Below, in pieces: positions 1-64,000 of a DNA stretch of 64,000 bases. This DNA comes from Thermogutta terrifontis (GTDB lineage: Bacteria; Planctomycetota; Planctomycetia; Pirellulales; Thermoguttaceae). The stretch spans positions 682,001-746,000 of the forward strand of contig NZ_CP018477.1 of assembly GCF_002277955.1 (NCBI RefSeq). The letters run 5' to 3'. The notes beneath the pieces are model-generated. The model was not told the origin of the DNA. It did not search any database and saw only the letters and a program-made list of their open reading frames with translations. Numbering within the stretch: the first letter of the stretch is position 1; each line of letters opens with the position of its first letter. The position numbers and the translations under genes are program-made.

Positions 1-851
1 CCCGGCCGATCGGGCGTGATCAGGCCCGTCGGGAATATCTCGTAGCGGAGTTTCCGCAGTTGGCATCCCCGCGGGGGGACCAGCCGGTCTTCGGGGCACA
101 CCTGCAGGAGAACGCTCTCGGCTCCGGTGTCAGGGATGGTGTAGCGATCCACGATGCGCAGTGCGTAACCGTGCATCACCCCATAATGGCGGGCTTGACC
201 GCGCTCTTCCACCCACGTCGGTCCCTTGAGAAGGAGCATGCGATCGAAACAGGGCCAGTATGGCTTGAACCATCTCATGAGCTCGAGGAGGGTGGCCACG
301 GCCCTTATCACCAGCGAATGAAACTCCCAGCCTCCCGCTGCCAGAAAATTCTCCGCCTTGCCCACCAAAACGGGCAGCGGCAGCTCGAGCTTTTCGCACA
401 TATCGGCAACGGCCCGAGCCCGCTTGCCTACCGATTCGCACAGGGCGATCTGCAGATCGGGACGAAGAATCGCCAAAATAATTCCTGGGACCCCGCTCCC
501 CGTGCCCACATCCAAAACAACTTCATCGGGTTGGAGCACTCTCGCGAAGGAAAGCGTGTCGATGATATCCCGGCCGACAAATTTCCGGTAATCCGTGTGC
601 CGGGTGAGATTCATCTGGGCATTCCATTCGTTGCGAAGATGGAAATACCGATCAAGCTGGCGAATCTGCTCGGGGAAGAGCGAAATGCCGTATTCTGCGA
701 GGGCTTCTTCGAGTGTTTGCGGGGCCGAAGTACCAGGTTCGGCGGCTGATTCGGTAGGCTGCACCTCATGTGGTTCGCCGCCCGTCACCGAGGGCTGCGC
801 TGCTTCGGAATCGTCCTTTTCGAGATGGGGAATCGTGTTGTCTTCAACCAT
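1..851 (-). CDS. rsmG: 16S rRNA (guanine-N7) methyltransferase RsmG, 3' end beyond window
   Basis: The frame is open from an ATG at 851-849 to the left edge (about 283 codons), so the C-terminus is missing. The translated product has an acidic N-terminal tail of about 45 residues, then the RsmG fold: an ISLFPEQIRQLDRYF helix, the NEWNAQMNLT segment, and the SAM-binding motif DVGTGSGVPGIILAI. RsmG (GidB) adds a methyl group to N7 of G527 of 16S rRNA from S-adenosylmethionine, in the cytoplasm. The start codon overlaps the stop of the upstream flavoprotein gene by 8 bp, suggesting translational coupling. The acidic, Pro/Ser-rich N-terminal tail is longer than in E. coli RsmG; the true start could be internal. 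Confidence 0.88.
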   Translation of the reverse strand, partial: MVEDNTIPHLEKDDSEAAQPSVTGGEPHEVQPTESAAEPGTSAPQTLEEALAEYGISLFPEQIRQLDRYFHLRNEWNAQMNLTRHTDYRKFVGRDIIDTLSFARVLQPDEVVLDVGTGSGVPGIILAILRPDLQIALCESVGKRARAVADMCEKLELPLPVLVGKAENFLAAGGWEFHSLVIRAVATLLELMRWFKPYWPCFDRMLLLKGPTWVEERGQARHYGVMHGYALRIVDRYTIPDTGAESVLLQVCPEDRLVPPRGCQLRKLRYEIFPTGLITPDRP

Positions 852-1419
852 GGAGTTTTTTTATCACCCACGCCATATTTTCGCCCAGGATTCGCATTGT
901 CCGCAGGCCTTCCTCATCGTTGTTCACATCTCCCGGCTCAAGACCCCGGCCCAGATTCCAGTAGATGGATCCCACGACGATCATCTGGGCGATGAGGAAG
1001 TAGTGGTTGAGCGAATCAAAAGTGTGGACCGCGCCTCCGCGTCGGACGGCCACCACGGCCGCCCCCACCTTGCGGCGGAACATGTCTCCGGCCGCCCGGG
1101 CGACCATCCCGGTTCGTTCCATGAGCGCTTTCATGTTGGCCGTCACGTCCGCGAAGTAGACCGGTGAGGCAAGAATCACTCCCTGAGACCGGGAAATCTT
1201 TTGGATTGCCTCGTTGATAAAACCATCGTCTTTCTGGTGGCATCGGCCGGGCTCCCGAAAACAGCGGTAGCAGGCAATGCATCCGCTGATCTGCCGACCA
1301 GCCAGGGAAACATGCTCGGTTTCGATCCCTTCATTCTGGAGGACATTCAAAACGGTGTTGACCAGAATGCTTGTATTGCCATCTTTGCGTGCACTGCCAT
1401 TGAACGCGATCACCTTCAT
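844..1419 (-). CDS. Flavodoxin-fold NADPH-dependent FMN reductase / iron-sulfur flavoprotein-like
   Basis: A 191-residue protein starting with the flavodoxin-like strand and phosphate-binding loop (MKVIAFNGSARKDGNTSILV), followed by a cysteine cluster GCIACYRC and a fourth Cys about seven residues later, then SPVYFADVTANMKALMER, the second FMN-contacting segment. This is the pattern of the NADPH-dependent FMN reductase / archaeal iron-sulfur flavoprotein family, which transfers electrons through FMN and in some members a 4Fe-4S cluster. The substrate is unknown. The ATG has a strong ribosome site (GGAGGAG, about 6 nt upstream). It overlaps rsmG by 8 bp, so the two are probably co-transcribed, although no functional link is evident. 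Confidence 0.82.
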   Translation of the reverse strand: MKVIAFNGSARKDGNTSILVNTVLNVLQNEGIETEHVSLAGRQISGCIACYRCFREPGRCHQKDDGFINEAIQKISRSQGVILASPVYFADVTANMKALMERTGMVARAAGDMFRRKVGAAVVAVRRGGAVHTFDSLNHYFLIAQMIVVGSIYWNLGRGLEPGDVNNDEEGLRTMRILGENMAWVIKKLHG

Positions 1420-1690
1420 GGTCGTCTCCTCCCGAAAGTCCTTACATGAACCCTACGTTAGGAGCGAATTCCCTCGATTCCGCCGCAACCGGCCATGAGG
1501 GAGAGGCAACGGCACGAATCCGAGAAAAACGCGTTTGCATGCACCCGTTCCAGGAAACCACGCACGCGCTCCGATTCCGTGCGCGGGAAGTCGACTCAGC
1601 GACCCTGGAATTTCATGTTACCATATTTCGCCTCACACAAACACGATATACTGACAGTGTGGAACCGGACAGAACGGGGCACGGAGACCG

Positions 1691-4060
1691 ATGAGGCCCC
1701 CTTCTCCACACCCTCGCACAATCTTTGCAATGCCAGATGATCTGACCATTCCCCAGGGCGATTTCGAACGGCAACGTTCCCAGGCCCTCAGTTTGGAAGG
1801 GCGACGTCCCCCAATCGAGGTGCCCGGTTACGACTTTGAACGGTTGCTCGGTTCGGGTGCCTATGGGGAGGTCTGGGTAGCGATTGAGCGCAACACGGGA
1901 CGGCGAGTCGCCATCAAGTTCTACGCTCACCAGGGGGGCCTGGACTGGTCGCTCCTGTCTCGGGAGGTGGAAAAGCTCGCCTTTCTGTGCGCGGATCGGT
2001 ACATCGTGCAGCTTATCGGAGTTGGGTGGGATTCCGATCCGCCCTATTACGTCATGGAGTACATGGAGCGGGGCTCCCTGGCCGATCGGCTGGCTCACGG
2101 TCCCCTGCCGGTGGCCGAGGCGGTCCGCATCTTCCGGGAGGTGGCCATTGGGTTGCTCCACGCCCACGGCAAAGGTGTGCTGCACTGCGATCTGAAGCCC
2201 GCGAACGTCCTGCTGGATCAGGACGATAAACCCCGGCTGGCCGATTTCGGACAATCTCGGCTCTCCCATGAACAGTTACCTGCCTTGGGAACCCTTTTCT
2301 ACATGGCACCGGAGCAGGCCGATCTCAACGCCATCCCCGATGCTCGCTGGGACGTCTATGCCCTGGGGGCGCTGCTCTATTGCATGCTGACGGGCAAACC
2401 GCCGCACCGCGATGAAGAGGCCGCTCGTTCCATCGAACGGATTACCAATCTGGAAGAACGATTGCGGGCTTACCGGGAGTGGATTCAACGCTCGGGAGTC
2501 CCCACGGATCACCGACAGATTCCCGGTGTGGATCGGGAGCTGGCGCAGATTCTTGAACGGTGCCTGGCACCCGATCCCAACGAGCGATTTCCCAACGTTC
2601 AATCCGTGCTGGCGGCCCTCGATGCATGGACCATGGAGCGAACGCGGCGGCCGCTCATGCTGCTTGGGTTTGTCGGGCCCGCTTTGCTTTTGTTGGTATT
2701 CGCGCTGTTCGCCTGGCGGGGATTTTCCACAACGGTCAGGCAATCCCGCGAAGCGCTGACGCGGCGGGCCCTGGAGAACAATCAATTGATGGCCCAGTAC
2801 GTCGCCGACCTAGCAGGCAAAGAACTCCGCCGGCGGTTTGAGGCTGTGGAACAACTCGCGGGTAACACACGCTTTCAGGACCTCGTTCGCCAGACACTTC
2901 AGGATCCCGACTTTCGTGACCTGGCCGAGCAACTCAGTCAACCGAACCTCACCGAGACAGAGGCAGAGCCGCTGCGAAGGCGATTCCGAAACCATCCGCT
3001 CCGCGCGGCGTTGCAGCGAGAGTTCGCCCAGATGATTCCGGGCTGGATGCGGCCGGGAACGGGTGAAGATTCCGAGGGCGTCGATGAGGTGGCGAGTTGG
3101 TTCTTTTGCGATCCGAGAGGGATTTCCACCGCCCGCGTGCCTGAATCTCTCACCATCGGCCGAAATTATGCGTGGCGGAGTTTCTTCACCGGTCGTGAAC
3201 GGGACATGCCGCGGACATGGCGTCCCGCAGCGGATGAGCACCTGACGCAGCCTCAACTGTCGGCGGTCTTCCCCAGCGACGCCACCCAGCAGTGGATTGT
3301 GGCGGTGGCGGCTCCCGTGATTGATAACCGCACCCAGCAATTCCTTGGAGTGGTCGCGCTCACCGTGCGAGTGACCCGATTTGTGGAACTGGAAGGTACC
3401 CGCGCGCAATTTCCAGTGCTGGTGGAAATGCGGCCGGGTGATTATACCGGCATGATCCTCCAGCATCCGCTGTTCGATGAGGTTTTGCGCAGGGAACTTC
3501 GTTTGCCCGAACGCTTTCGGAAACAGGAATATCGGTTGCGCCGCGAAGATCTGCCCCTGCCGGTAGAGAAGCTCGAAGATCTGGAAAAGGGACCGGCTGT
3601 GAACTTTGTGGATCCTCTTTCGCGGGACGAATTGGGGACGGAATACCGCCGCAGGTACCTGGCACAGGTGGCCCCTGTCCAGCTCGGCCGTGGGGACGGC
3701 AGTGTCCACGATGTGGGATGGATTGTGCTGGTGCAGGAAGATTACGCCACAGCCATCCAGCGGCCGCTGGAAGGATTTCAGCACGCCCTTCTCCGCTATG
3801 GGGTTATTTCAGCGGGATTGGTGGGAGTCATCCTATTGGGGTTGTGGACCTTGACAGCCCGTCTGCTGCGGGAAATCCGACGGCATTTGCTCTCTGCCGG
3901 GATTGTGATGCCACCACGTCCGGAAAGACCTGCGCCTCTTACATGGTCACCGCCGGATGACACGCTGGCCCAGACGCAATCCTGGCACGGTCGAGAGCCG
4001 CAATCCACCGAGGATACCCGCTCTTTAACGCGGGCTTCAGAACCTCGTCAAAACGAGTAA
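1691..4060 (+). CDS. Transmembrane Ser/Thr protein kinase with extracytoplasmic sensor domain
   Basis: A 789-residue Hanks-type kinase. Visible motifs: glycine loop LGSGAYGEVW (about 53-62), catalytic Lys in VAIK (76), catalytic loop HCDLKPANVLL (165-175), DFG (185-187) and APE (206-208). The catalytic loop carries HCD instead of HRD, making it a non-RD kinase. A transmembrane helix at about 321-343 leads into a 360-residue extracytoplasmic region, then a second helix at about 703-724 and a Ser/Thr-rich cytoplasmic tail (about 60 residues). The central region resembles a Cache-type sensor by architecture, not by a motif I can name. A second ATG lies at 1730; the first is preceded by GGAG. The next gene encodes an FHA-domain cyclase 58 bp downstream, so the two are likely one signalling unit. 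Confidence 0.9.
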   Translation: MRPPSPHPRTIFAMPDDLTIPQGDFERQRSQALSLEGRRPPIEVPGYDFERLLGSGAYGEVWVAIERNTGRRVAIKFYAHQGGLDWSLLSREVEKLAFLCADRYIVQLIGVGWDSDPPYYVMEYMERGSLADRLAHGPLPVAEAVRIFREVAIGLLHAHGKGVLHCDLKPANVLLDQDDKPRLADFGQSRLSHEQLPALGTLFYMAPEQADLNAIPDARWDVYALGALLYCMLTGKPPHRDEEAARSIERITNLEERLRAYREWIQRSGVPTDHRQIPGVDRELAQILERCLAPDPNERFPNVQSVLAALDAWTMERTRRPLMLLGFVGPALLLLVFALFAWRGFSTTVRQSREALTRRALENNQLMAQYVADLAGKELRRRFEAVEQLAGNTRFQDLVRQTLQDPDFRDLAEQLSQPNLTETEAEPLRRRFRNHPLRAALQREFAQMIPGWMRPGTGEDSEGVDEVASWFFCDPRGISTARVPESLTIGRNYAWRSFFTGRERDMPRTWRPAADEHLTQPQLSAVFPSDATQQWIVAVAAPVIDNRTQQFLGVVALTVRVTRFVELEGTRAQFPVLVEMRPGDYTGMILQHPLFDEVLRRELRLPERFRKQEYRLRREDLPLPVEKLEDLEKGPAVNFVDPLSRDELGTEYRRRYLAQVAPVQLGRGDGSVHDVGWIVLVQEDYATAIQRPLEGFQHALLRYGVISAGLVGVILLGLWTLTARLLREIRRHLLSAGIVMPPRPERPAPLTWSPPDDTLAQTQSWHGREPQSTEDTRSLTRASEPRQNE

Positions 4061-4118
4061 GGAGCACGCAAGCAGGCGGGCTAGGGAGAATAAATACCAG
4101 TGCTGATCGAAACAGACT

Positions 4119-6083
4119 GTGAGCAGAACGATGTTGGGTGGTGAGGAAATTTATCTGATTGCCCAGGGTGAAGACCCCAGTGATCGCTGGCGGAAGCCAC
4201 TCCCGCTCCATACGCCTGTGTGTTTGGGCAGAACGACGGGGGCCTGGAGCATCCCGTGGGATCCCCATATTTCCCGCCGACACGCGGAAGTCATCTGGGA
4301 CGGAAACCAGCTTCATGTCCGGCGGCTTCCCAGCGGCCGAAACCCGCTCTTTTTCCACGGCGAGGAGCGGGATTCTTTCGAGGTGAAACCAGGCGAGCAC
4401 TTCGTCATTGGACGCACACGGTTTGCGCTGAGCCGACAACGTGTTGCCGTCAGCAGCGATCATCCTACGCCCACCCAGCAGGAGGCCTTCGCTCCCCACT
4501 TGTTGCGGCAAATCGTCTTTCGCAACCCCAATACCCGCATGGAAGTACTCTCGCGATTGCCGCGGGCTATTTCCACAGCTTCAGCGGAGCCAGCAACCGC
4601 GGCCCGGCTGGTCAGTCTCATCCTTGCCGGGATGCCCAACGCGGAGGCGGTTGCGGTGGTCGCGATCGAATCCCCAGCATCGCTGCGACGACCCGAAGAT
4701 GCCGGGGACGCGATGGAACACCCGTCGGACCGTCCAATGGCTTTAGCGTCGAAGGAACCGAGTAGCGAGGCGACGCTCGCCCTTCGCGTCATCCACTGGG
4801 ATCGGCGTTTGCTGGCGGACGGGGAGTTTCGGCCGAGTCGCCGCCTCATTCTTGAAGCCTGGAATAATCGCCAGAGCGTCCTCCACATCTGGCGGGAAAA
4901 GCAGCGCCGGCTGAATCTGCCGGGCAAGGCCCCCGGTACTCGACCGTCATCCGTGGCCGACACCACGGCGATCCAACCCAAAACCTATCATCCGCTTTAC
5001 ACAATGGAGGAGAACATCGACTGGGCGATTTGCACACCGATCCATACGGACGTTTGCAATTGGGTGATCTACGCGGCGGGAACTTTCCATCGCGAACTGG
5101 GAGCAAGCGATACCACCCCCGAGGATCTGCGCGAAGATGTGAAGTTTCTGGAATTGGTGGGCGAAATGACGGGGGCCATCTTGCAATTGAAATCGCTCGA
5201 ACGACGGCAGGCCGTGCTGGGGCAGTTTTTGCCTCGTCCGGTGCTCGATCGATTGACCGAGGAAGACCCTGAGACGCTCCTCAGCCCGCAGGAAGTGGAT
5301 GTCACGGTTCTGTTCTGTGACCTGCGTGGGTTTTCGCAGGAAACCGAACGGCACGCGGAGCGGCTGCTTCCGCTCCTCAATCGGATCAGCGCCGCGCTGT
5401 CGGTGATGACGCGACACATCCTGGAGCAGGGGGGAGTGATTGGAGATTTTCAGGGCGACGCAGCGATGGGATTCTGGGGCTGGCCAATCCCGCAAGAGGA
5501 TCGGGCCCTTCGGGCGTGTCAGGCCGCGCTGGCCATTCGCCGGGAATTCGAGCAGGCCTCGCAATCGCCGGACGGCCTTTTGGCGGGCTTCCAGATCGGC
5601 ATCGGAATCGCCAGTGGCCGGGCGGTGGCAGGGAAAATCGGTACGGCGGAACACGCCAAGGTCACCGTGTTTGGCCCTCCCGTTAATCTGGCCTCCCGCC
5701 TGGAGGGGTTAACCAAGTTGCTGCACGTGCCGGTCCTGTTGGACGAAGCCACCGCGCAGGCCGTTCGCACCTCGGGGCAAAAGGGAACCTTTCGGGTCCG
5801 CCCCCTGGCCAGGCTGCGGCCCTACGGTTTCGACCAGGCGGTACTGGTTCATGAACTCCTACCGCCGGGCGAGGAATACCCGCTGCTGACTGACGAGCAC
5901 CTCGCACTCTGCGAGGCCGCCGTGCGATACTTTTTGGAAGGCCGCTGGAACGAGGCGTTTGACCTGCTGCACCGCTTGCCTGCGTCCGATCGCGGGGCCG
6001 ACTTTTTGACGAGCTACATCACACAACACCATCGTCAGCCGCCACCCGGTTGGGACGGCGTGATTATCCTCTCCAGCAAGTAG
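4119..6083 (+). CDS. FHA domain - class III adenylate/guanylate cyclase
   Basis: A 654-residue soluble protein. An FHA phosphothreonine-binding domain spans about 30-106 (conserved GR at 37-38 and SRRH at 52-55). A GAF-like region of about 240 residues follows, then a class III nucleotide cyclase domain at about 392-560. Metal-binding aspartates are D401 (LFCDLRGF) and D447 (GDFQGDAAMGFWG); transition-state residues N523 and R527 (VNLASRLE) are present. The usual purine-contacting Lys and Asp appear replaced by D443 and K514, so ATP versus GTP specificity cannot be read from sequence. Start is GTG 4119 or ATG 4131; neither has a clear ribosome site. It follows the kinase gene closely; FHA binding of a phosphorylated kinase tail is an inference. 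Confidence 0.88.
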   Translation: MSRTMLGGEEIYLIAQGEDPSDRWRKPLPLHTPVCLGRTTGAWSIPWDPHISRRHAEVIWDGNQLHVRRLPSGRNPLFFHGEERDSFEVKPGEHFVIGRTRFALSRQRVAVSSDHPTPTQQEAFAPHLLRQIVFRNPNTRMEVLSRLPRAISTASAEPATAARLVSLILAGMPNAEAVAVVAIESPASLRRPEDAGDAMEHPSDRPMALASKEPSSEATLALRVIHWDRRLLADGEFRPSRRLILEAWNNRQSVLHIWREKQRRLNLPGKAPGTRPSSVADTTAIQPKTYHPLYTMEENIDWAICTPIHTDVCNWVIYAAGTFHRELGASDTTPEDLREDVKFLELVGEMTGAILQLKSLERRQAVLGQFLPRPVLDRLTEEDPETLLSPQEVDVTVLFCDLRGFSQETERHAERLLPLLNRISAALSVMTRHILEQGGVIGDFQGDAAMGFWGWPIPQEDRALRACQAALAIRREFEQASQSPDGLLAGFQIGIGIASGRAVAGKIGTAEHAKVTVFGPPVNLASRLEGLTKLLHVPVLLDEATAQAVRTSGQKGTFRVRPLARLRPYGFDQAVLVHELLPPGEEYPLLTDEHLALCEAAVRYFLEGRWNEAFDLLHRLPASDRGADFLTSYITQHHRQPPPGWDGVIILSSK

Positions 6084-6168
6084 AGTCAACGGTCAGGGCA
6101 GGATAACCTGGCCACCGGCAGAGCTTCCCGCCGTGGCCCCGCGCCGGTTGTTGGGAAAGGCCGATTTT

Positions 6169-6360
6169 TTATCGCTGGGCTTCAAGAAGGCCGAGGTTTT
6201 TGAGCACGACCTCGGGATCCGGGGCCAGTTTACGGATCTTTTCGATAATGGCAGCTCGCTCTGAAGCCGTGGCTGTTAGGAGTTTTCTCTTAAAAATGCG
6301 GTATTTCTCTCTGCGGTGGCGCTTTCTTCTCAATTCGCGTTTTCGTTCGCAGATCGACAC
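6169..6360 (-). CDS. Small basic conserved planctomycete-type protein (DUF6800-like)
   Basis: A 63-residue, strongly basic protein (opening SICERKRELRRKRHRREKYR) ending in a helix with the segment EKIRKLAPDPEVVLKNLGL. The start is GTG at 6360, chosen because a GGAGGA ribosome site lies 7 nt upstream. It resembles the small Lys/Arg-rich proteins annotated DUF6800 in Planctomycetes; I recognise the pattern but no function is established. Its charge suggests nucleic-acid or ribosome contact, which is inference. It stands alone, 86 bp from the end of the cyclase gene on the other strand. Confidence 0.7.
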   Translation of the reverse strand: MSICERKRELRRKRHRREKYRIFKRKLLTATASERAAIIEKIRKLAPDPEVVLKNLGLLEAQR

Positions 6361-6837
6361 AGACCCGTCCTCCGATCTGATGTTTCCTGACCAAATTTCT
6401 GATTTTTAATCTCGCTCCATTCCCGTTCAACGGGAACCGCTTTTGCCGTTAAAACTGGCAGATGACGCGGAGAAATACCCGCCTTCCTCCCGGATCGATT
6501 TGATTTCATCTTTTTTCTTTTAACGGGCGACGCGAACCCCGTCAATGGCCGCCAACCCTGACACATCCTCACGTTTTTCTCGGCCGATTGAGAACAAGAC
6601 CTCCACACGGGCTGGCGTGGAATCAGGATTCGATCGCACGGGTCTGACGGTAGGGGCAATTCGTGAATTGTCCCTACCGGAATGCGGATTAAGACCCCTA
6701 TTGTAGGGGCGGTTCATGAATCGCCCCTACACAAGCTTCGCGAATTTTGGCAGCTCAAAATCATCGTCCATCGCGGACTGGATGCCGGACGAAGTTGAGC
6801 CTCCCGTTAGCTAAACAGCAGCCTCGGCGGCAAAGGG
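6361..6837. other. Intergenic region with two short palindromes
   Basis: A 477-bp non-coding stretch between the small basic protein and the HTH-like protein. It carries two copies of the dispersed GGGGCAATTCATGAATTG-type palindrome (6650-6677 and 6703-6730). I see no credible gene, tRNA or terminator in the rest. Confidence 0.6.
6650..6730. repeat. Two family-A palindromic repeats
   Basis: Two 28-bp near-perfect palindromes, at 6650-6677 and 6703-6730, built on GTAGGGGC..TTC(A/G)TGAA..GCCCCTAC. The arms differ between copies (CAATTC/GAATTG versus CGGTTC/GAATCG), and most arm changes are mirrored in the opposite arm. The same element recurs at 27214, 27616, 29600, 31866, 32095, 40161 and 49428. 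Confidence 0.85.
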
Positions 6838-8010
6838 CTACCAATTCGGCTGTTCCTCTTCCTCGGGAACTTTGACGACGAGGCTCTCGTCCGACATGGC
6901 CATGGCGAACCCAGGGCTGAGATCGGGCAGGCCGCCTTTTCCGGCCACGATCTGGCGGCGTTCACCCGGCTTGGGGAAGAAGATTTCGATGGCCATGGTC
7001 AACTGCGTGATATCGGGACCCGTGCCGCGCCGGTTGAACTCCAGGACGATAAAGCTCTGGAGCAACTGGGTGAAAGCCCGGCCGAGCGGCCAGCGGATCC
7101 GCATGATTTCCGCCAGTTCATCGAAGAGCTGATAAATTCTCGCCCGGGTCAGGTTGAACATTCTGCCAAGCTGCCGGACGCTCAGAGGTGGTTCTTTGAT
7201 GCCCAGGCGCCGCTCCACGAGATCGACGGTCTGCTCCACGGCGTCCACGCGGGCCTGGTCGAGAAGGGGCGTGATGAAATTCTCGCGGATCTCCTGTTCG
7301 GTGGGAACCTTCCCATTTTGCCAGGTCTCCAGGATCCACTGTTGCATCTGAAGAATCCGCCGCGGCGCCAGCTCGATGGCGAGATGGGATTGGGGAGTCA
7401 CGTTTTTGAGCGCTTCGTGGATGGCGGAAAACACCTCCAAAACAGCGGCCAGACGCCGCTCGCCAAACGAGCGCTTTTCACGCAGATCGTTGATCGTCAT
7501 GTCCACGAATTCACCGAGCGGCGCCTCCCAGATGACGCGAGTGATCCGTTTTAGTGAGGGGGCTAGCCGACCCAGCGGCACTTTCTGGAGTCGATGCCGC
7601 ACCACCGTGGCACGCCATTCCGCCCAGGTGATTTCTGACACTTCATCCCAGCGGAAAGTGCTTTCTTTTTCGGTGTCCAAAATTTCCCCCGCAATGAACT
7701 CCGACACGGCAGCATGGACGGGGATCGTAGTTGGGTCGGTATTAACCGCCCGTTCCAGAAGCATCAGCAGCCCCTGGAGTTTCTTCTTGCCGATGCCCGG
7801 AGTTCCCGCCAGTTCAGTAAAAGAGCTCGAAATGATCTGTCTGAGTGTGCGATTCATGAGGGCCAGCGGCAAACGACGATCGCTGGGAAGAGCCCAGAAT
7901 GCCAGCGTCTTGCTGTACAAAGGCTCGTAGCGAGGGTCCGCCAACTGTTTGCGGAGTTCGTCGAACCGCATGGCCAACTGAAGCTCGTCGAGCGGGGGAA
8001 GGTTCAACAT
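6838..8010 (-). CDS. Uncharacterised protein with HhH-like and C-terminal helix-turn-helix-like segments
   Basis: A 390-residue soluble protein, start ATG 8010 with GGAGGT six nt upstream. I do not recognise the family. Two parts are suggestive: a helix-hairpin-helix-like segment near residue 73 (TPGIGKKKLQGLLMLLERA), and a helix-turn-helix-like segment around residue 285 (LSVRQLGRMFNLTRARIYQ) of the kind found in sigma region 4 or RNA polymerase alpha C-terminal-like domains. No signal peptide or membrane helix. The combination suggests a DNA-binding protein, perhaps a planctomycete-specific transcription factor; this is inference. It is transcribed alone, away from the beta-helix gene. Confidence 0.6.
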   Translation of the reverse strand: MLNLPPLDELQLAMRFDELRKQLADPRYEPLYSKTLAFWALPSDRRLPLALMNRTLRQIISSSFTELAGTPGIGKKKLQGLLMLLERAVNTDPTTIPVHAAVSEFIAGEILDTEKESTFRWDEVSEITWAEWRATVVRHRLQKVPLGRLAPSLKRITRVIWEAPLGEFVDMTINDLREKRSFGERRLAAVLEVFSAIHEALKNVTPQSHLAIELAPRRILQMQQWILETWQNGKVPTEQEIRENFITPLLDQARVDAVEQTVDLVERRLGIKEPPLSVRQLGRMFNLTRARIYQLFDELAEIMRIRWPLGRAFTQLLQSFIVLEFNRRGTGPDITQLTMAIEIFFPKPGERRQIVAGKGGLPDLSPGFAMAMSDESLVVKVPEEEEQPNW

Positions 8011-8597
8011 GGGAAGACCTCCGATTGGTCAGGCACGGCGCACCCCACGAAAGCGTGCACGGCCAGCCCGTGCCGACCGATTCCACCTTTCGGGGAGCTG
8101 CCCGTCCTGTTAAAAAAAGACACCTCTCACTCTGTTCCGACAGCTCTGTTCCGAGGGAATGCCACTTAATTTGCAGGATTTTTTGGAAAGCGTGGACAGT
8201 TCTCTTTCCCTACGCTGGAATTGCCTTGCCAGTTCCTCACATACGCTCCTCTTAAAGATTTAACATTGAGCGGTCTAGAAAGTTTCGCATTTTCCTTGCA
8301 GAGGCAGCGATCCCTCGCAGAATAATGCGGAAGGGGGGAGGCAAGGTGGGCAGTCGTTGCGGATAATATGCGAATAATAGGCGAATAAATTTCGGCCCAT
8401 TCAATTACAGTATAAGTTGGATTCGGTCTTTCTGCCACAGGGAGTGATGGGATCACAATGCGTGGCGGCGGCTCAGAAGTTTCGGCTGATCCGGCCGGAT
8501 CGGTTGAGCGATCCCCGCGTGTCGCTACAATGGCCCAGGCAAACCGATCCCCTCTGACCGGCTGCTCGAACAACATTTGCACCGACGGAGGTGCCCT
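8011..8597. other. Divergent intergenic region with a triple 11-bp direct repeat
   Basis: A 587-bp non-coding region between the divergently transcribed HTH-like gene and the beta-helix gene. It contains an AT-rich run with three tandem 11-bp units (8359-8391). Promoters for both genes must lie here, but I cannot place -35/-10 boxes with confidence. Confidence 0.55.
8359..8391. repeat. Three tandem 11-bp direct repeats
   Basis: GCGGATAATAT, GCGAATAATAG and GCGAATAAATT follow each other without gaps. The 11-bp period is close to one helical turn, so the copies face the same side of DNA, as operator iterons do. They lie about 205 bp upstream of the beta-helix gene and 350 bp upstream of the divergent HTH-like gene. 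The neighbouring HTH-like protein would be an obvious candidate ligand, but that is inference. Confidence 0.5.
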
Positions 8598-9812
8598 ATG
8601 AGAAGGAGCCATCCATTTTTGAGAATTGCCTGGCTGCTTATAGCGGGAATTGTGGCAGCCGCGGTAGGTAATTTAGCAGGGGCGGAAGAAGGGGAGAGGA
8701 TCGTCGCGCCTGTCTCTGCCAAGACCATAACCGTAAAGAATGATGCCGAGTTCCGCGAGGCGGTCCGCCGGGTGCAGCCGGGCACGGTGATTCGCATTCA
8801 ATCGGGCCAGTACGGAGGCGACGTTTGGATCGAAAACCTCCACGGTCGGCAGGATGCCTCGATCGTGATCGAGGGCGCTGATCCGCAGGACCCACCGGTG
8901 TTCACGGGTGGCAGTACGGGCTGGCAGATTTCCGAGGGAAGTTACTTCATCCTTCGGCATCTGCGGTTTCGGGGACACAAGGTGAACGGTCTAAATATTG
9001 ATGACGGGGGTAGTTTTGACACTCCGACCCATCACATTCGCTTGGAGCACATCGTCGTGGAGGATGTGGGGCCAGTAGGAAACTGTGACGGGATTAAGCT
9101 TTCCGGGGTCACGGATTTCGTGGTGGCTGACTGTCGGATAGAAGGTTGGGGCGGCCAGGCCGTGGACATGGTCGGTTGCCACCGCGGCGTGATTGAGCGG
9201 TGTCTGTTCAAAGGCAAAAAGGGGTTTTCCCAGGATACGGGTCCCCAGGCCAAAGGCGGTTCCACGCAGATCGTCATCCGGCAATGCCGGTTCGTGGACG
9301 CGGCCAAGCGGTGCGTGCAACTGGGGGGATCCACAGGATTGGCGTTTTTCCGGCCCCGGGGTGTGCTCTACGAGGCGAAGGACTTATTGGTGGAAGATTG
9401 CCTCTTCGTGGGCGGCGAGGCCGCGGTTTCGTTTGTGGGGGTGGACGGAGCGGTTTTCCGCCATAACACCATTATTCGGCCACAGATATGGGTGGCGAGA
9501 ATCTTGCAGGAAACCCGGGAACCCGGTTTTGTACCTTCGCGCAATGGGGTGTTCGAACGGAATCTGATTGTGTTCCGCTCCGATCTGCGGGATTTTGTCA
9601 ATGTAGGACCCTACACCGCTCCCGAAACGTTCCGCTTTGCCGAAAACTGGTGGTTTTGTGAAGACCGCCCGGCAGCCTCTCGACCGCGGCTGCCGGTTCC
9701 CGAAAGTGGAGGGATTTACGGTCAGGATCCCCGGCTCCGGCAGGTGGCTGAGGATCGGTGGGTGGTGGAAAACCCCGCCGCCCGCGATTTCGGCGCCCGG
9801 CAAAATCCCTGA
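8598..9812 (+). CDS. Secreted right-handed parallel beta-helix protein
   Basis: 404 residues from the ATG at 8598, chosen over an upstream TTG because GGAGGT sits 5 nt before it. A signal peptide is clear (RRSHPFLRIAWLLIAGIVAA then AGA-EE). The mature part has short repeating strands with Asn/Gly turns (FREAVRRVQPGTVIRIQSG, GCHRGVIERCLFKG, DLLVEDCLFVGGEAAVSFVG), typical of parallel beta-helix (PbH1/NosD-like) proteins. Such proteins include polysaccharide lyases and cell-surface carbohydrate-binding proteins. No catalytic signature is recognisable. It is monocistronic as far as visible. Confidence 0.78.
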   Translation: MRRSHPFLRIAWLLIAGIVAAAVGNLAGAEEGERIVAPVSAKTITVKNDAEFREAVRRVQPGTVIRIQSGQYGGDVWIENLHGRQDASIVIEGADPQDPPVFTGGSTGWQISEGSYFILRHLRFRGHKVNGLNIDDGGSFDTPTHHIRLEHIVVEDVGPVGNCDGIKLSGVTDFVVADCRIEGWGGQAVDMVGCHRGVIERCLFKGKKGFSQDTGPQAKGGSTQIVIRQCRFVDAAKRCVQLGGSTGLAFFRPRGVLYEAKDLLVEDCLFVGGEAAVSFVGVDGAVFRHNTIIRPQIWVARILQETREPGFVPSRNGVFERNLIVFRSDLRDFVNVGPYTAPETFRFAENWWFCEDRPAASRPRLPVPESGGIYGQDPRLRQVAEDRWVVENPAARDFGARQNP

Positions 9813-10123
9813 GGTCGCCGGGGCTTTTGGCAGTTGGCAAACTGTGCTTCAATGGGGCGTGGGCCGTCGCGCGATCAGTGGAAAGAGGTTTTTTTGGAAA
9901 GGGCAAGGGTTGAATGACCCGGCGGCCTGACCAAACCTGGACAACGGATCGGTTTGTGGTGTGGTTCTGACCCAGTAACTGTCCCGAATCATTACGGGCA
10001 CGTCCCTTGCAAGCGCATATGACCCGATTTCCTTCTGCAGGTTCGTTTCACGTTGACCGGCCTGGAGTGTCGGCCTTACAATCCGCCAATATGGAAACGC
10101 GGGTTGCCAGGAATGGAGCCAGT
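9813..10123. other. Intergenic region, nothing recognised
   Basis: A 311-bp gap between the beta-helix gene and the first GNAT-like gene. The reading frame of the latter stays open upstream to 10007, but only the ATG at 10124 has a ribosome site. No repeat or terminator seen. Confidence 0.4.
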
Positions 10124-11248
10124 ATGTCGGAAGTTACCGTTCGTCCCGTCCGCACGCGGTGGGAACAGAAGCAATTCCTCGAATTCCCCTGGCGATTGTA
10201 TCGCGATGATCCCAACTGGGTTCCGCCGTTGCGAAACAACCAGCGGGGACTGGTGGGTTTTGCGCCCCATCCGTTTTACGAACGGAACGAGGCCCAGGCG
10301 TTTCTGGCTTTTCGCGGTAACGAGGTGGCCGGTCGGATTCTCGCCATTCTGAACCGCGGACACAACGAGCGGTTTAACGAACAGCGGGGCTTCTTTGGCT
10401 TTTTTGAGTCGGTGGATGACGAGCGGGTGGCCCACGCCCTGTTTGACGCCGTCCGGGGTTGGTTCGCCGAACGGGGAATTGAAAAACTCCGCGGGCCGAC
10501 CAATCCAAGCCTCAATTATGAACTCGGCCTGCTCATCGATGGGTTCGATTCGCCCCCGACCTTCATGATGACATACAACCCTCCGTACTATGAGCGGCTT
10601 ATCGAGTCGTATGGCTTTCGGAAGACGCAGGACCTCTACGCGTATTGGGGACATGTGAGCATGCTCCCCAAGATTCGCGAGAAACTGAAGCCGGTCTGCG
10701 ATAAAATCGTGGAACGGTATAATGTGAAAATCCGAATGCTCAACAAGAGGCGTTTTCTGGAGGACGTTGAGCTTTTCCTTTCAATTTACAATCGCTCGTT
10801 GATCAATACCTGGGGATTTGTGCCGATGACGCCGGCGGAAGTCCGGCACATGGCGAAAGGACTGCGGTGGCTGATGGTGCCCGAGCTGGCCCTGGGAGCG
10901 GAGGTGGACGGTCGAGTGGTGGGCGCGGTCTTCTGTCTGCCGGATTATAATCAGCGCATCAAGGAAATCGACGGCCGACTCTTTCCGTTCGGATTCATCC
11001 ACCTTTTGCGGAACAAGCGAGCGATCAAACGGGTTCGCGTGATCAGCACGAACGTGCTGCCGGAGTATCAGCTCTTGGGCTTTGGGCTGGTGCTATTGGA
11101 TGGACTGGTCCCGAAAGCGCTGGAATGGGGAATTGAGGAAGCGGAATTCTCCTGGGTGCTGGAATCGAACGCGCTTTCCCGGGGAAGCCTGGAAAAAGGT
11201 GGGGCCAAGCTGACAAAGACCTATCGGCTCTATGATTTTGGACCCTAA
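10124..11248 (+). CDS. GNAT-like N-acetyltransferase-fold protein (copy 1 of tandem pair)
   Basis: 374 residues from the ATG at 10124 (GGAG about 8 nt upstream); in-frame ATGs at 10007 and 10091 lack a ribosome site. The N-terminus has FLEFPWRLYRDDPNWVPPL, then GRILAILNRGHNE, FFGFFESVDDERVAHALFD and GPTNPSLNYELGLLIDGF, the pattern of the large (about 380 aa) GNAT-related proteins common in Planctomycetes and Bacteroidetes. The C-terminal half has the acetyl-CoA-fold strand VISTNVLPEYQLLGFGLVLL. Substrate unknown. The gene 76 bp downstream is a paralogue of the same length and motif order, so this is a tandem duplication and likely an operon. Confidence 0.75.
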   Translation: MSEVTVRPVRTRWEQKQFLEFPWRLYRDDPNWVPPLRNNQRGLVGFAPHPFYERNEAQAFLAFRGNEVAGRILAILNRGHNERFNEQRGFFGFFESVDDERVAHALFDAVRGWFAERGIEKLRGPTNPSLNYELGLLIDGFDSPPTFMMTYNPPYYERLIESYGFRKTQDLYAYWGHVSMLPKIREKLKPVCDKIVERYNVKIRMLNKRRFLEDVELFLSIYNRSLINTWGFVPMTPAEVRHMAKGLRWLMVPELALGAEVDGRVVGAVFCLPDYNQRIKEIDGRLFPFGFIHLLRNKRAIKRVRVISTNVLPEYQLLGFGLVLLDGLVPKALEWGIEEAEFSWVLESNALSRGSLEKGGAKLTKTYRLYDFGP

Positions 11249-11324
11249 GCGGGCGGTGAGGGCGGGCGGTTTCTGCCCATCACCGCACGAAACCGAGAAA
11301 CCAAAATCCGCCCGGATTTGAGAT

Positions 11325-12548
11325 ATGTCGTCCTTTCATCTGTCCAATTTGCTGAGCTTTGGCCTGGAACCTCGCCCGATGCTGAGGCTCCGGTTGCCAC
11401 AGGACCGCGACGCGCCTGTCCGCGTAAGACGCGTGCAGAGCTGGCGGGACCAGTACTATTTCACCCGTTTGCCCTGGCTTATTTACGAGAATGATCCCTA
11501 TTGGGTGCCGCCGCTTCTCATCGAGGTGAAAGAGTTTCTCAATCCCCGCAAGCATCCCTTTTATCAGCATGGAGTGGCGGCCCAGTTCCTGGCCTGTCAG
11601 GATGGTTGCCCTGTGGGCAGGATTCTTGTCAGTGAGGACCCACGCTACAACGCCAAACACGGGACCAAGGTGGGCTGCTTCGGGATGTTCGAATCGATCG
11701 AAGATCCCCGCGTTGCCCATGCCCTATTCGAAGCGGCGGCCCAGTGGATGCGGCAACGGGGTTTGACGCACATGATGGGGCCGATTGACTATTCCATCAA
11801 TTACCCCTGTGGCCTGCTTATCGAAGGTTTTCAGTATCCGCCGCGGATCATGATGAATCACAATCCCCCGTATTACGCGGAATTGTGTGAATCGTGGGGA
11901 ATGCAGAAAGCCAAGGACCTCTACGCCTGGTGGTTCGTCAAAGATAACGAAAATCTTCGCTGCTGGATGCAGCGGGTTCGACGGTTTCAGGAGCGTTCGC
12001 GAATCAAAATTCGGCCGTTCAACCTGAACAACTTCGAGGTCGAAATGGCCCGGTGTGTGGAAGTGTACACCGTCACGCGTTACGACCAGTGGGGCTTCAT
12101 CGATCTAACCCCCGCCGAACTTCGCTATTTTGCCAAACGGTTGGCGCAGTTTGCTCGGCCGGACCTCGTGCTTGTGGCGGAAGACAATGGCAAGGCGGTG
12201 GGGTTTTCGATCACGGTGCCCGACCTTAACGAAGCCATTCGCCCCCTCAATGGACGTTTGACCTCCTGGGGAATGCCGATCGGAGCGGTGCGGCTCTTTC
12301 AGAGGCTCAAGCAGGTGAAAACCGCCCGGGTGATGGTCCTCGGGGTCGTTCCCGGATATCGTCACCGCGGGATTGCCGAACTGATGATCCTCCAAACCAT
12401 TGAGCGCGGAGTTCGCGACGCAGGCTTCGACTCCGCGGAATTGAGCTGGACGCTGGAGGATAATCACGCCATCAACAACACGATTCAGGCGGTCGGCGGT
12501 AAACTTTACAAACGTTACCGCATCTACGAAAAGTACATCGCCGAATAA
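11325..12548 (+). CDS. GNAT-like N-acetyltransferase-fold protein (copy 2 of tandem pair)
   Basis: 407 residues, paralogous to the upstream gene: FTRLPWLIYENDPYWVPPL, GRILVSEDPRYNAKHG, CFGMFESIEDPRVAHALFE, GPIDYSINYPCGLLIEGF and MNHNPPYYAELCESWG line up in order with copy 1. The C-terminal acetyl-CoA-type motif is better preserved here (MVLGVVPGYRHRGIAELMI). An internal ATG at 11379 would remove 18 residues that have no counterpart in copy 1, so the start is uncertain. Retention of both copies with clear divergence suggests different substrates or a heteromer; that is inference. Confidence 0.75.
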   Translation: MSSFHLSNLLSFGLEPRPMLRLRLPQDRDAPVRVRRVQSWRDQYYFTRLPWLIYENDPYWVPPLLIEVKEFLNPRKHPFYQHGVAAQFLACQDGCPVGRILVSEDPRYNAKHGTKVGCFGMFESIEDPRVAHALFEAAAQWMRQRGLTHMMGPIDYSINYPCGLLIEGFQYPPRIMMNHNPPYYAELCESWGMQKAKDLYAWWFVKDNENLRCWMQRVRRFQERSRIKIRPFNLNNFEVEMARCVEVYTVTRYDQWGFIDLTPAELRYFAKRLAQFARPDLVLVAEDNGKAVGFSITVPDLNEAIRPLNGRLTSWGMPIGAVRLFQRLKQVKTARVMVLGVVPGYRHRGIAELMILQTIERGVRDAGFDSAELSWTLEDNHAINNTIQAVGGKLYKRYRIYEKYIAE

Positions 12549-12889
12549 AGACACACGTCGGGAGACATTATCCCATATCCACCTTTTTTGAAAATCGGGT
12601 ATACTCATCCGTTAGGTGTAAACCATTGAGACCATCTCTGGGTTGTACCCGCCAGGAAGTGAATGAATTGGTTTCCGTCATTGTGAGGTAGTTTAAGGAG
12701 GTTCGCGCGGCGCGTTCCATCTGATTGCATTCAGCCGAGCGGAAGAGGACCGAAAAGGTTCACGAGACACCCGATCGGGGTGGCTCTTTCGTCCCCCATC
12801 AGTCGAACGCCCCGGAGTGTTTCGGCTGGATTGGGGAGGTCGGCCAGCGATACGCGAGCGCATCTTCAAATACGTCGCCCGAAATAACC
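12549..12889. other. Intergenic region upstream of tex, nothing recognised
   Basis: A 341-bp gap. The tex frame is open upstream to 12725 but the conserved protein begins at the ATG at 12890. A run of six T at 12583-12588 is not preceded by a stem I can defend. No other feature seen. Confidence 0.4.
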
Positions 12890-15800
12890 ATGGCCACAGT
12901 TGAAGTCACGGTTTCGTTCCGTTCACTGGCACGGGATCTGAACATTCCGGAATCCCGAATTCAGGCAGTCGTCGAACTTCTCGATGCCGGAAATACGGTG
13001 CCGTTCATCACGCGGTACCGGAAGGATCAGACGGGTGGGTTGGACGAGGAACAGATCCGCACCATCGCCACCCGGGTGAAAAAGTTGCGCCAGTTGGCGG
13101 AACGGAAACAGACAATTCTGCGGGCGATCGAGTCGCAAAATAAGCTGACGCCGGAACTGGCGAAAAAGATCCTCGCGGCCAACAGTCTCCGGCGGCTGGA
13201 AGATCTTTATTTACCTTTCCGGCCGAAGAAGCGCACGCTGGCGACTGTTGCCCGGGAACGCGGCCTGGGACATCTGGCTGAAGAAATTCTCACCGCCGAT
13301 CCCATCTGTGCAGACCTGGATAAAAGGGCGGCCGATTACGTCGATCCGGAGAAGAAAGTCCTTAACATCGCGGACGCCCTACTGGGAGCGGGGCATATCC
13401 TCGCGGAAATGTTCAGCGAGAAGACGGAGCTTCGTGGCCGTCTCCGCGATATCCTCATGAGGACCGGTGTGATTCGCACGGTTCGGGTGGTCCCTGAGAC
13501 AGAACAGACACCCGCTCAGACGCCGGCGGCAGCACCTGCTCAGGCGGCCATCGCTCCACCCGATCAAAAAGCGGGAGAGGGCGGAGAAGCGTCGGCGGCC
13601 GGATCGCAGGGAGAAAGTACTGGGACATCCCCGCCGCAAGAAGCCAGCGCCACTCCCGAGACGGTCGAGCCAGCCGCTCCCGCTGAACAGATGGCCGGTC
13701 AAGAAGCGGTTTCAGCAAGCGGTGAAACGGCCGGGGGGGCCTCGGAGATAGGCCCGGCGGAAATAGCGAGTGGGTCGCCCAACACCGGGGAAGTAGAAGC
13801 CAATACTTCCGCACTTGGTGAGACTGCGAGCGTTTCCGGCACGGAAACTCCGCCTCCATCGGAGCCAGCTCCCGAGATCGTGGCGAGTGGAGAAAGCTCC
13901 CAGGGCGGGGAAACGTCAGCTGTGGGCGAAGCCGCGTCAATTACAGAGCAGAAGGAGACGCCACCGGCCGCTGCCGCCTCATCGGGGGAGGCACCGTCCG
14001 CAGCGACGCCTCAACCCGTGGCGCCGTCTGGAGGAAGGGCAGAGGCTCCGGCGGCATCACCACCGGCCACCGCTGCGACGCCGGTTGACCCAAAGAAGGC
14101 GGCTAAGGAAGCGGAAAAACGCCGCAAATTGGAGAAGCTCGCCAAGGAGTTCGAGGATTACTTCGACTTTTCCGAGCCCATCCGCAAGATTCCGCCGCAC
14201 CGTGTCCTGGCCATCAATCGGGGTGAGGCCCTGAAAGTCCTTCGCGTGCGGATCGAGGCGGACATGGAGGCGATGGAGAAGGCGGTGGAGGAAATCTGCA
14301 TTCCGCCGGGCCATCCCCACGCCGATTTCTTACGCGGTTGCGCGAAGGATGCCCTGGTCCGCCTGATCCTCCCCAGTCTGGAGAGGGAAATTCGCCGGGA
14401 GTTAACAGAGCGGGCGGAGAACCACGCCGTCAAGGTTTTCGCCCAGAATCTCCGGCGATTGCTCCTCCAGCGTCCGGTCCGCGATCGTCGGATCCTCGCC
14501 ATTGATCCCGGCTACCGTCAGGGGTGCAAACTGGCGGCTCTTGATGAGTGCGGCAATGTGCTTGACCACGGCATCATCTACCTCATCGAGAAAAAAGGCC
14601 ACAGCCGGGAGACGGCGAAAAAAACGGTCATCGAGATGATCGAAAAACATCAATTGACGGCCATTGCCATCGGGAATGGCTCTGGCAGTCGGATGACCGA
14701 AATGTTCATCGCCGATCTTCTGGAAAACGAACTGAAAGGCCGGGGGATTGGCTACACCATCGTCAATGAGGCGGGAGCCAGCGTCTATTCCACAAGCCAG
14801 ATCGGTCGGGAAGAATTGCCGCACCTGGACGCGATCTTTCGCGGTGCGGTTTCCATTGGGCGGCGTTTGCTGGATCCCCTGAGCGAACTGGTCAAGATCG
14901 AGCCCGCCAACTTGGGCGTCGGCCTGTATCAGCACGATCTGAAGGAGAAACACCTCCGCGAATCCCTCGATGAGGTCGTCGAGTCCTGCGTCAACTACGT
15001 GGGGGTGGACGTGAACACGGCCAGCCCGGCGCTTTTGGGATACGTGTCGGGCCTCAACAAACTCACCGCCCGGCGGATCGTGGAATACCGTCAACAGCAC
15101 GGGCCGTTCAAGACCCGCGAGGAATTGAAGAAAGTGCCGGGGATCGGCGAGACGACTTTCGTTCAGGCGGCGGGATTTCTCAAGATCACCGGGGGAGAGA
15201 ATCCACTCGATGCGACGTGGATCCATCCCGAAAGTTACGAACTGGCCACGCGGGTCCTGGAGAAGTTGGGGTTCACGCCGGACGATTTGACAAAACCTGT
15301 TCGGAAGGCGGAATTGGCTGTCAAAATCGCGGAGGTCAACGCCGAGCAGCTTGCCGCCGAGTTGGGCTGCGGTGTACTCCTGCTGAAAGATATCCTGGCC
15401 CAGTTCGTTCGACCGGGGCGCGATCCCCGCGAGGATTTACCGCCCCCAGTGTTCAAACAGGGAATTGTCAGGCTGGAAGATCTCTCCCCCGGCATGGAAT
15501 TGATGGGCACGGTTGTCAATGTGGTGGATTTCGGGGCGTTCGTCGATGTGGGGTTGCCCAACACGGGGCTGATCCACCGCAGTCGGATGAAGCCCCATGC
15601 ACGGTCGGTGGATCCGCATTCCGTCGTCGCGGTGGGAGATGTGGTCCGCGTTTGGGTGGTGGACGTGGAACGGGAACGGCGGCGGATCTCCCTGAGTCTC
15701 GTGCCTCTCGAACAGATGGCGGAGAGACAGACCGGCGACGGCCGAGCTTCGCGGAAAAAGAAAGCCGCGGAGCGTCGGAAAGCGGCGAAACCTGTGGCCG

Positions 15801-16441
15801 CCGCACAGCAGAAAGAACAAGAAACCGAGGCCGGTACCAGCGAGCGGACGGCTGGACGACGGCGGGAGGATCGCCCCGAACGCCCCGGGCGGAGAGAAGC
15901 CCCGGCTCCTCAGCAGGGACCGGCACCAGTCAGTATCTCCCGGCCGGTCGAATTGCCACGGCGGCGGGGTAAACCTGAGACTCCGCCACCGGCCGAACCA
16001 TTGAGCGAAGAAGTGCTCTCCGGCAAACAGCCGATGCGGAGCTTCGCCGATCTTTTCCAGTATTTTGCGGCCAAGGGAGTTGTTCGGCCTAGCACGACAT
16101 CCGCCAAGCCTTCTCGGGAGAAACGGGGAGGCGGCAAGAAGAAGCCATCTACCCGGAACGGGGAATCGGCATCAAGGACCGAAGGGACCGGCGTGCCGAG
16201 GGCGGAAGACGATCAGCAGAAATCAGGAGTGTCCGCGGAAGAGACTTCACCGCCCCCCGCGGAAGAAATGGTTGCCCCAGCTCTGGAAGCTCATGACGCT
16301 GGCACCGTGCAGCCCGAAAAGGTGACCTCCAATGGTGACCGTCCGACCGCGGAACAGTCGGAAAAGGAGAAGATTATCGCGTCATCCGCCGGTCCGGGTG
16401 GTGACTCCACTCAAACTGACTCTCCCGCTGAGTCGCCCTGA
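12890..16441 (+). CDS. tex: Tex-family S1 RNA-binding transcription accessory protein with large insert and tail
   Basis: 1183 residues from ATG 12890, against about 770-800 for typical Tex. The order is canonical: N-terminal helical domain (NTVPFITRYRKDQTGGLDEE, DLYLPFRPKKRTLATVARERG), YqgF/RNase H-like domain (ILAIDPGYRQGCKLAALDE), helix-hairpin-helix region (VGVDVNTASPALLGYVSGLN, VPGIGETTFVQAAGF) and an S1 domain (GTVVNVVDFGAFVDVGLPN). Two additions stand out: an Ala/Pro/Glu/Ser-rich insert of about 200 residues encoded at about 13495-14085, before the KEFEDYFDFSEPI segment, and a 235-residue low-complexity C-terminal tail with one ordered motif (MRSFADLFQYFAAKGVV). Tex binds nucleic acid and acts in transcription; its detailed role is debated. 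The 3' end overlaps the convergent CDF gene by 31 bp. Confidence 0.9.
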   Translation: MATVEVTVSFRSLARDLNIPESRIQAVVELLDAGNTVPFITRYRKDQTGGLDEEQIRTIATRVKKLRQLAERKQTILRAIESQNKLTPELAKKILAANSLRRLEDLYLPFRPKKRTLATVARERGLGHLAEEILTADPICADLDKRAADYVDPEKKVLNIADALLGAGHILAEMFSEKTELRGRLRDILMRTGVIRTVRVVPETEQTPAQTPAAAPAQAAIAPPDQKAGEGGEASAAGSQGESTGTSPPQEASATPETVEPAAPAEQMAGQEAVSASGETAGGASEIGPAEIASGSPNTGEVEANTSALGETASVSGTETPPPSEPAPEIVASGESSQGGETSAVGEAASITEQKETPPAAAASSGEAPSAATPQPVAPSGGRAEAPAASPPATAATPVDPKKAAKEAEKRRKLEKLAKEFEDYFDFSEPIRKIPPHRVLAINRGEALKVLRVRIEADMEAMEKAVEEICIPPGHPHADFLRGCAKDALVRLILPSLEREIRRELTERAENHAVKVFAQNLRRLLLQRPVRDRRILAIDPGYRQGCKLAALDECGNVLDHGIIYLIEKKGHSRETAKKTVIEMIEKHQLTAIAIGNGSGSRMTEMFIADLLENELKGRGIGYTIVNEAGASVYSTSQIGREELPHLDAIFRGAVSIGRRLLDPLSELVKIEPANLGVGLYQHDLKEKHLRESLDEVVESCVNYVGVDVNTASPALLGYVSGLNKLTARRIVEYRQQHGPFKTREELKKVPGIGETTFVQAAGFLKITGGENPLDATWIHPESYELATRVLEKLGFTPDDLTKPVRKAELAVKIAEVNAEQLAAELGCGVLLLKDILAQFVRPGRDPREDLPPPVFKQGIVRLEDLSPGMELMGTVVNVVDFGAFVDVGLPNTGLIHRSRMKPHARSVDPHSVVAVGDVVRVWVVDVERERRRISLSLVPLEQMAERQTGDGRASRKKKAAERRKAAKPVAAAQQKEQETEAGTSERTAGRRREDRPERPGRREAPAPQQGPAPVSISRPVELPRRRGKPETPPPAEPLSEEVLSGKQPMRSFADLFQYFAAKGVVRPSTTSAKPSREKRGGGKKKPSTRNGESASRTEGTGVPRAEDDQQKSGVSAEETSPPPAEEMVAPALEAHDAGTVQPEKVTSNGDRPTAEQSEKEKIIASSAGPGGDSTQTDSPAESP

Positions 16442-17937
16442 GCGGGAACGCGGTTGTCCGCGCGTATTGTGGTTTTCTGTAGCGCCGGTGTCGCATTGTT
16501 GCAGGCGCACTCGTCGCGGTGGTCGTGTGGCTCGAGGTGGACCGTAATCCGCGCAAGTTGGGGAAACCGCTGATGGAGAAATCTTTCCAGCCGCCGGGAA
16601 ATCTCGTGGGCCTCGCCGATCGAAAGCTGGCCGTCCATCGACAGGTGAAACGTGAGCGACTTTCCCTGGGGTGTTTCTTGCATGCTCAACTGATGGCTGG
16701 AGAGTTCTGATCCATACGCCCGGCTGAACTCGCCGATAGCCTCCTGGTAAGGAGCGAGAGTCGGGTCCTCGGGATGGGCGACGGTCGGCGTGCCTGCGTC
16801 CTGGTGCTCCGGTTCAATGTGGGTGAGGACCGAGGTAACCTCTGGAATATCGTTCTTGATCTGGCTTTCCAGTTCAGAGACTCGGTCGTGGGCCTGTTCG
16901 AGACTCCACCGGGCATCCACTTCGACGTGCAGTTCCAGCGAATTCCCCTCGGGAGTGCGAAAAGTTCGAACATCATGGACGGCCAGCCCCAAACTGTTTG
17001 CCAGCATGCGGACAGAAGTGACGAGGTCTTCATCGGGTCGGGCCACCGGTTCCACGTGGACCACCACATCGGCGCCGGGGATTTGGGATTGCACGGCTGA
17101 ACTGACCTGCTGCGCCACGGCGTGAGCCTTTTCCAGCCCCAGATCGCGCGGAACCAGGATGGTCATGTCGGCGAAGACGCTCGGACCACTCTGTCGGACG
17201 CGGACATCCCGTACTCCCTCCACTCCCTCGACCCCAATCGCCGAGCGTTCCACCACCCCCGTGAGTTGCCGGGATGTGCGGTCGGTGAGTGCATCCACCG
17301 CGCGTTTTCCGAGACGCAAACACACGACTGCCACGAGGACCGACACAATGATCGCAGCTACTGAGTCGGCCTGCATCAGCCAGGGCCATCCCAGCCACTC
17401 GGACAGTGAAACGCCAATCAAGCCCCCAAGGACGACGAGCGACGACCAGACGTCGGAAGCGAAATGAAGGGCGTCCGCCTCGAGCGCTTGACTGTTGTGC
17501 TTCTCGGCTGCTTCCTTCAGACGATGCGACCGCCAGAGATCCACGGCAATCGAACCGAGGATCACCACATAGGCCCAGACGCTGGGCGTGATTTCCACTT
17601 CGCCCCGAAAAAACAGACGGTGGATGGCTTCGTATATGACCCACACACAGACCACCAGAAGCAGCAGCGTTTCGCCCAGTGCGGAGAGATTCTCGTACTT
17701 GCCGTGGCCGTAACGATGCTCGGCATCTGGCGGACGTTCGGCGATGCGGACCGCCCATAGGGTCATGCCGGTGGCCACCAGATCGAGACCGGAATGAAGC
17801 GCCTCGGAGATGATGCCCAAACTGTTGGTAAGAATTCCAATGACGAGTTTCGCAGCGGTCAGCCCGGCCGCAGCCAGCAGCGACACCAGCGCGACATGCG
17901 TTTTTTCATGACTGTCGTGGACGATCTGATGCATCAT
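16411..17937 (-). CDS. Cation diffusion facilitator (Zn2+-type) exporter with three C-terminal cytoplasmic repeats
   Basis: 508 residues, against about 300 for standard CDF exporters. The first 220 residues hold six membrane helices, with metal-site residues H48/D52 (HSGLD) in TM2 and H158/D162 (HFASD) in TM5, the HD-HD tetrad of zinc-type members, plus RYGHGKYE after TM2. These proteins export Zn2+ or similar ions in exchange for protons across the inner membrane. The C-terminal half has three successive ferredoxin-like metal-sensing domains instead of one: about 224-305, 310-385 and 400-480, with matching segments VVVHVEP, SVLTHIEP and ITVHLEP. The tail is His/Cys-rich (EPHDHRDECACN). Start ATG 17937 is preceded by GAGGTGGC; a second ATG follows directly. 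The 3' end overlaps tex on the other strand. Confidence 0.88.
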   Translation of the reverse strand: MMHQIVHDSHEKTHVALVSLLAAAGLTAAKLVIGILTNSLGIISEALHSGLDLVATGMTLWAVRIAERPPDAEHRYGHGKYENLSALGETLLLLVVCVWVIYEAIHRLFFRGEVEITPSVWAYVVILGSIAVDLWRSHRLKEAAEKHNSQALEADALHFASDVWSSLVVLGGLIGVSLSEWLGWPWLMQADSVAAIIVSVLVAVVCLRLGKRAVDALTDRTSRQLTGVVERSAIGVEGVEGVRDVRVRQSGPSVFADMTILVPRDLGLEKAHAVAQQVSSAVQSQIPGADVVVHVEPVARPDEDLVTSVRMLANSLGLAVHDVRTFRTPEGNSLELHVEVDARWSLEQAHDRVSELESQIKNDIPEVTSVLTHIEPEHQDAGTPTVAHPEDPTLAPYQEAIGEFSRAYGSELSSHQLSMQETPQGKSLTFHLSMDGQLSIGEAHEISRRLERFLHQRFPQLARITVHLEPHDHRDECACNNATPALQKTTIRADNRVPAQGDSAGESV

Positions 17938-18465
17938 GCCACCTCACAGCGTCCCACGGTGATGCGCGTTTGTCTCGATCAAGCTGGATTCGGCCGCCTT
18001 GTCAGGCTGATCGCAGACAGGGCATCACCAGAGTTTTGCTCGCGTATCCGTTGCCCTTTTCCCTGGCGAGTCCAGCAGCATCTCTGAAATTCACCGCTGC
18101 TCCTCCGCCCTGCATGCCTTGGATGTGGTGTGGAGGCATTTCCCCAATTGTTCAGCCGCCGGCGTGAAAATAATCTCGGCCACCGGCGCATGGCGTTTCT
18201 GTCGTCAGGCGTTTTTGTTTTTCCCGTTTTCGCAATTATATCACCCCAGCGGCCGGCCCGAACCGAACGGAAGTCCCCGCATGACTTGTTCAGACGTTCA
18301 CAGTGGGGTATTTTTCAAGCCAAGCCTCGGACAGCGATGCTGTTTAGAGAGTTCCGCACGTGGCAGAACAAGATAATCTTCCACCAACAACAGGATGAAT
18401 CGTGGCAGATCATCAGGCGATTGGGAGAAACGTTTTTTTGAATTTCCAGGAGAAAGGCTCAGGCC
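17938..18465. other. Intergenic region, nothing recognised
   Basis: A 528-bp gap between the divergent CDF exporter and the URO-D-family gene, so promoters for both should lie here. I find no repeat of the dispersed families, no tRNA and no convincing small gene. Confidence 0.4.
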
Positions 18466-19635
18466 ATGGCAAAGGAAACGATGCTTCCGCGGGAACGGGT
18501 GTTGGCGGCCCTCAATCATCAGGAAACGGATCGCGTGCCGCTCGATTTGGGTGGGAACCAAACCGGAATCCATCGCCTGGCCTACGAGGCTCTGGTCAAG
18601 CACCTCGGCTGGGAGGAAAAGATCGACATCATGGATGCGGTCCAGCAACTTGCCCGGCCCTCTGAACGGGTGCTGCAGCGTTTTCGCATCGACACGCGAT
18701 ACATTTTTGCCAAACCGTCAGAGAACTGGAAAGGCGGAATCACCGAGGCCGTTCGCAATGGCAAGCGATGGTATGATCTCGTGGACGAATTCGGTGTGCG
18801 GTGGTCCATGCCCGCGGAGGACGGCCTCTATATGGACATCACCTATCATCCGCTGGCAGAGGCCACCCTGCGGGACCTCGAGGACTATCCGTTTCCCCGC
18901 GGTGATGATCCGTCACGTTTTGTGGGCTTGCGGGAAGAGGCCCGGCGGCTCCGGGAAGAGACACCCTACGCTGTGGTGAGCGGCATTTCCGGAGTGGTGT
19001 ACGAAATCTGCTGGTATATGCGGGGCCTGGAGCGATGGTTTATGGATATGATCGAGCAACCGGAATTCTGCGAGGCCCTCCTCGACCGCACGCTGCAATT
19101 CTGGCTCGACTGGTTCCGCGTGTTCCTCCAGGAGGTGGGTGACCTCGTCGATGTCATCATGATCGGTGATGATCTGACCGGTCAAAACGGACCGCTTTTT
19201 AGCCCCGAGTTTTACCGCCGGGTTGTCAAACCCCGGCAGAAGAAGCTGGTCCAGTACATTCGCACGCACACCCGGGCAAAAATCTGGTATCACACCTGTG
19301 GTGCGTGCTCCGTCTATATTTCGGATTTGATCGATAACGGGATCGACATTCTCAATCCGGTGCAGATCAGTGCCCGGGGCATGGATCCCCAGACGCTCAA
19401 GACCCAATGGGGTGATCGGCTGGTCTTCTGGGGCGGTGCCATCGACGCGCAGCATGTGCTTCCCTATGCCACACCGCGGGAAATTCGCGAACACGTCCGT
19501 CGCAATCTCGAGATCTGGAAGCCCGGCGGCGGGTACGTCTTTAACAACGTCCACAACATTCAGGCCGGTGTGCCTCCGGAAAACATCGTGGCTCTTTACG
19601 ATGCCGCGTATGAATTCGGCTTTTACCAGAAGTGA
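18466..19635 (+). CDS. Uroporphyrinogen decarboxylase (URO-D) superfamily protein, corrinoid methyltransferase-like
   Basis: 389 residues; ATG 18466 with AGGAGAAAGG about 10 nt upstream. The N-terminus (MLPRERVLAALNHQETDRVPLDLGG) and the segment MIGDDLTGQNGPLFSPEFY are typical of URO-D-superfamily proteins that are not HemE. A HxC motif (H276, C278 in YHTCGAC) matches the zinc ligands of methylcobamide:CoM methyltransferases (MtaA/MtbA), while the third ligand position near the C-terminus reads NNVHN instead of a Cys. Planctomycete genomes carry many such genes, usually of unknown substrate. A role in methyl transfer or demethylation is likely; true heme synthesis is unlikely. Confidence 0.8.
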   Translation: MAKETMLPRERVLAALNHQETDRVPLDLGGNQTGIHRLAYEALVKHLGWEEKIDIMDAVQQLARPSERVLQRFRIDTRYIFAKPSENWKGGITEAVRNGKRWYDLVDEFGVRWSMPAEDGLYMDITYHPLAEATLRDLEDYPFPRGDDPSRFVGLREEARRLREETPYAVVSGISGVVYEICWYMRGLERWFMDMIEQPEFCEALLDRTLQFWLDWFRVFLQEVGDLVDVIMIGDDLTGQNGPLFSPEFYRRVVKPRQKKLVQYIRTHTRAKIWYHTCGACSVYISDLIDNGIDILNPVQISARGMDPQTLKTQWGDRLVFWGGAIDAQHVLPYATPREIREHVRRNLEIWKPGGGYVFNNVHNIQAGVPPENIVALYDAAYEFGFYQK

Positions 19636-19674
19636 TCATCAGAGTTACCGCGAAAAACGTTAAAGCGTCAATCA

Positions 19675-19719
19675 AACAGAAAAACGGCGCCACAGTCCCG
19701 GAGAAGACCGTGACGCCGT
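19675..19719 (-). terminator. Rho-independent terminator of the HtrA gene
   Basis: On the minus strand a long imperfect stem (ACGGCG, one-base bulge, then CACGGTC paired with GACTGTG, and CGCCGT) closes an 8-nt loop and is followed by TTTTTCTGTTTG. It lies about 40 nt past the HtrA stop codon. The convergent URO-D gene ends at 19635 and lacks a T-run in its direction. Confidence 0.8.
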
Positions 19720-19760
19720 CGGACGGGTTGGGAAGAAAATCGGGGGCCAGAAAACTTGGC

Positions 19761-21329
19761 TTATTCGCTCACGCGAATCGCCACATACCGTGAGACGCCC
19801 TCAGGCGTGACCACCCGAAGAAGGACGCCTTCACTCAGCGGCTTCGCCTGCAGGGCCTTGGTCAGATCGCTGACGCTGGTCACCTTCTGGCGGTTGGCCT
19901 CCACAATCACCATGCCTTCTTCCAGACCGGCCAACTGCGCGGGGCTGCCCGGGGTCACGTTCGTGATGACCACCCCTTCTTTAATGTCAAGGCCAAGTTG
20001 CTGGGCCACATCAGCGGTCAGCGTTTCCACCTGGATGCCCAGTTTGGCAAAACTCTCGTTCTCCCGCGGCATCGGGCGACCGCCCCGACGGAGACGCCCC
20101 GGCACACGCTCCATCCCGTATTCCGCGGGTTGTTCGCGGACGACGACCTCGAGCGTGGTTTTCTTGCCATCGCGGAGGATCTCCACCTTGTGGGGTGCGT
20201 CGATCGTCGCTTCCTCCACGAGGCTTTGCAGCTCATTAGGCGCGGTCACCGGTTTCCCGTCGAAGCTGAGGATCACGTCGCCCGACTTAATCCCGGCCAC
20301 GGCCGCCGGTGTGTTAGGATACACCTCAGCCACGAGCACGCCTTCATGCGGTTTCACGCCAAGCTGGGACGCCAAATCTCCCTCGATCGGCTGAATCGCC
20401 ACGCCCAGGTATCCGCGCCGCACGACGCCCTTTTCTGCAAGCTGAATGGCGACAAACTTGGCCAGGTTGGATGGGATGGCGAAGCCGACTCCTTCATATC
20501 CGCCCGACCGGGTGCTGATAGCCGTATTGATGCCGATGACTTCGCCATCGAGATTAACGAGCGGGCCACCGCTATTTCCCGGGTTGATCGCGGCATCGGT
20601 CTGAATGAAGTTCTCCCGCACGGCAAGGCCGAGGCCGCGGCCCTTGGCGCTGACAATTCCGGCGGTGACGGTTCCCTCCAGTCCGAAGGGCTGACCGAGA
20701 GCCAGAACCCAGTCACCCACCTGCACCTGATCACTGTCACCGAGGACGGCAGCCTTCAGTCCAGTGGCGCCTTTGATCCACACCAGGGCAAGGTCCGTCT
20801 TGGGATCGGTTTTTACATCCACGGCCTGGAACTCACGTCCGTCGTGAAGTCGCACGATAACCTTGCCCTGTTCATCCACGACGTGGGAGTTGGTAAGGAT
20901 CACGCCGGAAGGGTCGATGATCACGCCGGAACCAAGCCCCTGAATGACGCGGGGCGGCATGGGACCACGGCGGAAGAAGTATCGGAATTCCGGCGGCAGC
21001 ATGTCGTCGAACGGAGTTCCCTGGAAAGGATCTTCCTCAAAGGGGGAGAGCGTTTGGTCCCGCCCGCCACCGGCCTGGGCAAACGTCCGAATCATCACCA
21101 CACTGGGCAAAACCTCCTGGGCGGCCTGGCGGAATGCCGCTGACAACTGATTGGCAAACTCATGCTGCGGAGAAGCCGCCTTGGGTTTGGGAGCGGCAAG
21201 ATTGAGCTTGGTCCCGTGCTCCTGGCTTTCCAAACTTCCCACCAGAAGACCACTCCCCGTGAGGAGCGTCACAATTCCAATAAGGGTCAAAAGGTAGTGT
21301 CTCCGCACTGCGTCGATCCAGCGCGACAT
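19761..21329 (-). CDS. degP: HtrA/DegP-family periplasmic serine protease with two PDZ domains
   Basis: 522 residues. An N-terminal signal anchor (about 12-30) is followed by the trypsin-like domain with H149 (TNSHVVD), D179 (KTDLALV) and S253 (GNSGGPL), all catalytic residues intact. PDZ1 spans about 300-390 and PDZ2 about 420-515. Proteins of this type degrade or refold misfolded envelope proteins. A Gly/Pro/Arg-rich loop (FRYFFRRGPMPPRVIQG) precedes the protease core as in Do-type members. Start ATG 21329 follows AAGGAGG at optimal spacing. A terminator follows the stop, so the gene is the last of its transcript and probably monocistronic. Confidence 0.93.
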   Translation of the reverse strand: MSRWIDAVRRHYLLTLIGIVTLLTGSGLLVGSLESQEHGTKLNLAAPKPKAASPQHEFANQLSAAFRQAAQEVLPSVVMIRTFAQAGGGRDQTLSPFEEDPFQGTPFDDMLPPEFRYFFRRGPMPPRVIQGLGSGVIIDPSGVILTNSHVVDEQGKVIVRLHDGREFQAVDVKTDPKTDLALVWIKGATGLKAAVLGDSDQVQVGDWVLALGQPFGLEGTVTAGIVSAKGRGLGLAVRENFIQTDAAINPGNSGGPLVNLDGEVIGINTAISTRSGGYEGVGFAIPSNLAKFVAIQLAEKGVVRRGYLGVAIQPIEGDLASQLGVKPHEGVLVAEVYPNTPAAVAGIKSGDVILSFDGKPVTAPNELQSLVEEATIDAPHKVEILRDGKKTTLEVVVREQPAEYGMERVPGRLRRGGRPMPRENESFAKLGIQVETLTADVAQQLGLDIKEGVVITNVTPGSPAQLAGLEEGMVIVEANRQKVTSVSDLTKALQAKPLSEGVLLRVVTPEGVSRYVAIRVSE

Positions 21330-21928
21330 GGTCGTGTCCTCCTTTCTGAAAATGGGTAAGTAAGGTTAGTTCACTCCTGGGCTGCAGCCCACCCCCATCA
21401 CACGAAGCGAATCTTTTTCAAGGAAGCCCCTCTTGAAAGTGAGCAACGACTCATCGTGATTGTCTCGACCTCCTTATCATAACCGAATGGCGTTTTTCGC
21501 CCTCGGCCCCATCCCGGCCTAGCGCAATCATCTACGAACTTCGTTGCCAATGGAGCGAGAAATGTAGCACAACAGTGTTGCGTGTAGTCACGAGCGCTAC
21601 ATTATTCCATTTCTCTTTGACGTGTTTCCTGTCAAACTGACAGTTGGCTGCCATGAAGAATCCTGAGTCAAGGCTTTAAGAACGCCGCAATATGGGTGTG
21701 CAAATTGAATACCAGGAAGGCACAAATCTTGGCGCCCGCAGAACCGTGCCCAGCGTGCGTTGGGCTTGCCCAGGACAGGTACACGAGTCAAATCTGGAAA
21801 CGGAGACGAGAGTTTCACCTCCGTGCGGTGTTGTGAGGCCCAAGCGGTGTGCCGAGAGAGTTGGCGCCAGAACATCAGCGCAAGCAGCGATGGATCCAAA
21901 GCCAATCCGCGTGCCCTGAGAAGATGCG
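21330..21928. other. Intergenic region, nothing recognised
   Basis: About 600 bp between the HtrA gene and the PEP-CTERM protein. A small perfect inverted repeat CTGTCA-aac-TGACAG lies near 21629; otherwise no repeat, RNA or credible gene. Base composition is lower in GC than the flanking genes near 21480-21640. Confidence 0.4.
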
Positions 21929-23377
21929 TCAGACGGCGGTGATGGGCGCACCGCGCGGGGAAGTTTTTCGGCGGCGCCCGTAGCACAACCCCAGGGCTCC
22001 GGCAGCCAGTGCCAGCAGATAGGCCGTGCTCGGTTCAGGGATGACCTCCCCACCCGTGGGCCCACCCCGAATTTCAAACCGCGGGAATGAAAGGGGCCCA
22101 CTTGAAATCCCAAACAATTGGCCGAAGAGCGGATTCGCCTCGGCCAGGCTCCCCAGTGCCTCCTGTTCTTCTGGTGAGAGCGTCTCGCGCTGGAGAAGGA
22201 AAGTGGCCTGAAGGGAAGGACCGAGTGGGTCGTACGGGTCGTACAGAAATTCTCGCGCGCTGTTCCACAGATTCATCCCCAGGATGCCGTCAAGTCCCTC
22301 CACCAGATCGGCGACAAACACAGGCGCGTTGGTAAAGCGGAGTTGGCCATCCACTACCCCGTCAAAATCCGTGTCGATGGGCAATGCCAGCCAGTCGACA
22401 GTGAAGCCGGGCACGGTGATCGGGCTCCCTGCCGCGCCTATGATATCGATCGTGGTCTCTGGCGAATTCAAATCAAAACCGAGCGCCTGAGCAATTGCCG
22501 TGCTGATCACACTGATGGCAGCCCCGGTGTCAAAGAGAAAAACGGCGTTGGTTACGGTGGCCAGTGCTTCACCGAGAGAGACCTGCTCCTGAACAGGGTT
22601 GGGGGCCACGGTCACTTCATCTCCCGGGTTACTGTAGTTCTCCGGACCGAAGGGAGTCAAGGGAATCCTCACCGGATCGGTGGTCGTCCCGGGGATGCCG
22701 GCAAGGCGTGTGCCCGCTGCCACGAAACTCAGGTCCGGCATGTAGAGGACGATTCCTGCAAAAAGAGGTGCCCAGGTCGGATCATCAGCAAAAAACGCAC
22801 CGAGGTCGAACTCATATCCCAGCATATCGACCTTCGCGGCGGGCAAACTGCCCCCTGGTATCGTGCCGAAGTGGATCGGTGTCCCAGCGATGTTGGGGAG
22901 CTGTGCGCTGCCAGTCTCCGTCCCCACAAACACCTGCACCCCAGGGACCGTGACGCCGCCGGTCAGGTCGTAGCTGAAATCAAAGCCCAGGAACGCATCC
23001 CAGGAGAACGAGACCGCGTGCAGTCCATCCGTCCAGAATGTCATCGGCATGGAGACGTCGCCCACGATCACGCCGTCGATGGCGTCCGCCACGGCCCCGT
23101 CTGGCACCTTGATCGGCACCGGTGCTCCCATCAAATCGAAGAAAGCGCGATCAGTTGCCGAGAGGGTGACGACACTCGCGCCGGTATCGTAAATTCCAAA
23201 GGCGAGGGCCCAATCTCCGCCCCAGTTGTAGCCCTGGATAACCTCAATCTGATCCCCAAAGAGATCCAGCGCAGGATCGAGATCGATTTGCACATCACCC
23301 GCCGTGGCAATTCCGGGCATGGCCAACCCGAACAACAGCACCGCTCCCAGAAACCGGCGAAGCCCTCGCGCTACCAT
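21929..23377 (-). CDS. Secreted double-DTGA (aspartic-protease-like) protein with PEP-CTERM anchor
   Basis: 482 residues with a signal peptide (GAVLLFGLAMPGIATA-GD). Two aspartic-protease-type motifs occur, D64TGA (YDTGASVVTLS) and D283TGA (FDTGAAISVIS), each followed by hydrophobic-Gly segments (DGVIVGDVSM; LDGILGMNLW), consistent with two retropepsin-like lobes in one chain. The C-terminus has the PEP-CTERM sorting signal: IPEPS (446-450), a membrane helix, and an arginine cluster (GRRRK). Exosortase processes such tails. Protease activity is plausible but not certain, since the pattern also occurs in inactive relatives. Start ATG 23377 is preceded by GGGAGAAG. Confidence 0.78.
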   Translation of the reverse strand: MVARGLRRFLGAVLLFGLAMPGIATAGDVQIDLDPALDLFGDQIEVIQGYNWGGDWALAFGIYDTGASVVTLSATDRAFFDLMGAPVPIKVPDGAVADAIDGVIVGDVSMPMTFWTDGLHAVSFSWDAFLGFDFSYDLTGGVTVPGVQVFVGTETGSAQLPNIAGTPIHFGTIPGGSLPAAKVDMLGYEFDLGAFFADDPTWAPLFAGIVLYMPDLSFVAAGTRLAGIPGTTTDPVRIPLTPFGPENYSNPGDEVTVAPNPVQEQVSLGEALATVTNAVFLFDTGAAISVISTAIAQALGFDLNSPETTIDIIGAAGSPITVPGFTVDWLALPIDTDFDGVVDGQLRFTNAPVFVADLVEGLDGILGMNLWNSAREFLYDPYDPLGPSLQATFLLQRETLSPEEQEALGSLAEANPLFGQLFGISSGPLSFPRFEIRGGPTGGEVIPEPSTAYLLALAAGALGLCYGRRRKTSPRGAPITAV

Positions 23378-23729
23378 GGCACTTCTCCCGTGCTCGGAAA
23401 CATAACGAACTGCGTCGAACGAGCGACCGTTCGCACAGCGTGATAAGTTTTCCAGGCCGCCCCTATTTTAACCCTGCGACTCGCGCTTGCAACTCGTTTC
23501 TTAAAAATTTTTTGACAAAGCCGCAGGGAATGCCCATCGATCGTGGCATACATACCCAAACCATGGTGTGATGTTCAAAAGGATAGCAAAACTCTCAGCT
23601 TTCCCGCGTATGGAGCATTATCGCGGCCTTGACCAGGGTCCCGCCGGGAACCTGTCGGCCTACTCGAAGAATTTGTCAATCGACGCAGAAGTCTATGGGA
23701 GGGAACCTTCCCCGGTCTGCGACGAACCT

Positions 23730-23855
23730 CGGAGGGGCACGCTTGTCGTGCCCGGTGAGGACCGATGGGCAATCAATCGGTGTTCATCGGACCCGACAGG
23801 CGGGTCCCTCCGATATGCGGACCTGACAAGCGGGTCCCTCCGAAAAGGTCCCTCC
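23730..23855. repeat. Family-B hairpin cluster
   Basis: A mosaic element of three hairpins: GGGCACG-CTTGT-CGTGCCC, a spacer with GGGCAATCAATCGGTG, GGACCCG-ACAGG-CGGGTCC, then GGACCTG-ACAAG-CGGGTCC. Flanks read CGGAGGG or CCCTCCG. It occupies part of the 640-bp gap between the PEP-CTERM gene and epmA; the rest of that gap shows no gene, apart from a hairpin at 23975-24003 whose function is unclear. Confidence 0.8.
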
Positions 23856-23974
23856 GGCTTACCCTTCTCAAGACCTTGCCGGCCGTCACGCGCCTTTGCA
23901 GGGGGGAGCCAAAGCGGGGACAACTCAGCGCTGATGCGGGTTTCAAGCGTTGGACAATCAGCGTCGGGCCGGAG

Positions 23975-24003
23975 GTCGTCTTTTGCTTCACACCGAAGAC
24001 GAC
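23975..24003 (-). terminator. Possible terminator hairpin of the efp-epmA transcript
   Basis: GTCGTCTT at 23975-23982 pairs with AAGACGAC at 23996-24003, 15 nt past the epmA stop. No T-run follows on the minus strand, so it may be only a 3' end stabiliser. Confidence 0.35.
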
Positions 24004-24017
24004 TAGAGTGGGCCTGC

Positions 24018-25022
24018 TCAGGCGATGTCGAACGGAAAGGCGAGGACTTCTCGCAGCGAGTGCGCGCCGGCACGCAGCATGACGACGCGGTCAAATCCCA
24101 AGGCCACGCCGACGCACGGGGGTAGGCCGTGTTCCATGGCGCGCAGGAGGCGGCTTTCCTCGGGCAGCGGGCTCTTACCATCGCTGATCCGCTGAGCGTT
24201 GCTCGCGCGAATCCGCCTTCGCAGCTCCTCCGGGTCGCGCAATTCGTGGTACCCGTTGGCCAGCTCCACGCCACGGAAAAACAATTCAAAGCGCTCGGCC
24301 ACGGGTGGCGTGTCGGTCCGCACGACAGCGAGCGCGGCCTGACTGGCTGGATAGTCGCAAACGATCACAGGTCGATCGTGTCCCAGCCGGGGTTGGACGC
24401 ACTCCGACCACAGCAGATCGAGCCAGCCATCACGGTCCTCCACGGCCAAAGACTCGGGCCAGACGATCCCGAGAAAGCGGGCAACGCCCTGAAGTTGCGA
24501 GCCGCTGGCTTCCAGAGGGTGGATTCCCACGGCGTCCTGGAAAACCTCGCTGTAGGTGCAAATGGTCGGCCGTCCGCTCTTGAGGATTCTTTCCGCCAGA
24601 TCGGCAAGCAGTTCCATCCCCGACTGATAATCGTCACCCACGCGATACCACTCGACGATGGTGAATTCGGGATTGTGCAGATGGCCTATCTCGCCGCGTC
24701 GAAACGCCCGGGTGATCTGATAAATGGCCCCCGGGCCACCGCTGGCGAGAAGTCTTTTCATCCCGAATTCTGGTGAGGTTTGCAGATAATATCGCGGCGT
24801 GTTGGGTTGGATCTCTTCCGGGCGCTCCACGTCAAAGACGGAAAACGGGTCGAGATGGCGGTCGACCACCGTATCATGCGAAAGAAGCGGGGTTTCCACT
24901 TCCAGAAATCCCCGCTCCTTAAAGAATTGCCGAAATTCCTCTAACAGCGCTGCGCGTAAGCGCAAAATTTCCCACGGAGCTGTGGGTCGAAAATCATTGT
25001 CGGGCGATTGGGCATCCATCAT
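24018..25022 (-). CDS. epmA: EF-P (R)-beta-lysine ligase EpmA (PoxA/GenX), LysRS-like
   Basis: 334 residues, the length of EpmA, which is a class II lysyl-tRNA synthetase catalytic core without the anticodon-binding domain. Visible class II motifs include FLEVETPLL (motif 1 region), FRRGEIGHLHNPEFTIVEWY (motif 2) and GVALGFDRVVML (motif 3). The enzyme ligates (R)-beta-lysine to the conserved Lys of elongation factor P. The gene starts 27 bp after efp on the same strand, and epmB lies divergently next to efp, so the whole modification pathway is together. The hydroxylase EpmC is not present in the window. Confidence 0.93.
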   Translation of the reverse strand: MMDAQSPDNDFRPTAPWEILRLRAALLEEFRQFFKERGFLEVETPLLSHDTVVDRHLDPFSVFDVERPEEIQPNTPRYYLQTSPEFGMKRLLASGGPGAIYQITRAFRRGEIGHLHNPEFTIVEWYRVGDDYQSGMELLADLAERILKSGRPTICTYSEVFQDAVGIHPLEASGSQLQGVARFLGIVWPESLAVEDRDGWLDLLWSECVQPRLGHDRPVIVCDYPASQAALAVVRTDTPPVAERFELFFRGVELANGYHELRDPEELRRRIRASNAQRISDGKSPLPEESRLLRAMEHGLPPCVGVALGFDRVVMLRAGAHSLREVLAFPFDIA

Positions 25023-25049
25023 TCCGGAGGGGGCGTCATCCGGCCGGTG

Positions 25050-25619
25050 TTATTCCTTGACGCGTTCAATGTACTCACCGGTGCGTGTGTCAATCTTGAT
25101 GAGGTCGCCGATTTCGACAAATGCCGGAACGATGATCTCTGCGCCGGTCTCCAGTTGGCAGGGTTTGGTCACGTTGGTGGCCGTGTTCCCGCGGACACCA
25201 GGCTCGCAGTATTCGACGCGAAGAACCACGTGGTTGGGCGGTGTTACCGAGATCGGCTTGCCGTTGAAGAGGAGCATGGTGCACGGCATGCCCTCCTTAA
25301 GATACTTCCAGGCCTCATCCACCTGATCCTTGGTCAATTCGTACTGCTCGAACGTGTTGTTGTCCATGAAAATGAACGAATCGCCCTGCCGGTAAAGGAA
25401 TTGAGCATCGACCTCTTCCACATCGGCAGCTTCGATGGTGTCGCCGCTCTTGTATGTGCGGTCGATGACCGTGTTGCGGATCAGGTTTTTCAGCTTGCAT
25501 TTGTAAAGAGCCTGACCCTTCCCCGGCTTGACGAACGTGCATTCGATCATCAGGTAGGGTTCGCCGTCAAGCTGAACCTTTAAACCCTTGCGAAATTCGC
25601 TTGTGTTGTAAGTGGCCAC
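25050..25619 (-). CDS. efp: Translation elongation factor P
   Basis: 189 residues with the three-domain EF-P layout. The modified residue is K34 in the loop VKPGKGQALYKCK. The C-terminal OB domain ends with the usual RTGEYIERV. EF-P binds ribosomes stalled at polyproline and promotes peptide bond formation. The start is a GTG at 25619 (GGAG upstream), giving MATYNTSEFRKG as in other EF-Ps. Beta-lysylation at K34 is expected because epmA follows and epmB is divergent. Confidence 0.97.
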   Translation of the reverse strand: MATYNTSEFRKGLKVQLDGEPYLMIECTFVKPGKGQALYKCKLKNLIRNTVIDRTYKSGDTIEAADVEEVDAQFLYRQGDSFIFMDNNTFEQYELTKDQVDEAWKYLKEGMPCTMLLFNGKPISVTPPNHVVLRVEYCEPGVRGNTATNVTKPCQLETGAEIIVPAFVEIGDLIKIDTRTGEYIERVKE

Positions 25620-25912
25620 GTCTCCAACCCTCTCGTTTCGATTGTGCTTGCAATTGCCGCGGAATATTCACCTATCGCCCAGGCGTGAGATTAACCTTAC
25701 CAACAGCACCGCACTATGTTTTCGGAGGCTTCCCACCTCGTGCCAATACCGGTACGATGAACGAAAAGCCGTGTTAAGAATAAATAACGGCTTGCCCCTG
25801 CGTCGAGCCGTGGTTGCCAGTTCGCAGCGACAGCGGGATCCATCCCAGCCAAGTATTTGAGTACAGTCCCCAAGTCAGGTCAGACGCTAATCATTTGTTC
25901 AACATTAGCCCC

Positions 25913-26998
25913 GTGAAATCGTCCTCCGCCTTTACAACCTCTGAAGCTGCTTGGCCCGGCGAATGTCAGTCTGGTTCTCTCGGGGCACCAGACTGGAAAA
26001 CTGTTTTAGCGGAGGCGATTCGGGATCCCCAGGAACTGTGCCGCGAGCTGGACCTCCCAAGCTCCCTGGCCGAACACGCCCGGCAGGCCGGGAAAGGATT
26101 TCCCCTCCTGTTGCCGCGAACCGTCCTTCCCCGCATCCGGAAGGGCGATCCTCACGACCCGGTGCTCCGTCAGTTCCTCCCCGTTTGGGAGGAAACGCAG
26201 GCGGTGGAGGGATTCACGACCGATCCGCTCCAGGAGCAGGCCGCGCTGACAGCGCCCGGGATCCTCGCCAAGTACCACGGCAGAATTCTTATCGTAACGC
26301 ACCCGGCCTGTCCCGTCCATTGCCGGTACTGCTTTCGGCGGCATTTTCCCTATGCCCAGGCCCTTGCCGGCAAGCAAGCGGAGAAAGAGACGTCCACCGG
26401 TGTCCAGCCGCGTTTAATTGCCAGCGTGGTGGAGTACCTTTCCACCCACCCCGACGTAACAGAGGTTATATTCAGCGGGGGAGAGCCCTTGATTATTGAC
26501 GATCCCGAATGGAAAGCCTGGTTGAAGGCACTGGCAGATATTCCCCACCTGAGGCGCGTTCGGGTGCATACGCGAATGCCGATTGTCATCCCGCAACGGG
26601 TGACGGCCGACCTGCTGGCCACCTTCGAACGCTGCCCGTTGACAAAAGTTATCGTCCTGCACGCGAACCACCCGCGGGAGATTGACAATCCTGTGAGCGA
26701 CGCGATTCTCCGGCTTCGCGCCACGGGGGCCGTCCTGTTTGTGCAGTCCGTTCTTCTGGCGGGAGTCAACGATTCGCCCGAGGTGCTCGTGGAGTTGTAC
26801 GAGAAGCTCTCGGACCTCGGCGTGATGCCGTATTATCTCCACCAGCTCGATAGAGTGGCCGGTGCCCATCATTTTGAGGTACCGGAGCATCGCGGGCGGG
26901 AGATTATTGCGGAGCTTCGCCGCCGATTGCCGGGTTACCTAGTTCCCCAGTATGTTAGGGAAGTTCCCGGCGCGACGGCAAAAATACCGATATTTTAG
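25913..26998 (+). CDS. epmB: EF-P beta-lysylation protein EpmB (lysine 2,3-aminomutase-like radical SAM)
   Basis: 361 residues from the GTG at 25913; an upstream TTG at 25814 is in frame, but codons between them lack the GC-rich third positions of the gene, and neither start has a clear ribosome site. The radical SAM motif CPVHCRYCF (CxxxCxxC) is intact, preceded by GRILIVTHPA, and the partner segments VIFSGGEPLI and RVRVHTRMPIVIPQRVT match the lysine 2,3-aminomutase family. The C-terminus (PGYLVPQYVREVPG) fits EpmB. It converts (S)-alpha-lysine to (R)-beta-lysine for EpmA. It is divergent from efp. Confidence 0.88.
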   Translation: MKSSSAFTTSEAAWPGECQSGSLGAPDWKTVLAEAIRDPQELCRELDLPSSLAEHARQAGKGFPLLLPRTVLPRIRKGDPHDPVLRQFLPVWEETQAVEGFTTDPLQEQAALTAPGILAKYHGRILIVTHPACPVHCRYCFRRHFPYAQALAGKQAEKETSTGVQPRLIASVVEYLSTHPDVTEVIFSGGEPLIIDDPEWKAWLKALADIPHLRRVRVHTRMPIVIPQRVTADLLATFERCPLTKVIVLHANHPREIDNPVSDAILRLRATGAVLFVQSVLLAGVNDSPEVLVELYEKLSDLGVMPYYLHQLDRVAGAHHFEVPEHRGREIIAELRRRLPGYLVPQYVREVPGATAKIPIF

Positions 26999-27813
26999 GT
27001 GGATCTAGTCGCCACCTCGTGGGTATCCATCGTTTTTGTGTCCCGTCTGGTCGCAGGCATAATCCCCGTTTTGTGGGGATTTGCCCACAGCCAAGGCGAT
27101 TATCGGCTGACAATGTGCGGTGCGTCGTAAGAACAGCACCACTTCGCTGATAGCGGGGTAATCCAAGAATCGTCCCAACACCCAATCGATCATCCCGAAA
27201 TGGCGGTGTCCGGGTAGGGGCAATTCATGAATGGCCCCTACAACGTCGGAGGGGCCAGCTCGTCGGGTCCGGCGAACACCGATTGATCACCCATCCCTCC
27301 TTACCGGGCACGACAAGCGTGCCCCTCCAAAATATTCCGGAGGGACCTGCTTGTCAGGTCCGCATGTCGGAGGGACCTGCTTGTCACGTTCGCATTCGGA
27401 TCAACCCCTTTCGGAGGGACCTGCTTGTCAGGTCCGCCGTTTAATGTTTGATCATCCATTCTCGTTCGCCGGGGACTGAGGTCCCTCACCGAAAGCGGGG
27501 CTGAAGCCCCGCACTCCAATGGAGTGCGGCGATTCATCGCCGCTTTTTGTGAAGGCTTTAGCCTTCACAACCTTGCGTTTGCGGTGTTTTCCTGCACCCA
27601 AACAAGCGTTCCTCGGGTGGGGGCAATTCATGAATTGTCCCTCCACCATTCTGGCGTTTGATCTAACCATGAGTGGGTAGAACTGAGTCACTCCTGAATG
27701 CCCTTGACCTGTTTCGGCGGCAGTGCCTAATCTTCCACTCGGTCAGGTGATGGGTCGCAGGCCGATTGTTTCAATTGCCCATTAAACAAGTCGCAGGAAA
27801 GAGTCGCACACGG
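26999..27813. other. Repeat-rich intergenic region
   Basis: An 815-bp gap. The part 27214-27647 is a dense mosaic of the palindromic families (listed separately). The first 210 bp shows no feature I can name. No credible gene: open frames here run through the repeats. Confidence 0.6.
27214..27647. repeat. Large mosaic of palindromic repeat families A, B and C
   Basis: From left to right: a family-A palindrome (27214-27241), a composite of family-B hairpins joined by CACCGATTGATCACCCAT, further B hairpins with GGACCTG-CTTGT-CAGGTCC and related arms (to about 27442), a family-C block of four consecutive hairpins (about 27470-27575: GGGGCTGAAGCCCC, CACTCCAATGGAGTG, GGCGATTCATCGCC, GAAGGCTTTAGCCTTC), and a second family-A palindrome (27616-27647). 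Confidence 0.85.
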
Positions 27814-28623
27814 ATGGGACACGCGGGTTCTCTACCCCCGGGTTGGGTGGACATCCATTGCCACATTCTTCCGGAACTGGACGACGGACCGCCGAATTGG
27901 GATCAGGCTCTGGCAATGGCCCGGCTGGCCGTGCGCGAGGGTACTGCCTGGATCGTGGCGACTCCCCATCAGCGTGGCCGATACCAGCAGAACACCCCGG
28001 CAGTGATTGCCAGCCGCTGCGAGGAACTGAGGCGTCGGTTGCGGGAGGCCGCTATTCCGCTCGAAATCTTCACCGGCGCCGATGTGCGGATCGATGAGGG
28101 ATTGGTTGAGTCTGTAAAAAGGGGCGAGGTCTCCACGGTGGGCACTGGCCGCTACGTACTTTTAGAGCTTCCCCACGATATCTATCTCCCCCTCGATTCG
28201 CTATTGCGGGAATTGAAGCGGGTGGGGGTGACCGGCATTCTCACGCATCCCGAGCGGAACACGGCCCTCTTGCGGCACCCAGAGAAGCTCGAGGAAGTGT
28301 TGTCCGCCGGGGCTCTGCTTCAACTGACGGCGGGAAGCCTGACGGGGGCTTTTGGACCGGCCGTGCGGCAGTTTGCCGAAGAACTCCTTCTGACCGGACG
28401 AGTACACGTGGTGGCCAGCGACGGCCATGGAGTTCGCGGCCGACCGCCAACCATGGGGGAAGCTACCCGGCACATTGCTCGGCGCCTGGGCCGGGATGCA
28501 GCGGATATCCTCTGCCGTCGCAATCCCGCCAGGATTGTGCAAGGGATGCCCGTCCAAAGTTTGGAACGAGTGGAAGCGGCGGAACCGTTCTGGCGGCGGG
28601 CGTGGCGGCGATTGGCCGGTTGA
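27814..28623 (+). CDS. CpsB/YwqE-type PHP-domain tyrosine-protein phosphatase
   Basis: 269 residues from ATG 27814, chosen for AGGAAAG upstream; a TTG at 27766 is in frame. PHP metal-binding motifs are visible: DIHCHILPELDDGP (HxH), VATPHQRGRYQ, ILTHPERN and VASDGHG. This order is typical of the Mn-dependent CpsB/CapC/YwqE phosphatases that dephosphorylate the bacterial tyrosine kinase controlling exopolysaccharide export. No BY-kinase or polysaccharide gene lies in the window, so the substrate is unknown. The next gene starts within this one's last 22 bp. Confidence 0.85.
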   Translation: MGHAGSLPPGWVDIHCHILPELDDGPPNWDQALAMARLAVREGTAWIVATPHQRGRYQQNTPAVIASRCEELRRRLREAAIPLEIFTGADVRIDEGLVESVKRGEVSTVGTGRYVLLELPHDIYLPLDSLLRELKRVGVTGILTHPERNTALLRHPEKLEEVLSAGALLQLTAGSLTGAFGPAVRQFAEELLLTGRVHVVASDGHGVRGRPPTMGEATRHIARRLGRDAADILCRRNPARIVQGMPVQSLERVEAAEPFWRRAWRRLAG

Positions 28624-29438
28624 AGCACAACACTCCGCTCAATGGACAAAATCGCGAAAACAGGTGCAGCGTGCTGGCGGCACTCCTTCTGGCCATCCTC
28701 GGGCAATCGAGTTTTCCGGGTCCGGTGGTGACCTCGCAGGGGGTTTGGGTGGACAGTCGCGCCATCGGCGGCTTCACCATCTACGCCCAATTCCCCCTTG
28801 ACCAGGTTGAAGAGCTCATCGACGGCCTCGGGCATCTCGCCCAGGATATCCAATCGGCGCTGGGGATTGAGCTGGGCCAGCGCCCGGTCACAGTGCTGCT
28901 GTTTGATTCCCAGCGTGAATATCAGCAGTTTTTGCGGCGGGAATTTCCGGATGCTCCGTATCGCCGAGCACTGTACCTTGAGCGTTCCGGACGGGCGTTC
29001 GTGCTGGCCTATCGCAGTCGGGAATTGGCCACCGACCTGCGGCACGAGGCGACCCACGCCCTCTTGCATACGGCTTTGCCCATGGTGCCCCTGTGGCTTG
29101 ATGAAGGATTGGCAGAGTATTTCGAGGCCCCACCGGGCGATCGGGTGTTCGGGCACCCCTATTACAAGACTGTCCGCTTCTGGGCCCGACTGGGCTATGT
29201 CCCCTCTTTGAACAAGCTGGAACAGATCGCCCGCATGGAAGAGATGAACGGCAGCGCCTATCGATGGTCGTGGGCCTGGGTGCATTTCTTTATTCACGGG
29301 CCGGTTGCTGCTCGGCAGGAGCTGACAGATTATCTTCGGACCATCCAGAACTACGGCGTTCCGGGCAGTCTCGCCCAGCGCACGGAAGCTCGCCTCGGTT
29401 CGCTTCGCACCCTGTTTCTGGAGCATTTCCGCAAGTAG
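28602..29438 (+). CDS. Gluzincin-type (HExxH) metallopeptidase-like protein
   Basis: 278 residues from a GTG that overlaps the previous stop by 22 bp; an alternative GTG at 28671 would remove the charged part of the signal region. A hydrophobic stretch (VLAALLLAILGQ, about 24-35) suggests export or membrane anchoring. HEATHALLH is an HExxH zinc motif and the following WLDEGLAEYFE supplies the glutamate of gluzincins. The upstream part (PVTVLLFDSQREYQQFLRR) is like DUF1570/peptidase MA-type domains of Planctomycetes. Substrate unknown. Confidence 0.75.
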   Translation: MAAIGRLKHNTPLNGQNRENRCSVLAALLLAILGQSSFPGPVVTSQGVWVDSRAIGGFTIYAQFPLDQVEELIDGLGHLAQDIQSALGIELGQRPVTVLLFDSQREYQQFLRREFPDAPYRRALYLERSGRAFVLAYRSRELATDLRHEATHALLHTALPMVPLWLDEGLAEYFEAPPGDRVFGHPYYKTVRFWARLGYVPSLNKLEQIARMEEMNGSAYRWSWAWVHFFIHGPVAARQELTDYLRTIQNYGVPGSLAQRTEARLGSLRTLFLEHFRK

Positions 29439-29469
29439 CCGTCCGGCTGTTCAGGTTCCCGAACGGCTG

Positions 29470-29915
29470 GTTTTCGGCGTGGCTAAAGCCCCGCGCTCCG
29501 TGGAGTGCGGCGATTCATTGCCGCTTTCTGGCGAAGGCTTTAGCTTTCCCAACCTTGCCGTTTGCGGTGTTTTGCCGGAACCACGCAAGCGGTCCCCGGG
29601 TAGGGCCAATTCATGAACTGCCCCTACCGGATACGGAGGGACCCGCTTGTCGGGTCCGATGAACACCGATTGATCACCCATTCCTCCTCATCGGGCACGA
29701 CAAGCGTGCCCCTCCGAGTTTTCGGAGGGACCTGCTGGTCAGGTCCGCTTTTCTCGGAGTGACGTGCTTGTCACGTCCGCCGTGCAACGTTCGATCATCA
29801 ATTGGTGTTTACCGGGGGACTGAAATCCCGCGTGGAAAGCGGGCCAAAGCCCCGCGCTCCGTGGAGTGCAGCGATTCATCGCCGCTTTTTGGCGAAGGCT
29901 TCAGCCTTCGCAAAA
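29470..29915. repeat. Mosaic of palindromic repeats A, B and C
   Basis: Fills nearly all of the 511-bp gap between the metallopeptidase gene and the convergent sulfatase gene. It holds a family-C block (about 29470-29570), family A (29600-29627), family-B hairpins with arms GGACCCG/CGGGTCC, GGGCACG/CGTGCCC, GGACCTG/CAGGTCC and GACGTG/CACGTC (29633-29780), and a second family-C block (about 29812-29915). Confidence 0.85.
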
Positions 29916-29949
29916 GTCGTTTTTACTCGGCGCCGGTCAGGCCACCCTG

Positions 29950-31683
29950 TCAACCGGCTTTTCGTGGTTTTGTATTGGAGGCGGGAGTTTCCGGCAGGTC
30001 ACGTTTGGCATCCTGCTGATACTGCTCCCACAGCCGGTTCCAGAGGCTTTCCAGTTCTGCCACCTTTTCTGGTAATTTCGCTGCAAGATTATTCGTTTCG
30101 CCGCGATCCTCGGCTAGGTTGTACAACTCCCAAGGATCGCCCCGGGCGGCAACCAGCTTCCAGTCGCCAGCGCGGATCGCCCGATTTCCCTCGTGCAGGA
30201 ACCAGAAGAAATCGTGTTCCACGGTTCCATCTTTGGTGAAAAGCGGCACGATGCTTTTTCCCGGCGGCTCGGGACGCTCCTCTCCATTCCAACGGTCGGG
30301 CATGGAAATTCCCGCCAGCTCGAGGACCGTTGGAAAAACATCCACGAAGTGCACGGGGGTATGGCGGAGTTCTCCGCGGGCGGTGATGCCCTGAGGCCAA
30401 TGCACAATGAACGGAGTGGAAATACCGCCTTCGTGAACCCACGTTTTGTGGCGGCGGAAGGGGGTGTTGGAAGCACTCGACCATCCCGGGCCCAGGCAGA
30501 GAAAAGTCTTTTCGCTGCCCATCGGAGCCTGCGGATCATGGCCGTCGCCACGTACCATGATCTCGGCACTGGCACCGTTGTCGGAGGCGAAGAAGATCAC
30601 CGTGTTGTCCAGGACGCTCATTTTCTGGAGTTGCTCCACGACCATGCCCACCGCCTCATCCATGATGTGGACCATGGCAGCGTGAATCGCCATCTTGGTG
30701 GTTTGGAATTCCTTCTGGTCAGGGGTGAGTTCATTCCAGGGGATGGGGTATTTCACCTCGGCTGGCCCGAGAATCTTGAATGCTTCCGGGAAGTCATACG
30801 GGGGGCCCAAATGGACCTCCATGGGTGGCGGGCTATTGCGAACAAGACCCATTTCCAGAAGCCGCTTGCCCCGCTGCTGCTGAATGACGTTCCACCCCAC
30901 CCGATAACGATCGCGGTACTGGGCGATGACCTCCTGTGGTGCCTGGAGCGGGAAGTGCGGAGACGTGAAGCACAGATAGAGGAAGAACGGTTTTTCGCGG
31001 TACTCCGTGGCGTGTTCTGCCAGATACTTCACCGCATACTGCGCAATCGCCGTGGTCGCATAGTAGCCGTCGTTAGGGCCGGGGGTGGGAAGGGCACGGC
31101 CATCTTCCTGATGATTCTTGGGATGGAAGAAACGATCGTGATCGTTGAGTACGTAGCTGTGATCGAAGCCGCTGGTCCAGGGCTGTTTGTCGATGTGCCA
31201 TTTTCCCGAATGGTAACACCGGTAGCCGTGCTGTCTCAGGACTTCCGACAGAAGCGGGGCCCACGCCGGCCGCACTCCGCTCCCACCACTGCGCACGCCG
31301 GGGACGGTATCCCGCCGCACCTGCTGGGGGTAATAGCCCGTCATGATGGCTGCTCGCGAAGGCCAGCACCGAGCGGAATTGTAACACTGGGTGAATCGCA
31401 GTCCGTTGGCCGCCAGGCGATCGAGGTGCGGCGTCTCAATCTCACCGCCGTAGCAGCCCAGGTCGGAGTAGCCCATGTCGTCCGCGAGAATGATCACGAT
31501 ATTGGGGGGCGTCTTGGTGGCGGCCGAAGCCGAACTGGCTTTTTGCGGAGCCTCGGCTGAGTTTGTGTTGGCTGCATGGAGGCGAGACGTCCCCACCAGA
31601 AACACAGCGGCGGCCGCCAGTGTGCAGAAAAATCGCCCTGTGACACGCCAGGCCATTGGAACTCTTTGCCGTGACGCAACCAT
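29950..31683 (-). CDS. Secreted formylglycine-dependent sulfatase
   Basis: 577 residues with a signal peptide (about 17-37, ending LHAA). The alkaline-phosphatase-superfamily start NIVIILADDMGYSDLGCYGG holds the metal-binding D68/D69, and C106 lies in CWPSRAAIMTG, the C-x-P-S-R motif whose Cys is oxidised to formylglycine. Further family segments are KWHIDKQPW and FASDNGASAE. It probably removes sulfate esters from sulfated polysaccharides in the periplasm or outside. No maturation enzyme or second sulfatase is adjacent. Start ATG 31683 follows GGGAGGT. Confidence 0.93.
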   Translation of the reverse strand: MVASRQRVPMAWRVTGRFFCTLAAAAVFLVGTSRLHAANTNSAEAPQKASSASAATKTPPNIVIILADDMGYSDLGCYGGEIETPHLDRLAANGLRFTQCYNSARCWPSRAAIMTGYYPQQVRRDTVPGVRSGGSGVRPAWAPLLSEVLRQHGYRCYHSGKWHIDKQPWTSGFDHSYVLNDHDRFFHPKNHQEDGRALPTPGPNDGYYATTAIAQYAVKYLAEHATEYREKPFFLYLCFTSPHFPLQAPQEVIAQYRDRYRVGWNVIQQQRGKRLLEMGLVRNSPPPMEVHLGPPYDFPEAFKILGPAEVKYPIPWNELTPDQKEFQTTKMAIHAAMVHIMDEAVGMVVEQLQKMSVLDNTVIFFASDNGASAEIMVRGDGHDPQAPMGSEKTFLCLGPGWSSASNTPFRRHKTWVHEGGISTPFIVHWPQGITARGELRHTPVHFVDVFPTVLELAGISMPDRWNGEERPEPPGKSIVPLFTKDGTVEHDFFWFLHEGNRAIRAGDWKLVAARGDPWELYNLAEDRGETNNLAAKLPEKVAELESLWNRLWEQYQQDAKRDLPETPASNTKPRKAG

Positions 31684-32186
31684 GGAAGTGACCTCCCCAA
31701 AAGTAGATCGAAGACATGGATTGAGGCGACGCGGCCGGGTTGGCTGTTTTAAGTCCCGCGTCTCGTTCCTGTTATATCATCAAGACGGAACGTGTTCCAC
31801 AAATCCCACGCCTGGTCCATGCCCCACTTGTGGAAATCCGCGAGCGCCCAGAGGCTCAATGGTTGCAGGGGCAATTCATGAAGTGCCTTTACAGTTAGCG
31901 AGGCAACCAAGTAGATACAAGCAAGGAGATAGACGCAGCGCGATCGGCGACATAGACTATCCGACGTCGGGATGTGGACCTGACAAGCAGGTCCCTCCGG
32001 GGTTTTTCGGAGGGGCACGCTTGTCGTGCCCGATGAGGAGGAATGGGTGATCAATCGGTGTTCACCGGACCCGACAAGCGGGTCCCTCCAACGTTGTATG
32101 GGCAATTCACGAATTGCCCTACCGGTAATCGCTTGGCTTTCCCCACGCAGCCTGTGACAGGATGATGGTGTCTACACCCCACCCTC
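31684..32186. other. Repeat-containing intergenic region
   Basis: A 503-bp gap between xerC/D (3' end) and the sulfatase gene (5' end). The part 31862-32122 carries repeats; the part next to the sulfatase must hold its promoter, which I cannot place. Confidence 0.5.
31862..32122. repeat. Family A and B palindrome cluster
   Basis: A decayed family-A palindrome at about 31866-31893, three family-B hairpins at 31975-32090 (GGACCTG-ACAAG-CAGGTCC; GGGCACG-CTTGT-CGTGCCC; GGACCCG-ACAAG-CGGGTCC) with the spacer ATGGGTGATCAATCGGTG, and a family-A palindrome at about 32095-32122. The block is the reverse complement of the module order seen at 27214 and 29600. Confidence 0.85.
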
Positions 32187-33089
32187 TTACCTTGCCCGGG
32201 GATGGGCTTTTTCGTACACAGCCTTGAGGTTGGCGGTTGTCAGGTGCGTGTAAATCTGCGTGGTGACGAGGCTTTTGTGTCCCAGCAACTCCTGGACGCT
32301 GCGGATATCTGCCCCCGCGTTAAGGAGGTGCGTGGCGAAACTGTGGCGAAGCGTGTGGGGAGTTGTGCGGCGATCCAGGCCGGTTTGACGGAGATATTTT
32401 TCCAGCATTCGGGCGACACTTCGGGTCGTCAACCGCTGACCAAACCGATTGACAAAAAGCGGACGATCAGGCTGGTCACGCAAACTGGGATGGAGCTTTC
32501 TCACGGCCAGCCAGCGGCGTATCGCCCTTACCGCGAAGGAACCGAGCGGGGCGAGGCGTTCGCGACGCCCCTTGCCCCTAACCCGCACGATCTCTGCTGC
32601 CAGATCCACGTCGCTATCATTGAGACCGACGAGTTCACTGATGCGCAGCCCTGCCGAATAGAGTGTTTCCAGGATTGCCCGATCGCGCAAGCCCATGGGA
32701 GAGGATGCCGGCGGGGCCTCCAGGAGTTTTTGCACATCCTCAGTGGAAAGGACGTGCGGCAGATTGCGTGGCTTGCGGGGATTGCGGAGCGGTTTGGCGG
32801 GGTTCTCTTTCACCCATCCCTGGCGCATTCCGAAGCGGAAAAAACTCCGCAGACTGGCGAGCCGTCGGGCGATCGTTCCTGGGGCGTAGCCCGCCTCGTG
32901 CATCGCAGCCACATAACCCCGCAGATCGAGAGTCGTGACCTGATCAGGAGAGGGGCACCGACCGCCGTAGGCGTCTGTGAGATATTCCACGAGAGCCGTG
33001 AGATCTTCGCGGTAGCTCTTAATTGTGTTGGCCGAGGCGTTCTTCTCGACGGCGAGATACCGCAAAAACTGCCCGATGGCCGACTGCAT
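32187..33089 (-). CDS. xerC: Tyrosine recombinase of the XerC/XerD type
   Basis: 300 residues, standard Xer length. An N-terminal SAM-like core-binding domain (about 1-90) is followed by the catalytic domain with all active residues: R149 (SAGLRISEL), K173 (GKGRRERLAPL), H245 and R248 (HTLRHSFATHLL), H271 (LGHKSLVTT) and the nucleophile Y280 (IYTHLT). Xer recombinases resolve chromosome dimers at dif. Whether this is XerC, XerD or a single Xer cannot be told from sequence alone. It is followed by the hairpin cluster at 31862-32122; no dif-like site was recognised. Confidence 0.9.
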   Translation of the reverse strand: MQSAIGQFLRYLAVEKNASANTIKSYREDLTALVEYLTDAYGGRCPSPDQVTTLDLRGYVAAMHEAGYAPGTIARRLASLRSFFRFGMRQGWVKENPAKPLRNPRKPRNLPHVLSTEDVQKLLEAPPASSPMGLRDRAILETLYSAGLRISELVGLNDSDVDLAAEIVRVRGKGRRERLAPLGSFAVRAIRRWLAVRKLHPSLRDQPDRPLFVNRFGQRLTTRSVARMLEKYLRQTGLDRRTTPHTLRHSFATHLLNAGADIRSVQELLGHKSLVTTQIYTHLTTANLKAVYEKAHPRAR

Positions 33090-33184
33090 ACCCGCCTTCC
33101 AGAAAGTTTGAAATTTCTTACGGAAAGATCTCGTGCGGGAAGTTTGGGAGAGCGATTCCGCTCAGCGCCCACCGTTGTTGACGG

Positions 33185-33430
33185 TCAGGCGTGATCGTCG
33201 GGATCGGCCGGCTGTTTGGCTTTGAAGCGATTTTGCAGTGCCCGTCGGCGTGCCTCCTGGCGGATTTTCTGGCTCAGGACGGCTGCATCGTACCAACTGA
33301 AACTCAATTCGGGATGGGCAGCGAACCGTCCCAACGTGCGGATCATTTCCAGACGGTTGTCGTCATCATAGAGGAAGATGTAACGCTCCCCTCCCTTGAT
33401 CAAAGCGATGACGTTGATTTCTCGGCTCAC
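33185..33430 (-). CDS. Small conserved hypothetical protein
   Basis: 81 residues from the GTG at 33430, supported by AGGAG about 10 nt upstream; the frame is open further upstream but there it runs into the lipoprotein gene. The product has ALIKGGERYIFLYDDDNRLE, SFSWYDAAVLSQKIRQEA and a basic C-terminus. I do not know the family; similar short proteins occur in planctomycetes near xer genes as far as I recall, which I would not rely on. It sits between the lipoprotein and xerC on the same strand, so it is probably co-transcribed. Confidence 0.55.
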   Translation of the reverse strand: MSREINVIALIKGGERYIFLYDDDNRLEMIRTLGRFAAHPELSFSWYDAAVLSQKIRQEARRRALQNRFKAKQPADPDDHA

Positions 33431-33516
33431 GACTCGGGCACTCCTGTGGTAGTTGAATCTCGCCGGAATATCGAAGCTGCCAGGTTGTTTTCGCCAGGTT
33501 CCGACCTTTATTTCTG

Positions 33517-34590
33517 TTATCGGACGACGGGAGGCCGCCACGTCACTTCGATTTCGTCGGCACCTCCCCGTGCGGTCAACATTTCCCAAATATGCAGGCG
33601 GCAACAAAAACGCAGGAATTCCTCACTTTTCGCAAGGTACGGCTGCCACCCGCTGAGCTGCGCATCATGACGGAATCGGGCGTACTCCTGAAGCAGCCGG
33701 GTGAAGCGTTCATCGCCCCCGTTATAGACCCGGGTGTGAACGAGAAACGGCTCATTCGTTGGTATGCAGGGTGGATTCGCGGGAGTTGCTTGGGGGACGA
33801 GCTTTTCTGGAGAGATCTCGTTTTCTGTCCCACCCGACGCGGATCGCGAGACGCCACTGTCGGGCGTGGCCGGAGCCTTTTCGCCGCTCGAACTCCAGGC
33901 CGTGGCAGTGGCGGCATCACACTGCGGAGTGGCTTCCGAGAGAGCGCCCCGGGCGTAGGCAATCTGGGCTTCCAGAAGCAGCCGGCGGGGAATGTGACGT
34001 TCCTCATCCGTTCCCCATGGCAGACCGTAACCAGGTGGCACGGGGTGAAAGCCGGGGTTGGCGGCGTACCATTCCACCTGCAGACCGCAGCGGGGTGGGT
34101 AATAGGGGGAATACTCCGTCACGGCACCGACCACGACGGCGTCGGCCCCCAGGACCTGGGCCAAACGCCGCGCGTCCGCCGCGCTGTTGAGGCTGATTCG
34201 GTGGATGGTCATGGCTCTCTCCACCACCCCCACCGGAATCACCTCAAATCCGGGAATTTCCTGGAGTTCGTTGTAATACGCGATGGCCACCTGTCGGCCG
34301 TCGAGAGTGGGTTCGGTGGAGAGGTTAAAGAACGGGGCCACGGCAACTTTATGAATTTGTGGAAAAGGATTATGGATCATCGGCTGGACGGCAGGTTTGG
34401 GGATGAGAGTGCAGCCTGCCGTGATGAACAGACCCAACAAGAACGCCCAAGCGCCTGCCCGGATGGGGCCGAAAAGTACTGGGGATCGCCGTTGTTTTCG
34501 ATGCTGGGAAAGCGGCCGGCAGCACGGGAGGTCCCGTTGGCGGCACCAGCACAGGCTTCCGATAATAGGATGGCGGTGACCCGGAATCAT
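33517..34590 (-). CDS. Putative lipoprotein with CsgG/LpoB-like nucleotide-binding-fold segment
   Basis: 357 residues. A hydrophobic stretch ends in the lipobox FITAGC (Cys60), but with a 40-residue N-region, so the real start may be downstream of ATG 34590; no in-frame ATG or GTG is available closer. The segment after the lipobox (VAVAPFFNLSTEP, YYNELQEIPGFEVIPV, ARRLAQVLGADAVVVGAVTEY) follows the pattern of outer-membrane lipoproteins of the CsgG/LpoB/GNA1162 type. A Ser/Thr/Ala-rich linker and a C-terminal helical part (RFTRLLQEYARFRHDAQ) complete it. Function unknown. Confidence 0.65.
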   Translation of the reverse strand: MIPGHRHPIIGSLCWCRQRDLPCCRPLSQHRKQRRSPVLFGPIRAGAWAFLLGLFITAGCTLIPKPAVQPMIHNPFPQIHKVAVAPFFNLSTEPTLDGRQVAIAYYNELQEIPGFEVIPVGVVERAMTIHRISLNSAADARRLAQVLGADAVVVGAVTEYSPYYPPRCGLQVEWYAANPGFHPVPPGYGLPWGTDEERHIPRRLLLEAQIAYARGALSEATPQCDAATATAWSSSGEKAPATPDSGVSRSASGGTENEISPEKLVPQATPANPPCIPTNEPFLVHTRVYNGGDERFTRLLQEYARFRHDAQLSGWQPYLAKSEEFLRFCCRLHIWEMLTARGGADEIEVTWRPPVVR

Positions 34591-34916
34591 TCTCAGTCAG
34601 GACAGTCGGTACGACTTTGCACCTCTCGCGCTCACGATCCTTGTCCAGGCTTCCTGTCTTTTCTGAATTGACATAGCTTGGAGGCAAATAAGGCCGTTGT
34701 GGGCGAATTCTTTATCGGCAAAGTCAGCCCAAATCATCTACTTCTTTTTTTCGGAAAATACGGGCTCTGTTGTGTGGTCGCTACGTTCCGCGTCAAGAAA
34801 ACCGGAGCGGGGCGACCCGACGGCCTGCCGGAGGGTCAATCAATATCCCGAAGCCATTGAGCCGATGTTAAACAAGGTAGACTTTGTGGGGCGAGAAATC
34901 TCCACGGGAGTTCAAT
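34591..34916. other. Divergent intergenic region upstream of fliD
   Basis: A 326-bp gap between the lipoprotein gene and fliD, so both promoters should lie here. It is relatively AT-rich around 34735-34765. No repeat or RNA recognised. Confidence 0.4.
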
Positions 34917-37682
34917 ATGGGTCGGATTCAATCCAACGTCGGACTTATCACCGGTGTCCCCATCGGCGACACCGTGGATAAGCTTATGCAGATTGAGTCC
35001 CGACCCCGCGACAATCTCCAGGAGGTCAATAAGAAGATTGATAAAGAACGGGCGGCCATCACGGAGCTCTCCGCGCTTTTGATGGCCGTCCAGTATCCCG
35101 TCAAGAATCTGGGCAAGGTGGCAGTTTTCGACAAGCGGACAGCCACCAGCAGCAACGACGCTGCTTTGGGGGTTCGGGTCACCGGCTCACCGACCCTGGG
35201 GTCCTACATCTTCACGCCGCTGCGAACGGTTCAGCCAGAACAGTGGCTGAGCAAAGGGGTCCGTGAGCAGACCGAGCCACTGGGAGCGGGAACGCTCTCA
35301 TTTCGATTTGGCCCGGGGGTGGATCGATCGCTCGATCTCGACCTTTTGCGGGGTGGACAGGGGTTTCAGCGCGGCCTGATCCGCATCACAGACCGCAGCG
35401 GGGCCTCCGCGGAGATTGATCTCACCACGGTCCAGACTCTCGACGACGTCATCAACGCGATCAACAGCAACACGCGGATCAACGTGCGGGCGGAAGTCGT
35501 CGGCGATCACATCCGTCTCACCGATCTCACCGGTGCCAGTGTGGCGAATCTCCGCGTCCAGGACATCGGCGGTGGACAGGCCGCCGCGTCGCTGGGTTTG
35601 GCGGGGATCGACACGGCCTCCAGTGTCGCCGACGGGCAGGACATTGTGTGGCTCTCCTCGGACACGCTCCTGAGCGAATTGAACGATGGGCTGGGGATCT
35701 CCGCGAGTTCCACGCTTCCCGATATTTCCTTCCAGCTTCGTGACGGGACAACCGGGGTCATTGATTTCGACCCGTTGCCACCCAGTGGCCAAAGCCGGCA
35801 GACAGAGCGGACGCTGGGAGATATTGTCAACACGATCAATAATGCAGCGCCAGGGAAGCTTCAGGCCGAGATTTCTGCAGATGGTAAACGCCTTGTCCTG
35901 CGGGATCTGACGAGCGGATCGGGACAATTCACCCTTTCCGCACTTTACGGTTCCCAGGCGTTGAAGGAGCTCGGCCTGGATGTCGCGGCCAACGGTGACA
36001 CGATCACCGGGCGTCGCTTGATCGGGAGTCTGAAGTCCCCGGCGCTTTCCCAGCTCAATGGAGGGCAGGGATTGGGTGATTTGGGGACGATTCAGATCAC
36101 GGATCGCGCGGGCAATCAGGCGACGGTGGACCTTTCTGCGGCAGAAACCCTGGAAGATGTCATTCGCGCTATCAACGCGGCAGGGATCGGAGTGCGAGCT
36201 GCCGTCAATGGGGCACGAAATGGTCTGGTCATCGAAGATATCTCGGGTGGGACCGGCAATCTCAAAATCGAGACTCTGGACAGCTCGCAGACCGCCGAAA
36301 AACTCAACATCGCCGTGGATGATGCGGTCAGTGTCAAGAATAGCGGGGATCTTCACCTGCGGGTAATCTCGGTCAATACCAAGCTGAGTGAATTAAACGG
36401 GGGTCGGGGGGTGACGCTCGGCCGGTTTACCGTCACGGATAGCAAGGGCGTGACTACCACCGTGGACCTCGCCGCGATCGGGGCACAAACGATTGGGGAT
36501 GTGCTGGCGGCCATCAATCGAGGGGCGGCCAACGTCAACGCCACCATCAACGCCACAGGGGATGGGATCCTCATTCGCGACCTGGCCAATGGGACCGGCA
36601 CATTGGTGGTCAATGATCTGAACGGGACAGCCGCCGCCGACCTGGGGATCCTCAAACAGAGCACGCTTCAGGACTTTTCGGGGCAGAGCGCGTACGCCAT
36701 TGACGGCTCCCTGACCTACAAAGTGACGCTGGAAGCCAACGATTCCCTGCAAACCTTGCGGGACAAGATCAACGCACTCAACGCGGGTGTGCGGGCCACG
36801 ATCGTTTACGACGGTTCCAATCGACCCTACCGATTGTCTCTGGTGAGCGAGCGCGGAGGACACCTCGCGCAGATGATCGTGGACCAGGGGTCGTTGGATT
36901 TGGGGCTGACACGCTTTGCCGAGGCCCGCGATGCGCAACTGGCCATCGGACAGGCGGGAACCCCGGGAGCGGTCGTCCTTTCTTCTTCCAGCAACAAATT
37001 CTCAAATGTGGTTCCCGGACTGGAACTGGAGGTGAAGCAATCCTCCTCCACGCCGGTGAGTGTCCAGGTGACGACCACGGACACCGACCTGGTGGCGAGC
37101 GTGCAGGCCTTCGTCGATAACTACAACAAGTTCTGGAAGCGGTATCAGGAGCTGACGAAATACGACACAACCACGCAGAAGGGCGAAATTCTGGCGCAGG
37201 ATCCGACGGCCATCCGATTGGGCAGCGAAATTTCGTACATCCTGAGTTCGCGGTTTCCGGGTGCGGGAAGTATCCAGTCCCTGGCGGAAATTGGGGTGAG
37301 CATCAAGGACGATGGCGCGCTCGACTTTGATAGCTCCAAACTCAAACAAAAGTTTGCCGACGACCCCGACGCCGTGAAGAAGTTTTTCACCGACAAAACT
37401 TTTGGTTTCGCGGCAAAGTTTGACAAGCTCGCCGAAAGTTTAGTGGGGCAAGATGTATCGCTCATGGCGCAACGATTCATCGCCCTCACTCGAAAGTACG
37501 AAGAGAACCAACAGCGGATCGAATGGTGGAACGCCAAACTCGACCGAAGAAAAGAGCAGTTGCTGCTCTATTTTTACCGGTTGGAGTCCGCCATCGCCAA
37601 GATTAAGGGCAACATTGATATTGTTTCGCAAATTCAGCCCATCCCCATGTATTTCGCCAGTGGCGGCCGAAACAATCGATAA
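34917..37682 (+). CDS. fliD: Flagellar filament cap protein FliD, enlarged by tandem flagellin-IN repeats
   Basis: 921 residues against roughly 450-650 in most bacteria. ATG 34917 is preceded by GGGAG. The N-terminal FliD domain (GLITGVPIGDTVDKLMQIES) and the C-terminal coiled part are intact (VQAFVDNYNKFWKRYQELT, FIALTRKYEENQQRIEWW). Between them lie about five flagellin-IN-type repeats, each with a TLxDVINAIN-like helix followed by two strands: near TLDDVINAINSN, TLGDIVNTINNA, TLEDVIRAINAA, TIGDVLAAINRG and SLQTLRDKINAL. FliD caps the growing filament and helps fold flagellin. fliS follows, but no other flagellar gene is in the window. Confidence 0.9.
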   Translation: MGRIQSNVGLITGVPIGDTVDKLMQIESRPRDNLQEVNKKIDKERAAITELSALLMAVQYPVKNLGKVAVFDKRTATSSNDAALGVRVTGSPTLGSYIFTPLRTVQPEQWLSKGVREQTEPLGAGTLSFRFGPGVDRSLDLDLLRGGQGFQRGLIRITDRSGASAEIDLTTVQTLDDVINAINSNTRINVRAEVVGDHIRLTDLTGASVANLRVQDIGGGQAAASLGLAGIDTASSVADGQDIVWLSSDTLLSELNDGLGISASSTLPDISFQLRDGTTGVIDFDPLPPSGQSRQTERTLGDIVNTINNAAPGKLQAEISADGKRLVLRDLTSGSGQFTLSALYGSQALKELGLDVAANGDTITGRRLIGSLKSPALSQLNGGQGLGDLGTIQITDRAGNQATVDLSAAETLEDVIRAINAAGIGVRAAVNGARNGLVIEDISGGTGNLKIETLDSSQTAEKLNIAVDDAVSVKNSGDLHLRVISVNTKLSELNGGRGVTLGRFTVTDSKGVTTTVDLAAIGAQTIGDVLAAINRGAANVNATINATGDGILIRDLANGTGTLVVNDLNGTAAADLGILKQSTLQDFSGQSAYAIDGSLTYKVTLEANDSLQTLRDKINALNAGVRATIVYDGSNRPYRLSLVSERGGHLAQMIVDQGSLDLGLTRFAEARDAQLAIGQAGTPGAVVLSSSSNKFSNVVPGLELEVKQSSSTPVSVQVTTTDTDLVASVQAFVDNYNKFWKRYQELTKYDTTTQKGEILAQDPTAIRLGSEISYILSSRFPGAGSIQSLAEIGVSIKDDGALDFDSSKLKQKFADDPDAVKKFFTDKTFGFAAKFDKLAESLVGQDVSLMAQRFIALTRKYEENQQRIEWWNAKLDRRKEQLLLYFYRLESAIAKIKGNIDIVSQIQPIPMYFASGGRNNR

Positions 37683-37747
37683 TTGTGTGGGGATGCTGGG
37701 ATTTTCGGTGAATAGCTTTAAAGACGCTTCGGGTTGGACGGTCTATT

Positions 37748-38314
37748 ATGTCGGCATCCTTTGGAGAGAGTTACCGCGAAGCGGATATTCTGACGGCCCC
37801 ACCTCAGCGACTCCATCTCATGCTGATCGAGGGCGCGATTCGTTTCATCGAACGTGCCCGACATCTCTGGCGGGAAAACCAGTTTGATGCCGGGTTTGAA
37901 TCGCTCCTGCGTGCACAGGAAATCGTCGCGGAGATTCTCTCCGGCATCAAGACGGACAGCGGTTTCCCGATCGCTCGACGTGTGGCGGCCCTGTATACGT
38001 TCGTTTATCGGTGTCTTGTCGAAGCTGGACTGAAGAGGGAAGAGAAGCCGCTGGAGGATGCTCTCCGCGTGCTGGCCATCCAGCGGGAAACCTGGCAGGA
38101 ACTCTGCCAGCGACTGGCGGCTGCTTCCGAGACACGGGAGAACGTGCAGTTTTCTTCCCAGCAGGAGACGCCTGCGGGGGCGGGCTTCGATTCGGAGAAC
38201 GCTCCACCTTCCCGCAGTCAGCCGGCCGCCCCACATTCGCTCCGTGGCTTGACAGAGCCTCCCGGTTCCGAGTATGCCGGGGAATATGCCTCGGGCTTTT
38301 CCTGGGAAGCCTGA
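37748..38314 (+). CDS. fliS: Flagellar export chaperone FliS
   Basis: 188 residues. The N-terminal 120 residues have the FliS helical bundle: YREADILTAPPQRLHLMLIEGAIRFIERA, then AQEIVAEILSGI and a helix VAALYTFVYRCLVEA. FliS binds flagellin in the cytoplasm to keep it unfolded before export. A 60-residue Ser/Pro/Ala-rich tail is extra compared with typical FliS (about 125-135 aa). It starts 65 bp after fliD on the same strand. Confidence 0.9.
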   Translation: MSASFGESYREADILTAPPQRLHLMLIEGAIRFIERARHLWRENQFDAGFESLLRAQEIVAEILSGIKTDSGFPIARRVAALYTFVYRCLVEAGLKREEKPLEDALRVLAIQRETWQELCQRLAAASETRENVQFSSQQETPAGAGFDSENAPPSRSQPAAPHSLRGLTEPPGSEYAGEYASGFSWEA

Positions 38315-38354
38315 AAATTCCCTGCGACTTTGTCTCGGAAATGCGGGAGAAATC

Positions 38355-39221
38355 ATGGCCACAGAGATAATCACCATTCGGGTGGGACACAGTCCCGATC
38401 CTGACGATGCGTTCATGTTCTACGCCCTGGCCGCAGAGAGAATTCCCACCGGGCGTTATCGATTTGTTCATGAGTTAGTCGATATTGAGACGCTTAATCA
38501 GCGGGCGCTGCGGGGCGAGCTCGAATTGACTGCTCTCAGCTTCCATGCTTATGCGAAGGTACGGGATCGCTACATCCTGTGCCGATGCGGTGCCAGCATG
38601 GGTGATGGCTACGGCCCGCTGGTGGTGGCTCGGCGGTCACTGAGCCGGGACGAGTTGCGGCGAGGTCCGATCGCGGTGCCCGGCCGGTGGACGAGCGCCT
38701 TTCTGGCTCTCCGGCTGTATCTTGGGGACGATTTCCCCTTTGTGCTCGTGCCGTTCGATGAAATTCCCCGCGTGGTGGCAGAGGGCCGTTTTGGCGATCA
38801 GCCCGTTCTGGCGGGACTTCTCATCCACGAAGGGCAACTGACCTTTGCCAGGGAGGGACTTGTCAAGCTGGTGGATTTGGGGGAGTGGTGGACCACGGAA
38901 ACCGGACTACCGTTGCCCCTGGGCGGGAATGCCATCCGGCGGGATCTCGGGCTGGAGGTGCAGCGGGACATCCACCGGTTGCTGCGGCAGAGCATCGATT
39001 ATGCGCTGGCCCACCGTGACGAGGCCCTGGCCCATGCGATGCGGTATGCGCGGGACCTCGATCATTCGCTCGCGGATCAATTCGTGGGCATGTACGTGAA
39101 TCGGTGGACCCAGGAGCTCGGGCCCCAGGGAATAGAGGCGGTTCGTCTCTTTTTACGAAGGGGATTCGAAGTGCGGGCTCTTCCCGAACTGATCGAGCCG
39201 GAATTTATCCGCGAGGCCTGA
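38355..39221 (+). CDS. mqnD: 1,4-dihydroxy-6-naphthoate synthase (futalosine menaquinone pathway)
   Basis: 288 residues from ATG 38355 (GGGAGA upstream). The MqnA/MqnD family pattern is clear: GHSPDPDDAFMFYAL near the N-terminus, VDIETLNQRALRGELELTALSFHAY, MGDGYGPLVVARR and FLALRLYLGDDF. The first motif and the overall order favour MqnD, which converts cyclic de-hypoxanthine futalosine to 1,4-dihydroxy-6-naphthoate. It therefore indicates menaquinone synthesis by the futalosine route. No other mqn gene is adjacent; it follows fliS by 40 bp, so it may share that transcript. Confidence 0.87.
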   Translation: MATEIITIRVGHSPDPDDAFMFYALAAERIPTGRYRFVHELVDIETLNQRALRGELELTALSFHAYAKVRDRYILCRCGASMGDGYGPLVVARRSLSRDELRRGPIAVPGRWTSAFLALRLYLGDDFPFVLVPFDEIPRVVAEGRFGDQPVLAGLLIHEGQLTFAREGLVKLVDLGEWWTTETGLPLPLGGNAIRRDLGLEVQRDIHRLLRQSIDYALAHRDEALAHAMRYARDLDHSLADQFVGMYVNRWTQELGPQGIEAVRLFLRRGFEVRALPELIEPEFIREA

Positions 39222-39280
39222 TCCGGCCTGATGCCCAACACTCGAAAACCACGGCGAAATTGATTTCGGTCTTGGCCAAG

Positions 39281-39313
39281 AAAAAACAACAGGGACCAAA
39301 GCGGTCCCTGTTG
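39281..39313 (-). terminator. Strong Rho-independent terminator downstream of the cold-shock gene
   Basis: A perfect 11-bp stem (CAACAGGGACC and GGTCCCTGTTG) with a 5-nt loop; on the minus strand it is followed by six T. It lies about 175 nt past the cold-shock stop codon, giving a long 3' UTR. It may also serve as a stem at the mqnD 3' end, but no T-run follows on the plus strand. Confidence 0.85.
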
Positions 39314-39489
39314 GGTGCGTCTTATCACCAAATTCCCCCTCGGTCCGGTGCTCGTGGACTCACCGAGGACCTACCCGACGACCCCAGCGTGAATTACGAG
39401 CGGATCTTGGGCAGACGAAAAACTGTGGATCCCGAACAGTCGTGATGATTGAATCATCCGGATGATCGGTTTCCGAGGCGATCTGCCGT

Positions 39490-39717
39490 TCACTTGGGGC
39501 GAACGGAAATCGCGCGTGGGCCTTTGCCACGGCCCGGATTCGGCGCTTCAGAGCTCAGATCGTACTCGACGCTCTGACCTTCGTGAAGGTCCTCGAAACG
39601 CGCTCCCTCCACTGCGGAGAAGTGGAAGAAGACATCCGACTTGCGCCCGGAACCGGTGGTTTGGATGAAGCCAAAACCGCGGTCCACAACCAACTTCTTA
39701 ATAACACCCTCGGCCAT
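39490..39717 (-). CDS. CspA-family cold-shock protein
   Basis: 75 residues from ATG 39717, with AGGAG eight nt upstream; a GTG at 39726 is in frame but overlaps that ribosome site. RNP1 (GFGFI) and RNP2 (DVFFHFS) motifs are present, with the usual SGRKSD loop and C-terminal GPRAISVRPK. Cold-shock-domain proteins bind single-stranded RNA/DNA as chaperones. The leader upstream can form competing structures that mask the ribosome site (see 39718-39877), and a strong terminator follows at 39281-39313. Confidence 0.95.
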   Translation of the reverse strand: MAEGVIKKLVVDRGFGFIQTTGSGRKSDVFFHFSAVEGARFEDLHEGQSVEYDLSSEAPNPGRGKGPRAISVRPK

Positions 39718-39877
39718 TAAAGCCACTCCTCAAAACGAAACGTACTCGCGGACATTGTCCGCACGAAACTTACTCGGAGAGTCTTATGAGATGAGCGTCC
39801 AGTCGCCGGTGCATTGACCTCGACAAGGAGTGGCTCAAGTCTCATAAAACATCCGAACTCCCAAAGAATGCACCGGC
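39718..39877 (-). promoter_or_regulatory. Candidate structured leader (thermosensor-like) of the cold-shock mRNA
   Basis: In the mRNA (minus strand) the segment AGGAGTGGCT containing the Shine-Dalgarno sequence (39730-39721) is perfectly complementary to AGCCACTCCT (39835-39826). Two more perfect inverted repeats cross it: GCCGGTGCATT (39877-39867) with AATGCACCGGC (39815-39805), and TTATGAGA (39847-39840) with TCTCATAA (39791-39784). A local hairpin with a 6-bp stem GCGGAC/GTCCGC and triloop lies at 39748-39762. Because the three long-range pairings interleave, they can only coexist as pseudoknots or act as alternative folds. E. coli cspA mRNA is known to switch between such states with temperature. 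Confidence 0.6.
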
Positions 39878-40268
39878 TCGATCAAGGGCCCACCGGTTCA
39901 TTCTCACGACAATGAGAACTTTAGCCTAAGGATGATCTTCAGGCAAGCCCTCACCTTGCATTTTTTTCGACACATAGATACCCCGCCCATAAACATATCT
40001 TTTCCGAAACACACCTTTCGAGATTGATTCGTTTATTGTGCCCCTTTTGTGCTGGCCTGCATTTTCATCGGGATTGATCAATTCCCGTTTTTCAAAGGCC
40101 TGTGAGATGCCGAACGCTCAGTCGGGCGTAGGGGCAGTCCATAACGGTTCGGGGAATAGGGTAGGGGTAGTTCATGGATGGCCCCTCCGCTTGAATGCGG
40201 ATCTGACAGGCAGCTCCTTCCGGGATGCGAAGGGACACGTCTGTCGTGCGCGGTGGCACTCCGGCGGT
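39878..40268. other. Upstream region of the cold-shock gene with decayed repeats
   Basis: No gene. A small hairpin TTCTCA-cgacaa-TGAGAA lies at 39901-39918, possibly part of the same leader. The promoter of the cold-shock gene is expected here. A degraded family-A palindrome sits at about 40161-40187, followed by remnants of family B to about 40260. Confidence 0.5.
40117..40260. repeat. Degraded family A/B palindromes
   Basis: GGGTAGTTCATGGATGGCCCC at about 40163-40183 matches family A with several substitutions; GATCTGACAGGCAGCTC and GGACACGTCTGTCGTGC after it are family-B hairpins with mismatched arms. The copies look old. Confidence 0.6.
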
Positions 40269-41087
40269 TCAACCCGTTTCCCGGCGAAAGCCCAGTTTGT
40301 ACGCCATTTCAAAGTCGGAGCGGGCTTTCTCTTCTTCGCCCAGCATCTGATAGACGAGTGCCCGATTGTTGTAAGCGTCTGCCAGGTCGGGCTTCAAGCG
40401 AATAGCCTGGTCGAAGTCGGCCAGCGCCTTGTCAAGTTGTCGGAAGGCCTGATAGATCGTGCCGCGATTGTTGTAGGCCCGATAGTGCCGGGGATCGAGT
40501 TCTATCGCCCGCGTGTAGTCCGCCAGAGCGTTGTGAAAATCCTCTTTGAGTGCGTAGGCGAAACCGCGATTAAAATAGGCGTTGGCGTCGTTGGGATTGA
40601 GCTGGATGGCCACCGTTAAATCGGCAATGGCCGGGTCGTACATTTTCTTTCCGAAGTAGGCGACACCGCGACCGTTATACGCTTCGGCAAGGTTGGGGTT
40701 GAGTCGCAGGGCCTCATTGAAGTCGGCAATCGCCCAATCGTAGTCGCCCTTGGCTGTGCAGGCGAGACCACGTGTGCAGTAAGCCTCCGCCATCTGGGGA
40801 TTGAGGCGGATGGCCGTGGTGAGATCGGCGATGGCCCACTGGTACTGCCCCCGGGTATAGTAGGCCAGTCCCCGTGCATAATACGCCCGGGCACACTTAG
40901 GTGCCGCGCGAACCGCCTGGTGGAATCGCGCCAGAGCCTCTTCTGAATTTCCCGCTTCCAGAAGCTCCATCCCCTCAGCAATCAGCTTTTCCGCCTGCTG
41001 TTGGGCGGGATCCACCGGCGGAGCCGCCGGCGGTGCAGGTCTCAAGACGGCCGCAATTTTCTTCCACAGACCTTTCAACGCAGGCAT
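40269..41087 (-). CDS. TPR-repeat protein
   Basis: 272 residues. After a Pro/Ala-rich N-terminus (about 35 residues) come seven consecutive 34-residue tetratricopeptide repeats, each with the W/L-G-Y/F-A-P pattern (for example AYYARGLAYYTRGQYQWAIADL, AYNGRGVAYFGKKMYDPAIADL). TPRs mediate protein-protein contacts. No signal peptide is evident, so it is probably cytoplasmic. Partners are unknown; the SdrD-like gene upstream on the same strand is separated by repeats and is probably independent. Confidence 0.88.
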   Translation of the reverse strand: MPALKGLWKKIAAVLRPAPPAAPPVDPAQQQAEKLIAEGMELLEAGNSEEALARFHQAVRAAPKCARAYYARGLAYYTRGQYQWAIADLTTAIRLNPQMAEAYCTRGLACTAKGDYDWAIADFNEALRLNPNLAEAYNGRGVAYFGKKMYDPAIADLTVAIQLNPNDANAYFNRGFAYALKEDFHNALADYTRAIELDPRHYRAYNNRGTIYQAFRQLDKALADFDQAIRLKPDLADAYNNRALVYQMLGEEEKARSDFEMAYKLGFRRETG

Positions 41088-41544
41088 AACCGCCCTCGCG
41101 ATGAGACCAAGTTATCCTCTATCACGCCCCCGACGACTTCTCCCGAGCCATCGGGTCAAGTACTTATGGGAAAAGATCAGAGTTTTCCGCCGACGTGAAC
41201 CCTCTCCGTCGATCAGTTTAGGACGGGGACACAGATTCCGCAACCTTTTGGCGGAAGGGCACGCTCGTCGTGCCCGGTGAAATGGAATCGATAATCTGGC
41301 GTTGAACGGCGGACGTGATAAGCACGTCCCAGCAGAAGCGGACCTGACGAGCAGGTCGCTCCGGCTGACGCGAACCCCCGGAGACGTTCGCGTCGCCATC
41401 AGCGGATGAAGAATTCGGATGTCTCAGTCCAACCTGCGGGATTTGCGCACAGTCCACCCCTATGGGGCGTTTGTCCAACCTGGTACCTCGCCGGCGCGGA
41501 GCGGAAATGGGGGCTTCCCAGAACAGGAGATTCCGCGAAGACTT
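41088..41544. other. Repeat-containing intergenic region
   Basis: A 457-bp gap between the TPR gene and the 3' end of the surface-protein gene. Family-B hairpins occupy 41255-41372. The promoter of the TPR gene should lie near 41090-41250. Nothing else recognised. Confidence 0.5.
41255..41372. repeat. Family-B hairpins
   Basis: GGCACG-CTCGT-CGTGCC, GGACGTG-ATAAG-CACGTCC and GGACCTG-ACGAG-CAGGTC, separated by ATCGATAATCTGGCGTTG-like spacers. The loop here is the variant CTCGT/ACGAG. Confidence 0.75.
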
Positions 41545-44500
41545 TCAGTCTCCGGCACTGGGGGCCGGTTCTGCGACTCGGGGCCGTACCCCCTGGGATA
41601 CCGGCGGAGAACCGCTTTCCTGGGGTCCGCGAGTGTGATAGACGCCCACCTCGGCCTTGCCGTCTCCATTGAAATCTCCCGCGAATGGCCGATCGCCTTT
41701 TCCGCCCAGCAGGAACACCTTGTCCACGTCTGTGAGGCGGAAGTCCCCGTCGGTATCCAGGATGAAGCGGCCGTCGCGATACACACCGAGTTTGGTGATG
41801 CCATCGCCGATCCAGTCACCAACGACGGGGAGATCACCGGCCTGGCCGAAGAACGCAATGCGGTCTTTCTCGCCCCAGCGTCCGTCGCCATCCATATCGA
41901 GATACCACACACCCCCGCGGAAGACGCCAATGGTGGCAATCCCGTCTCCATTCCAGTCGCCGACGACGGCGAAGTCCCCAGGCTCACCGTACATGAAGAC
42001 ATGGTCGATGAGGTCTTCGCGGGCGGGGCCGGCGGCTCCCTGCTTGAGGATCCGCCGTTCGTCAGGGGCCTGGGCCGGAGTGGGAGGCAGATTTCTGGGA
42101 CGCAGCGCCACGAGCCGATTTTGGGCGTCGGGAAGCCCCGGCTCGACCCGCAGAGCCCGATCATCGCCCAGCCACGCTGGTCCGAACACACCCACGTCGG
42201 CCTTGCCGTCGCCATCCCAGTCACCGGCGACGGGCTGATCGCCGTCCCTACCCAGCTTGATCCACAGGTCGCCTTCGTCCCAGACGCCGTTACCATTCAG
42301 GTCGATAAAAAACATTCCGCCAAAGAACACGCCGAGCTGGACATGCCCCACTCCAGCAAAATCGGCGACAACAGGGAGTGCCGCCTCGGTGCCCAACGTG
42401 CCAAAAGTTGTCACCTCTCCCGTAGCAAGATCAAGGATTTTCCATTCGCCGCGATCGAGCGGCAGACCTTGCCATCGCGCAGGGTCGAAGTAACTCGCTT
42501 CCCGAATGGTCACCTGCCGCAGGCCGTCGTCGCGGTGTCGCGGCATTCCCCCGTTGATGACGCTCAAATGCCAGGTGTATTCCACCGTTCCCGCACTTCC
42601 GGCAAAACGGGGAAGAGTGGGCTGGTTTGGCAATACGGGAGAAATCTGCAGGGTGATGGGTGTGCTCTCCGGCGGAATGATCGGGGACCGCGGTTGGGGA
42701 GGCAGCGGTGACGGCGGTGGGGTGAATGGGGGAAGGAAAGGCGGGATCGCCGTCACGAGCACCTCGGCAAAGTTGTACTCTTTTCCCTCGCTCCCGGCTC
42801 CCAGTGGAACCAAAAGAATCGCGTCATACTGGGGATCAAACGCGAGCGGCGGAAGAGCGCCAAGATCCATTCCGGGATTGACCGCCAGTCCGCCAAGAGT
42901 TCCCACCGTGTCCGGGCCATCTTCGTATCCTGCCGGTTGGATTTCTCGGATCGTGTAAACCCCCGGCCGAAGGTTGGTGAACTGATAAAACCCGTTGGCG
43001 TCCGTGTAGGTCACGAGCGGCTTGCCCGAGGCATCCAGCACCGGTCGTCCCTGGGCATCACGCAGCTCGATTTGAACACCGGCCAGCGGCGTATCATCGG
43101 GCGTGCGGCGGCCATCCCGGAGCTGGAATGGGTCGGGACGCGGTTGCCCCCAAACGTATGTTAGGGCGGGGCCATCCTGAAAGACATAGCCGCTGATGCT
43201 GGCCGGGCGGATTTCGGCGAAGTTGTATTCTTCCCCGGACACCCCGGGAGGCAGCTTCACGTTGATAATGCGGTCGTTACCATCCAATTCGCCACCCGCC
43301 GTCCCCACAAAGTCAGCGCCGTCAAGGTAGCCGTCCGGCTGGATCTCGACCACTGAATAATAACCGGGAAAGAGATTCTCGAATCGGTATCGCCCGTCGG
43401 CATCGGTGGTGGTTGTGGCCACGAGCTGACCCTCAGACGTGTAAAGTTCGATGGTCACGCCGGAGATGGGTTGATCGCCGGCGTCGATGAGATCGTTCGC
43501 GTTCTCATCCGAGACGACCCGGCCCGCGAGGCTCACCGGGGCGATTTCGCCAAAGAGATACTCCCGCCCCTGCGTTCCCGATAGCAGTACAATTCCGGCA
43601 ATTGTGTCAGGGCCGACAAGTTGCCCCCCGGCCGTTCCCGCGTGGTCGCAACCGTCGAAAAAGCCGTGGGGTTGTGTTTCCGTCAGGCTGTAAGTTCCCG
43701 GCAGAAGACCGGTAAACTCATATCGGCCGTTGGCATCCGTGACGGCCGTGGCGAGCAAACTCCCGTCTGCCAGACGAAGTTCGATCGTCACGCCGGGGAG
43801 CGTGGGTTCTCCGAGATCATACTGGCAGTTGAGGTTGAGGTCGGAATAGACCCATCCGGACAGCGATGCCGGCAGGATTTCGCCGAAATCATAGTCTGTG
43901 CCGACTCCAGCCGCCGGCACGCGGATCTGAGTGATCGCATCACCGGGGTTCTGCGCTTCTCCGCCCAGCGATCCGGCGCGATCGAGACCGTCGATGTAAT
44001 CAGCAGGTTGTGTTTCTTCCACGCGATAAGTACCGGGATAGAGTCCGGCGACGGCCCAGCTTCCGTCCGCGGTGGTGGTCACCGTCCAGGACTGCTGGGG
44101 TGCAAAGCTATCAGCCTCTCGAATGACGACAATCGTGACGCCTGGGATCCCGGTTTCCCCCTCCTCTCGCAGACCATTATTGTTGATGTCGTGATACACG
44201 TGACCGGAAAGACGGGCCGGTCGGACCTCCGCGAAATTGTTGCCAAGGCTCTCTTCACCACCGAGAAGCGTGATTTCTGATATGACATCCGCGGATTGGA
44301 CGGTGCCGCGCTGGGTGCCGTTGACCGCTCCTGCCGCCGCGCCCACGCTGAGATAGCCATCCGGCTGTTGCTCAACCACGCGGTAGGTGCCCGGCAACAA
44401 ATTGTCAAAGCGGTAGAAGCCGTCGCTGTCGGTGGTTGTTGTGCGAGCGGTGAAAACATACTCTCCCGTGTCCTCTGTCTTTTGCCAGAGCTGGAGGACC

Positions 44501-45297
44501 ACACCGGCGAGCGGCCGATCGCCCGAGTTGAAAACCACATCCAGATTGGGATCTTCAAAAACGCGTCCGCTGATGGCCACGGGAAGCGGGGTCTGGATGA
44601 GGCTGATAAACGCCGCGGCTGTGCGGACGGGTTGAGGTTCCGCCAGCGGAGGACTGTAACTATCCGAAGGTAGGCGCAATCCCGCAGCTACAAGTTTTGG
44701 GTCATAGGCATCAATGAACATATCCTCGCCGGTCGCGTCGTAATAATGCGGCGCGACGAACCAGGCGGTGAGCCGGGAACCTTCAAATTCATTTCCCTCG
44801 GCCACGGCGTTGGGCCCCAGAAAGCCCATCTCATCGACGTCAATGCTGAAGACAAATCGTTCTCCGGCGTCAAAGCCGACGAAGTCCAGAACAAGTTTTG
44901 TCCCACCATCGGCGACGGACACCGAGTAACTATCGATCCCAGTTGCGGAGACGACGCTGAACGGACCATAGCCGAAGGCCCCGATTCCACCTGGGTCTGT
45001 ATCGAAGAAACAATCCCCGATCGTCAGGCCGTCACCGAGTTTGTCGGTGTCAATGACGATTCGGGTAAGCTGAGTGCCCGGGGCGCCACCCTGGAATGTG
45101 AGCTCAAATGTGTCACCGCTCTCATCAGTGCCAGTGGCGTCCTCGTAATACACCATCCCCAACTGGATCGGGGAAGCCGACAAAAGCGTGCGGGGCTCCA
45201 TCTGCTCGAAATGGCACCGACGGTAGCGCCGGCTGGTGTTCGATCGCCGACCAGGATGGCGCGAGTTCCCGAATAGACGTGTGATCATGCGTTTCAC
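41545..45297 (-). CDS. Large planctomycete surface protein with SdrD B-like repeats and FG-GAP-like C-terminus
   Basis: 1250 residues; GTG 45297 follows GGAGGA by 6 nt, an ATG is at 45288. The N-terminus carries the planctomycete signature FEQMEPRTLLSA (about 30-41), thought to mark export. A cohesin-like or jelly-roll region (about 45-190) is followed by five SdrD-B/Cna-B-type domains starting near SGRVFEDPNLDVVF, SGHVYHDINNNGLRE, SGWVYSDLNLNCQYD, AGRVVSDENANDLID and SGYVFQDGPALTYVW. A Pro-rich linker (PPFLPPFTPPPSPLPPQP) leads to a C-terminal beta-propeller-like part with repeats of the type GDWDGDGKADVGVF. Calcium-binding and adhesive roles are typical for such parts. No sorting signal at the C-terminus. 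Confidence 0.88.
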   Translation of the reverse strand: MKRMITRLFGNSRHPGRRSNTSRRYRRCHFEQMEPRTLLSASPIQLGMVYYEDATGTDESGDTFELTFQGGAPGTQLTRIVIDTDKLGDGLTIGDCFFDTDPGGIGAFGYGPFSVVSATGIDSYSVSVADGGTKLVLDFVGFDAGERFVFSIDVDEMGFLGPNAVAEGNEFEGSRLTAWFVAPHYYDATGEDMFIDAYDPKLVAAGLRLPSDSYSPPLAEPQPVRTAAAFISLIQTPLPVAISGRVFEDPNLDVVFNSGDRPLAGVVLQLWQKTEDTGEYVFTARTTTTDSDGFYRFDNLLPGTYRVVEQQPDGYLSVGAAAGAVNGTQRGTVQSADVISEITLLGGEESLGNNFAEVRPARLSGHVYHDINNNGLREEGETGIPGVTIVVIREADSFAPQQSWTVTTTADGSWAVAGLYPGTYRVEETQPADYIDGLDRAGSLGGEAQNPGDAITQIRVPAAGVGTDYDFGEILPASLSGWVYSDLNLNCQYDLGEPTLPGVTIELRLADGSLLATAVTDANGRYEFTGLLPGTYSLTETQPHGFFDGCDHAGTAGGQLVGPDTIAGIVLLSGTQGREYLFGEIAPVSLAGRVVSDENANDLIDAGDQPISGVTIELYTSEGQLVATTTTDADGRYRFENLFPGYYSVVEIQPDGYLDGADFVGTAGGELDGNDRIINVKLPPGVSGEEYNFAEIRPASISGYVFQDGPALTYVWGQPRPDPFQLRDGRRTPDDTPLAGVQIELRDAQGRPVLDASGKPLVTYTDANGFYQFTNLRPGVYTIREIQPAGYEDGPDTVGTLGGLAVNPGMDLGALPPLAFDPQYDAILLVPLGAGSEGKEYNFAEVLVTAIPPFLPPFTPPPSPLPPQPRSPIIPPESTPITLQISPVLPNQPTLPRFAGSAGTVEYTWHLSVINGGMPRHRDDGLRQVTIREASYFDPARWQGLPLDRGEWKILDLATGEVTTFGTLGTEAALPVVADFAGVGHVQLGVFFGGMFFIDLNGNGVWDEGDLWIKLGRDGDQPVAGDWDGDGKADVGVFGPAWLGDDRALRVEPGLPDAQNRLVALRPRNLPPTPAQAPDERRILKQGAAGPAREDLIDHVFMYGEPGDFAVVGDWNGDGIATIGVFRGGVWYLDMDGDGRWGEKDRIAFFGQAGDLPVVGDWIGDGITKLGVYRDGRFILDTDGDFRLTDVDKVFLLGGKGDRPFAGDFNGDGKAEVGVYHTRGPQESGSPPVSQGVRPRVAEPAPSAGD

Positions 45298-45410
45298 GCT
45301 CGTCCTCCGTGCGAGGTTGTGCCTCCCTGCATGCGTTTCCTGAAAGTGAAAAAGGCCTCGTGGCTGGGCTGTGACCGTGCTTAAGGTTTAGCCATCTCAC
45401 GCTTGCGCGC

Positions 45411-46457
45411 TTACTGGCGGACAGCCCCGGGTACGGTTGTCGCGGAGCGTTCTCCGACCACCGTGGCGGCCGGGAGTTGCCAGAATCGGATTGTTGTGTC
45501 GAAACTTCCCGAGGCGAGGACGCCCTGTTCTGCGGTCCACACGAGCCGGGCGACGGTGCCCGTGTGACCGCGAAGCCGTCCAATTTCTCGGCCGCTGGCA
45601 AGTTCGAAAACACGGATTTCGTTGCGGGAAGTCCCTGCGGCGATTTCTTCTCCGCCGTTACAGAACGTGAGCGTGGTGATCTGTCCTTCGCCCAGTTCCA
45701 GAGTGGTGACCAGTTGCAGCGAAGTGCCCGACACGGCGAAGACTCGCACCCGTCCGTCCTCACCGCCGACGGCCAGGACCAGCCCTGTGGGTGCAAAGGC
45801 GAGGGCACGCTGCCGCCGGGGCGACACCGTTTGGTTCACCACGAGTCGGCCGGTTGAAACCTCCCAGAGCTGGAGGCGACCACTTCCCCCCGTGACCGCC
45901 ACGAATCGGCCGTCGGGCGAGAAGGCCGCATCCCGCTGGTCTCGCACCCCTGTGGAAAGCTGCCGCACTATCCGCCCGGTGAGCGATTCGAGGATCACCA
46001 GTGTGGGATCAAAACCCGCGACAGCGATGACTCGTCCGTCCGGACTGAACGAGACGGCCCTCAAAGCCGCACCGGACACCTGGAGCCGATACAGTTGTCG
46101 TGCGGATTGCCATTCCCAAACCGTGAGAACACCCCATTCATTCACGCCTGCCAGATATCGGCCCGTCGGATCAAAACGCAGATCGTACACCCAGCCTTCA
46201 CTCGGCCAGGTGGCCAGAAGTTGATCCCCACCTGACCCGAAAAGCCGAATCTGATGATCGTCGCCGGCAGTGGCAAGGAGGTTGTGGGCGGCGTCGATGT
46301 CCAAAGCGGTGATCACCGGGGCCCGCGTTTCCCCCCGTTTTTTCATGTCCACGATATGAAAGGAACTTAAAACGGTGGGCGTCTGGGCCCCCAGGAACCC
46401 CTGGAAAACCGCCCACACGACTGCCGTCATCACAGGAAATGCACACCGCATCTTCAT
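45411..46457 (-). CDS. Exported WD40-repeat protein
   Basis: 348 residues with an N-terminal signal peptide (about 1-24, ending FLGA-QT). About seven WD40 blades follow, with repeated patterns such as ITALDIDAAHNLLATAGDDHQIRLF, VRAVSF-like SPDGR segments and VARLVWTAEQGVLASGSFDTTIRFW. A seven-bladed beta-propeller is expected, acting as a binding scaffold outside the cytoplasm. It lies 113 bp upstream of the surface-protein gene on the same strand, so the two may be co-expressed, possibly as an envelope or extracellular complex (inference). ATG 46457 follows AAAGGTGAG. Confidence 0.85.
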   Translation of the reverse strand: MKMRCAFPVMTAVVWAVFQGFLGAQTPTVLSSFHIVDMKKRGETRAPVITALDIDAAHNLLATAGDDHQIRLFGSGGDQLLATWPSEGWVYDLRFDPTGRYLAGVNEWGVLTVWEWQSARQLYRLQVSGAALRAVSFSPDGRVIAVAGFDPTLVILESLTGRIVRQLSTGVRDQRDAAFSPDGRFVAVTGGSGRLQLWEVSTGRLVVNQTVSPRRQRALAFAPTGLVLAVGGEDGRVRVFAVSGTSLQLVTTLELGEGQITTLTFCNGGEEIAAGTSRNEIRVFELASGREIGRLRGHTGTVARLVWTAEQGVLASGSFDTTIRFWQLPAATVVGERSATTVPGAVRQ

Positions 46458-46720
46458 CGCTCACCTTTCTGGGTAAAACGCTTAAGTGCGATGCCGGCCG
46501 CAAGCCGGTCCTTTCTTACAAATCGGCAGCCAGTCCGTTGTTTCAGCCGTCAAACGCCATTTGAGTGATTAACTCGAATTAGTCTGTGTCTTTTGACGGA
46601 GAAAAGTTTATCGGTTGTGCGGGTTGTAGCGACTGTGCTGGCAACGGCGGGGATTGGTTACGCCATTCCCTGACGCTGAATCAGGCGGGAAGGTCACATC
46701 CGTGTGTCTTCTTCTCTCAC

Positions 46721-47146
46721 TCATCTTTGACTCAGCAGCCGCTGCCGGAGCTGCGCGATGACCGCGGCGTTGGCGGGTGGAAAATCCTCCGGGAGGAGCC
46801 GGGCGATGTCCAGCCAGAAAAACGGGGCGCGAGGTGTCGGTAGGCTTTCCGCGGCAGGTACGGCGGAAAAGAAACGAATTTCCAGGCGGCCATAATCGTA
46901 ATCCGCGTGGACTGTCAAAAGATGGGCTTCGATGGTCACGCTTAATCCTGTCTCTTCAAGGGCTTCGCGCTGGGCGGCCTCTTGCCAACTTTCGCCCGGT
47001 TGCAGCCGACCACCGGGAAATTCCAGGTAACCTGCCCAGGGGCGCCCCGGGGGCCTCCGCCCCACGAGGACGAGGTCTTTAAAGTGGATCACGGCAACCG
47101 CCACCTGCTGTTCGTTCCGCTCCGACGCCCGCTGGGAGTCGTTCAT
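46721..47146 (-). CDS. Nudix hydrolase (MutT-like)
   Basis: 141 residues from ATG 47146; the frame stays open upstream but only this start fits the family. The Nudix box is complete: G-x5-E-x7-REALEETG in GGRLQPGESWQEAAQREALEETGL, with a preceding VGRRPPGRPWAGYLEFPGG typical of MutT 8-oxo-dGTP pyrophosphatases that end at about 130 residues. Likely role: sanitising oxidised nucleotides; other substrates are possible. It lies 54 bp downstream of the radical SAM gene on the same strand. Confidence 0.88.
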   Translation of the reverse strand: MNDSQRASERNEQQVAVAVIHFKDLVLVGRRPPGRPWAGYLEFPGGRLQPGESWQEAAQREALEETGLSVTIEAHLLTVHADYDYGRLEIRFFSAVPAAESLPTPRAPFFWLDIARLLPEDFPPANAAVIAQLRQRLLSQR

Positions 47147-47199
47147 GATCACCAAGGTTGTGGAATTTTTTTGAAAAGTAGAACCGCTGATGACACTCC

Positions 47200-48969
47200 T
47201 CAAACAGTTTTCTGAGGCACCTGCGTGTTTTCCACGATGTCCGCCACCTGCTCGATGCTCCGCCGCCACCGGGCCAGTCGGCCTTTCAAACGTCTTGCCG
47301 AGTAAATGACGATCCGTTTGGCCCCCAGCCGTCCCGGCTTCGGATGCAGGGCCAAATGCCAATCCCAGTAGGTCGGCGGTTGTTCGTGGAGGGCGTCCAT
47401 GATGCGGAAAATATCCTCCGTGGCGGGCAGGGAATCAGCCCCGGTCACGTCCAGCACCACCCAAAGGCTGGTGTGGGGATTGTCCCCCAGGACGCGCCGC
47501 ACCCAGGGGACGATCGCGGCCGACCGGTCTGCAAATTCCCGGGCCGTGATCCATAAGGTGTGAGCAATGTCAACTGTATCCGACGAGGGTGCAGGAGAAG
47601 GCTCATCGAGATCGATTCTCCACACACTTCCGCCCTGGTTCACACGCTCCGAGGAAAGCTCGTCGTTGGCGATGGGAAGCGGATCGAAATCCGTATTGAA
47701 AGCCTGTTCGGCCTCGGCCATCAACTGCTGAATTTCCTCTGCCTTTAGGGTCGGCGTGCTCAAAACGTGATAGGGCGGACGCGGCTGGAATTCGAGTCCC
47801 AGCTCCGTGCTTCGGCGGCGAAACTCCGTGCCTGGCAGGACAGAAAGCCGAAAGACTTGCGGCTCGTGGTAGAGTCCCGAGGAAGTGAGGTATGCAATTC
47901 CCTTTCTCACCGTTTCGGCCGTGTCTCCCGGCAGGCCGATGATCAAATCCACGCGGACGTGAATGCCTGCATCCATGAGTGCCTGAACACCCCGTTCAAA
48001 CGCCGGTAGGTTGACTCGCCGGTGCATCAAATCCTGGGCGGTGCGTCCCACGGATTGCAGGCCGAGCTCAACTTCGACAAAGCCGGCCGATCTCATAAGC
48101 TGGGCCAGTTCGGGACGAATCCCTTCAGCTCGCAGTTCTCCGGAGTATGTGAATCTGCCGCGCGGATTGCCTTCCCGAAGTGTGTGGAGGAAATCCTCAA
48201 AATCTCGCCGCTGATTGAGTGTGGGATCGAGAAGAAACACTTCCGCCACGCCGCACCTTTCCGCCAGACGGAGGTTTTCCAGAATGACCTCGCGAGACAT
48301 GTATGTCAGGCGGTCAAAACTTTTGGGATAAAAACAAAAGCTACAGTGAAAGATGCATCCCCGAATGGATTCCAGTAAGAGCGTGTTGTGCCAGCGGGGG
48401 TCGATCATCCCGTCCAAATAGACGCGGCCGACGGCATCCAGGGAGCGCAACTGGGGGCGGGGTGGTCCAAAGCGGGAACGATGACGGTTCCAGGTTCCCG
48501 GGATGTCCGGTGCTTCGGCGGGGTGGGAGAGCAATCGCGGAAAATCAGCGAGAGTGGCGAGGAGTTCCGCGAAGGTCTCCTCACCTTCGCCCAGAACGGC
48601 CCAGTCCACCGCCGGATGATTGAGGAACCACGCGTTATCGGATGTTGCCTCCGGGCCGCCAACCACAATGCGGGTTTGCGGTCGAAGCTCCTTGATCCGC
48701 TGGGCAAGCCAGAGAGACCGCTCCGCATTCCAGACGTAACAGGAAAAGCCGACGATCTCTGGCTGTCGCTCGATAATGGCCCGAAGGAGCGCGGCATCGC
48801 CAGCCCGATCGGCAAGCGGTGGAGGGAGAATCTCGATGTCCGCCGGGACTCGATGCACGTACTGTGCATAATACTTGAGGTACCCGGCGGCAAGCGGCAC
48901 GTTTCCCGTCACCGGTTCGGGACCGAGAGGCGGAATCGGAAGCTGAACCAGTACAACTCTAAGCGACAT
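47200..48969 (-). CDS. B12-binding-domain radical SAM protein
   Basis: 589 residues. An N-terminal Rossmann-like cobalamin-binding domain (VVLVQLPIPPLGPEPVTGN to VVGGPEAT; about 1-140) is followed by the radical SAM core with CIFHCSFCFYPKSF (CxxxCxxC, about 205-212) and later EVFLLDPTLNQRRDFEDF, VEVELGLQSVG. The C-terminal 150 residues have no recognisable domain. Members of this class methylate or rearrange various substrates using cobalamin and SAM; the substrate here is unknown. The first residues lack a visible base-off DxHxxG motif. It is transcribed with the downstream Nudix gene. Confidence 0.85.
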   Translation of the reverse strand: MSLRVVLVQLPIPPLGPEPVTGNVPLAAGYLKYYAQYVHRVPADIEILPPPLADRAGDAALLRAIIERQPEIVGFSCYVWNAERSLWLAQRIKELRPQTRIVVGGPEATSDNAWFLNHPAVDWAVLGEGEETFAELLATLADFPRLLSHPAEAPDIPGTWNRHRSRFGPPRPQLRSLDAVGRVYLDGMIDPRWHNTLLLESIRGCIFHCSFCFYPKSFDRLTYMSREVILENLRLAERCGVAEVFLLDPTLNQRRDFEDFLHTLREGNPRGRFTYSGELRAEGIRPELAQLMRSAGFVEVELGLQSVGRTAQDLMHRRVNLPAFERGVQALMDAGIHVRVDLIIGLPGDTAETVRKGIAYLTSSGLYHEPQVFRLSVLPGTEFRRRSTELGLEFQPRPPYHVLSTPTLKAEEIQQLMAEAEQAFNTDFDPLPIANDELSSERVNQGGSVWRIDLDEPSPAPSSDTVDIAHTLWITAREFADRSAAIVPWVRRVLGDNPHTSLWVVLDVTGADSLPATEDIFRIMDALHEQPPTYWDWHLALHPKPGRLGAKRIVIYSARRLKGRLARWRRSIEQVADIVENTQVPQKTV

Positions 48970-49573
48970 CCAGGCTGAATTCGAGCGGCAATCACAGAAT
49001 CAAAGAAATGGCCAAAAAATGTTAACCCGAGCGCGTTCCGTGGTGTGGCAAAAAGTAGCTTCGTTCTGGAAGTTTAGGCTAGCGGAAGAGCGCAAGACAA
49101 GGGTCGCTGCCGACGGCAAATTTCGCTGACCCGCTCATGAAGGCGGAGCTTCGTGTGGAGTTCACCACCGTCAAAGTTGCCGCTGGGTGGGAATTCGGCG
49201 CTGGGGTGCAAGATATGCCTGATTTGGGTGGCACACTGGGCAAATGGGCGCGTCACCTTTTTCGGCCCGTCGCGAGGGAATGGATGATCGAACGTTGAAG
49301 AAACGGACGTGACAAGCACGTCCCTCCGAGGGGCGTTTCGGAGAGGCAGGCTTGTCGTGCCCGGCGAGGAGGGATGGGTTATCAAATGGATGTCGGTCGG
49401 ACCCGACAAGCGGGTCCCTCCGATGTTGTAGGGACAATTCATGAATTGCCCCTACACCATATCGCCCTCGTAGCATGTGACAGGTTTTGAAAAACCGAGG
49501 ATGGTTCAGGGTTGGTCGGTTATGGAAAACCCCAGCGGTGAGCTTAGCGCTGCGTCCGTGCCGTTTGCCCAGC
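48970..49573. other. Repeat-containing intergenic region
   Basis: A 604-bp gap between the histidine kinase (3' end) and the radical SAM gene (5' end). Family-B and family-A repeats fill 49265-49455. The segment 48970-49260 shows no gene; an open frame there is short and lacks support. Confidence 0.5.
49265..49455. repeat. Family B and A palindrome cluster
   Basis: Hairpins GGACGTG-ACAAG-CACGTCC, a mismatched GGCAGG-CTTGT-CGTGCC, and GGACCCG-ACAAG-CGGGTCC, followed by a family-A palindrome at 49428-49455. Module order matches the clusters at 27214, 29600 and (reverse) 32095. Confidence 0.85.
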
Positions 49574-52500
49574 TCAAGAGTTACCCGAAAGTGTGGTCAT
49601 TTCTTGCCGCTGGCTTGCCAGTTCCTGGAGAGTCTGCAAGAGCGTTTCCCGACGAATGGGTTTACTGAGGTATTTATTGCAACCGGCGGTCAGACATTTT
49701 CCTTCGTCTTCTGCCAGAGCATGGGCGGTCAGGGCCACGATGATTCCCGAGTAGCCTTCCTGCCGGAGGAATCGGGTGGCCTCGTAGCCGTCCATCTCCG
49801 GCATCTGCATATCCATGAAAATGACGTCGAAAGGCTGTCCCTCTTTCCAGGCCGCCATGGCCTTTTCGACGGCCTCGCGGCCGTTCTCGGCCAGCGTTAC
49901 GCTGACACCCGCTTTCTCCAAAATCAGTTTCAACAACCGTCGAATGTCGGGGGCGTCTTCCGCCAGGAGCACGCGAAGATGGGAAACGACGTCGGGCTGC
50001 GTTTGCGTTGCGGGCGCCGGGGCATGAGCGGCCGTCGATCCGGGATCCAAGGGCAACTCCGCGCCACGCGACGTTCGCCCAGCATCGGCGTGCTCCCTGC
50101 GAACGGTTTGCACCAGGATCGTCACGGTGAAGGTGCTGCCTTTGCCGGGGGTGCTCGTGACCGTGATTTCTCCGCCCAGCATTTCCGCCAGGCGTTTGCT
50201 GATCGAGAGTCCCAATCCGGTGCCCCCGTACTTTCGGCTTGTCGAGGAGTCGCCCTGGGTAAAAGGTTGGAACAATCGCGCCATCAACTCGGGCGGGATG
50301 CCAATACCGGTGTCGATGACGTCCAACCGAAGACGGGCGTGGTCGGGCTCTTCCTGGGGCATGCAGGAAACACGCACCCGTACCTCACCCTGTTCGGTGA
50401 ATTTAATCGCGTTGCCAATCAGGTTGATAAGGATTTGGCGGATGCGAACCGGGTCGGAAATGATCAAATCGGGAAGGGGTGTAAGTACCTCCAAACGAAG
50501 CGGCAGTTTCTTTTCCTCCGCGCGAATCCGCATTAGCGCAATAATCTCGTCGAGGGTTTCCCGCAGCGGGAACGGCTGCATCTCCAGACGCATTTTGCCA
50601 GCTTCGATTTTGGAAAGATCGAGTACATCATTGATGAGCTGAAGCAAGTAGTTGCCGTTTCTCTGAATGGTTTGGAGCGCGGCACGATGTTCGGACTTGC
50701 AGCCCTCCTGGGTGAGTTCCTCAAGCAACATCTCTGCATAGCCCAGGATGGCTGTCATCGGCGTACGTATTTCGTGGCTCATGTTGGCGAGGAACTCGCT
50801 CTTTGCCTGGGTGGCGACCTCTGCCTTCTCATAGAGCTCCAGGAGAGCCTGATTGTTCGCCTCGAGCACCGCGGCATATTTGGCCAGTTGTTCTTCCGCT
50901 GCTTTTCGCTCAGAAATATCCCGCACGATGGCCACATAGTGCCAGGCATTGTCCAGTTGCAGCGTGGAAAGGGTCAGTTCCACCGGAATGCGACTGCCGT
51001 CCTTGCGGCAACCTGTTGCCTCTACACGGCAGGTTCGTCGAAGGTTGTCACGCACAGGCACCGATGAGCATTTGCTTCTGACCAGGCATGTGTCACAAAG
51101 AGTATCAACCTGGCCTGGCGCAGATTGTGACGCACATGAGCTATTCTTCAAATCAGTCGGTTTCTCGATAGTGATCTGTTTTTGGACGGAACTGACTTTT
51201 TCATTTGCAACCAGTTCCTGTAATGGGCGCCCCAGCAGTTCCTCGGCAGAATATCCGAAAATATTTTCCGCGGCCGGGTTGCAGAAGACGATTCTTCCCG
51301 ACTCGTCGGTGAGAAGGATCCCGTCACCCGCAGAGTCCGTGATGGCGCGAAGTTGCGCTTCCCTGGCCCGAAGCGTCTGCTCTGCCCGTTTGCTGGCAGA
51401 GATGTTGACAAAGACAATCGCAAAATGGTCGGCGTCGATTCGGTACGCCGAGATTTGGTACCACCGATCGAGGGCCGGATAATATTTCTCACATTCAACA
51501 GGCTGGGAGCGTTTTACCAAAATATGAAGCATTTCCAGCCATTCTTCGCGAATGTCGGGATAGAGCGCGAGGACGCGCCGGCCGCAAACCTCTTCCTTTT
51601 TCTTGCCCGTGTCCTTTTCAAAGGCGGGGTTGACATCCACGAATTCCGAATCGACGGGAGTCCCGTGCTCATCAAACACGATTTTGTGAATGGCGATCGC
51701 CGCGGGAGCGTTCCCCATAAGTAATCGGAACCGACGTTCGCTTTCGCGAAGTTGTTCCCGCTGGCGATATTGCTCGGTGACGTCACGAAAGACAAGGACG
51801 GCCCCGACGACGTCTCCCTTGGAGTTGCGGATCGGCGCGCAGCTATCGGCAATGTGGAATTCGCAGCCATCCCGGGAAATGAGGAGAGTGTGGTTGCTCA
51901 ACTCCAGAATTTGGCCGGTGGCGATGGCCTCTCGGACGGGATTTTGCACCGGCTTTCTGGTGCGGCTGTCAACAATGACGAAGATTTCCTCAACGGGACG
52001 ACCTTGCGCTTCATAGCTTTTCCAGCCCGTGACACACTCCGCAACGGAGTTCAACCCGGTGACCCGGCCGTCTCGATCACAGGTGATAACGCCGTCGCCG
52101 ATTGATCGCAGCGTAGCGGCAAGCAGTTCGCGGCTCCGCATGATTTCGGTTTGGGCCCGTTTCTCCCGAGCTCGGTAGGCAAGGAACGCACTGTAGAGCC
52201 CCCCGACAAAGACCAGGCACGTGGCCATGGCCGCACACAGGTGTCCAAAAATTCGCGAGAAAGCCTTTTGCCGAACCTGACTCAGAGGTACAGCGACGAC
52301 TTCCAGAGAAACATCACCAACCTGATGCCCAAAACCTCGCGGATCGTAGCGAGTCAGCAGAGTCGGCGGAGCATCCTCGGGTCGCCCGTGGCATTGCAGA
52401 CAGGACTGCTCAAAACGTTTCGGCACTGCATTGACCAGGTATTCTTCGCCACCCTCGAAGAATTTAAGTCGGCCAGACCAGGAACGGGCTTTCGGATTCT

Positions 52501-53572
52501 CCGTGAAATATTGAATCAGTTTTTCTTCAGCCGGAGTCGGCCGATTGGCTGGATTGAGCGGTCGATCCACCGGAAACCGCACAATGTACCCCATCTCTAA
52601 AAGTTGAGCGTGTTCGAAGACCCGCCGCACACTGGCAGAGGTGGACATCAACTCCGGCGTCAACTCGTGGGGTGAAATGTGTTTAAACAATTCGGGGCGA
52701 ACGTGCTGGGCGAAAAAGTCTCGCAGGGCTGTGTTGAACTGCCTGGTGAGGTGGATTTTTTCCTGGGCTTGCTCCAGGATCTGCTGCTCAGTCCATCGAT
52801 ACGTTCCCCAGGCCGTCACCCCGAGAAACAGGACTGCCAGAAGGATCACAGCGAGGAAAAATTGGCGCGGAGCCGCTGGCGAATATACCATCGTTTCAGC
52901 GGAGCATTGGACTCGCCGGATCAAGAACGAGCACCACTGGAAACCTCTCGCGAGGAGGCCAAGTACAATAACAAATGCGAGGAAAATCGAGCTCGGCACG
53001 AGCGCGCGGAACACGACGCGTTGATACCAGTGAGCGCTCTGAACATCCACGCCCAGAACGGCGATGACTTTTTGACTTTCCGGGGACACAATTGGGACGA
53101 ATGCAGAAACCCAGGTTCCCCAGCGGTCCGGAAGAGGGCCTTCGGTAGCGGCTTGAGAGGTAGAAAAAACACCCTTCAACGTTTGTGAGGCTTCCGCGTA
53201 GTCGTCCCCCGGCAGGGAAGCTGCGGGACTATCGTCGGGTTCACTGTCACCATAAAAAAACACGCGGCTGTCCGACTTTTGACCCATCAGGTAGGCGAAT
53301 CGGCAATCCCGCACACTGCCGCGAACCTCGTCAAGCCATTTTTTGAGTTTCCAATAGGCTTCCTTTGACAGATCACGGGGATTACCCTCAAACTCCCGGA
53401 GCGCGTCCATGGGGAAGGTGGCTGCCTGGTTCCGCACATCCTGGAGTAATTCTTCACGCAGCGATCGGTCCGTCCAGAAAAAAATAATTCCGCACCCTAC
53501 CAAAAAGATAGTGACAAGGCCGCTCAGAATTACAAAGCATCGTGCTCCCATAAGCACCCTTCGCTCTCGCAT
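49574..53572 (-). CDS. Hybrid sensor histidine kinase with two extracytoplasmic sensors, heme-type motif and PAS domains
   Basis: 1332 residues. Helix 1 (about 13-33), first extracytoplasmic domain (35-190), helices at about 192-210 and 238-255, then a Tll0287/DUF3365-like domain with C391-L-Q-C-H395, a c-type heme-binding motif, and a helix at about 443-465. Three PAS domains follow (from about 480, 610 and 738). The third holds a Cys-rich insert. Next come HisKA with the phospho-acceptor His ([18 protein letters not shown]), HATPase ([19 protein letters not shown]), and a C-terminal receiver with D in [12 protein letters not shown] redox or gas-sensing role is inferred from heme and PAS content. 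No response-regulator gene is next to it. Start ATG 53572 follows GAGGGCA. Confidence 0.9.
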
Positions 53573-54037
53573 TGCCCTCGCTTATCCGATTTGTCTCGTA
53601 TCTTTCCGCTCATTCTCATGGGTGCGGCTCAAGGGGGCGTTCAGCGGTTCTAGCCAAGTATAGGACACAACTGGGGGGACTACCGGTAGCTGCCGAGAAA
53701 AATTCCTTGGTCCTCACACGAGGAAGAATGCACCGGTTGTTCAAAAAATGCACGCAGTAACGCCTTTGGCGGACATCGTGTTGAAAGTTGAAAGGACAGA
53801 CTCCGCGTCCTGTGTCAGCGGTATTTTCACAAACCGCGGGGAGTCATCCCGTGATTGCGCGGGGCATCCGTCCGTGTGAAGCCTGTCCACCCGAGCTGGC
53901 TTTGGACCACTCAACACGGTAACGCTCATTTGGGAATTCTCCTTGGGCTGCATAAAATTGCGCAAAGGAATGTGCTGGGCCGCCGGCGTTTGGCAAGGCA
54001 TTAACCGCATGAACTCTTTTGCAAAGGAAAACCTCCC
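53573..54037. other. Divergent intergenic region between hybrid kinase and copA
   Basis: About 465 bp; promoters for both flanking genes should lie here. A possible 62-residue gene is listed separately at 53741-53929. No repeats of the dispersed families. Confidence 0.4.
53741..53929 (-). CDS. Possible small protein upstream of copA
   Basis: A 62-residue frame (MSVTVLSGPKPARVDRLHTD...) whose ATG at 53929 is preceded by AAGGAG nine nt away, a good ribosome site. It has one Cys near its middle (DGCPAQ) and one at its end (TACIF). I do not recognise a family. Against it: short length and the lack of supporting codon bias evidence. It is divergent from copA. Confidence 0.35.
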   Translation of the reverse strand: MSVTVLSGPKPARVDRLHTDGCPAQSRDDSPRFVKIPLTQDAESVLSTFNTMSAKGVTACIF

Positions 54038-56365
54038 ATGGCGCGGGAAATTCGCCTGGAAGTTCGCGGCATGCACTGTGCCGGATGTGTTGCCCGCGTG
54101 GAAAAAGCCCTGCGATCAGTACCAGGGGTGGATGATGTGCACGTGAATCTCGTGACACAACGGGCGGTGGTGCATACCTCGAGCGATTCGGTGGAGACTC
54201 AGCCACTTGTTCAGGCTGTGGCGGCCGCCGGATACGAAGCCGTTCCCTTGGAAGAGTCGTCAGAAGAGGCGGAGGGCGAAGAGTCTGCTCCGTCATTGCC
54301 CTGGTCCCGCGAAGCAGAAGAACAAAAGACGCGTCTCCGGCAACTCGCGGTAGGGTGCGTGGGGTTGATTGTGATCCTCGCCACCATGCTTGTTCCCGGT
54401 GCGATGACGGCACTGTCGGCCTGGCCGGCAATTATTGCGGCCACGGTCGTTCAATTCTACCTGGGCACGGTGTACGCATCTTCCGCATGGAAACAATTGC
54501 GGCACGGTGGCGTGAGCATGGATACACTCATTGCCGCGGGGACCTGGACGGCATACCTCGCAGGGATGGGAGAAGCCCTGGGTGGTTGGTCCCTTGCTGG
54601 CCATGCCGCGGCTGGTTCCCATCCCGGCAGCACCATCCTCCTGCCCGCCGTGCCAATGTACCTCAGCGATGCCGCGATGATTCTCACCTTCATCACGTTG
54701 GGAAAGTATTTGGAAGTGCGGGCAAGGTTTCGGGCATCGCTGGCCATTCGACGACTGATGGATCTTTCTCCGTCTTTTGCGCGCGTCATCTCCGGCCAAA
54801 CTGTTCAGGAGGTGCCCGTCCGGAGGGTCCGGGTGGGCGATTACATCAGGGTCTTGCCCGGTGAAAAAATCCCCCTCGACGGCCTCATTACAGAGGGTGA
54901 AAGTGAGATCGATGAATCGTGGCTTACGGGTGAGCCTGTGCCAGTGCCGCGGACTGTCGGTCAGGAAGTCTTCGCAGGGACGCTGAATCTCACCCGACCG
55001 ATAACTATTCGCGTGACCAAGCCCGCCAGACAAACGCTTCTTGCCCAGGTGGTTCGCTTGGTGGAACACGCTCAAGAAACCCGGCCGCGTCTGGGACGTT
55101 TGGCAGACCGGGTAGTAGCCTGGTTTGTGCCGGGAGTGTTGGTCATCGCAACCGCGACGTTTGTGGTTTGGGGACTCGTCCTGGAACAGTGGGGGATGGC
55201 CCTCAGCGCGACGGTGGCCGTCCTGGTGGTGGCCTGTCCATGCGCCCTCGGCCTTGCCACACCCACGGCGATTGTGGTGGCAAGCGGTCGGGCAGCCTCA
55301 CGCGGTATCCTCGTGCGCGATGCTCAGGCGTTAGAGTCAGCCGCCTTTGTGGATACTGTCGTTCTGGACAAAACGGGCACGGTCACCGTGGGGAGCCCCC
55401 AGCTCGTGAGACTTCGCCCTGCTTTCGGCCATACCGAAGACGAATTGTTGCAGGTGGCGGCCACGGCCGAACAGTTGAGCCTCCATCCCGTTGCCCGCGC
55501 TGTTCTCGAAGAGGCACGTGGGCGGGGACTCACATTTCCGACGGCCCGATCGATTGAGGTGTTGCCCGGCCAGGGCATCCGGGTGGAAAGTGATGGGCAT
55601 ACCATCGTCATTCAATCGGCAGACTCGGCCGATCAGTTGGCAGAAAACTTGGTCGGAACTTTTGGGCAACGGACCGACCAACATGGTGTTGAGGGAAAAA
55701 CAGCCACGGAAGTTAAACAGGAAGTCTCCGCCGTGGCCACCGGCTCGCGAATTGTGGTCGCTGTCGTCCAGGATGGCGAGCTTTTCGGGATTCTCGAATT
55801 TGCCGACCTGCCGGCTGAGGAAAGTCGCGAGGCCATCGCAGCGTTGCAGGGGATGGGGCTACGGATCATCATGCTGACCGGCGACCGTGAGGAAACAGCC
55901 CGTGCGGTGGCTGAACAGTTGGGAATCAGGGATTTTGAGGCGGGGTTAACACCGTCCCAGAAACACGAGAGAATTCGGCAACTTCGGCAAGCCGGCCGTT
56001 GTGTGGCGATGGTGGGGGACGGCATCAATGACGCGGCGGCACTGGCCGAGGCGGATGTGGGAATCGCCCTGAGCCACGGTGCCGACATTGCCAAGGAGGC
56101 GGCCGCCATTGTTCTCATCCACCGGGGATTACTGGCGGTGGTGGATGTGCTGCAACTCGGCCGGGCGACGGTGAGGACCATTCGTCGCAATCTGTTCTGG
56201 GCCTTCGCTTACAACGCGGTGCTCATTCCCCTGGCCGCCGGAGTAATCTACCCTTGGACAGGGATTCTCATTCCGCCGGCAGCGGCGGCCGCCGCGATGG
56301 CCGCTAGTTCCGTTTCCGTCGTCCTGAGCAGCCTGATGCTCGGCCGATCAATCACCCGTCGTTGA
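54038..56365 (+). CDS. copA: Copper-transporting P1B-type ATPase
   Basis: 775 residues. One N-terminal heavy-metal-associated domain has GMHCAGC (about 11-17) for Cu(I). Membrane helices surround the CPC motif (CPCALGLATPT), followed by the phosphorylation motif DKTGTVTVG and the hinge motif GDGINDAAAL; HP is in LHPVARAVLE. The protein exports Cu+ from the cytoplasm using ATP. An Asp/Glu/Ser-rich linker (EESSEEAEGEESA) separates the HMA domain from TM1. No copper regulator or chaperone gene is adjacent. ATG 54038 with AAGGA nine nt upstream. Only the first HMA domain is present, as in many bacterial members. Confidence 0.92.
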   Translation: MAREIRLEVRGMHCAGCVARVEKALRSVPGVDDVHVNLVTQRAVVHTSSDSVETQPLVQAVAAAGYEAVPLEESSEEAEGEESAPSLPWSREAEEQKTRLRQLAVGCVGLIVILATMLVPGAMTALSAWPAIIAATVVQFYLGTVYASSAWKQLRHGGVSMDTLIAAGTWTAYLAGMGEALGGWSLAGHAAAGSHPGSTILLPAVPMYLSDAAMILTFITLGKYLEVRARFRASLAIRRLMDLSPSFARVISGQTVQEVPVRRVRVGDYIRVLPGEKIPLDGLITEGESEIDESWLTGEPVPVPRTVGQEVFAGTLNLTRPITIRVTKPARQTLLAQVVRLVEHAQETRPRLGRLADRVVAWFVPGVLVIATATFVVWGLVLEQWGMALSATVAVLVVACPCALGLATPTAIVVASGRAASRGILVRDAQALESAAFVDTVVLDKTGTVTVGSPQLVRLRPAFGHTEDELLQVAATAEQLSLHPVARAVLEEARGRGLTFPTARSIEVLPGQGIRVESDGHTIVIQSADSADQLAENLVGTFGQRTDQHGVEGKTATEVKQEVSAVATGSRIVVAVVQDGELFGILEFADLPAEESREAIAALQGMGLRIIMLTGDREETARAVAEQLGIRDFEAGLTPSQKHERIRQLRQAGRCVAMVGDGINDAAALAEADVGIALSHGADIAKEAAAIVLIHRGLLAVVDVLQLGRATVRTIRRNLFWAFAYNAVLIPLAAGVIYPWTGILIPPAAAAAAMAASSVSVVLSSLMLGRSITRR

Positions 56366-56425
56366 CCACCCAGGGCAGGCGGGATACACTGAATAAAGAA
56401 CTGTGTGGGAGCCCGGGGTTTTGAT

Positions 56426-56452
56426 CGCGCATTTCGGTGCGCGTTATTAATA
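56426..56452 (+). terminator. Weak terminator candidate of copA
   Basis: Six-bp stem CGCGCA/TGCGCG with a 6-nt loop, then TTATTAATA, about 60 nt past the copA stop. The T-run is broken, so this is uncertain. Confidence 0.35.
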
Positions 56453-56571
56453 CCCCGGCGCAGGGTAATGGGAGTGGTGCAGCATCTTGCGGCCACAGCA
56501 CTCATATCAGCACAACATGTGGTGGGTGTATTGTGGCGGCTAGGTAAATCTGCGCTGTAGTATTGAGAACT

Positions 56572-56627
56572 TATCCGAAAACCTCAAAATTGGCGTGTTC
56601 CCCCGGGCGGAGTTCGGTTTTCGGATA
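56572..56627. repeat. Perfect 11-bp inverted repeat, possible transposon remnant
   Basis: TATCCGAAAAC at 56572-56582 and GTTTTCGGATA at 56617-56627, 34 bp apart. The arms resemble insertion-sequence ends; with no transposase between them this would be a short MITE-like remnant, next to a tRNA. It could equally be a chance palindrome or a hairpin. Confidence 0.4.
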
Positions 56628-56695
56628 GGCTCCAAGACAGCGGCAGACATTCCGGTCACGACGTGCCGGGACGGCTGCTGCATATTGCGTAATAT

Positions 56696-56770
56696 GGTGG
56701 CTGTAGCTCAGCTGGTCAGAGCACCAGACTGTGGATCTGGGTGTCGCGGGTTCGAATCCCGTCAGCCACC
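56696..56770 (+). tRNA. tRNA-His (GTG)
   Basis: Acceptor GTGGCTG (56697-56703) pairs with CAGCCAC (56763-56769). The D arm AGCTCAGCTGGTCAGAGC, an anticodon arm CCAGA-ctGTGga-TCTGG (anticodon GTG, His) and the T arm with TTCGAAT are all in place. A G at -1 (56696) faces C73 (56770), the hallmark of bacterial tRNA-His. CCA is not encoded. Confidence 0.95.
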
Positions 56771-58099
56771 CCTTTAAAGTCTCCTGTTGAAACCTCTGAT
56801 AAGGCTGATATTGAAGTCTCAGACAATTCGGCCTTTCTGCCCGTTAATGGTGCAGCTTTTCTTGGCTCCCCCGGCGCTTCGTGGTCACTCCCAATGATCG
56901 GTAACGGCGACTTTCAAAGCGGCTTGTGGATCTCGTACGGCAGGAAAATTCTTGCAAGCACGCAGGTTCATAAGGTCGTCGGAAATACCTTTTGCGGGCG
57001 CTGGGAGACATTTTTGGACCAGGCCCACTGCGCGGTTGGTGCGTTTCTTGGCATCAAAATCTTCGACCGGCTCTCCCCACATCGCCGAGGAAGTCAGTGT
57101 AGCGATGCCAAAGAGATAGGGGGATCTAATTAAACACGCCCAGAGGGACGTGCTCGTCACGTCCACTTCCCCTCGCAGCGACCTACTCGTCAAATCCGCT
57201 TTCGGAGGGACGCGCTCGTCAGGTCTGTCGTGGTCTATCCTGGGTTCCGCGGGCACGACAGGCGTGCCCCTCCGACCTTTTTCCGGAGGGACCTGCTTGT
57301 CAGGTCCGTCGTTCAACGTTCGATCATCCATTGCCTTTCGGCGGGGACTGAAGTCCCGCGCCGAAAGCGGGGCTAAAGCCCCGCACTCCATGGAGTGCGG
57401 CGATTCATCGCCGCTTTTCGGTGAAGGCTTTAGCCTTCACAACCTTGCCGTCGGCTCGGATCGCACGACCATGACCGGTAGGGGTGGAACCCGACCCTCC
57501 AATCCACACAACAGAGATCCGCATAGTTGGCGGGACCTGCTTGTTAGGGGGCCGCTTTCCTATGACGGACAATCCATTGCCGTTCTGCGGGCACGACAGG
57601 CGTGCCCCTCCGACCTTTTTCCGGAGGGACCTGCTTGTCAGGTCCGTCGTTCGACGTTGGATCATCAATTCCTCGTTCGACCTTCGATCATCAATTCCTT
57701 TTCCCCGGGCACGACAAGCGTGCCCCTCCGGGGTTGCTGGGGCCAAAAAATCTTTCGGCCCTACTCGCTCGACTGACTTACTTGGCAGTCGTCCGCCTGT
57801 GGGATGGTGGTCCGATCCCGGCGCAGGCAACCTGGGCCATGCGGGAATTTTGTCTTACTGCTATGATAAATTTCTCGCCGCTGGTCATGGGGCGGCGGCT
57901 CGATGCAACAAATGGCTTTCCCTGGGATTGCGGTTCAGGAAAACGTCATCCCCGGGCGGGTCCAGATGACACGCCCGACCAGGGGTGACACCAGGCGTGG
58001 AGTGGATTTGATTTCGAATGACAAACGGACGTTCCCTCGTTGCATCCGCGATTTCCGAAAAGAGCTTTCTATGAGCCTTCAACTCGAGAGGTGGCGTTT
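56771..58099. other. Long non-coding, repeat-rich region downstream of tRNA-His
   Basis: 1.3 kb with no credible gene. The first 370 bp (56771-57140) show nothing recognisable. From 57140 to 57745 lie family B and C repeats. The last 350 bp lead into fumC. Long open frames in this stretch run through repeat hairpins and are not real. Confidence 0.6.
57140..57745. repeat. Largest palindrome mosaic (families B and C)
   Basis: Family-B hairpins at about 57149-57310 (GACGTG-CTCGT-CACGTC; GGCACG-ACAGG-CGTGCC; GGACCTG-CTTGT-CAGGTCC), a family-C block of four hairpins at about 57345-57450, and more family B at about 57530-57740, including a nearly exact second copy of the 57255-57320 segment at 57590-57660. 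The internal copy suggests local duplication. Confidence 0.85.
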
Positions 58100-59521
58100 A
58101 TGAGTGATGCTTATCGCGTGGAAGTGGACTCGATGGGAGAGGTGCGGCTGCCCCGGCTGGCGTACTACGGGGCACAGACACAGCGGGCGGTGGAGAATTT
58201 CCCGATCTCTGGCCAGACGCTGCCCGCCGAACTCATTCACGCCCTGGGATGGGTGAAATGGGCGGCCGCCAGGGCCAACGCGGAGCTTGGACGTCTGACC
58301 ACCGGTCCCCGAGCACTGACGCCGTCGCAGGTGGAGGCCCTTCTCCAGGCCTGTCGGGAAGTCGCGGAAGGGAAGTTCGATGACCAGTTTCCTGTGGACG
58401 TGTACCAGACCGGCTCCGGCACATCCAGCAACATGAACGCGAATGAAGTGATTGCCAACCGGGCGATTGAACTGTCCGGCGGCGATCGCTTCCAGGCGGA
58501 GAAGCCGATCCATCCCAACGACCACGTGAACATGGGCCAAAGCACCAATGATATGTTTCCCACGGCGATCCACGTGGCGGTGGCACTGGCGATCCGCGAC
58601 CAATTGATCCCTGCTCTTCGGGAAGCGGTGCAAGTGCTGCAGGAAAAAGCGAGGGCCTGGGCCGATATCATCAAGATCGGGCGGACCCATCTGGCGGACG
58701 CCACCCCATTGACGCTTGGACAGGAGATAAGTGGGCTGGCGCGGATGCTGGAGTTGGGTGTCGAGCGCGCCGAGCGTGCCCTCCAGGCGGTGATGGAGCT
58801 GCCGGCCGGTGGAACGGCTGTGGGTACGGGGATCAATACCCATCCCGAGTTCGGCAAGCGTGTCGCTGAAATCCTTGCCCAGGAACTGGGGGTCCCCTTC
58901 CGTGAGGCCGCGAATCATTTCGAGGCCAACGCGCAGCGTGATGGGCTGGTGGAATGTCACGGCCTGTTGCGCACGGTGGCCGTCAGCGTGTTCAATGTCG
59001 CCAACAATCTCCGCTGGCTTGGCTCGGGACCGCGATGCGGTTTCTACGAGGTGATTTTGCCGGACCTTCAGCCGGGAAGCTCAATTATGCCGGGCAAGGT
59101 CAATCCGGTGCTGTGCGAAAGCCTCATGCAGGTGGCCGCCCGGGTGATAGGGAACGACGCAACGATCACGTTTGCGGGGGCTTCTGGGGGGCAGTTTCAG
59201 CTCAACATCATGATGCCGGTGATGGGTGCAACCGTGCTGGAGTCGATCCGGTTGCTTTCGCGCGGCCTGAGGGTCTTCACAGAGAAGGTGCTCCGCGGAA
59301 TGGAAGCCAATCGCCAGGCGTGTGAGGCGGCCGTGGAAAAGAGCCTGGCTCTGGTGACGAGCCTCAATCCGTACATCGGTTACCAGCGAGCGGCGGCCAT
59401 TGCCAAGGAGGCATTTCGCACAGGCAAGACGGTGCGGCAGGTGTGTTTGGAACAAAATGTTCTGCCGCCCGAGCAGCTCGAAGAGGCCCTGGACCCGAAA
59501 AACATGCTCCATCCGCGATAA
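58100..59521 (+). CDS. fumC: Fumarate hydratase class II
   Basis: 473 residues from ATG 58100, chosen for GAGAGGTGG five nt upstream. The fumarase/aspartase signature GSSIMPGKVNPV is intact, with other family blocks TGSGTSSNMNANEV, GRTHLADATPLTLGQE and GTGINTHPEFG. The length and HLADATP motif are as in class II fumarases. It interconverts fumarate and malate in the TCA cycle, cytoplasmic. It lies 580 bp upstream of the nuo cluster on the same strand; linkage to complex I is only metabolic. Confidence 0.95.
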   Translation: MSDAYRVEVDSMGEVRLPRLAYYGAQTQRAVENFPISGQTLPAELIHALGWVKWAAARANAELGRLTTGPRALTPSQVEALLQACREVAEGKFDDQFPVDVYQTGSGTSSNMNANEVIANRAIELSGGDRFQAEKPIHPNDHVNMGQSTNDMFPTAIHVAVALAIRDQLIPALREAVQVLQEKARAWADIIKIGRTHLADATPLTLGQEISGLARMLELGVERAERALQAVMELPAGGTAVGTGINTHPEFGKRVAEILAQELGVPFREAANHFEANAQRDGLVECHGLLRTVAVSVFNVANNLRWLGSGPRCGFYEVILPDLQPGSSIMPGKVNPVLCESLMQVAARVIGNDATITFAGASGGQFQLNIMMPVMGATVLESIRLLSRGLRVFTEKVLRGMEANRQACEAAVEKSLALVTSLNPYIGYQRAAAIAKEAFRTGKTVRQVCLEQNVLPPEQLEEALDPKNMLHPR

Positions 59522-60100
59522 ATGGCTGGTTTTGTGCGTCACCTCGTCGGGAAGCGAAAATTCAGCCATCGAGAAAAGGCTGACAGGGAAGGAGAGGGTC
59601 TCAGTTAGGTTTACGCAACTTATTTCATGTGCGCTGGTTATGACGGTTCCGCCCTGGCGTGGGATGGCTGCCACGTGTTGACGGGGTTTAGGCCGATTTC
59701 TAGAATGCCAAGATCGCACATTATAACTGTTTCATTTGAAGGATGTTCCATTTCCCGCGGGACTTGAGTTGCTAGCTCTTCGGAGTCGGGTGCGGGCAAG
59801 AAGGGCGCAGTAACTGAACTTGCGCTCTTAGTATTGCGTAGTAAGGGTGCCAGGGTTGAGTTGGCGTGGTCTGCTCTGTGGCACATGGACGTTGCGCGGG
59901 TGGGCCTGCCTCTCCTGGTCCTGCCACCCGAGCCGAGAGCGCGATGCCGGACGGCCGGCTTGGGAATTGTCCCGCCTGAGATGCTGATTGGTTGGCTTCA
60001 GTGTTCGGCGAGGACCTGATGCCAACACGATCGCTGGACGGTTATGTGGGGATCGTTCTGAGTACAGACCATTGACCGGGCATAACGTTGCGAGGGCCCC
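59522..60100. other. Intergenic region upstream of the nuo operon
   Basis: A 579-bp gap. The operon promoter should lie here. No repeats, tRNA or credible gene; a short open frame at 59834-60019 lacks support. Confidence 0.45.
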
Positions 60101-60619
60101 ATGGAATTTGATCCGGCAGTGATTCCTTTCACGTTATTCTTGCTGGCTCTGATTGCCCTCAGTGTCGGTCTGATCGTGCTGGGTCATTTGTGCGGGCCGA
60201 AACGACCTAATCCCGTTAAAGCAATGCCATATGAAAGCGGGGTGGATCCGTTTCATGATACAGCACGCCGCTTTCATGTGCGGTATCACGTTTTGGCGGT
60301 GGTGTTCCTGGTGTTCGATGTGGAATTGCTCATTCTTTATCCGTGGGTCCTGGCGATACGAGGACAGCCTGGGGTTGCATCAGGGCGTGTGAGCGTGGCC
60401 CAGGGGCCTGCCGCGTCTGGCGCACCGGCCCCGGTGGCCACCGACGCTTCTGGGGGAATTCCCACGTTTGCTCCGTCGAGCAGGGGAGGAACTGAGGAAA
60501 GCGGGTTCTCCCTGATGGCCGTCATGACGTCTGTCGTAGGAAGTGGGTTGATTTTCTTCGCACTGCTGACGCTGGGTTACATTTATGATTGGCGTCGGCG
60601 GGCTTTTGACTGGAGTTAA
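60101..60619 (+). CDS. nuoA: NADH-quinone oxidoreductase subunit A with inserted loop
   Basis: 172 residues, against about 120-150 usually. Three membrane helices are visible (about 8-30, 62-85 and 136-162). The family core MPYESGVDPF and FLVFDVELLILYPW (D73, E75) is present. Between TM2 and TM3 lies an extra loop of about 45 residues (about 88-135), rich in Ala, Gly, Ser, Pro and Thr. NuoA is a small membrane subunit near the quinone site of complex I. First gene of nuoABCDEF; GAGGG upstream. Confidence 0.9.
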   Translation: MEFDPAVIPFTLFLLALIALSVGLIVLGHLCGPKRPNPVKAMPYESGVDPFHDTARRFHVRYHVLAVVFLVFDVELLILYPWVLAIRGQPGVASGRVSVAQGPAASGAPAPVATDASGGIPTFAPSSRGGTEESGFSLMAVMTSVVGSGLIFFALLTLGYIYDWRRRAFDWS

Positions 60620-60634
60620 CGAGCGAGGTCCACC

Positions 60635-61252
60635 ATGACCGATCTTCCCGATAATGTGGTCATCACCAAGCTTGACGCATTGGTCAACTGGTGCCGCAAG
60701 AACAGCCTCTGGCCGATGCCGTTTGCCACAGCCTGCTGCGGCATCGAGTTGATGGCGACGGGGGCCAGCCGCCACGATATTGCACGGTTCGGAGCGGAGG
60801 TCTTTCGGTTCAGTCCCCGGCAGTGCGATTTGATGATCGTGGCCGGCCGGGTGGTGATGAAGATGATGCCCGTCCTGCAGCGAATCTGGCTGCAAATGCA
60901 TGAGCCCAAATGGTGTATTTCCATGGGTGCCTGCGCATCGACGGGAGGGGTCTTCGACACTTATGCGGTGGTCCAGGGGATCGACCGTTTCATCCCCGTG
61001 GATGTGTATGTGCCGGGGTGTCCGCCGCGGCCGGAGCAACTTCTCCAGGCCATCATCGATCTCCAGGAGAAAATCCAGCGGGAAGGGACGGCGAGCGGAC
61101 GGGAGGCCTTTCGTCGGCGGCAGCCGCCGCGGGCACTCGTGGAGGACCCCAGGAATCCGCGGCTGGTAGTGGCCGGACCACCGCTTTTCGCCTCTTCCGG
61201 TAACGATCCGGCAAGCGATCGCCCGGCAGGCTCGGAAACTTCCGCAACATGA
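60635..61252 (+). CDS. nuoB: NADH-quinone oxidoreductase subunit B (N2 cluster)
   Basis: 205 residues. The four ligands of 4Fe-4S cluster N2 are C34 and C35 (TACCGIELM), C100 (SMGACAST) and C129 (VPGCPPRP). NuoB sits at the junction of the peripheral and membrane arms and delivers electrons to quinone. A tail of about 60 residues, after [13 protein letters not shown], is rich in Arg/Pro/Ser and unusual. It starts 15 bp after nuoA. Confidence 0.97.
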
Positions 61253-61279
61253 GGGTGCGTCACGGAAAGGATCGCGAGG

Positions 61280-61777
61280 ATGGCAAGTCCCGAAACCCTC
61301 CAGAAATTGAAAGAGCGATTCCCGGAGGCAGAAATCAGTGAGTTCCGGGGGCAGCACCGGGCGGTGGTTCCGGCCGGGATCGTTCATGATGTGCTGAAGT
61401 TTTTGAAGGAAGAAGTCGGGCTGGCCCTCATCATTGACATCACATGCGTTGACTACCTGTACTATCCCAACGCCAAAGACCGGTTTGGTGTGGTGTACAT
61501 CGTGGGCCATCCCGAGACAGCGGAGCGGATGATCATCAAGACGTTCGTCAACGACCCCCAGCCGACCCTGCCAACGGTCACCGATTTGTGGGAGGGAGCC
61601 AATTGGCTGGAACGGGAAGTGTGGGATATGTTTGGTATCCGCTTTGAAGGTCACCCCGATCTGCGGCGGATCCTGCTTCCGGAGGATTTTCAGGACCATC
61701 CCCTCCGCAAGGATTACCCGCTTCAGGGTCGAGGCGAACGCCACAATATTCCGGTCGTCACACGGGATCTGGGGTAA
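61280..61777 (+). CDS. nuoC: NADH-quinone oxidoreductase subunit C
   Basis: 165 residues, matching the 30-kDa subunit. Family blocks are CVDYLYYPNAKDRFGVVYIVGH, WLEREVWDMFGIRFEGHPDLRRIL and the closing FQDHPLRKDYPLQG. It is separate from nuoD here, unlike the NuoCD fusion of E. coli. It packs against NuoB/NuoD in the peripheral arm. ATG 61280 with AAAGGA about 8 nt upstream. Confidence 0.97.
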   Translation: MASPETLQKLKERFPEAEISEFRGQHRAVVPAGIVHDVLKFLKEEVGLALIIDITCVDYLYYPNAKDRFGVVYIVGHPETAERMIIKTFVNDPQPTLPTVTDLWEGANWLEREVWDMFGIRFEGHPDLRRILLPEDFQDHPLRKDYPLQGRGERHNIPVVTRDLG

Positions 61778-61792
61778 AAGGACCAATTGACC

Positions 61793-63013
61793 ATGCCGCT
61801 GGAAAAGAGCACCACGTACATCCCCAAAGACGACGCGCAGGAATATCTGTGGACCATGAATTTCGGTCCCCAGCATCCTGCCACGCACACGACGCTGCGG
61901 CTGATTCTCAAGCTGGAAGGAGAGCGGGTGGTCGATGCGGACTGCGATATCGGATATCTCCATTCAGGCTTCGAAAAGCTGGCGGAGCACCTCAATTACA
62001 ACCAGTATGTGACGATCACGGACCGAATGAATTATGTTTCGCCGATGGCCAATAACGTGGCCTGGCACCTGGCGGTGGAGAAGCTTTTGGGGATTGAAGT
62101 GCCTCCCCGCTGCCAGTATCTGCGGGTGATTGTCGCCGAGCTGGCGAGGATCGCCGATCATCTCGTGTGCAACGCGGCTGTGGGACTGGATACCGGGGCT
62201 TTCACGTTCTTCATGTACGCCTTCAATCCGCGAGAGATGATTTATGACATTTTTGAGGCTCTCTGCGGTGCCCGGTTCACCAACAGCTATACCCGGGTCG
62301 GGGGACTGATGTATGATGCGTCGCCCAAGGCCATCGAACTGATTCGGGAATTCGTGAAGCGGTTTCCGCGGGCTTTGGACGACATGGAACGGCTCCTGAC
62401 CCGAAACCGCATCTTCATCGACCGCACCAAGGGTATCGGCGTTCTCACCAAGGAGGAGGCGATCAACCGGGGCGTGACCGGTCCAGTTGCCAGGGCGAGC
62501 GGAGTAACACGCGACCTGCGAAAGGACGAACCCTACCTGGCCTATAAAGATTTTGATTTTCAGATTTGCTGCGCCCAGGCTGGTGATTGTTACGCGCGGT
62601 ATCTGGTGCGGATGGCGGAGATGCGGGAGAGCCTCAAAATCATTCAGCAGGCGATCGAAAACCTGCCGCCGGGGCCAGTCAATGTGGGGGTGAGCGAACG
62701 CATCGCCCTGCCGGAAAAATGGCAGGTAAGGTCCACTATCGAGGGGCTCATCACTCACTTTGAGTTGATCATGAGCAATCGGGGATTCGAGGTTCCCTGC
62801 GAAGAGGTGTACTGTGCCACGGAGTCCCCGAACGGGGAACTGGGCTTCTACATCGTGGGGGATGGTTCTCCCTATGCCTACCGCGCACGGTGCCGACCGC
62901 CTTCCTTTGTCCACTTTGCATTGTTCCCCCACTTGATACGCGGGCATACTTTGAGCGACGTGGTGGCAGTGCTGGGGAGTTTGAACATCATAGCCGCGGA
63001 GCTGGACCGGTAA
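61793..63013 (+). CDS. nuoD: NADH-quinone oxidoreductase subunit D
   Basis: 406 residues from ATG 61793 (AAAGGA nine nt upstream); a TTG six bases earlier is in frame. The 49-kDa subunit pattern is clear: MNFGPQHPATHTTLRLIL, DCDIGYLHSGFEKLAE, YTRVGGLMYD, GVLTKEEAINRGVTGPVARASGV and the C-terminal LNIIAAELDR. It forms the quinone site with NuoB. It starts 15 bp after nuoC. Confidence 0.98.
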   Translation: MPLEKSTTYIPKDDAQEYLWTMNFGPQHPATHTTLRLILKLEGERVVDADCDIGYLHSGFEKLAEHLNYNQYVTITDRMNYVSPMANNVAWHLAVEKLLGIEVPPRCQYLRVIVAELARIADHLVCNAAVGLDTGAFTFFMYAFNPREMIYDIFEALCGARFTNSYTRVGGLMYDASPKAIELIREFVKRFPRALDDMERLLTRNRIFIDRTKGIGVLTKEEAINRGVTGPVARASGVTRDLRKDEPYLAYKDFDFQICCAQAGDCYARYLVRMAEMRESLKIIQQAIENLPPGPVNVGVSERIALPEKWQVRSTIEGLITHFELIMSNRGFEVPCEEVYCATESPNGELGFYIVGDGSPYAYRARCRPPSFVHFALFPHLIRGHTLSDVVAVLGSLNIIAAELDR

Positions 63014-63063
63014 GGACCATTCCGGTGATGCCACCGGCGAAGGAGCTTGGTGAGGAGCAAGCC

Positions 63064-63582
63064 GTGAACGACAAGCAGACGCCGACCGAGGTCCCGTGCG
63101 AGACGGGGCGTCAGATTCTGAGCGAGGGTCTCCGCGACAGGATTCGTGCGTATTTGCCGCGGTATCCGTCGCCGCGGGCGGTCGTGCTGCCGGCGCTTCA
63201 CCTCATTCAGCAGGAGTTGGGCTACGTACCTCCCCAGGCGGTGCGCGAGCTGGCTGCCCTGCTGGGAATTCCTGCCCCGGAAATTCAGGATACCCTGACG
63301 TTTTACGGATTTTTCAAGCAGCACAAGCCGCTGGGCAAGTATCGCGTGTGGGTGTGCCGATCGCTGAGTTGCGCCATCTGCGGGGGAGAAGATCTGCTCG
63401 GTTATCTTCAGGAAAAATGGCAGATCGAGCCCGGTGACACGACGGCCGACGGGCGGTTCACTCTCGAGGCGGCCGAGTGTCTTGGGGCGTGTGAGATGGC
63501 CCCGGCCGTGCTGATCAACGAGACCATTCATGCCCGCGTCACCCGAGAGAAGCTGGACGAAATCCTGGATCAGTTGCCCTGA
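63064..63582 (+). CDS. nuoE: NADH-quinone oxidoreductase subunit E (N1a 2Fe-2S)
   Basis: 172 residues from GTG 63064, chosen because AGGAG lies 6 nt before it; an ATG at 63028 with a weaker site would add 12 residues. The 24-kDa subunit pattern is visible: ALHLIQQELGYVPPQAVRELAALL, TFYGFFKQHKPLGKY and two pairs of cysteines for the 2Fe-2S centre (CRSLSC; ECLGAC). It is part of the NADH-dehydrogenase module with NuoF and NuoG. Confidence 0.94.
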   Translation: MNDKQTPTEVPCETGRQILSEGLRDRIRAYLPRYPSPRAVVLPALHLIQQELGYVPPQAVRELAALLGIPAPEIQDTLTFYGFFKQHKPLGKYRVWVCRSLSCAICGGEDLLGYLQEKWQIEPGDTTADGRFTLEAAECLGACEMAPAVLINETIHARVTREKLDEILDQLP

Positions 63583-63605
63583 ATACTTCCCACACAGAGA
63601 GTGCC

Positions 63606-64000
63606 ATGGAGAGTTTTGAACCGGTGCTGTTAGCGAACATCCAGCGACCTGACAGTCATACCCTGGCCGTCTACGAAGCCACGGGAGGGTACCAAACGCT
63701 GCGCCGGGCACTCCGGGAACTTTCACCCGCTCAGGTTGTGGACGAGGTTCGACGAAGCGGTTTACGGGGTCGTGGGGGGGCAGGTTTTCCCACGGGCCTG
63801 AAATGGTCGTTTCTTCCGGCGGACCATCCGGGACCGATCTATTTATGCGTCAATGCGGACGAAAGTGAGCCGGGCACGTTTTGCAACCGTGTCCTCATGG
63901 AGTTGGATCCTCATCAGGTACTGGAGGGAACGATCCTCAGCGCGTATGCGACACGCGCGACAACGGCTTACATCTATCTCCGCTATGAATACCCGCTGGC
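63606..64000 (+). CDS. nuoF: NADH-quinone oxidoreductase subunit F, 5' part only
   Basis: The frame is open from ATG 63606 to the right edge (131 codons). The FMN/NADH-binding start of the 51-kDa subunit is visible: SGLRGRGGAGFPTGLKW and VNADESEPGTF. NuoF takes hydride from NADH to FMN. The rest of the gene and any following nuo genes are outside the window. Start has a weak GAGAG upstream. Confidence 0.95.
   Translation, partial: MESFEPVLLANIQRPDSHTLAVYEATGGYQTLRRALRELSPAQVVDEVRRSGLRGRGGAGFPTGLKWSFLPADHPGPIYLCVNADESEPGTFCNRVLMELDPHQVLEGTILSAYATRATTAYIYLRYEYPL

Follow-up and report, generated by a model that had tools for sequence, protein, structure and literature searches.

Does the leader of the cold-shock gene (csp) in the window, the whole 64,000-nt stretch of Thermogutta terrifontis DNA analysed here, hide the gene's own ribosome site, and if so, is it temperature that opens it? 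How csp genes are controlled through their leaders has been worked out mainly in Escherichia coli. There, cspA mRNA refolds with temperature between a closed conformer that hides the Shine-Dalgarno (SD) sequence and an alternative one that exposes it, and CspA reportedly enhances translation from its own mRNA in the closed conformation (PMC9947658). Our literature search found no paper on RNA thermometers in planctomycetes; the combination of Thermogutta and cold shock returned a metagenome paper only, and that of planctomycetes, cold shock protein and leader returned none on a csp leader, judged by title.

The cold-shock gene and the pairings in its leader

The csp gene (39490..39717, minus strand) encodes a 75-aa cold-shock-domain protein that matched PF00313 at 60.5 bits, bearing out the original prediction of a cold-shock gene. 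It gave the only PF00313 match in a profile search of this one genome, a single contig of 4,810,751 bases; the genome report likewise describes the strain R1 chromosome as closed, with 4,810,751 bases (PMC5673643). In a simple consensus count across 330 nt, the top-scoring promoter-like pair comprised a predicted -35 element, TTGCCT (39941..39946, minus strand), and a predicted -10 element, TAAAGT (39918..39923, minus strand), with a 17-base spacing. The top pair had the same form, TTGCC(T/G/A), 17 bases, TA(A/C)A(G/T)T, in each csp leader found in the genus, three in all. The csp transcript would thus start at about 39911, with a leader of about 194 nt, and the predicted start lies upstream of every pairing described below. 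A start downstream of 39826 would leave the anti-SD sequence outside the mRNA; the predicted one falls on the upstream side.

Four perfect pairings were recovered in the minus-strand leader, all at the coordinates originally given. Pair A (11 bp) joins 39867..39877 to 39805..39815. Pair B joins the block 39826..39835 (hereafter, the anti-SD block) to the SD region AGGAGTGGCT (39721..39730), over 10 bp or, with G-U pairs, 13 bp. Pair C joins 39840..39847 to 39784..39791 over 8 bp (11 bp with G-U pairs, the 5' arm then spanning 39850-39840), and its two arms are paired in the nested ground state. Hairpin H, GCGGAC AAT GTCCGC (39748..39762), has its arms at 39762-39757 and 39753-39748. Pairs A, B, and C interleave as had been described, each crossing the others.

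The 10- and 11-bp complements had been judged unlikely by chance, and this held. Among 1000 shuffles of the 160 nt that kept the dinucleotides, 10 contained one or more pairs of ≥10 bp, 2 contained one or more of ≥11 bp, and none had two pairs of ≥10 bp; pairs of ≥8 bp averaged 0.11 per shuffle. The SD complement was also compared with those of 231 other reading frames, chosen mechanically from the window and 400 kb of the T. terrifontis genome (≥120 aa with an SD-like motif, for which csp itself is too short), by matching the 22 nt immediately upstream of the start against the preceding 178 nt. A 10-bp perfect complement of the SD region was found in none of the 231, and one of 9 bp in four.

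Several further features of the locus were observed. A 19-codon reading frame (39901-39842, minus strand; ATG AAC CGG TGG ... TTA TGA) begins right after the predicted transcript start and terminates within pair C. In the window, csp is flanked by solute-binding-like and TPR-like reading frames (38274-41087; names by eye), and a divergent Hsp70-like reading frame adjoins csp in the two other genomes of the genus that carry the gene (L090 and L091). The csp gene, its promoter, and its leader may have moved together between neighbourhoods. Further along, a 1250-aa minus-strand reading frame (41545-45297) carries repeated Cna-B-like segments, recognised by eye, and starts with MEPRTLLSA, which, again by eye, we take to be typical of planctomycete surface proteins.

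Predicted alternative folds and conservation of the pairings within the genus

When the predicted leader and the gene start were folded without pseudoknots, pair C was in the minimum and pairs A and B were out at every temperature computed. The probability of pair C was 0.93-0.99 from 20 to 70 °C, that of pair B was at most 0.004 at all temperatures, and forcing pair B alone cost 9.3 kcal/mol at 37 °C. The 8-bp pair, earlier set aside as possibly due to chance, is accordingly the helix that nested folding prefers, and the emphasis placed on it needs correcting. Pair C excludes the anti-SD pair, and pair B was competitive with it only as a pseudoknot with pair A: at 37 °C, the A+B state reached -76.7 kcal/mol before any pseudoknot penalty, against -76.0 kcal/mol for the C state, and adding the penalty would favour C. 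In growing transcripts, pair A was in the minimum once 39804 had been made, and pair C took over by 39785. A+B and C are thus rival folds, and there is no need for all three pairs to form at once; the folding model makes two exclusive alternative states plausible for this leader. Of the pseudoknots or exclusive states in the original prediction, exclusive states are plausible, while a knot of all three pairs found no comparative support. Against 200 shuffles, the single-leader fold of the window's leader had a z of -2.32 (5/200 as low), and those of the two other leaders of the genus, L003 and L004, had -0.25 (81/200) and -1.08 (29/200), respectively, these two being no stabler singly than shuffled sequence.

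The genus was represented by four genomes, three of which have a csp gene (the window's, and those of L003 in G003 and L004 in G002); no cold-shock-domain match was found in the fourth, G001. The leaders of L003 and L004 are longer (about 258 and 260 nt), and the anti-SD core GAGCC(A/G)CT (39826-39835 plus 39836 in the window) occurs in each of the three and begins at -119 (window), -236 (L003), and -238 (L004) from the start codon. Changes between species in the helix of block and SD region were one-sided exchanges of G-C with G-U or A-U with G-U that kept the pairing; two-sided changes were absent from this alignment of three leaders, which has little power to detect them. Relative to shuffled upstream sequence, the best SD duplex had p values of 0.01 in the window's leader (L002), 0.02 in L003, and 0.13 in L004. 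The helix formed in the nested ensemble of L003 with a probability of 0.92-0.98 between 20 and 70 °C, and in that of L004 with 0.95 at 20 °C, falling to 0.46 at 70 °C.

Folded together, the L003 and L004 leaders reached -85.3, compared with -66.4 (sd 5.0) for column shuffles, none of 200 being as low. With 30 nt of the gene included, the consensus had 84 pairs with 3 two-sided, 11 one-sided, and no broken changes, on a structure picked from the same alignment that was used for scoring. The two leaders are hardly independent, because 231 of the 290 aligned columns agree (the 30 nt of gene included). No counterpart of pair A or pair C was seen in the L003/L004 alignment or in the list of the ten strongest stems of each leader; of the crossing helices A and B, only B was seen in these leaders. 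Around the block, L003 and L004 have their own hairpin (GTCCGA/TCGGAC), which overlaps it. Comparison within the genus therefore lends modest support to masking of the ribosome site, the block being kept in 3/3 leaders, and as far as the alignments go, SD masking is plausible as a trait of the genus.

The reading that we prefer, at roughly even odds, is that the leader of this sole csp gene is a translation-control region that sequesters the SD region by means of exclusive folds. Pairing of the anti-SD block with the SD region would lower initiation, and a competing fold, in T. terrifontis the hairpin closed by pair C, would free the SD region. Pair A may hold the anti-SD block in its loop and so favour the closed, pseudoknotted state. 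The prevailing state would most likely be set by folding during transcription together with RNA chaperones, not by temperature alone, and the Csp protein itself would be a natural candidate for feedback. Since E. coli CspA is reported to act on its own closed mRNA, such feedback is a reasonable lead by analogy, not a result of this analysis.

Hairpin H and csp leaders outside the genus

A DNA search with the window's leader against 119 genomes of the family (which we take to be Thermoguttaceae) matched its own genome and no other, and leaders were therefore compared via the protein. No excess of SD complementarity was found outside the genus: 2 of 43 csp leaders had p≤0.05, one among the ten with hairpin H and one among the 33 without it, and an anti-SD excess there was rejected. 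This set left out L033-L035 (copies of L003, L004, and L041) and L025 and L036 (start unrecognised), took L049 at an upstream ATG, and did not include 40 csp loci found later. As far as these leaders show, the anti-SD sequence is confined to the genus; the complementarity asked of orthologous leaders is kept in both others of the genus and absent in relatives beyond it. The motif AGGAGTGGC precedes 11 of the 29 csp genes listed, 8 of them outside the genus, and being common there, its conservation says nothing for pairing.

Hairpin H, a minor item in the original prediction, was present as described and is the most widely conserved element of the csp leader in our sequence comparisons. At 39762-39748, it aligns with a GCGGGC-loop-GCCCGC hairpin ahead of the SD sequence of other csp genes. 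A first MAFFT alignment of this region (A1) misplaced the Thermogutta rows and was replaced by one of shorter segments anchored by eye (A2), with L045, which lacks the hairpin, left out. Across the 11 leaders, 95.5% of cells pair and two pairs show a two-sided change, in one sequence each; the covariation score of 0.173 was reached in 3 of 500 shuffles, and the best slid version scored 0.094. The common fold of the eight H leaders outside the genus consisted of H and a 2-bp stem, nothing more.

In the 119 family genomes, a covariance model of H gave 13 sites at E≤1e-6, each abutting a csp match by coordinates. Eleven of these had been used in the model and two were new, in G117 and G071, the latter from the same genus as G021 with a leader much like its own. 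Among the weaker sites listed (E up to 0.01; 32 further), one of the 12 inspected, L072, precedes a csp gene, and another, G117:C155:32730, abuts a csp match by coordinates. The weak match in G001 had no csp pattern in the surrounding 2.2 kb. A search of 296 genomes of the order gave matches at E≤1e-4 in 14; nine of these are strong family sites, and the other five had no csp pattern in the surrounding DNA. All whole-genome searches with RNA models in this analysis scored just 15 to 50 first-look candidates in each genome and may have missed sites. Judged from these sequences, H marks csp genes of one protein type (DRGFGFI) in the family, not all of them: no evident copy was seen by eye ahead of the DRGFGFI-type genes L007, L013, L040, L043, and L044; the weak site L072 is located at L013.

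This distribution gives weight to a different account, less probable than SD sequestration though a serious one, in which the anti-SD complement is a coincidence kept by common descent and H does the work, as elsewhere in the family, serving beside the SD sequence as a standby or protein-binding site or protecting the message. H extends well beyond the genus, with each strong site abutting csp, SD complementarity beyond the genus does not exceed chance, and only one of the ten other H-bearing csp genes shows it in excess, so that H occurs without it; the near-zero nested probability of pair B in the window's leader fits as well. A coincidence explains less readily why the 8-nt core was kept although the leaders align poorly and its spacing has changed, or why none of the 231 other genes has a 10-bp complement.

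A separate leader element was observed ahead of the KGFGFI-type csp genes of the family, about 110 nt long and with a covarying hairpin (L020:1371-1482, L134:212-322, and others of alignment A4). Its covariation score was 0.417 versus 0.251 in shuffles (0/500; 38 rows, alignment fitted to the model) and, in an unfitted alignment of 27 sequences picked by eye, 0.300 versus 0.213 (0/500), a figure that counts in a suspected pseudoknot; RNAalifold returned no pairs on the unfitted alignment. That pseudoknot, between a C-tract and a G-run and suspected by eye, was unsupported on testing. Among 246 order genomes, the model found 17 sites, spread over 14 genomes. Of these sites, 16 lie ahead of a csp pattern and about 6 are outside the model's own sequences; the remaining locus, L164 (G060:C53:48137-48243; E 1.7e-7), had no csp pattern in the surrounding 3.1 kb. 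No Rfam match at gathering threshold was obtained in the 17 loci scanned, and the element was not found in the three Thermogutta csp leaders.

Temperature, known leaders, and the role of the csp leader

The two states of the window's leader were compared over a range of temperatures, with energies of the A+B state again lacking the pseudoknot penalty. A+B and C reached -106.6 and -108.7 kcal/mol at 20 °C, -62.8 and -61.4 at 45 °C, -46.2 and -46.6 at 55 °C, -34.3 and -34.7 at 65 °C, -29.4 and -29.1 at 70 °C, and -24.9 and -24.0 at 75 °C. From 20 to 75 °C, the gap ranged from -1.4 to +2.1 kcal/mol without a steady trend, the C state being favoured most at 20 °C. The computed mean unpaired fraction of the SD sequence changed between 20 and 70 °C from 0.21 to 0.43 in the window's leader, from 0.01 to 0.36 in L003, and from 0.33 to 0.22 in L004. 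The independent thermosensor that the original prediction had allowed for did not emerge from the computation, and temperature sensing by the csp leader is not indicated by these models.

A more specific form of the preferred reading, which we regard as doubtful in its full detail, is a genus-specific switch in which a pseudoknot with a loop-held anti-SD block would close the SD region, a hairpin of nearly equal energy would free it, and Csp or the pace of transcription would set the balance; its purpose would be feedback and not temperature sensing, with H marking the csp genes of the family. It is improbable that the leader is instead a thermosensor whose fold shifts with temperature to open or hide the ribosome site, as the mRNA of E. 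coli cspA, a gene of the same protein family, is described as doing (PMC9947658). The weakening of the L004 SD helix with heat (probability 0.95 at 20 °C, 0.46 at 70 °C) and the 2.1 kcal/mol preference for the C state at 20 °C agree with it, but the trendless gap between states and the steady probability of pair C (0.93-0.99, 20 to 70 °C) do not, the L003 helix still stands at 0.92 at 70 °C, and heat does not raise the average openness of the L004 SD sequence. Moreover, an SD helix that merely melts would open in heat, not in cold, and lead to heat induction. Far less probable still is premature termination, in which H and a U-rich stretch (GAGTACGTTTCGTTTTG after H in the window, GAGTGTTTTTC in L003 and L004) would form an attenuator under control of the upstream folds, but no such T run follows H in the eight other A2 leaders and the SD sequence comes directly after the stretch following H.

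Scanned against Rfam at gathering thresholds, the whole window gave a tRNA match alone, and all matches in a lax scan of 39400-40300 were far below gathering. The E. coli cspA thermoregulator (RF01766) had no match in the leader; its sole match fell within the coding sequence, at 39562-39636, and scored 23.8 bits where gathering requires 78. The likeness to cspA is that of a structured leader ahead of a cold-shock-domain gene, whereas the window's leader has no clear computed temperature dependence. RNA thermometers of the ROSE and fourU types have a helix that occludes the SD sequence. As in these, the SD region here pairs with an upstream block, but the helix is long-range and that of L003 was computed to be still formed at 60-70 °C. 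SD-sequestering pseudoknots or bistable leaders are known from the preQ1 class and S15 mRNA. With them, the csp leader shares a loop segment that pairs with a downstream SD region and an exclusive alternative helix; it differs in having no known ligand or protein and in a topology inferred for one species. The csp leader is most likely an SD-sequestering leader of a known kind and not the Rfam cspA element.

Returning to the sequestration that we prefer, an SD-masking leader on a thermophile's only csp gene would raise the matter of what role it plays in an organism whose Csp may serve chiefly for something other than cold shock, and the csp-marking hairpin H offers a handle across a family.
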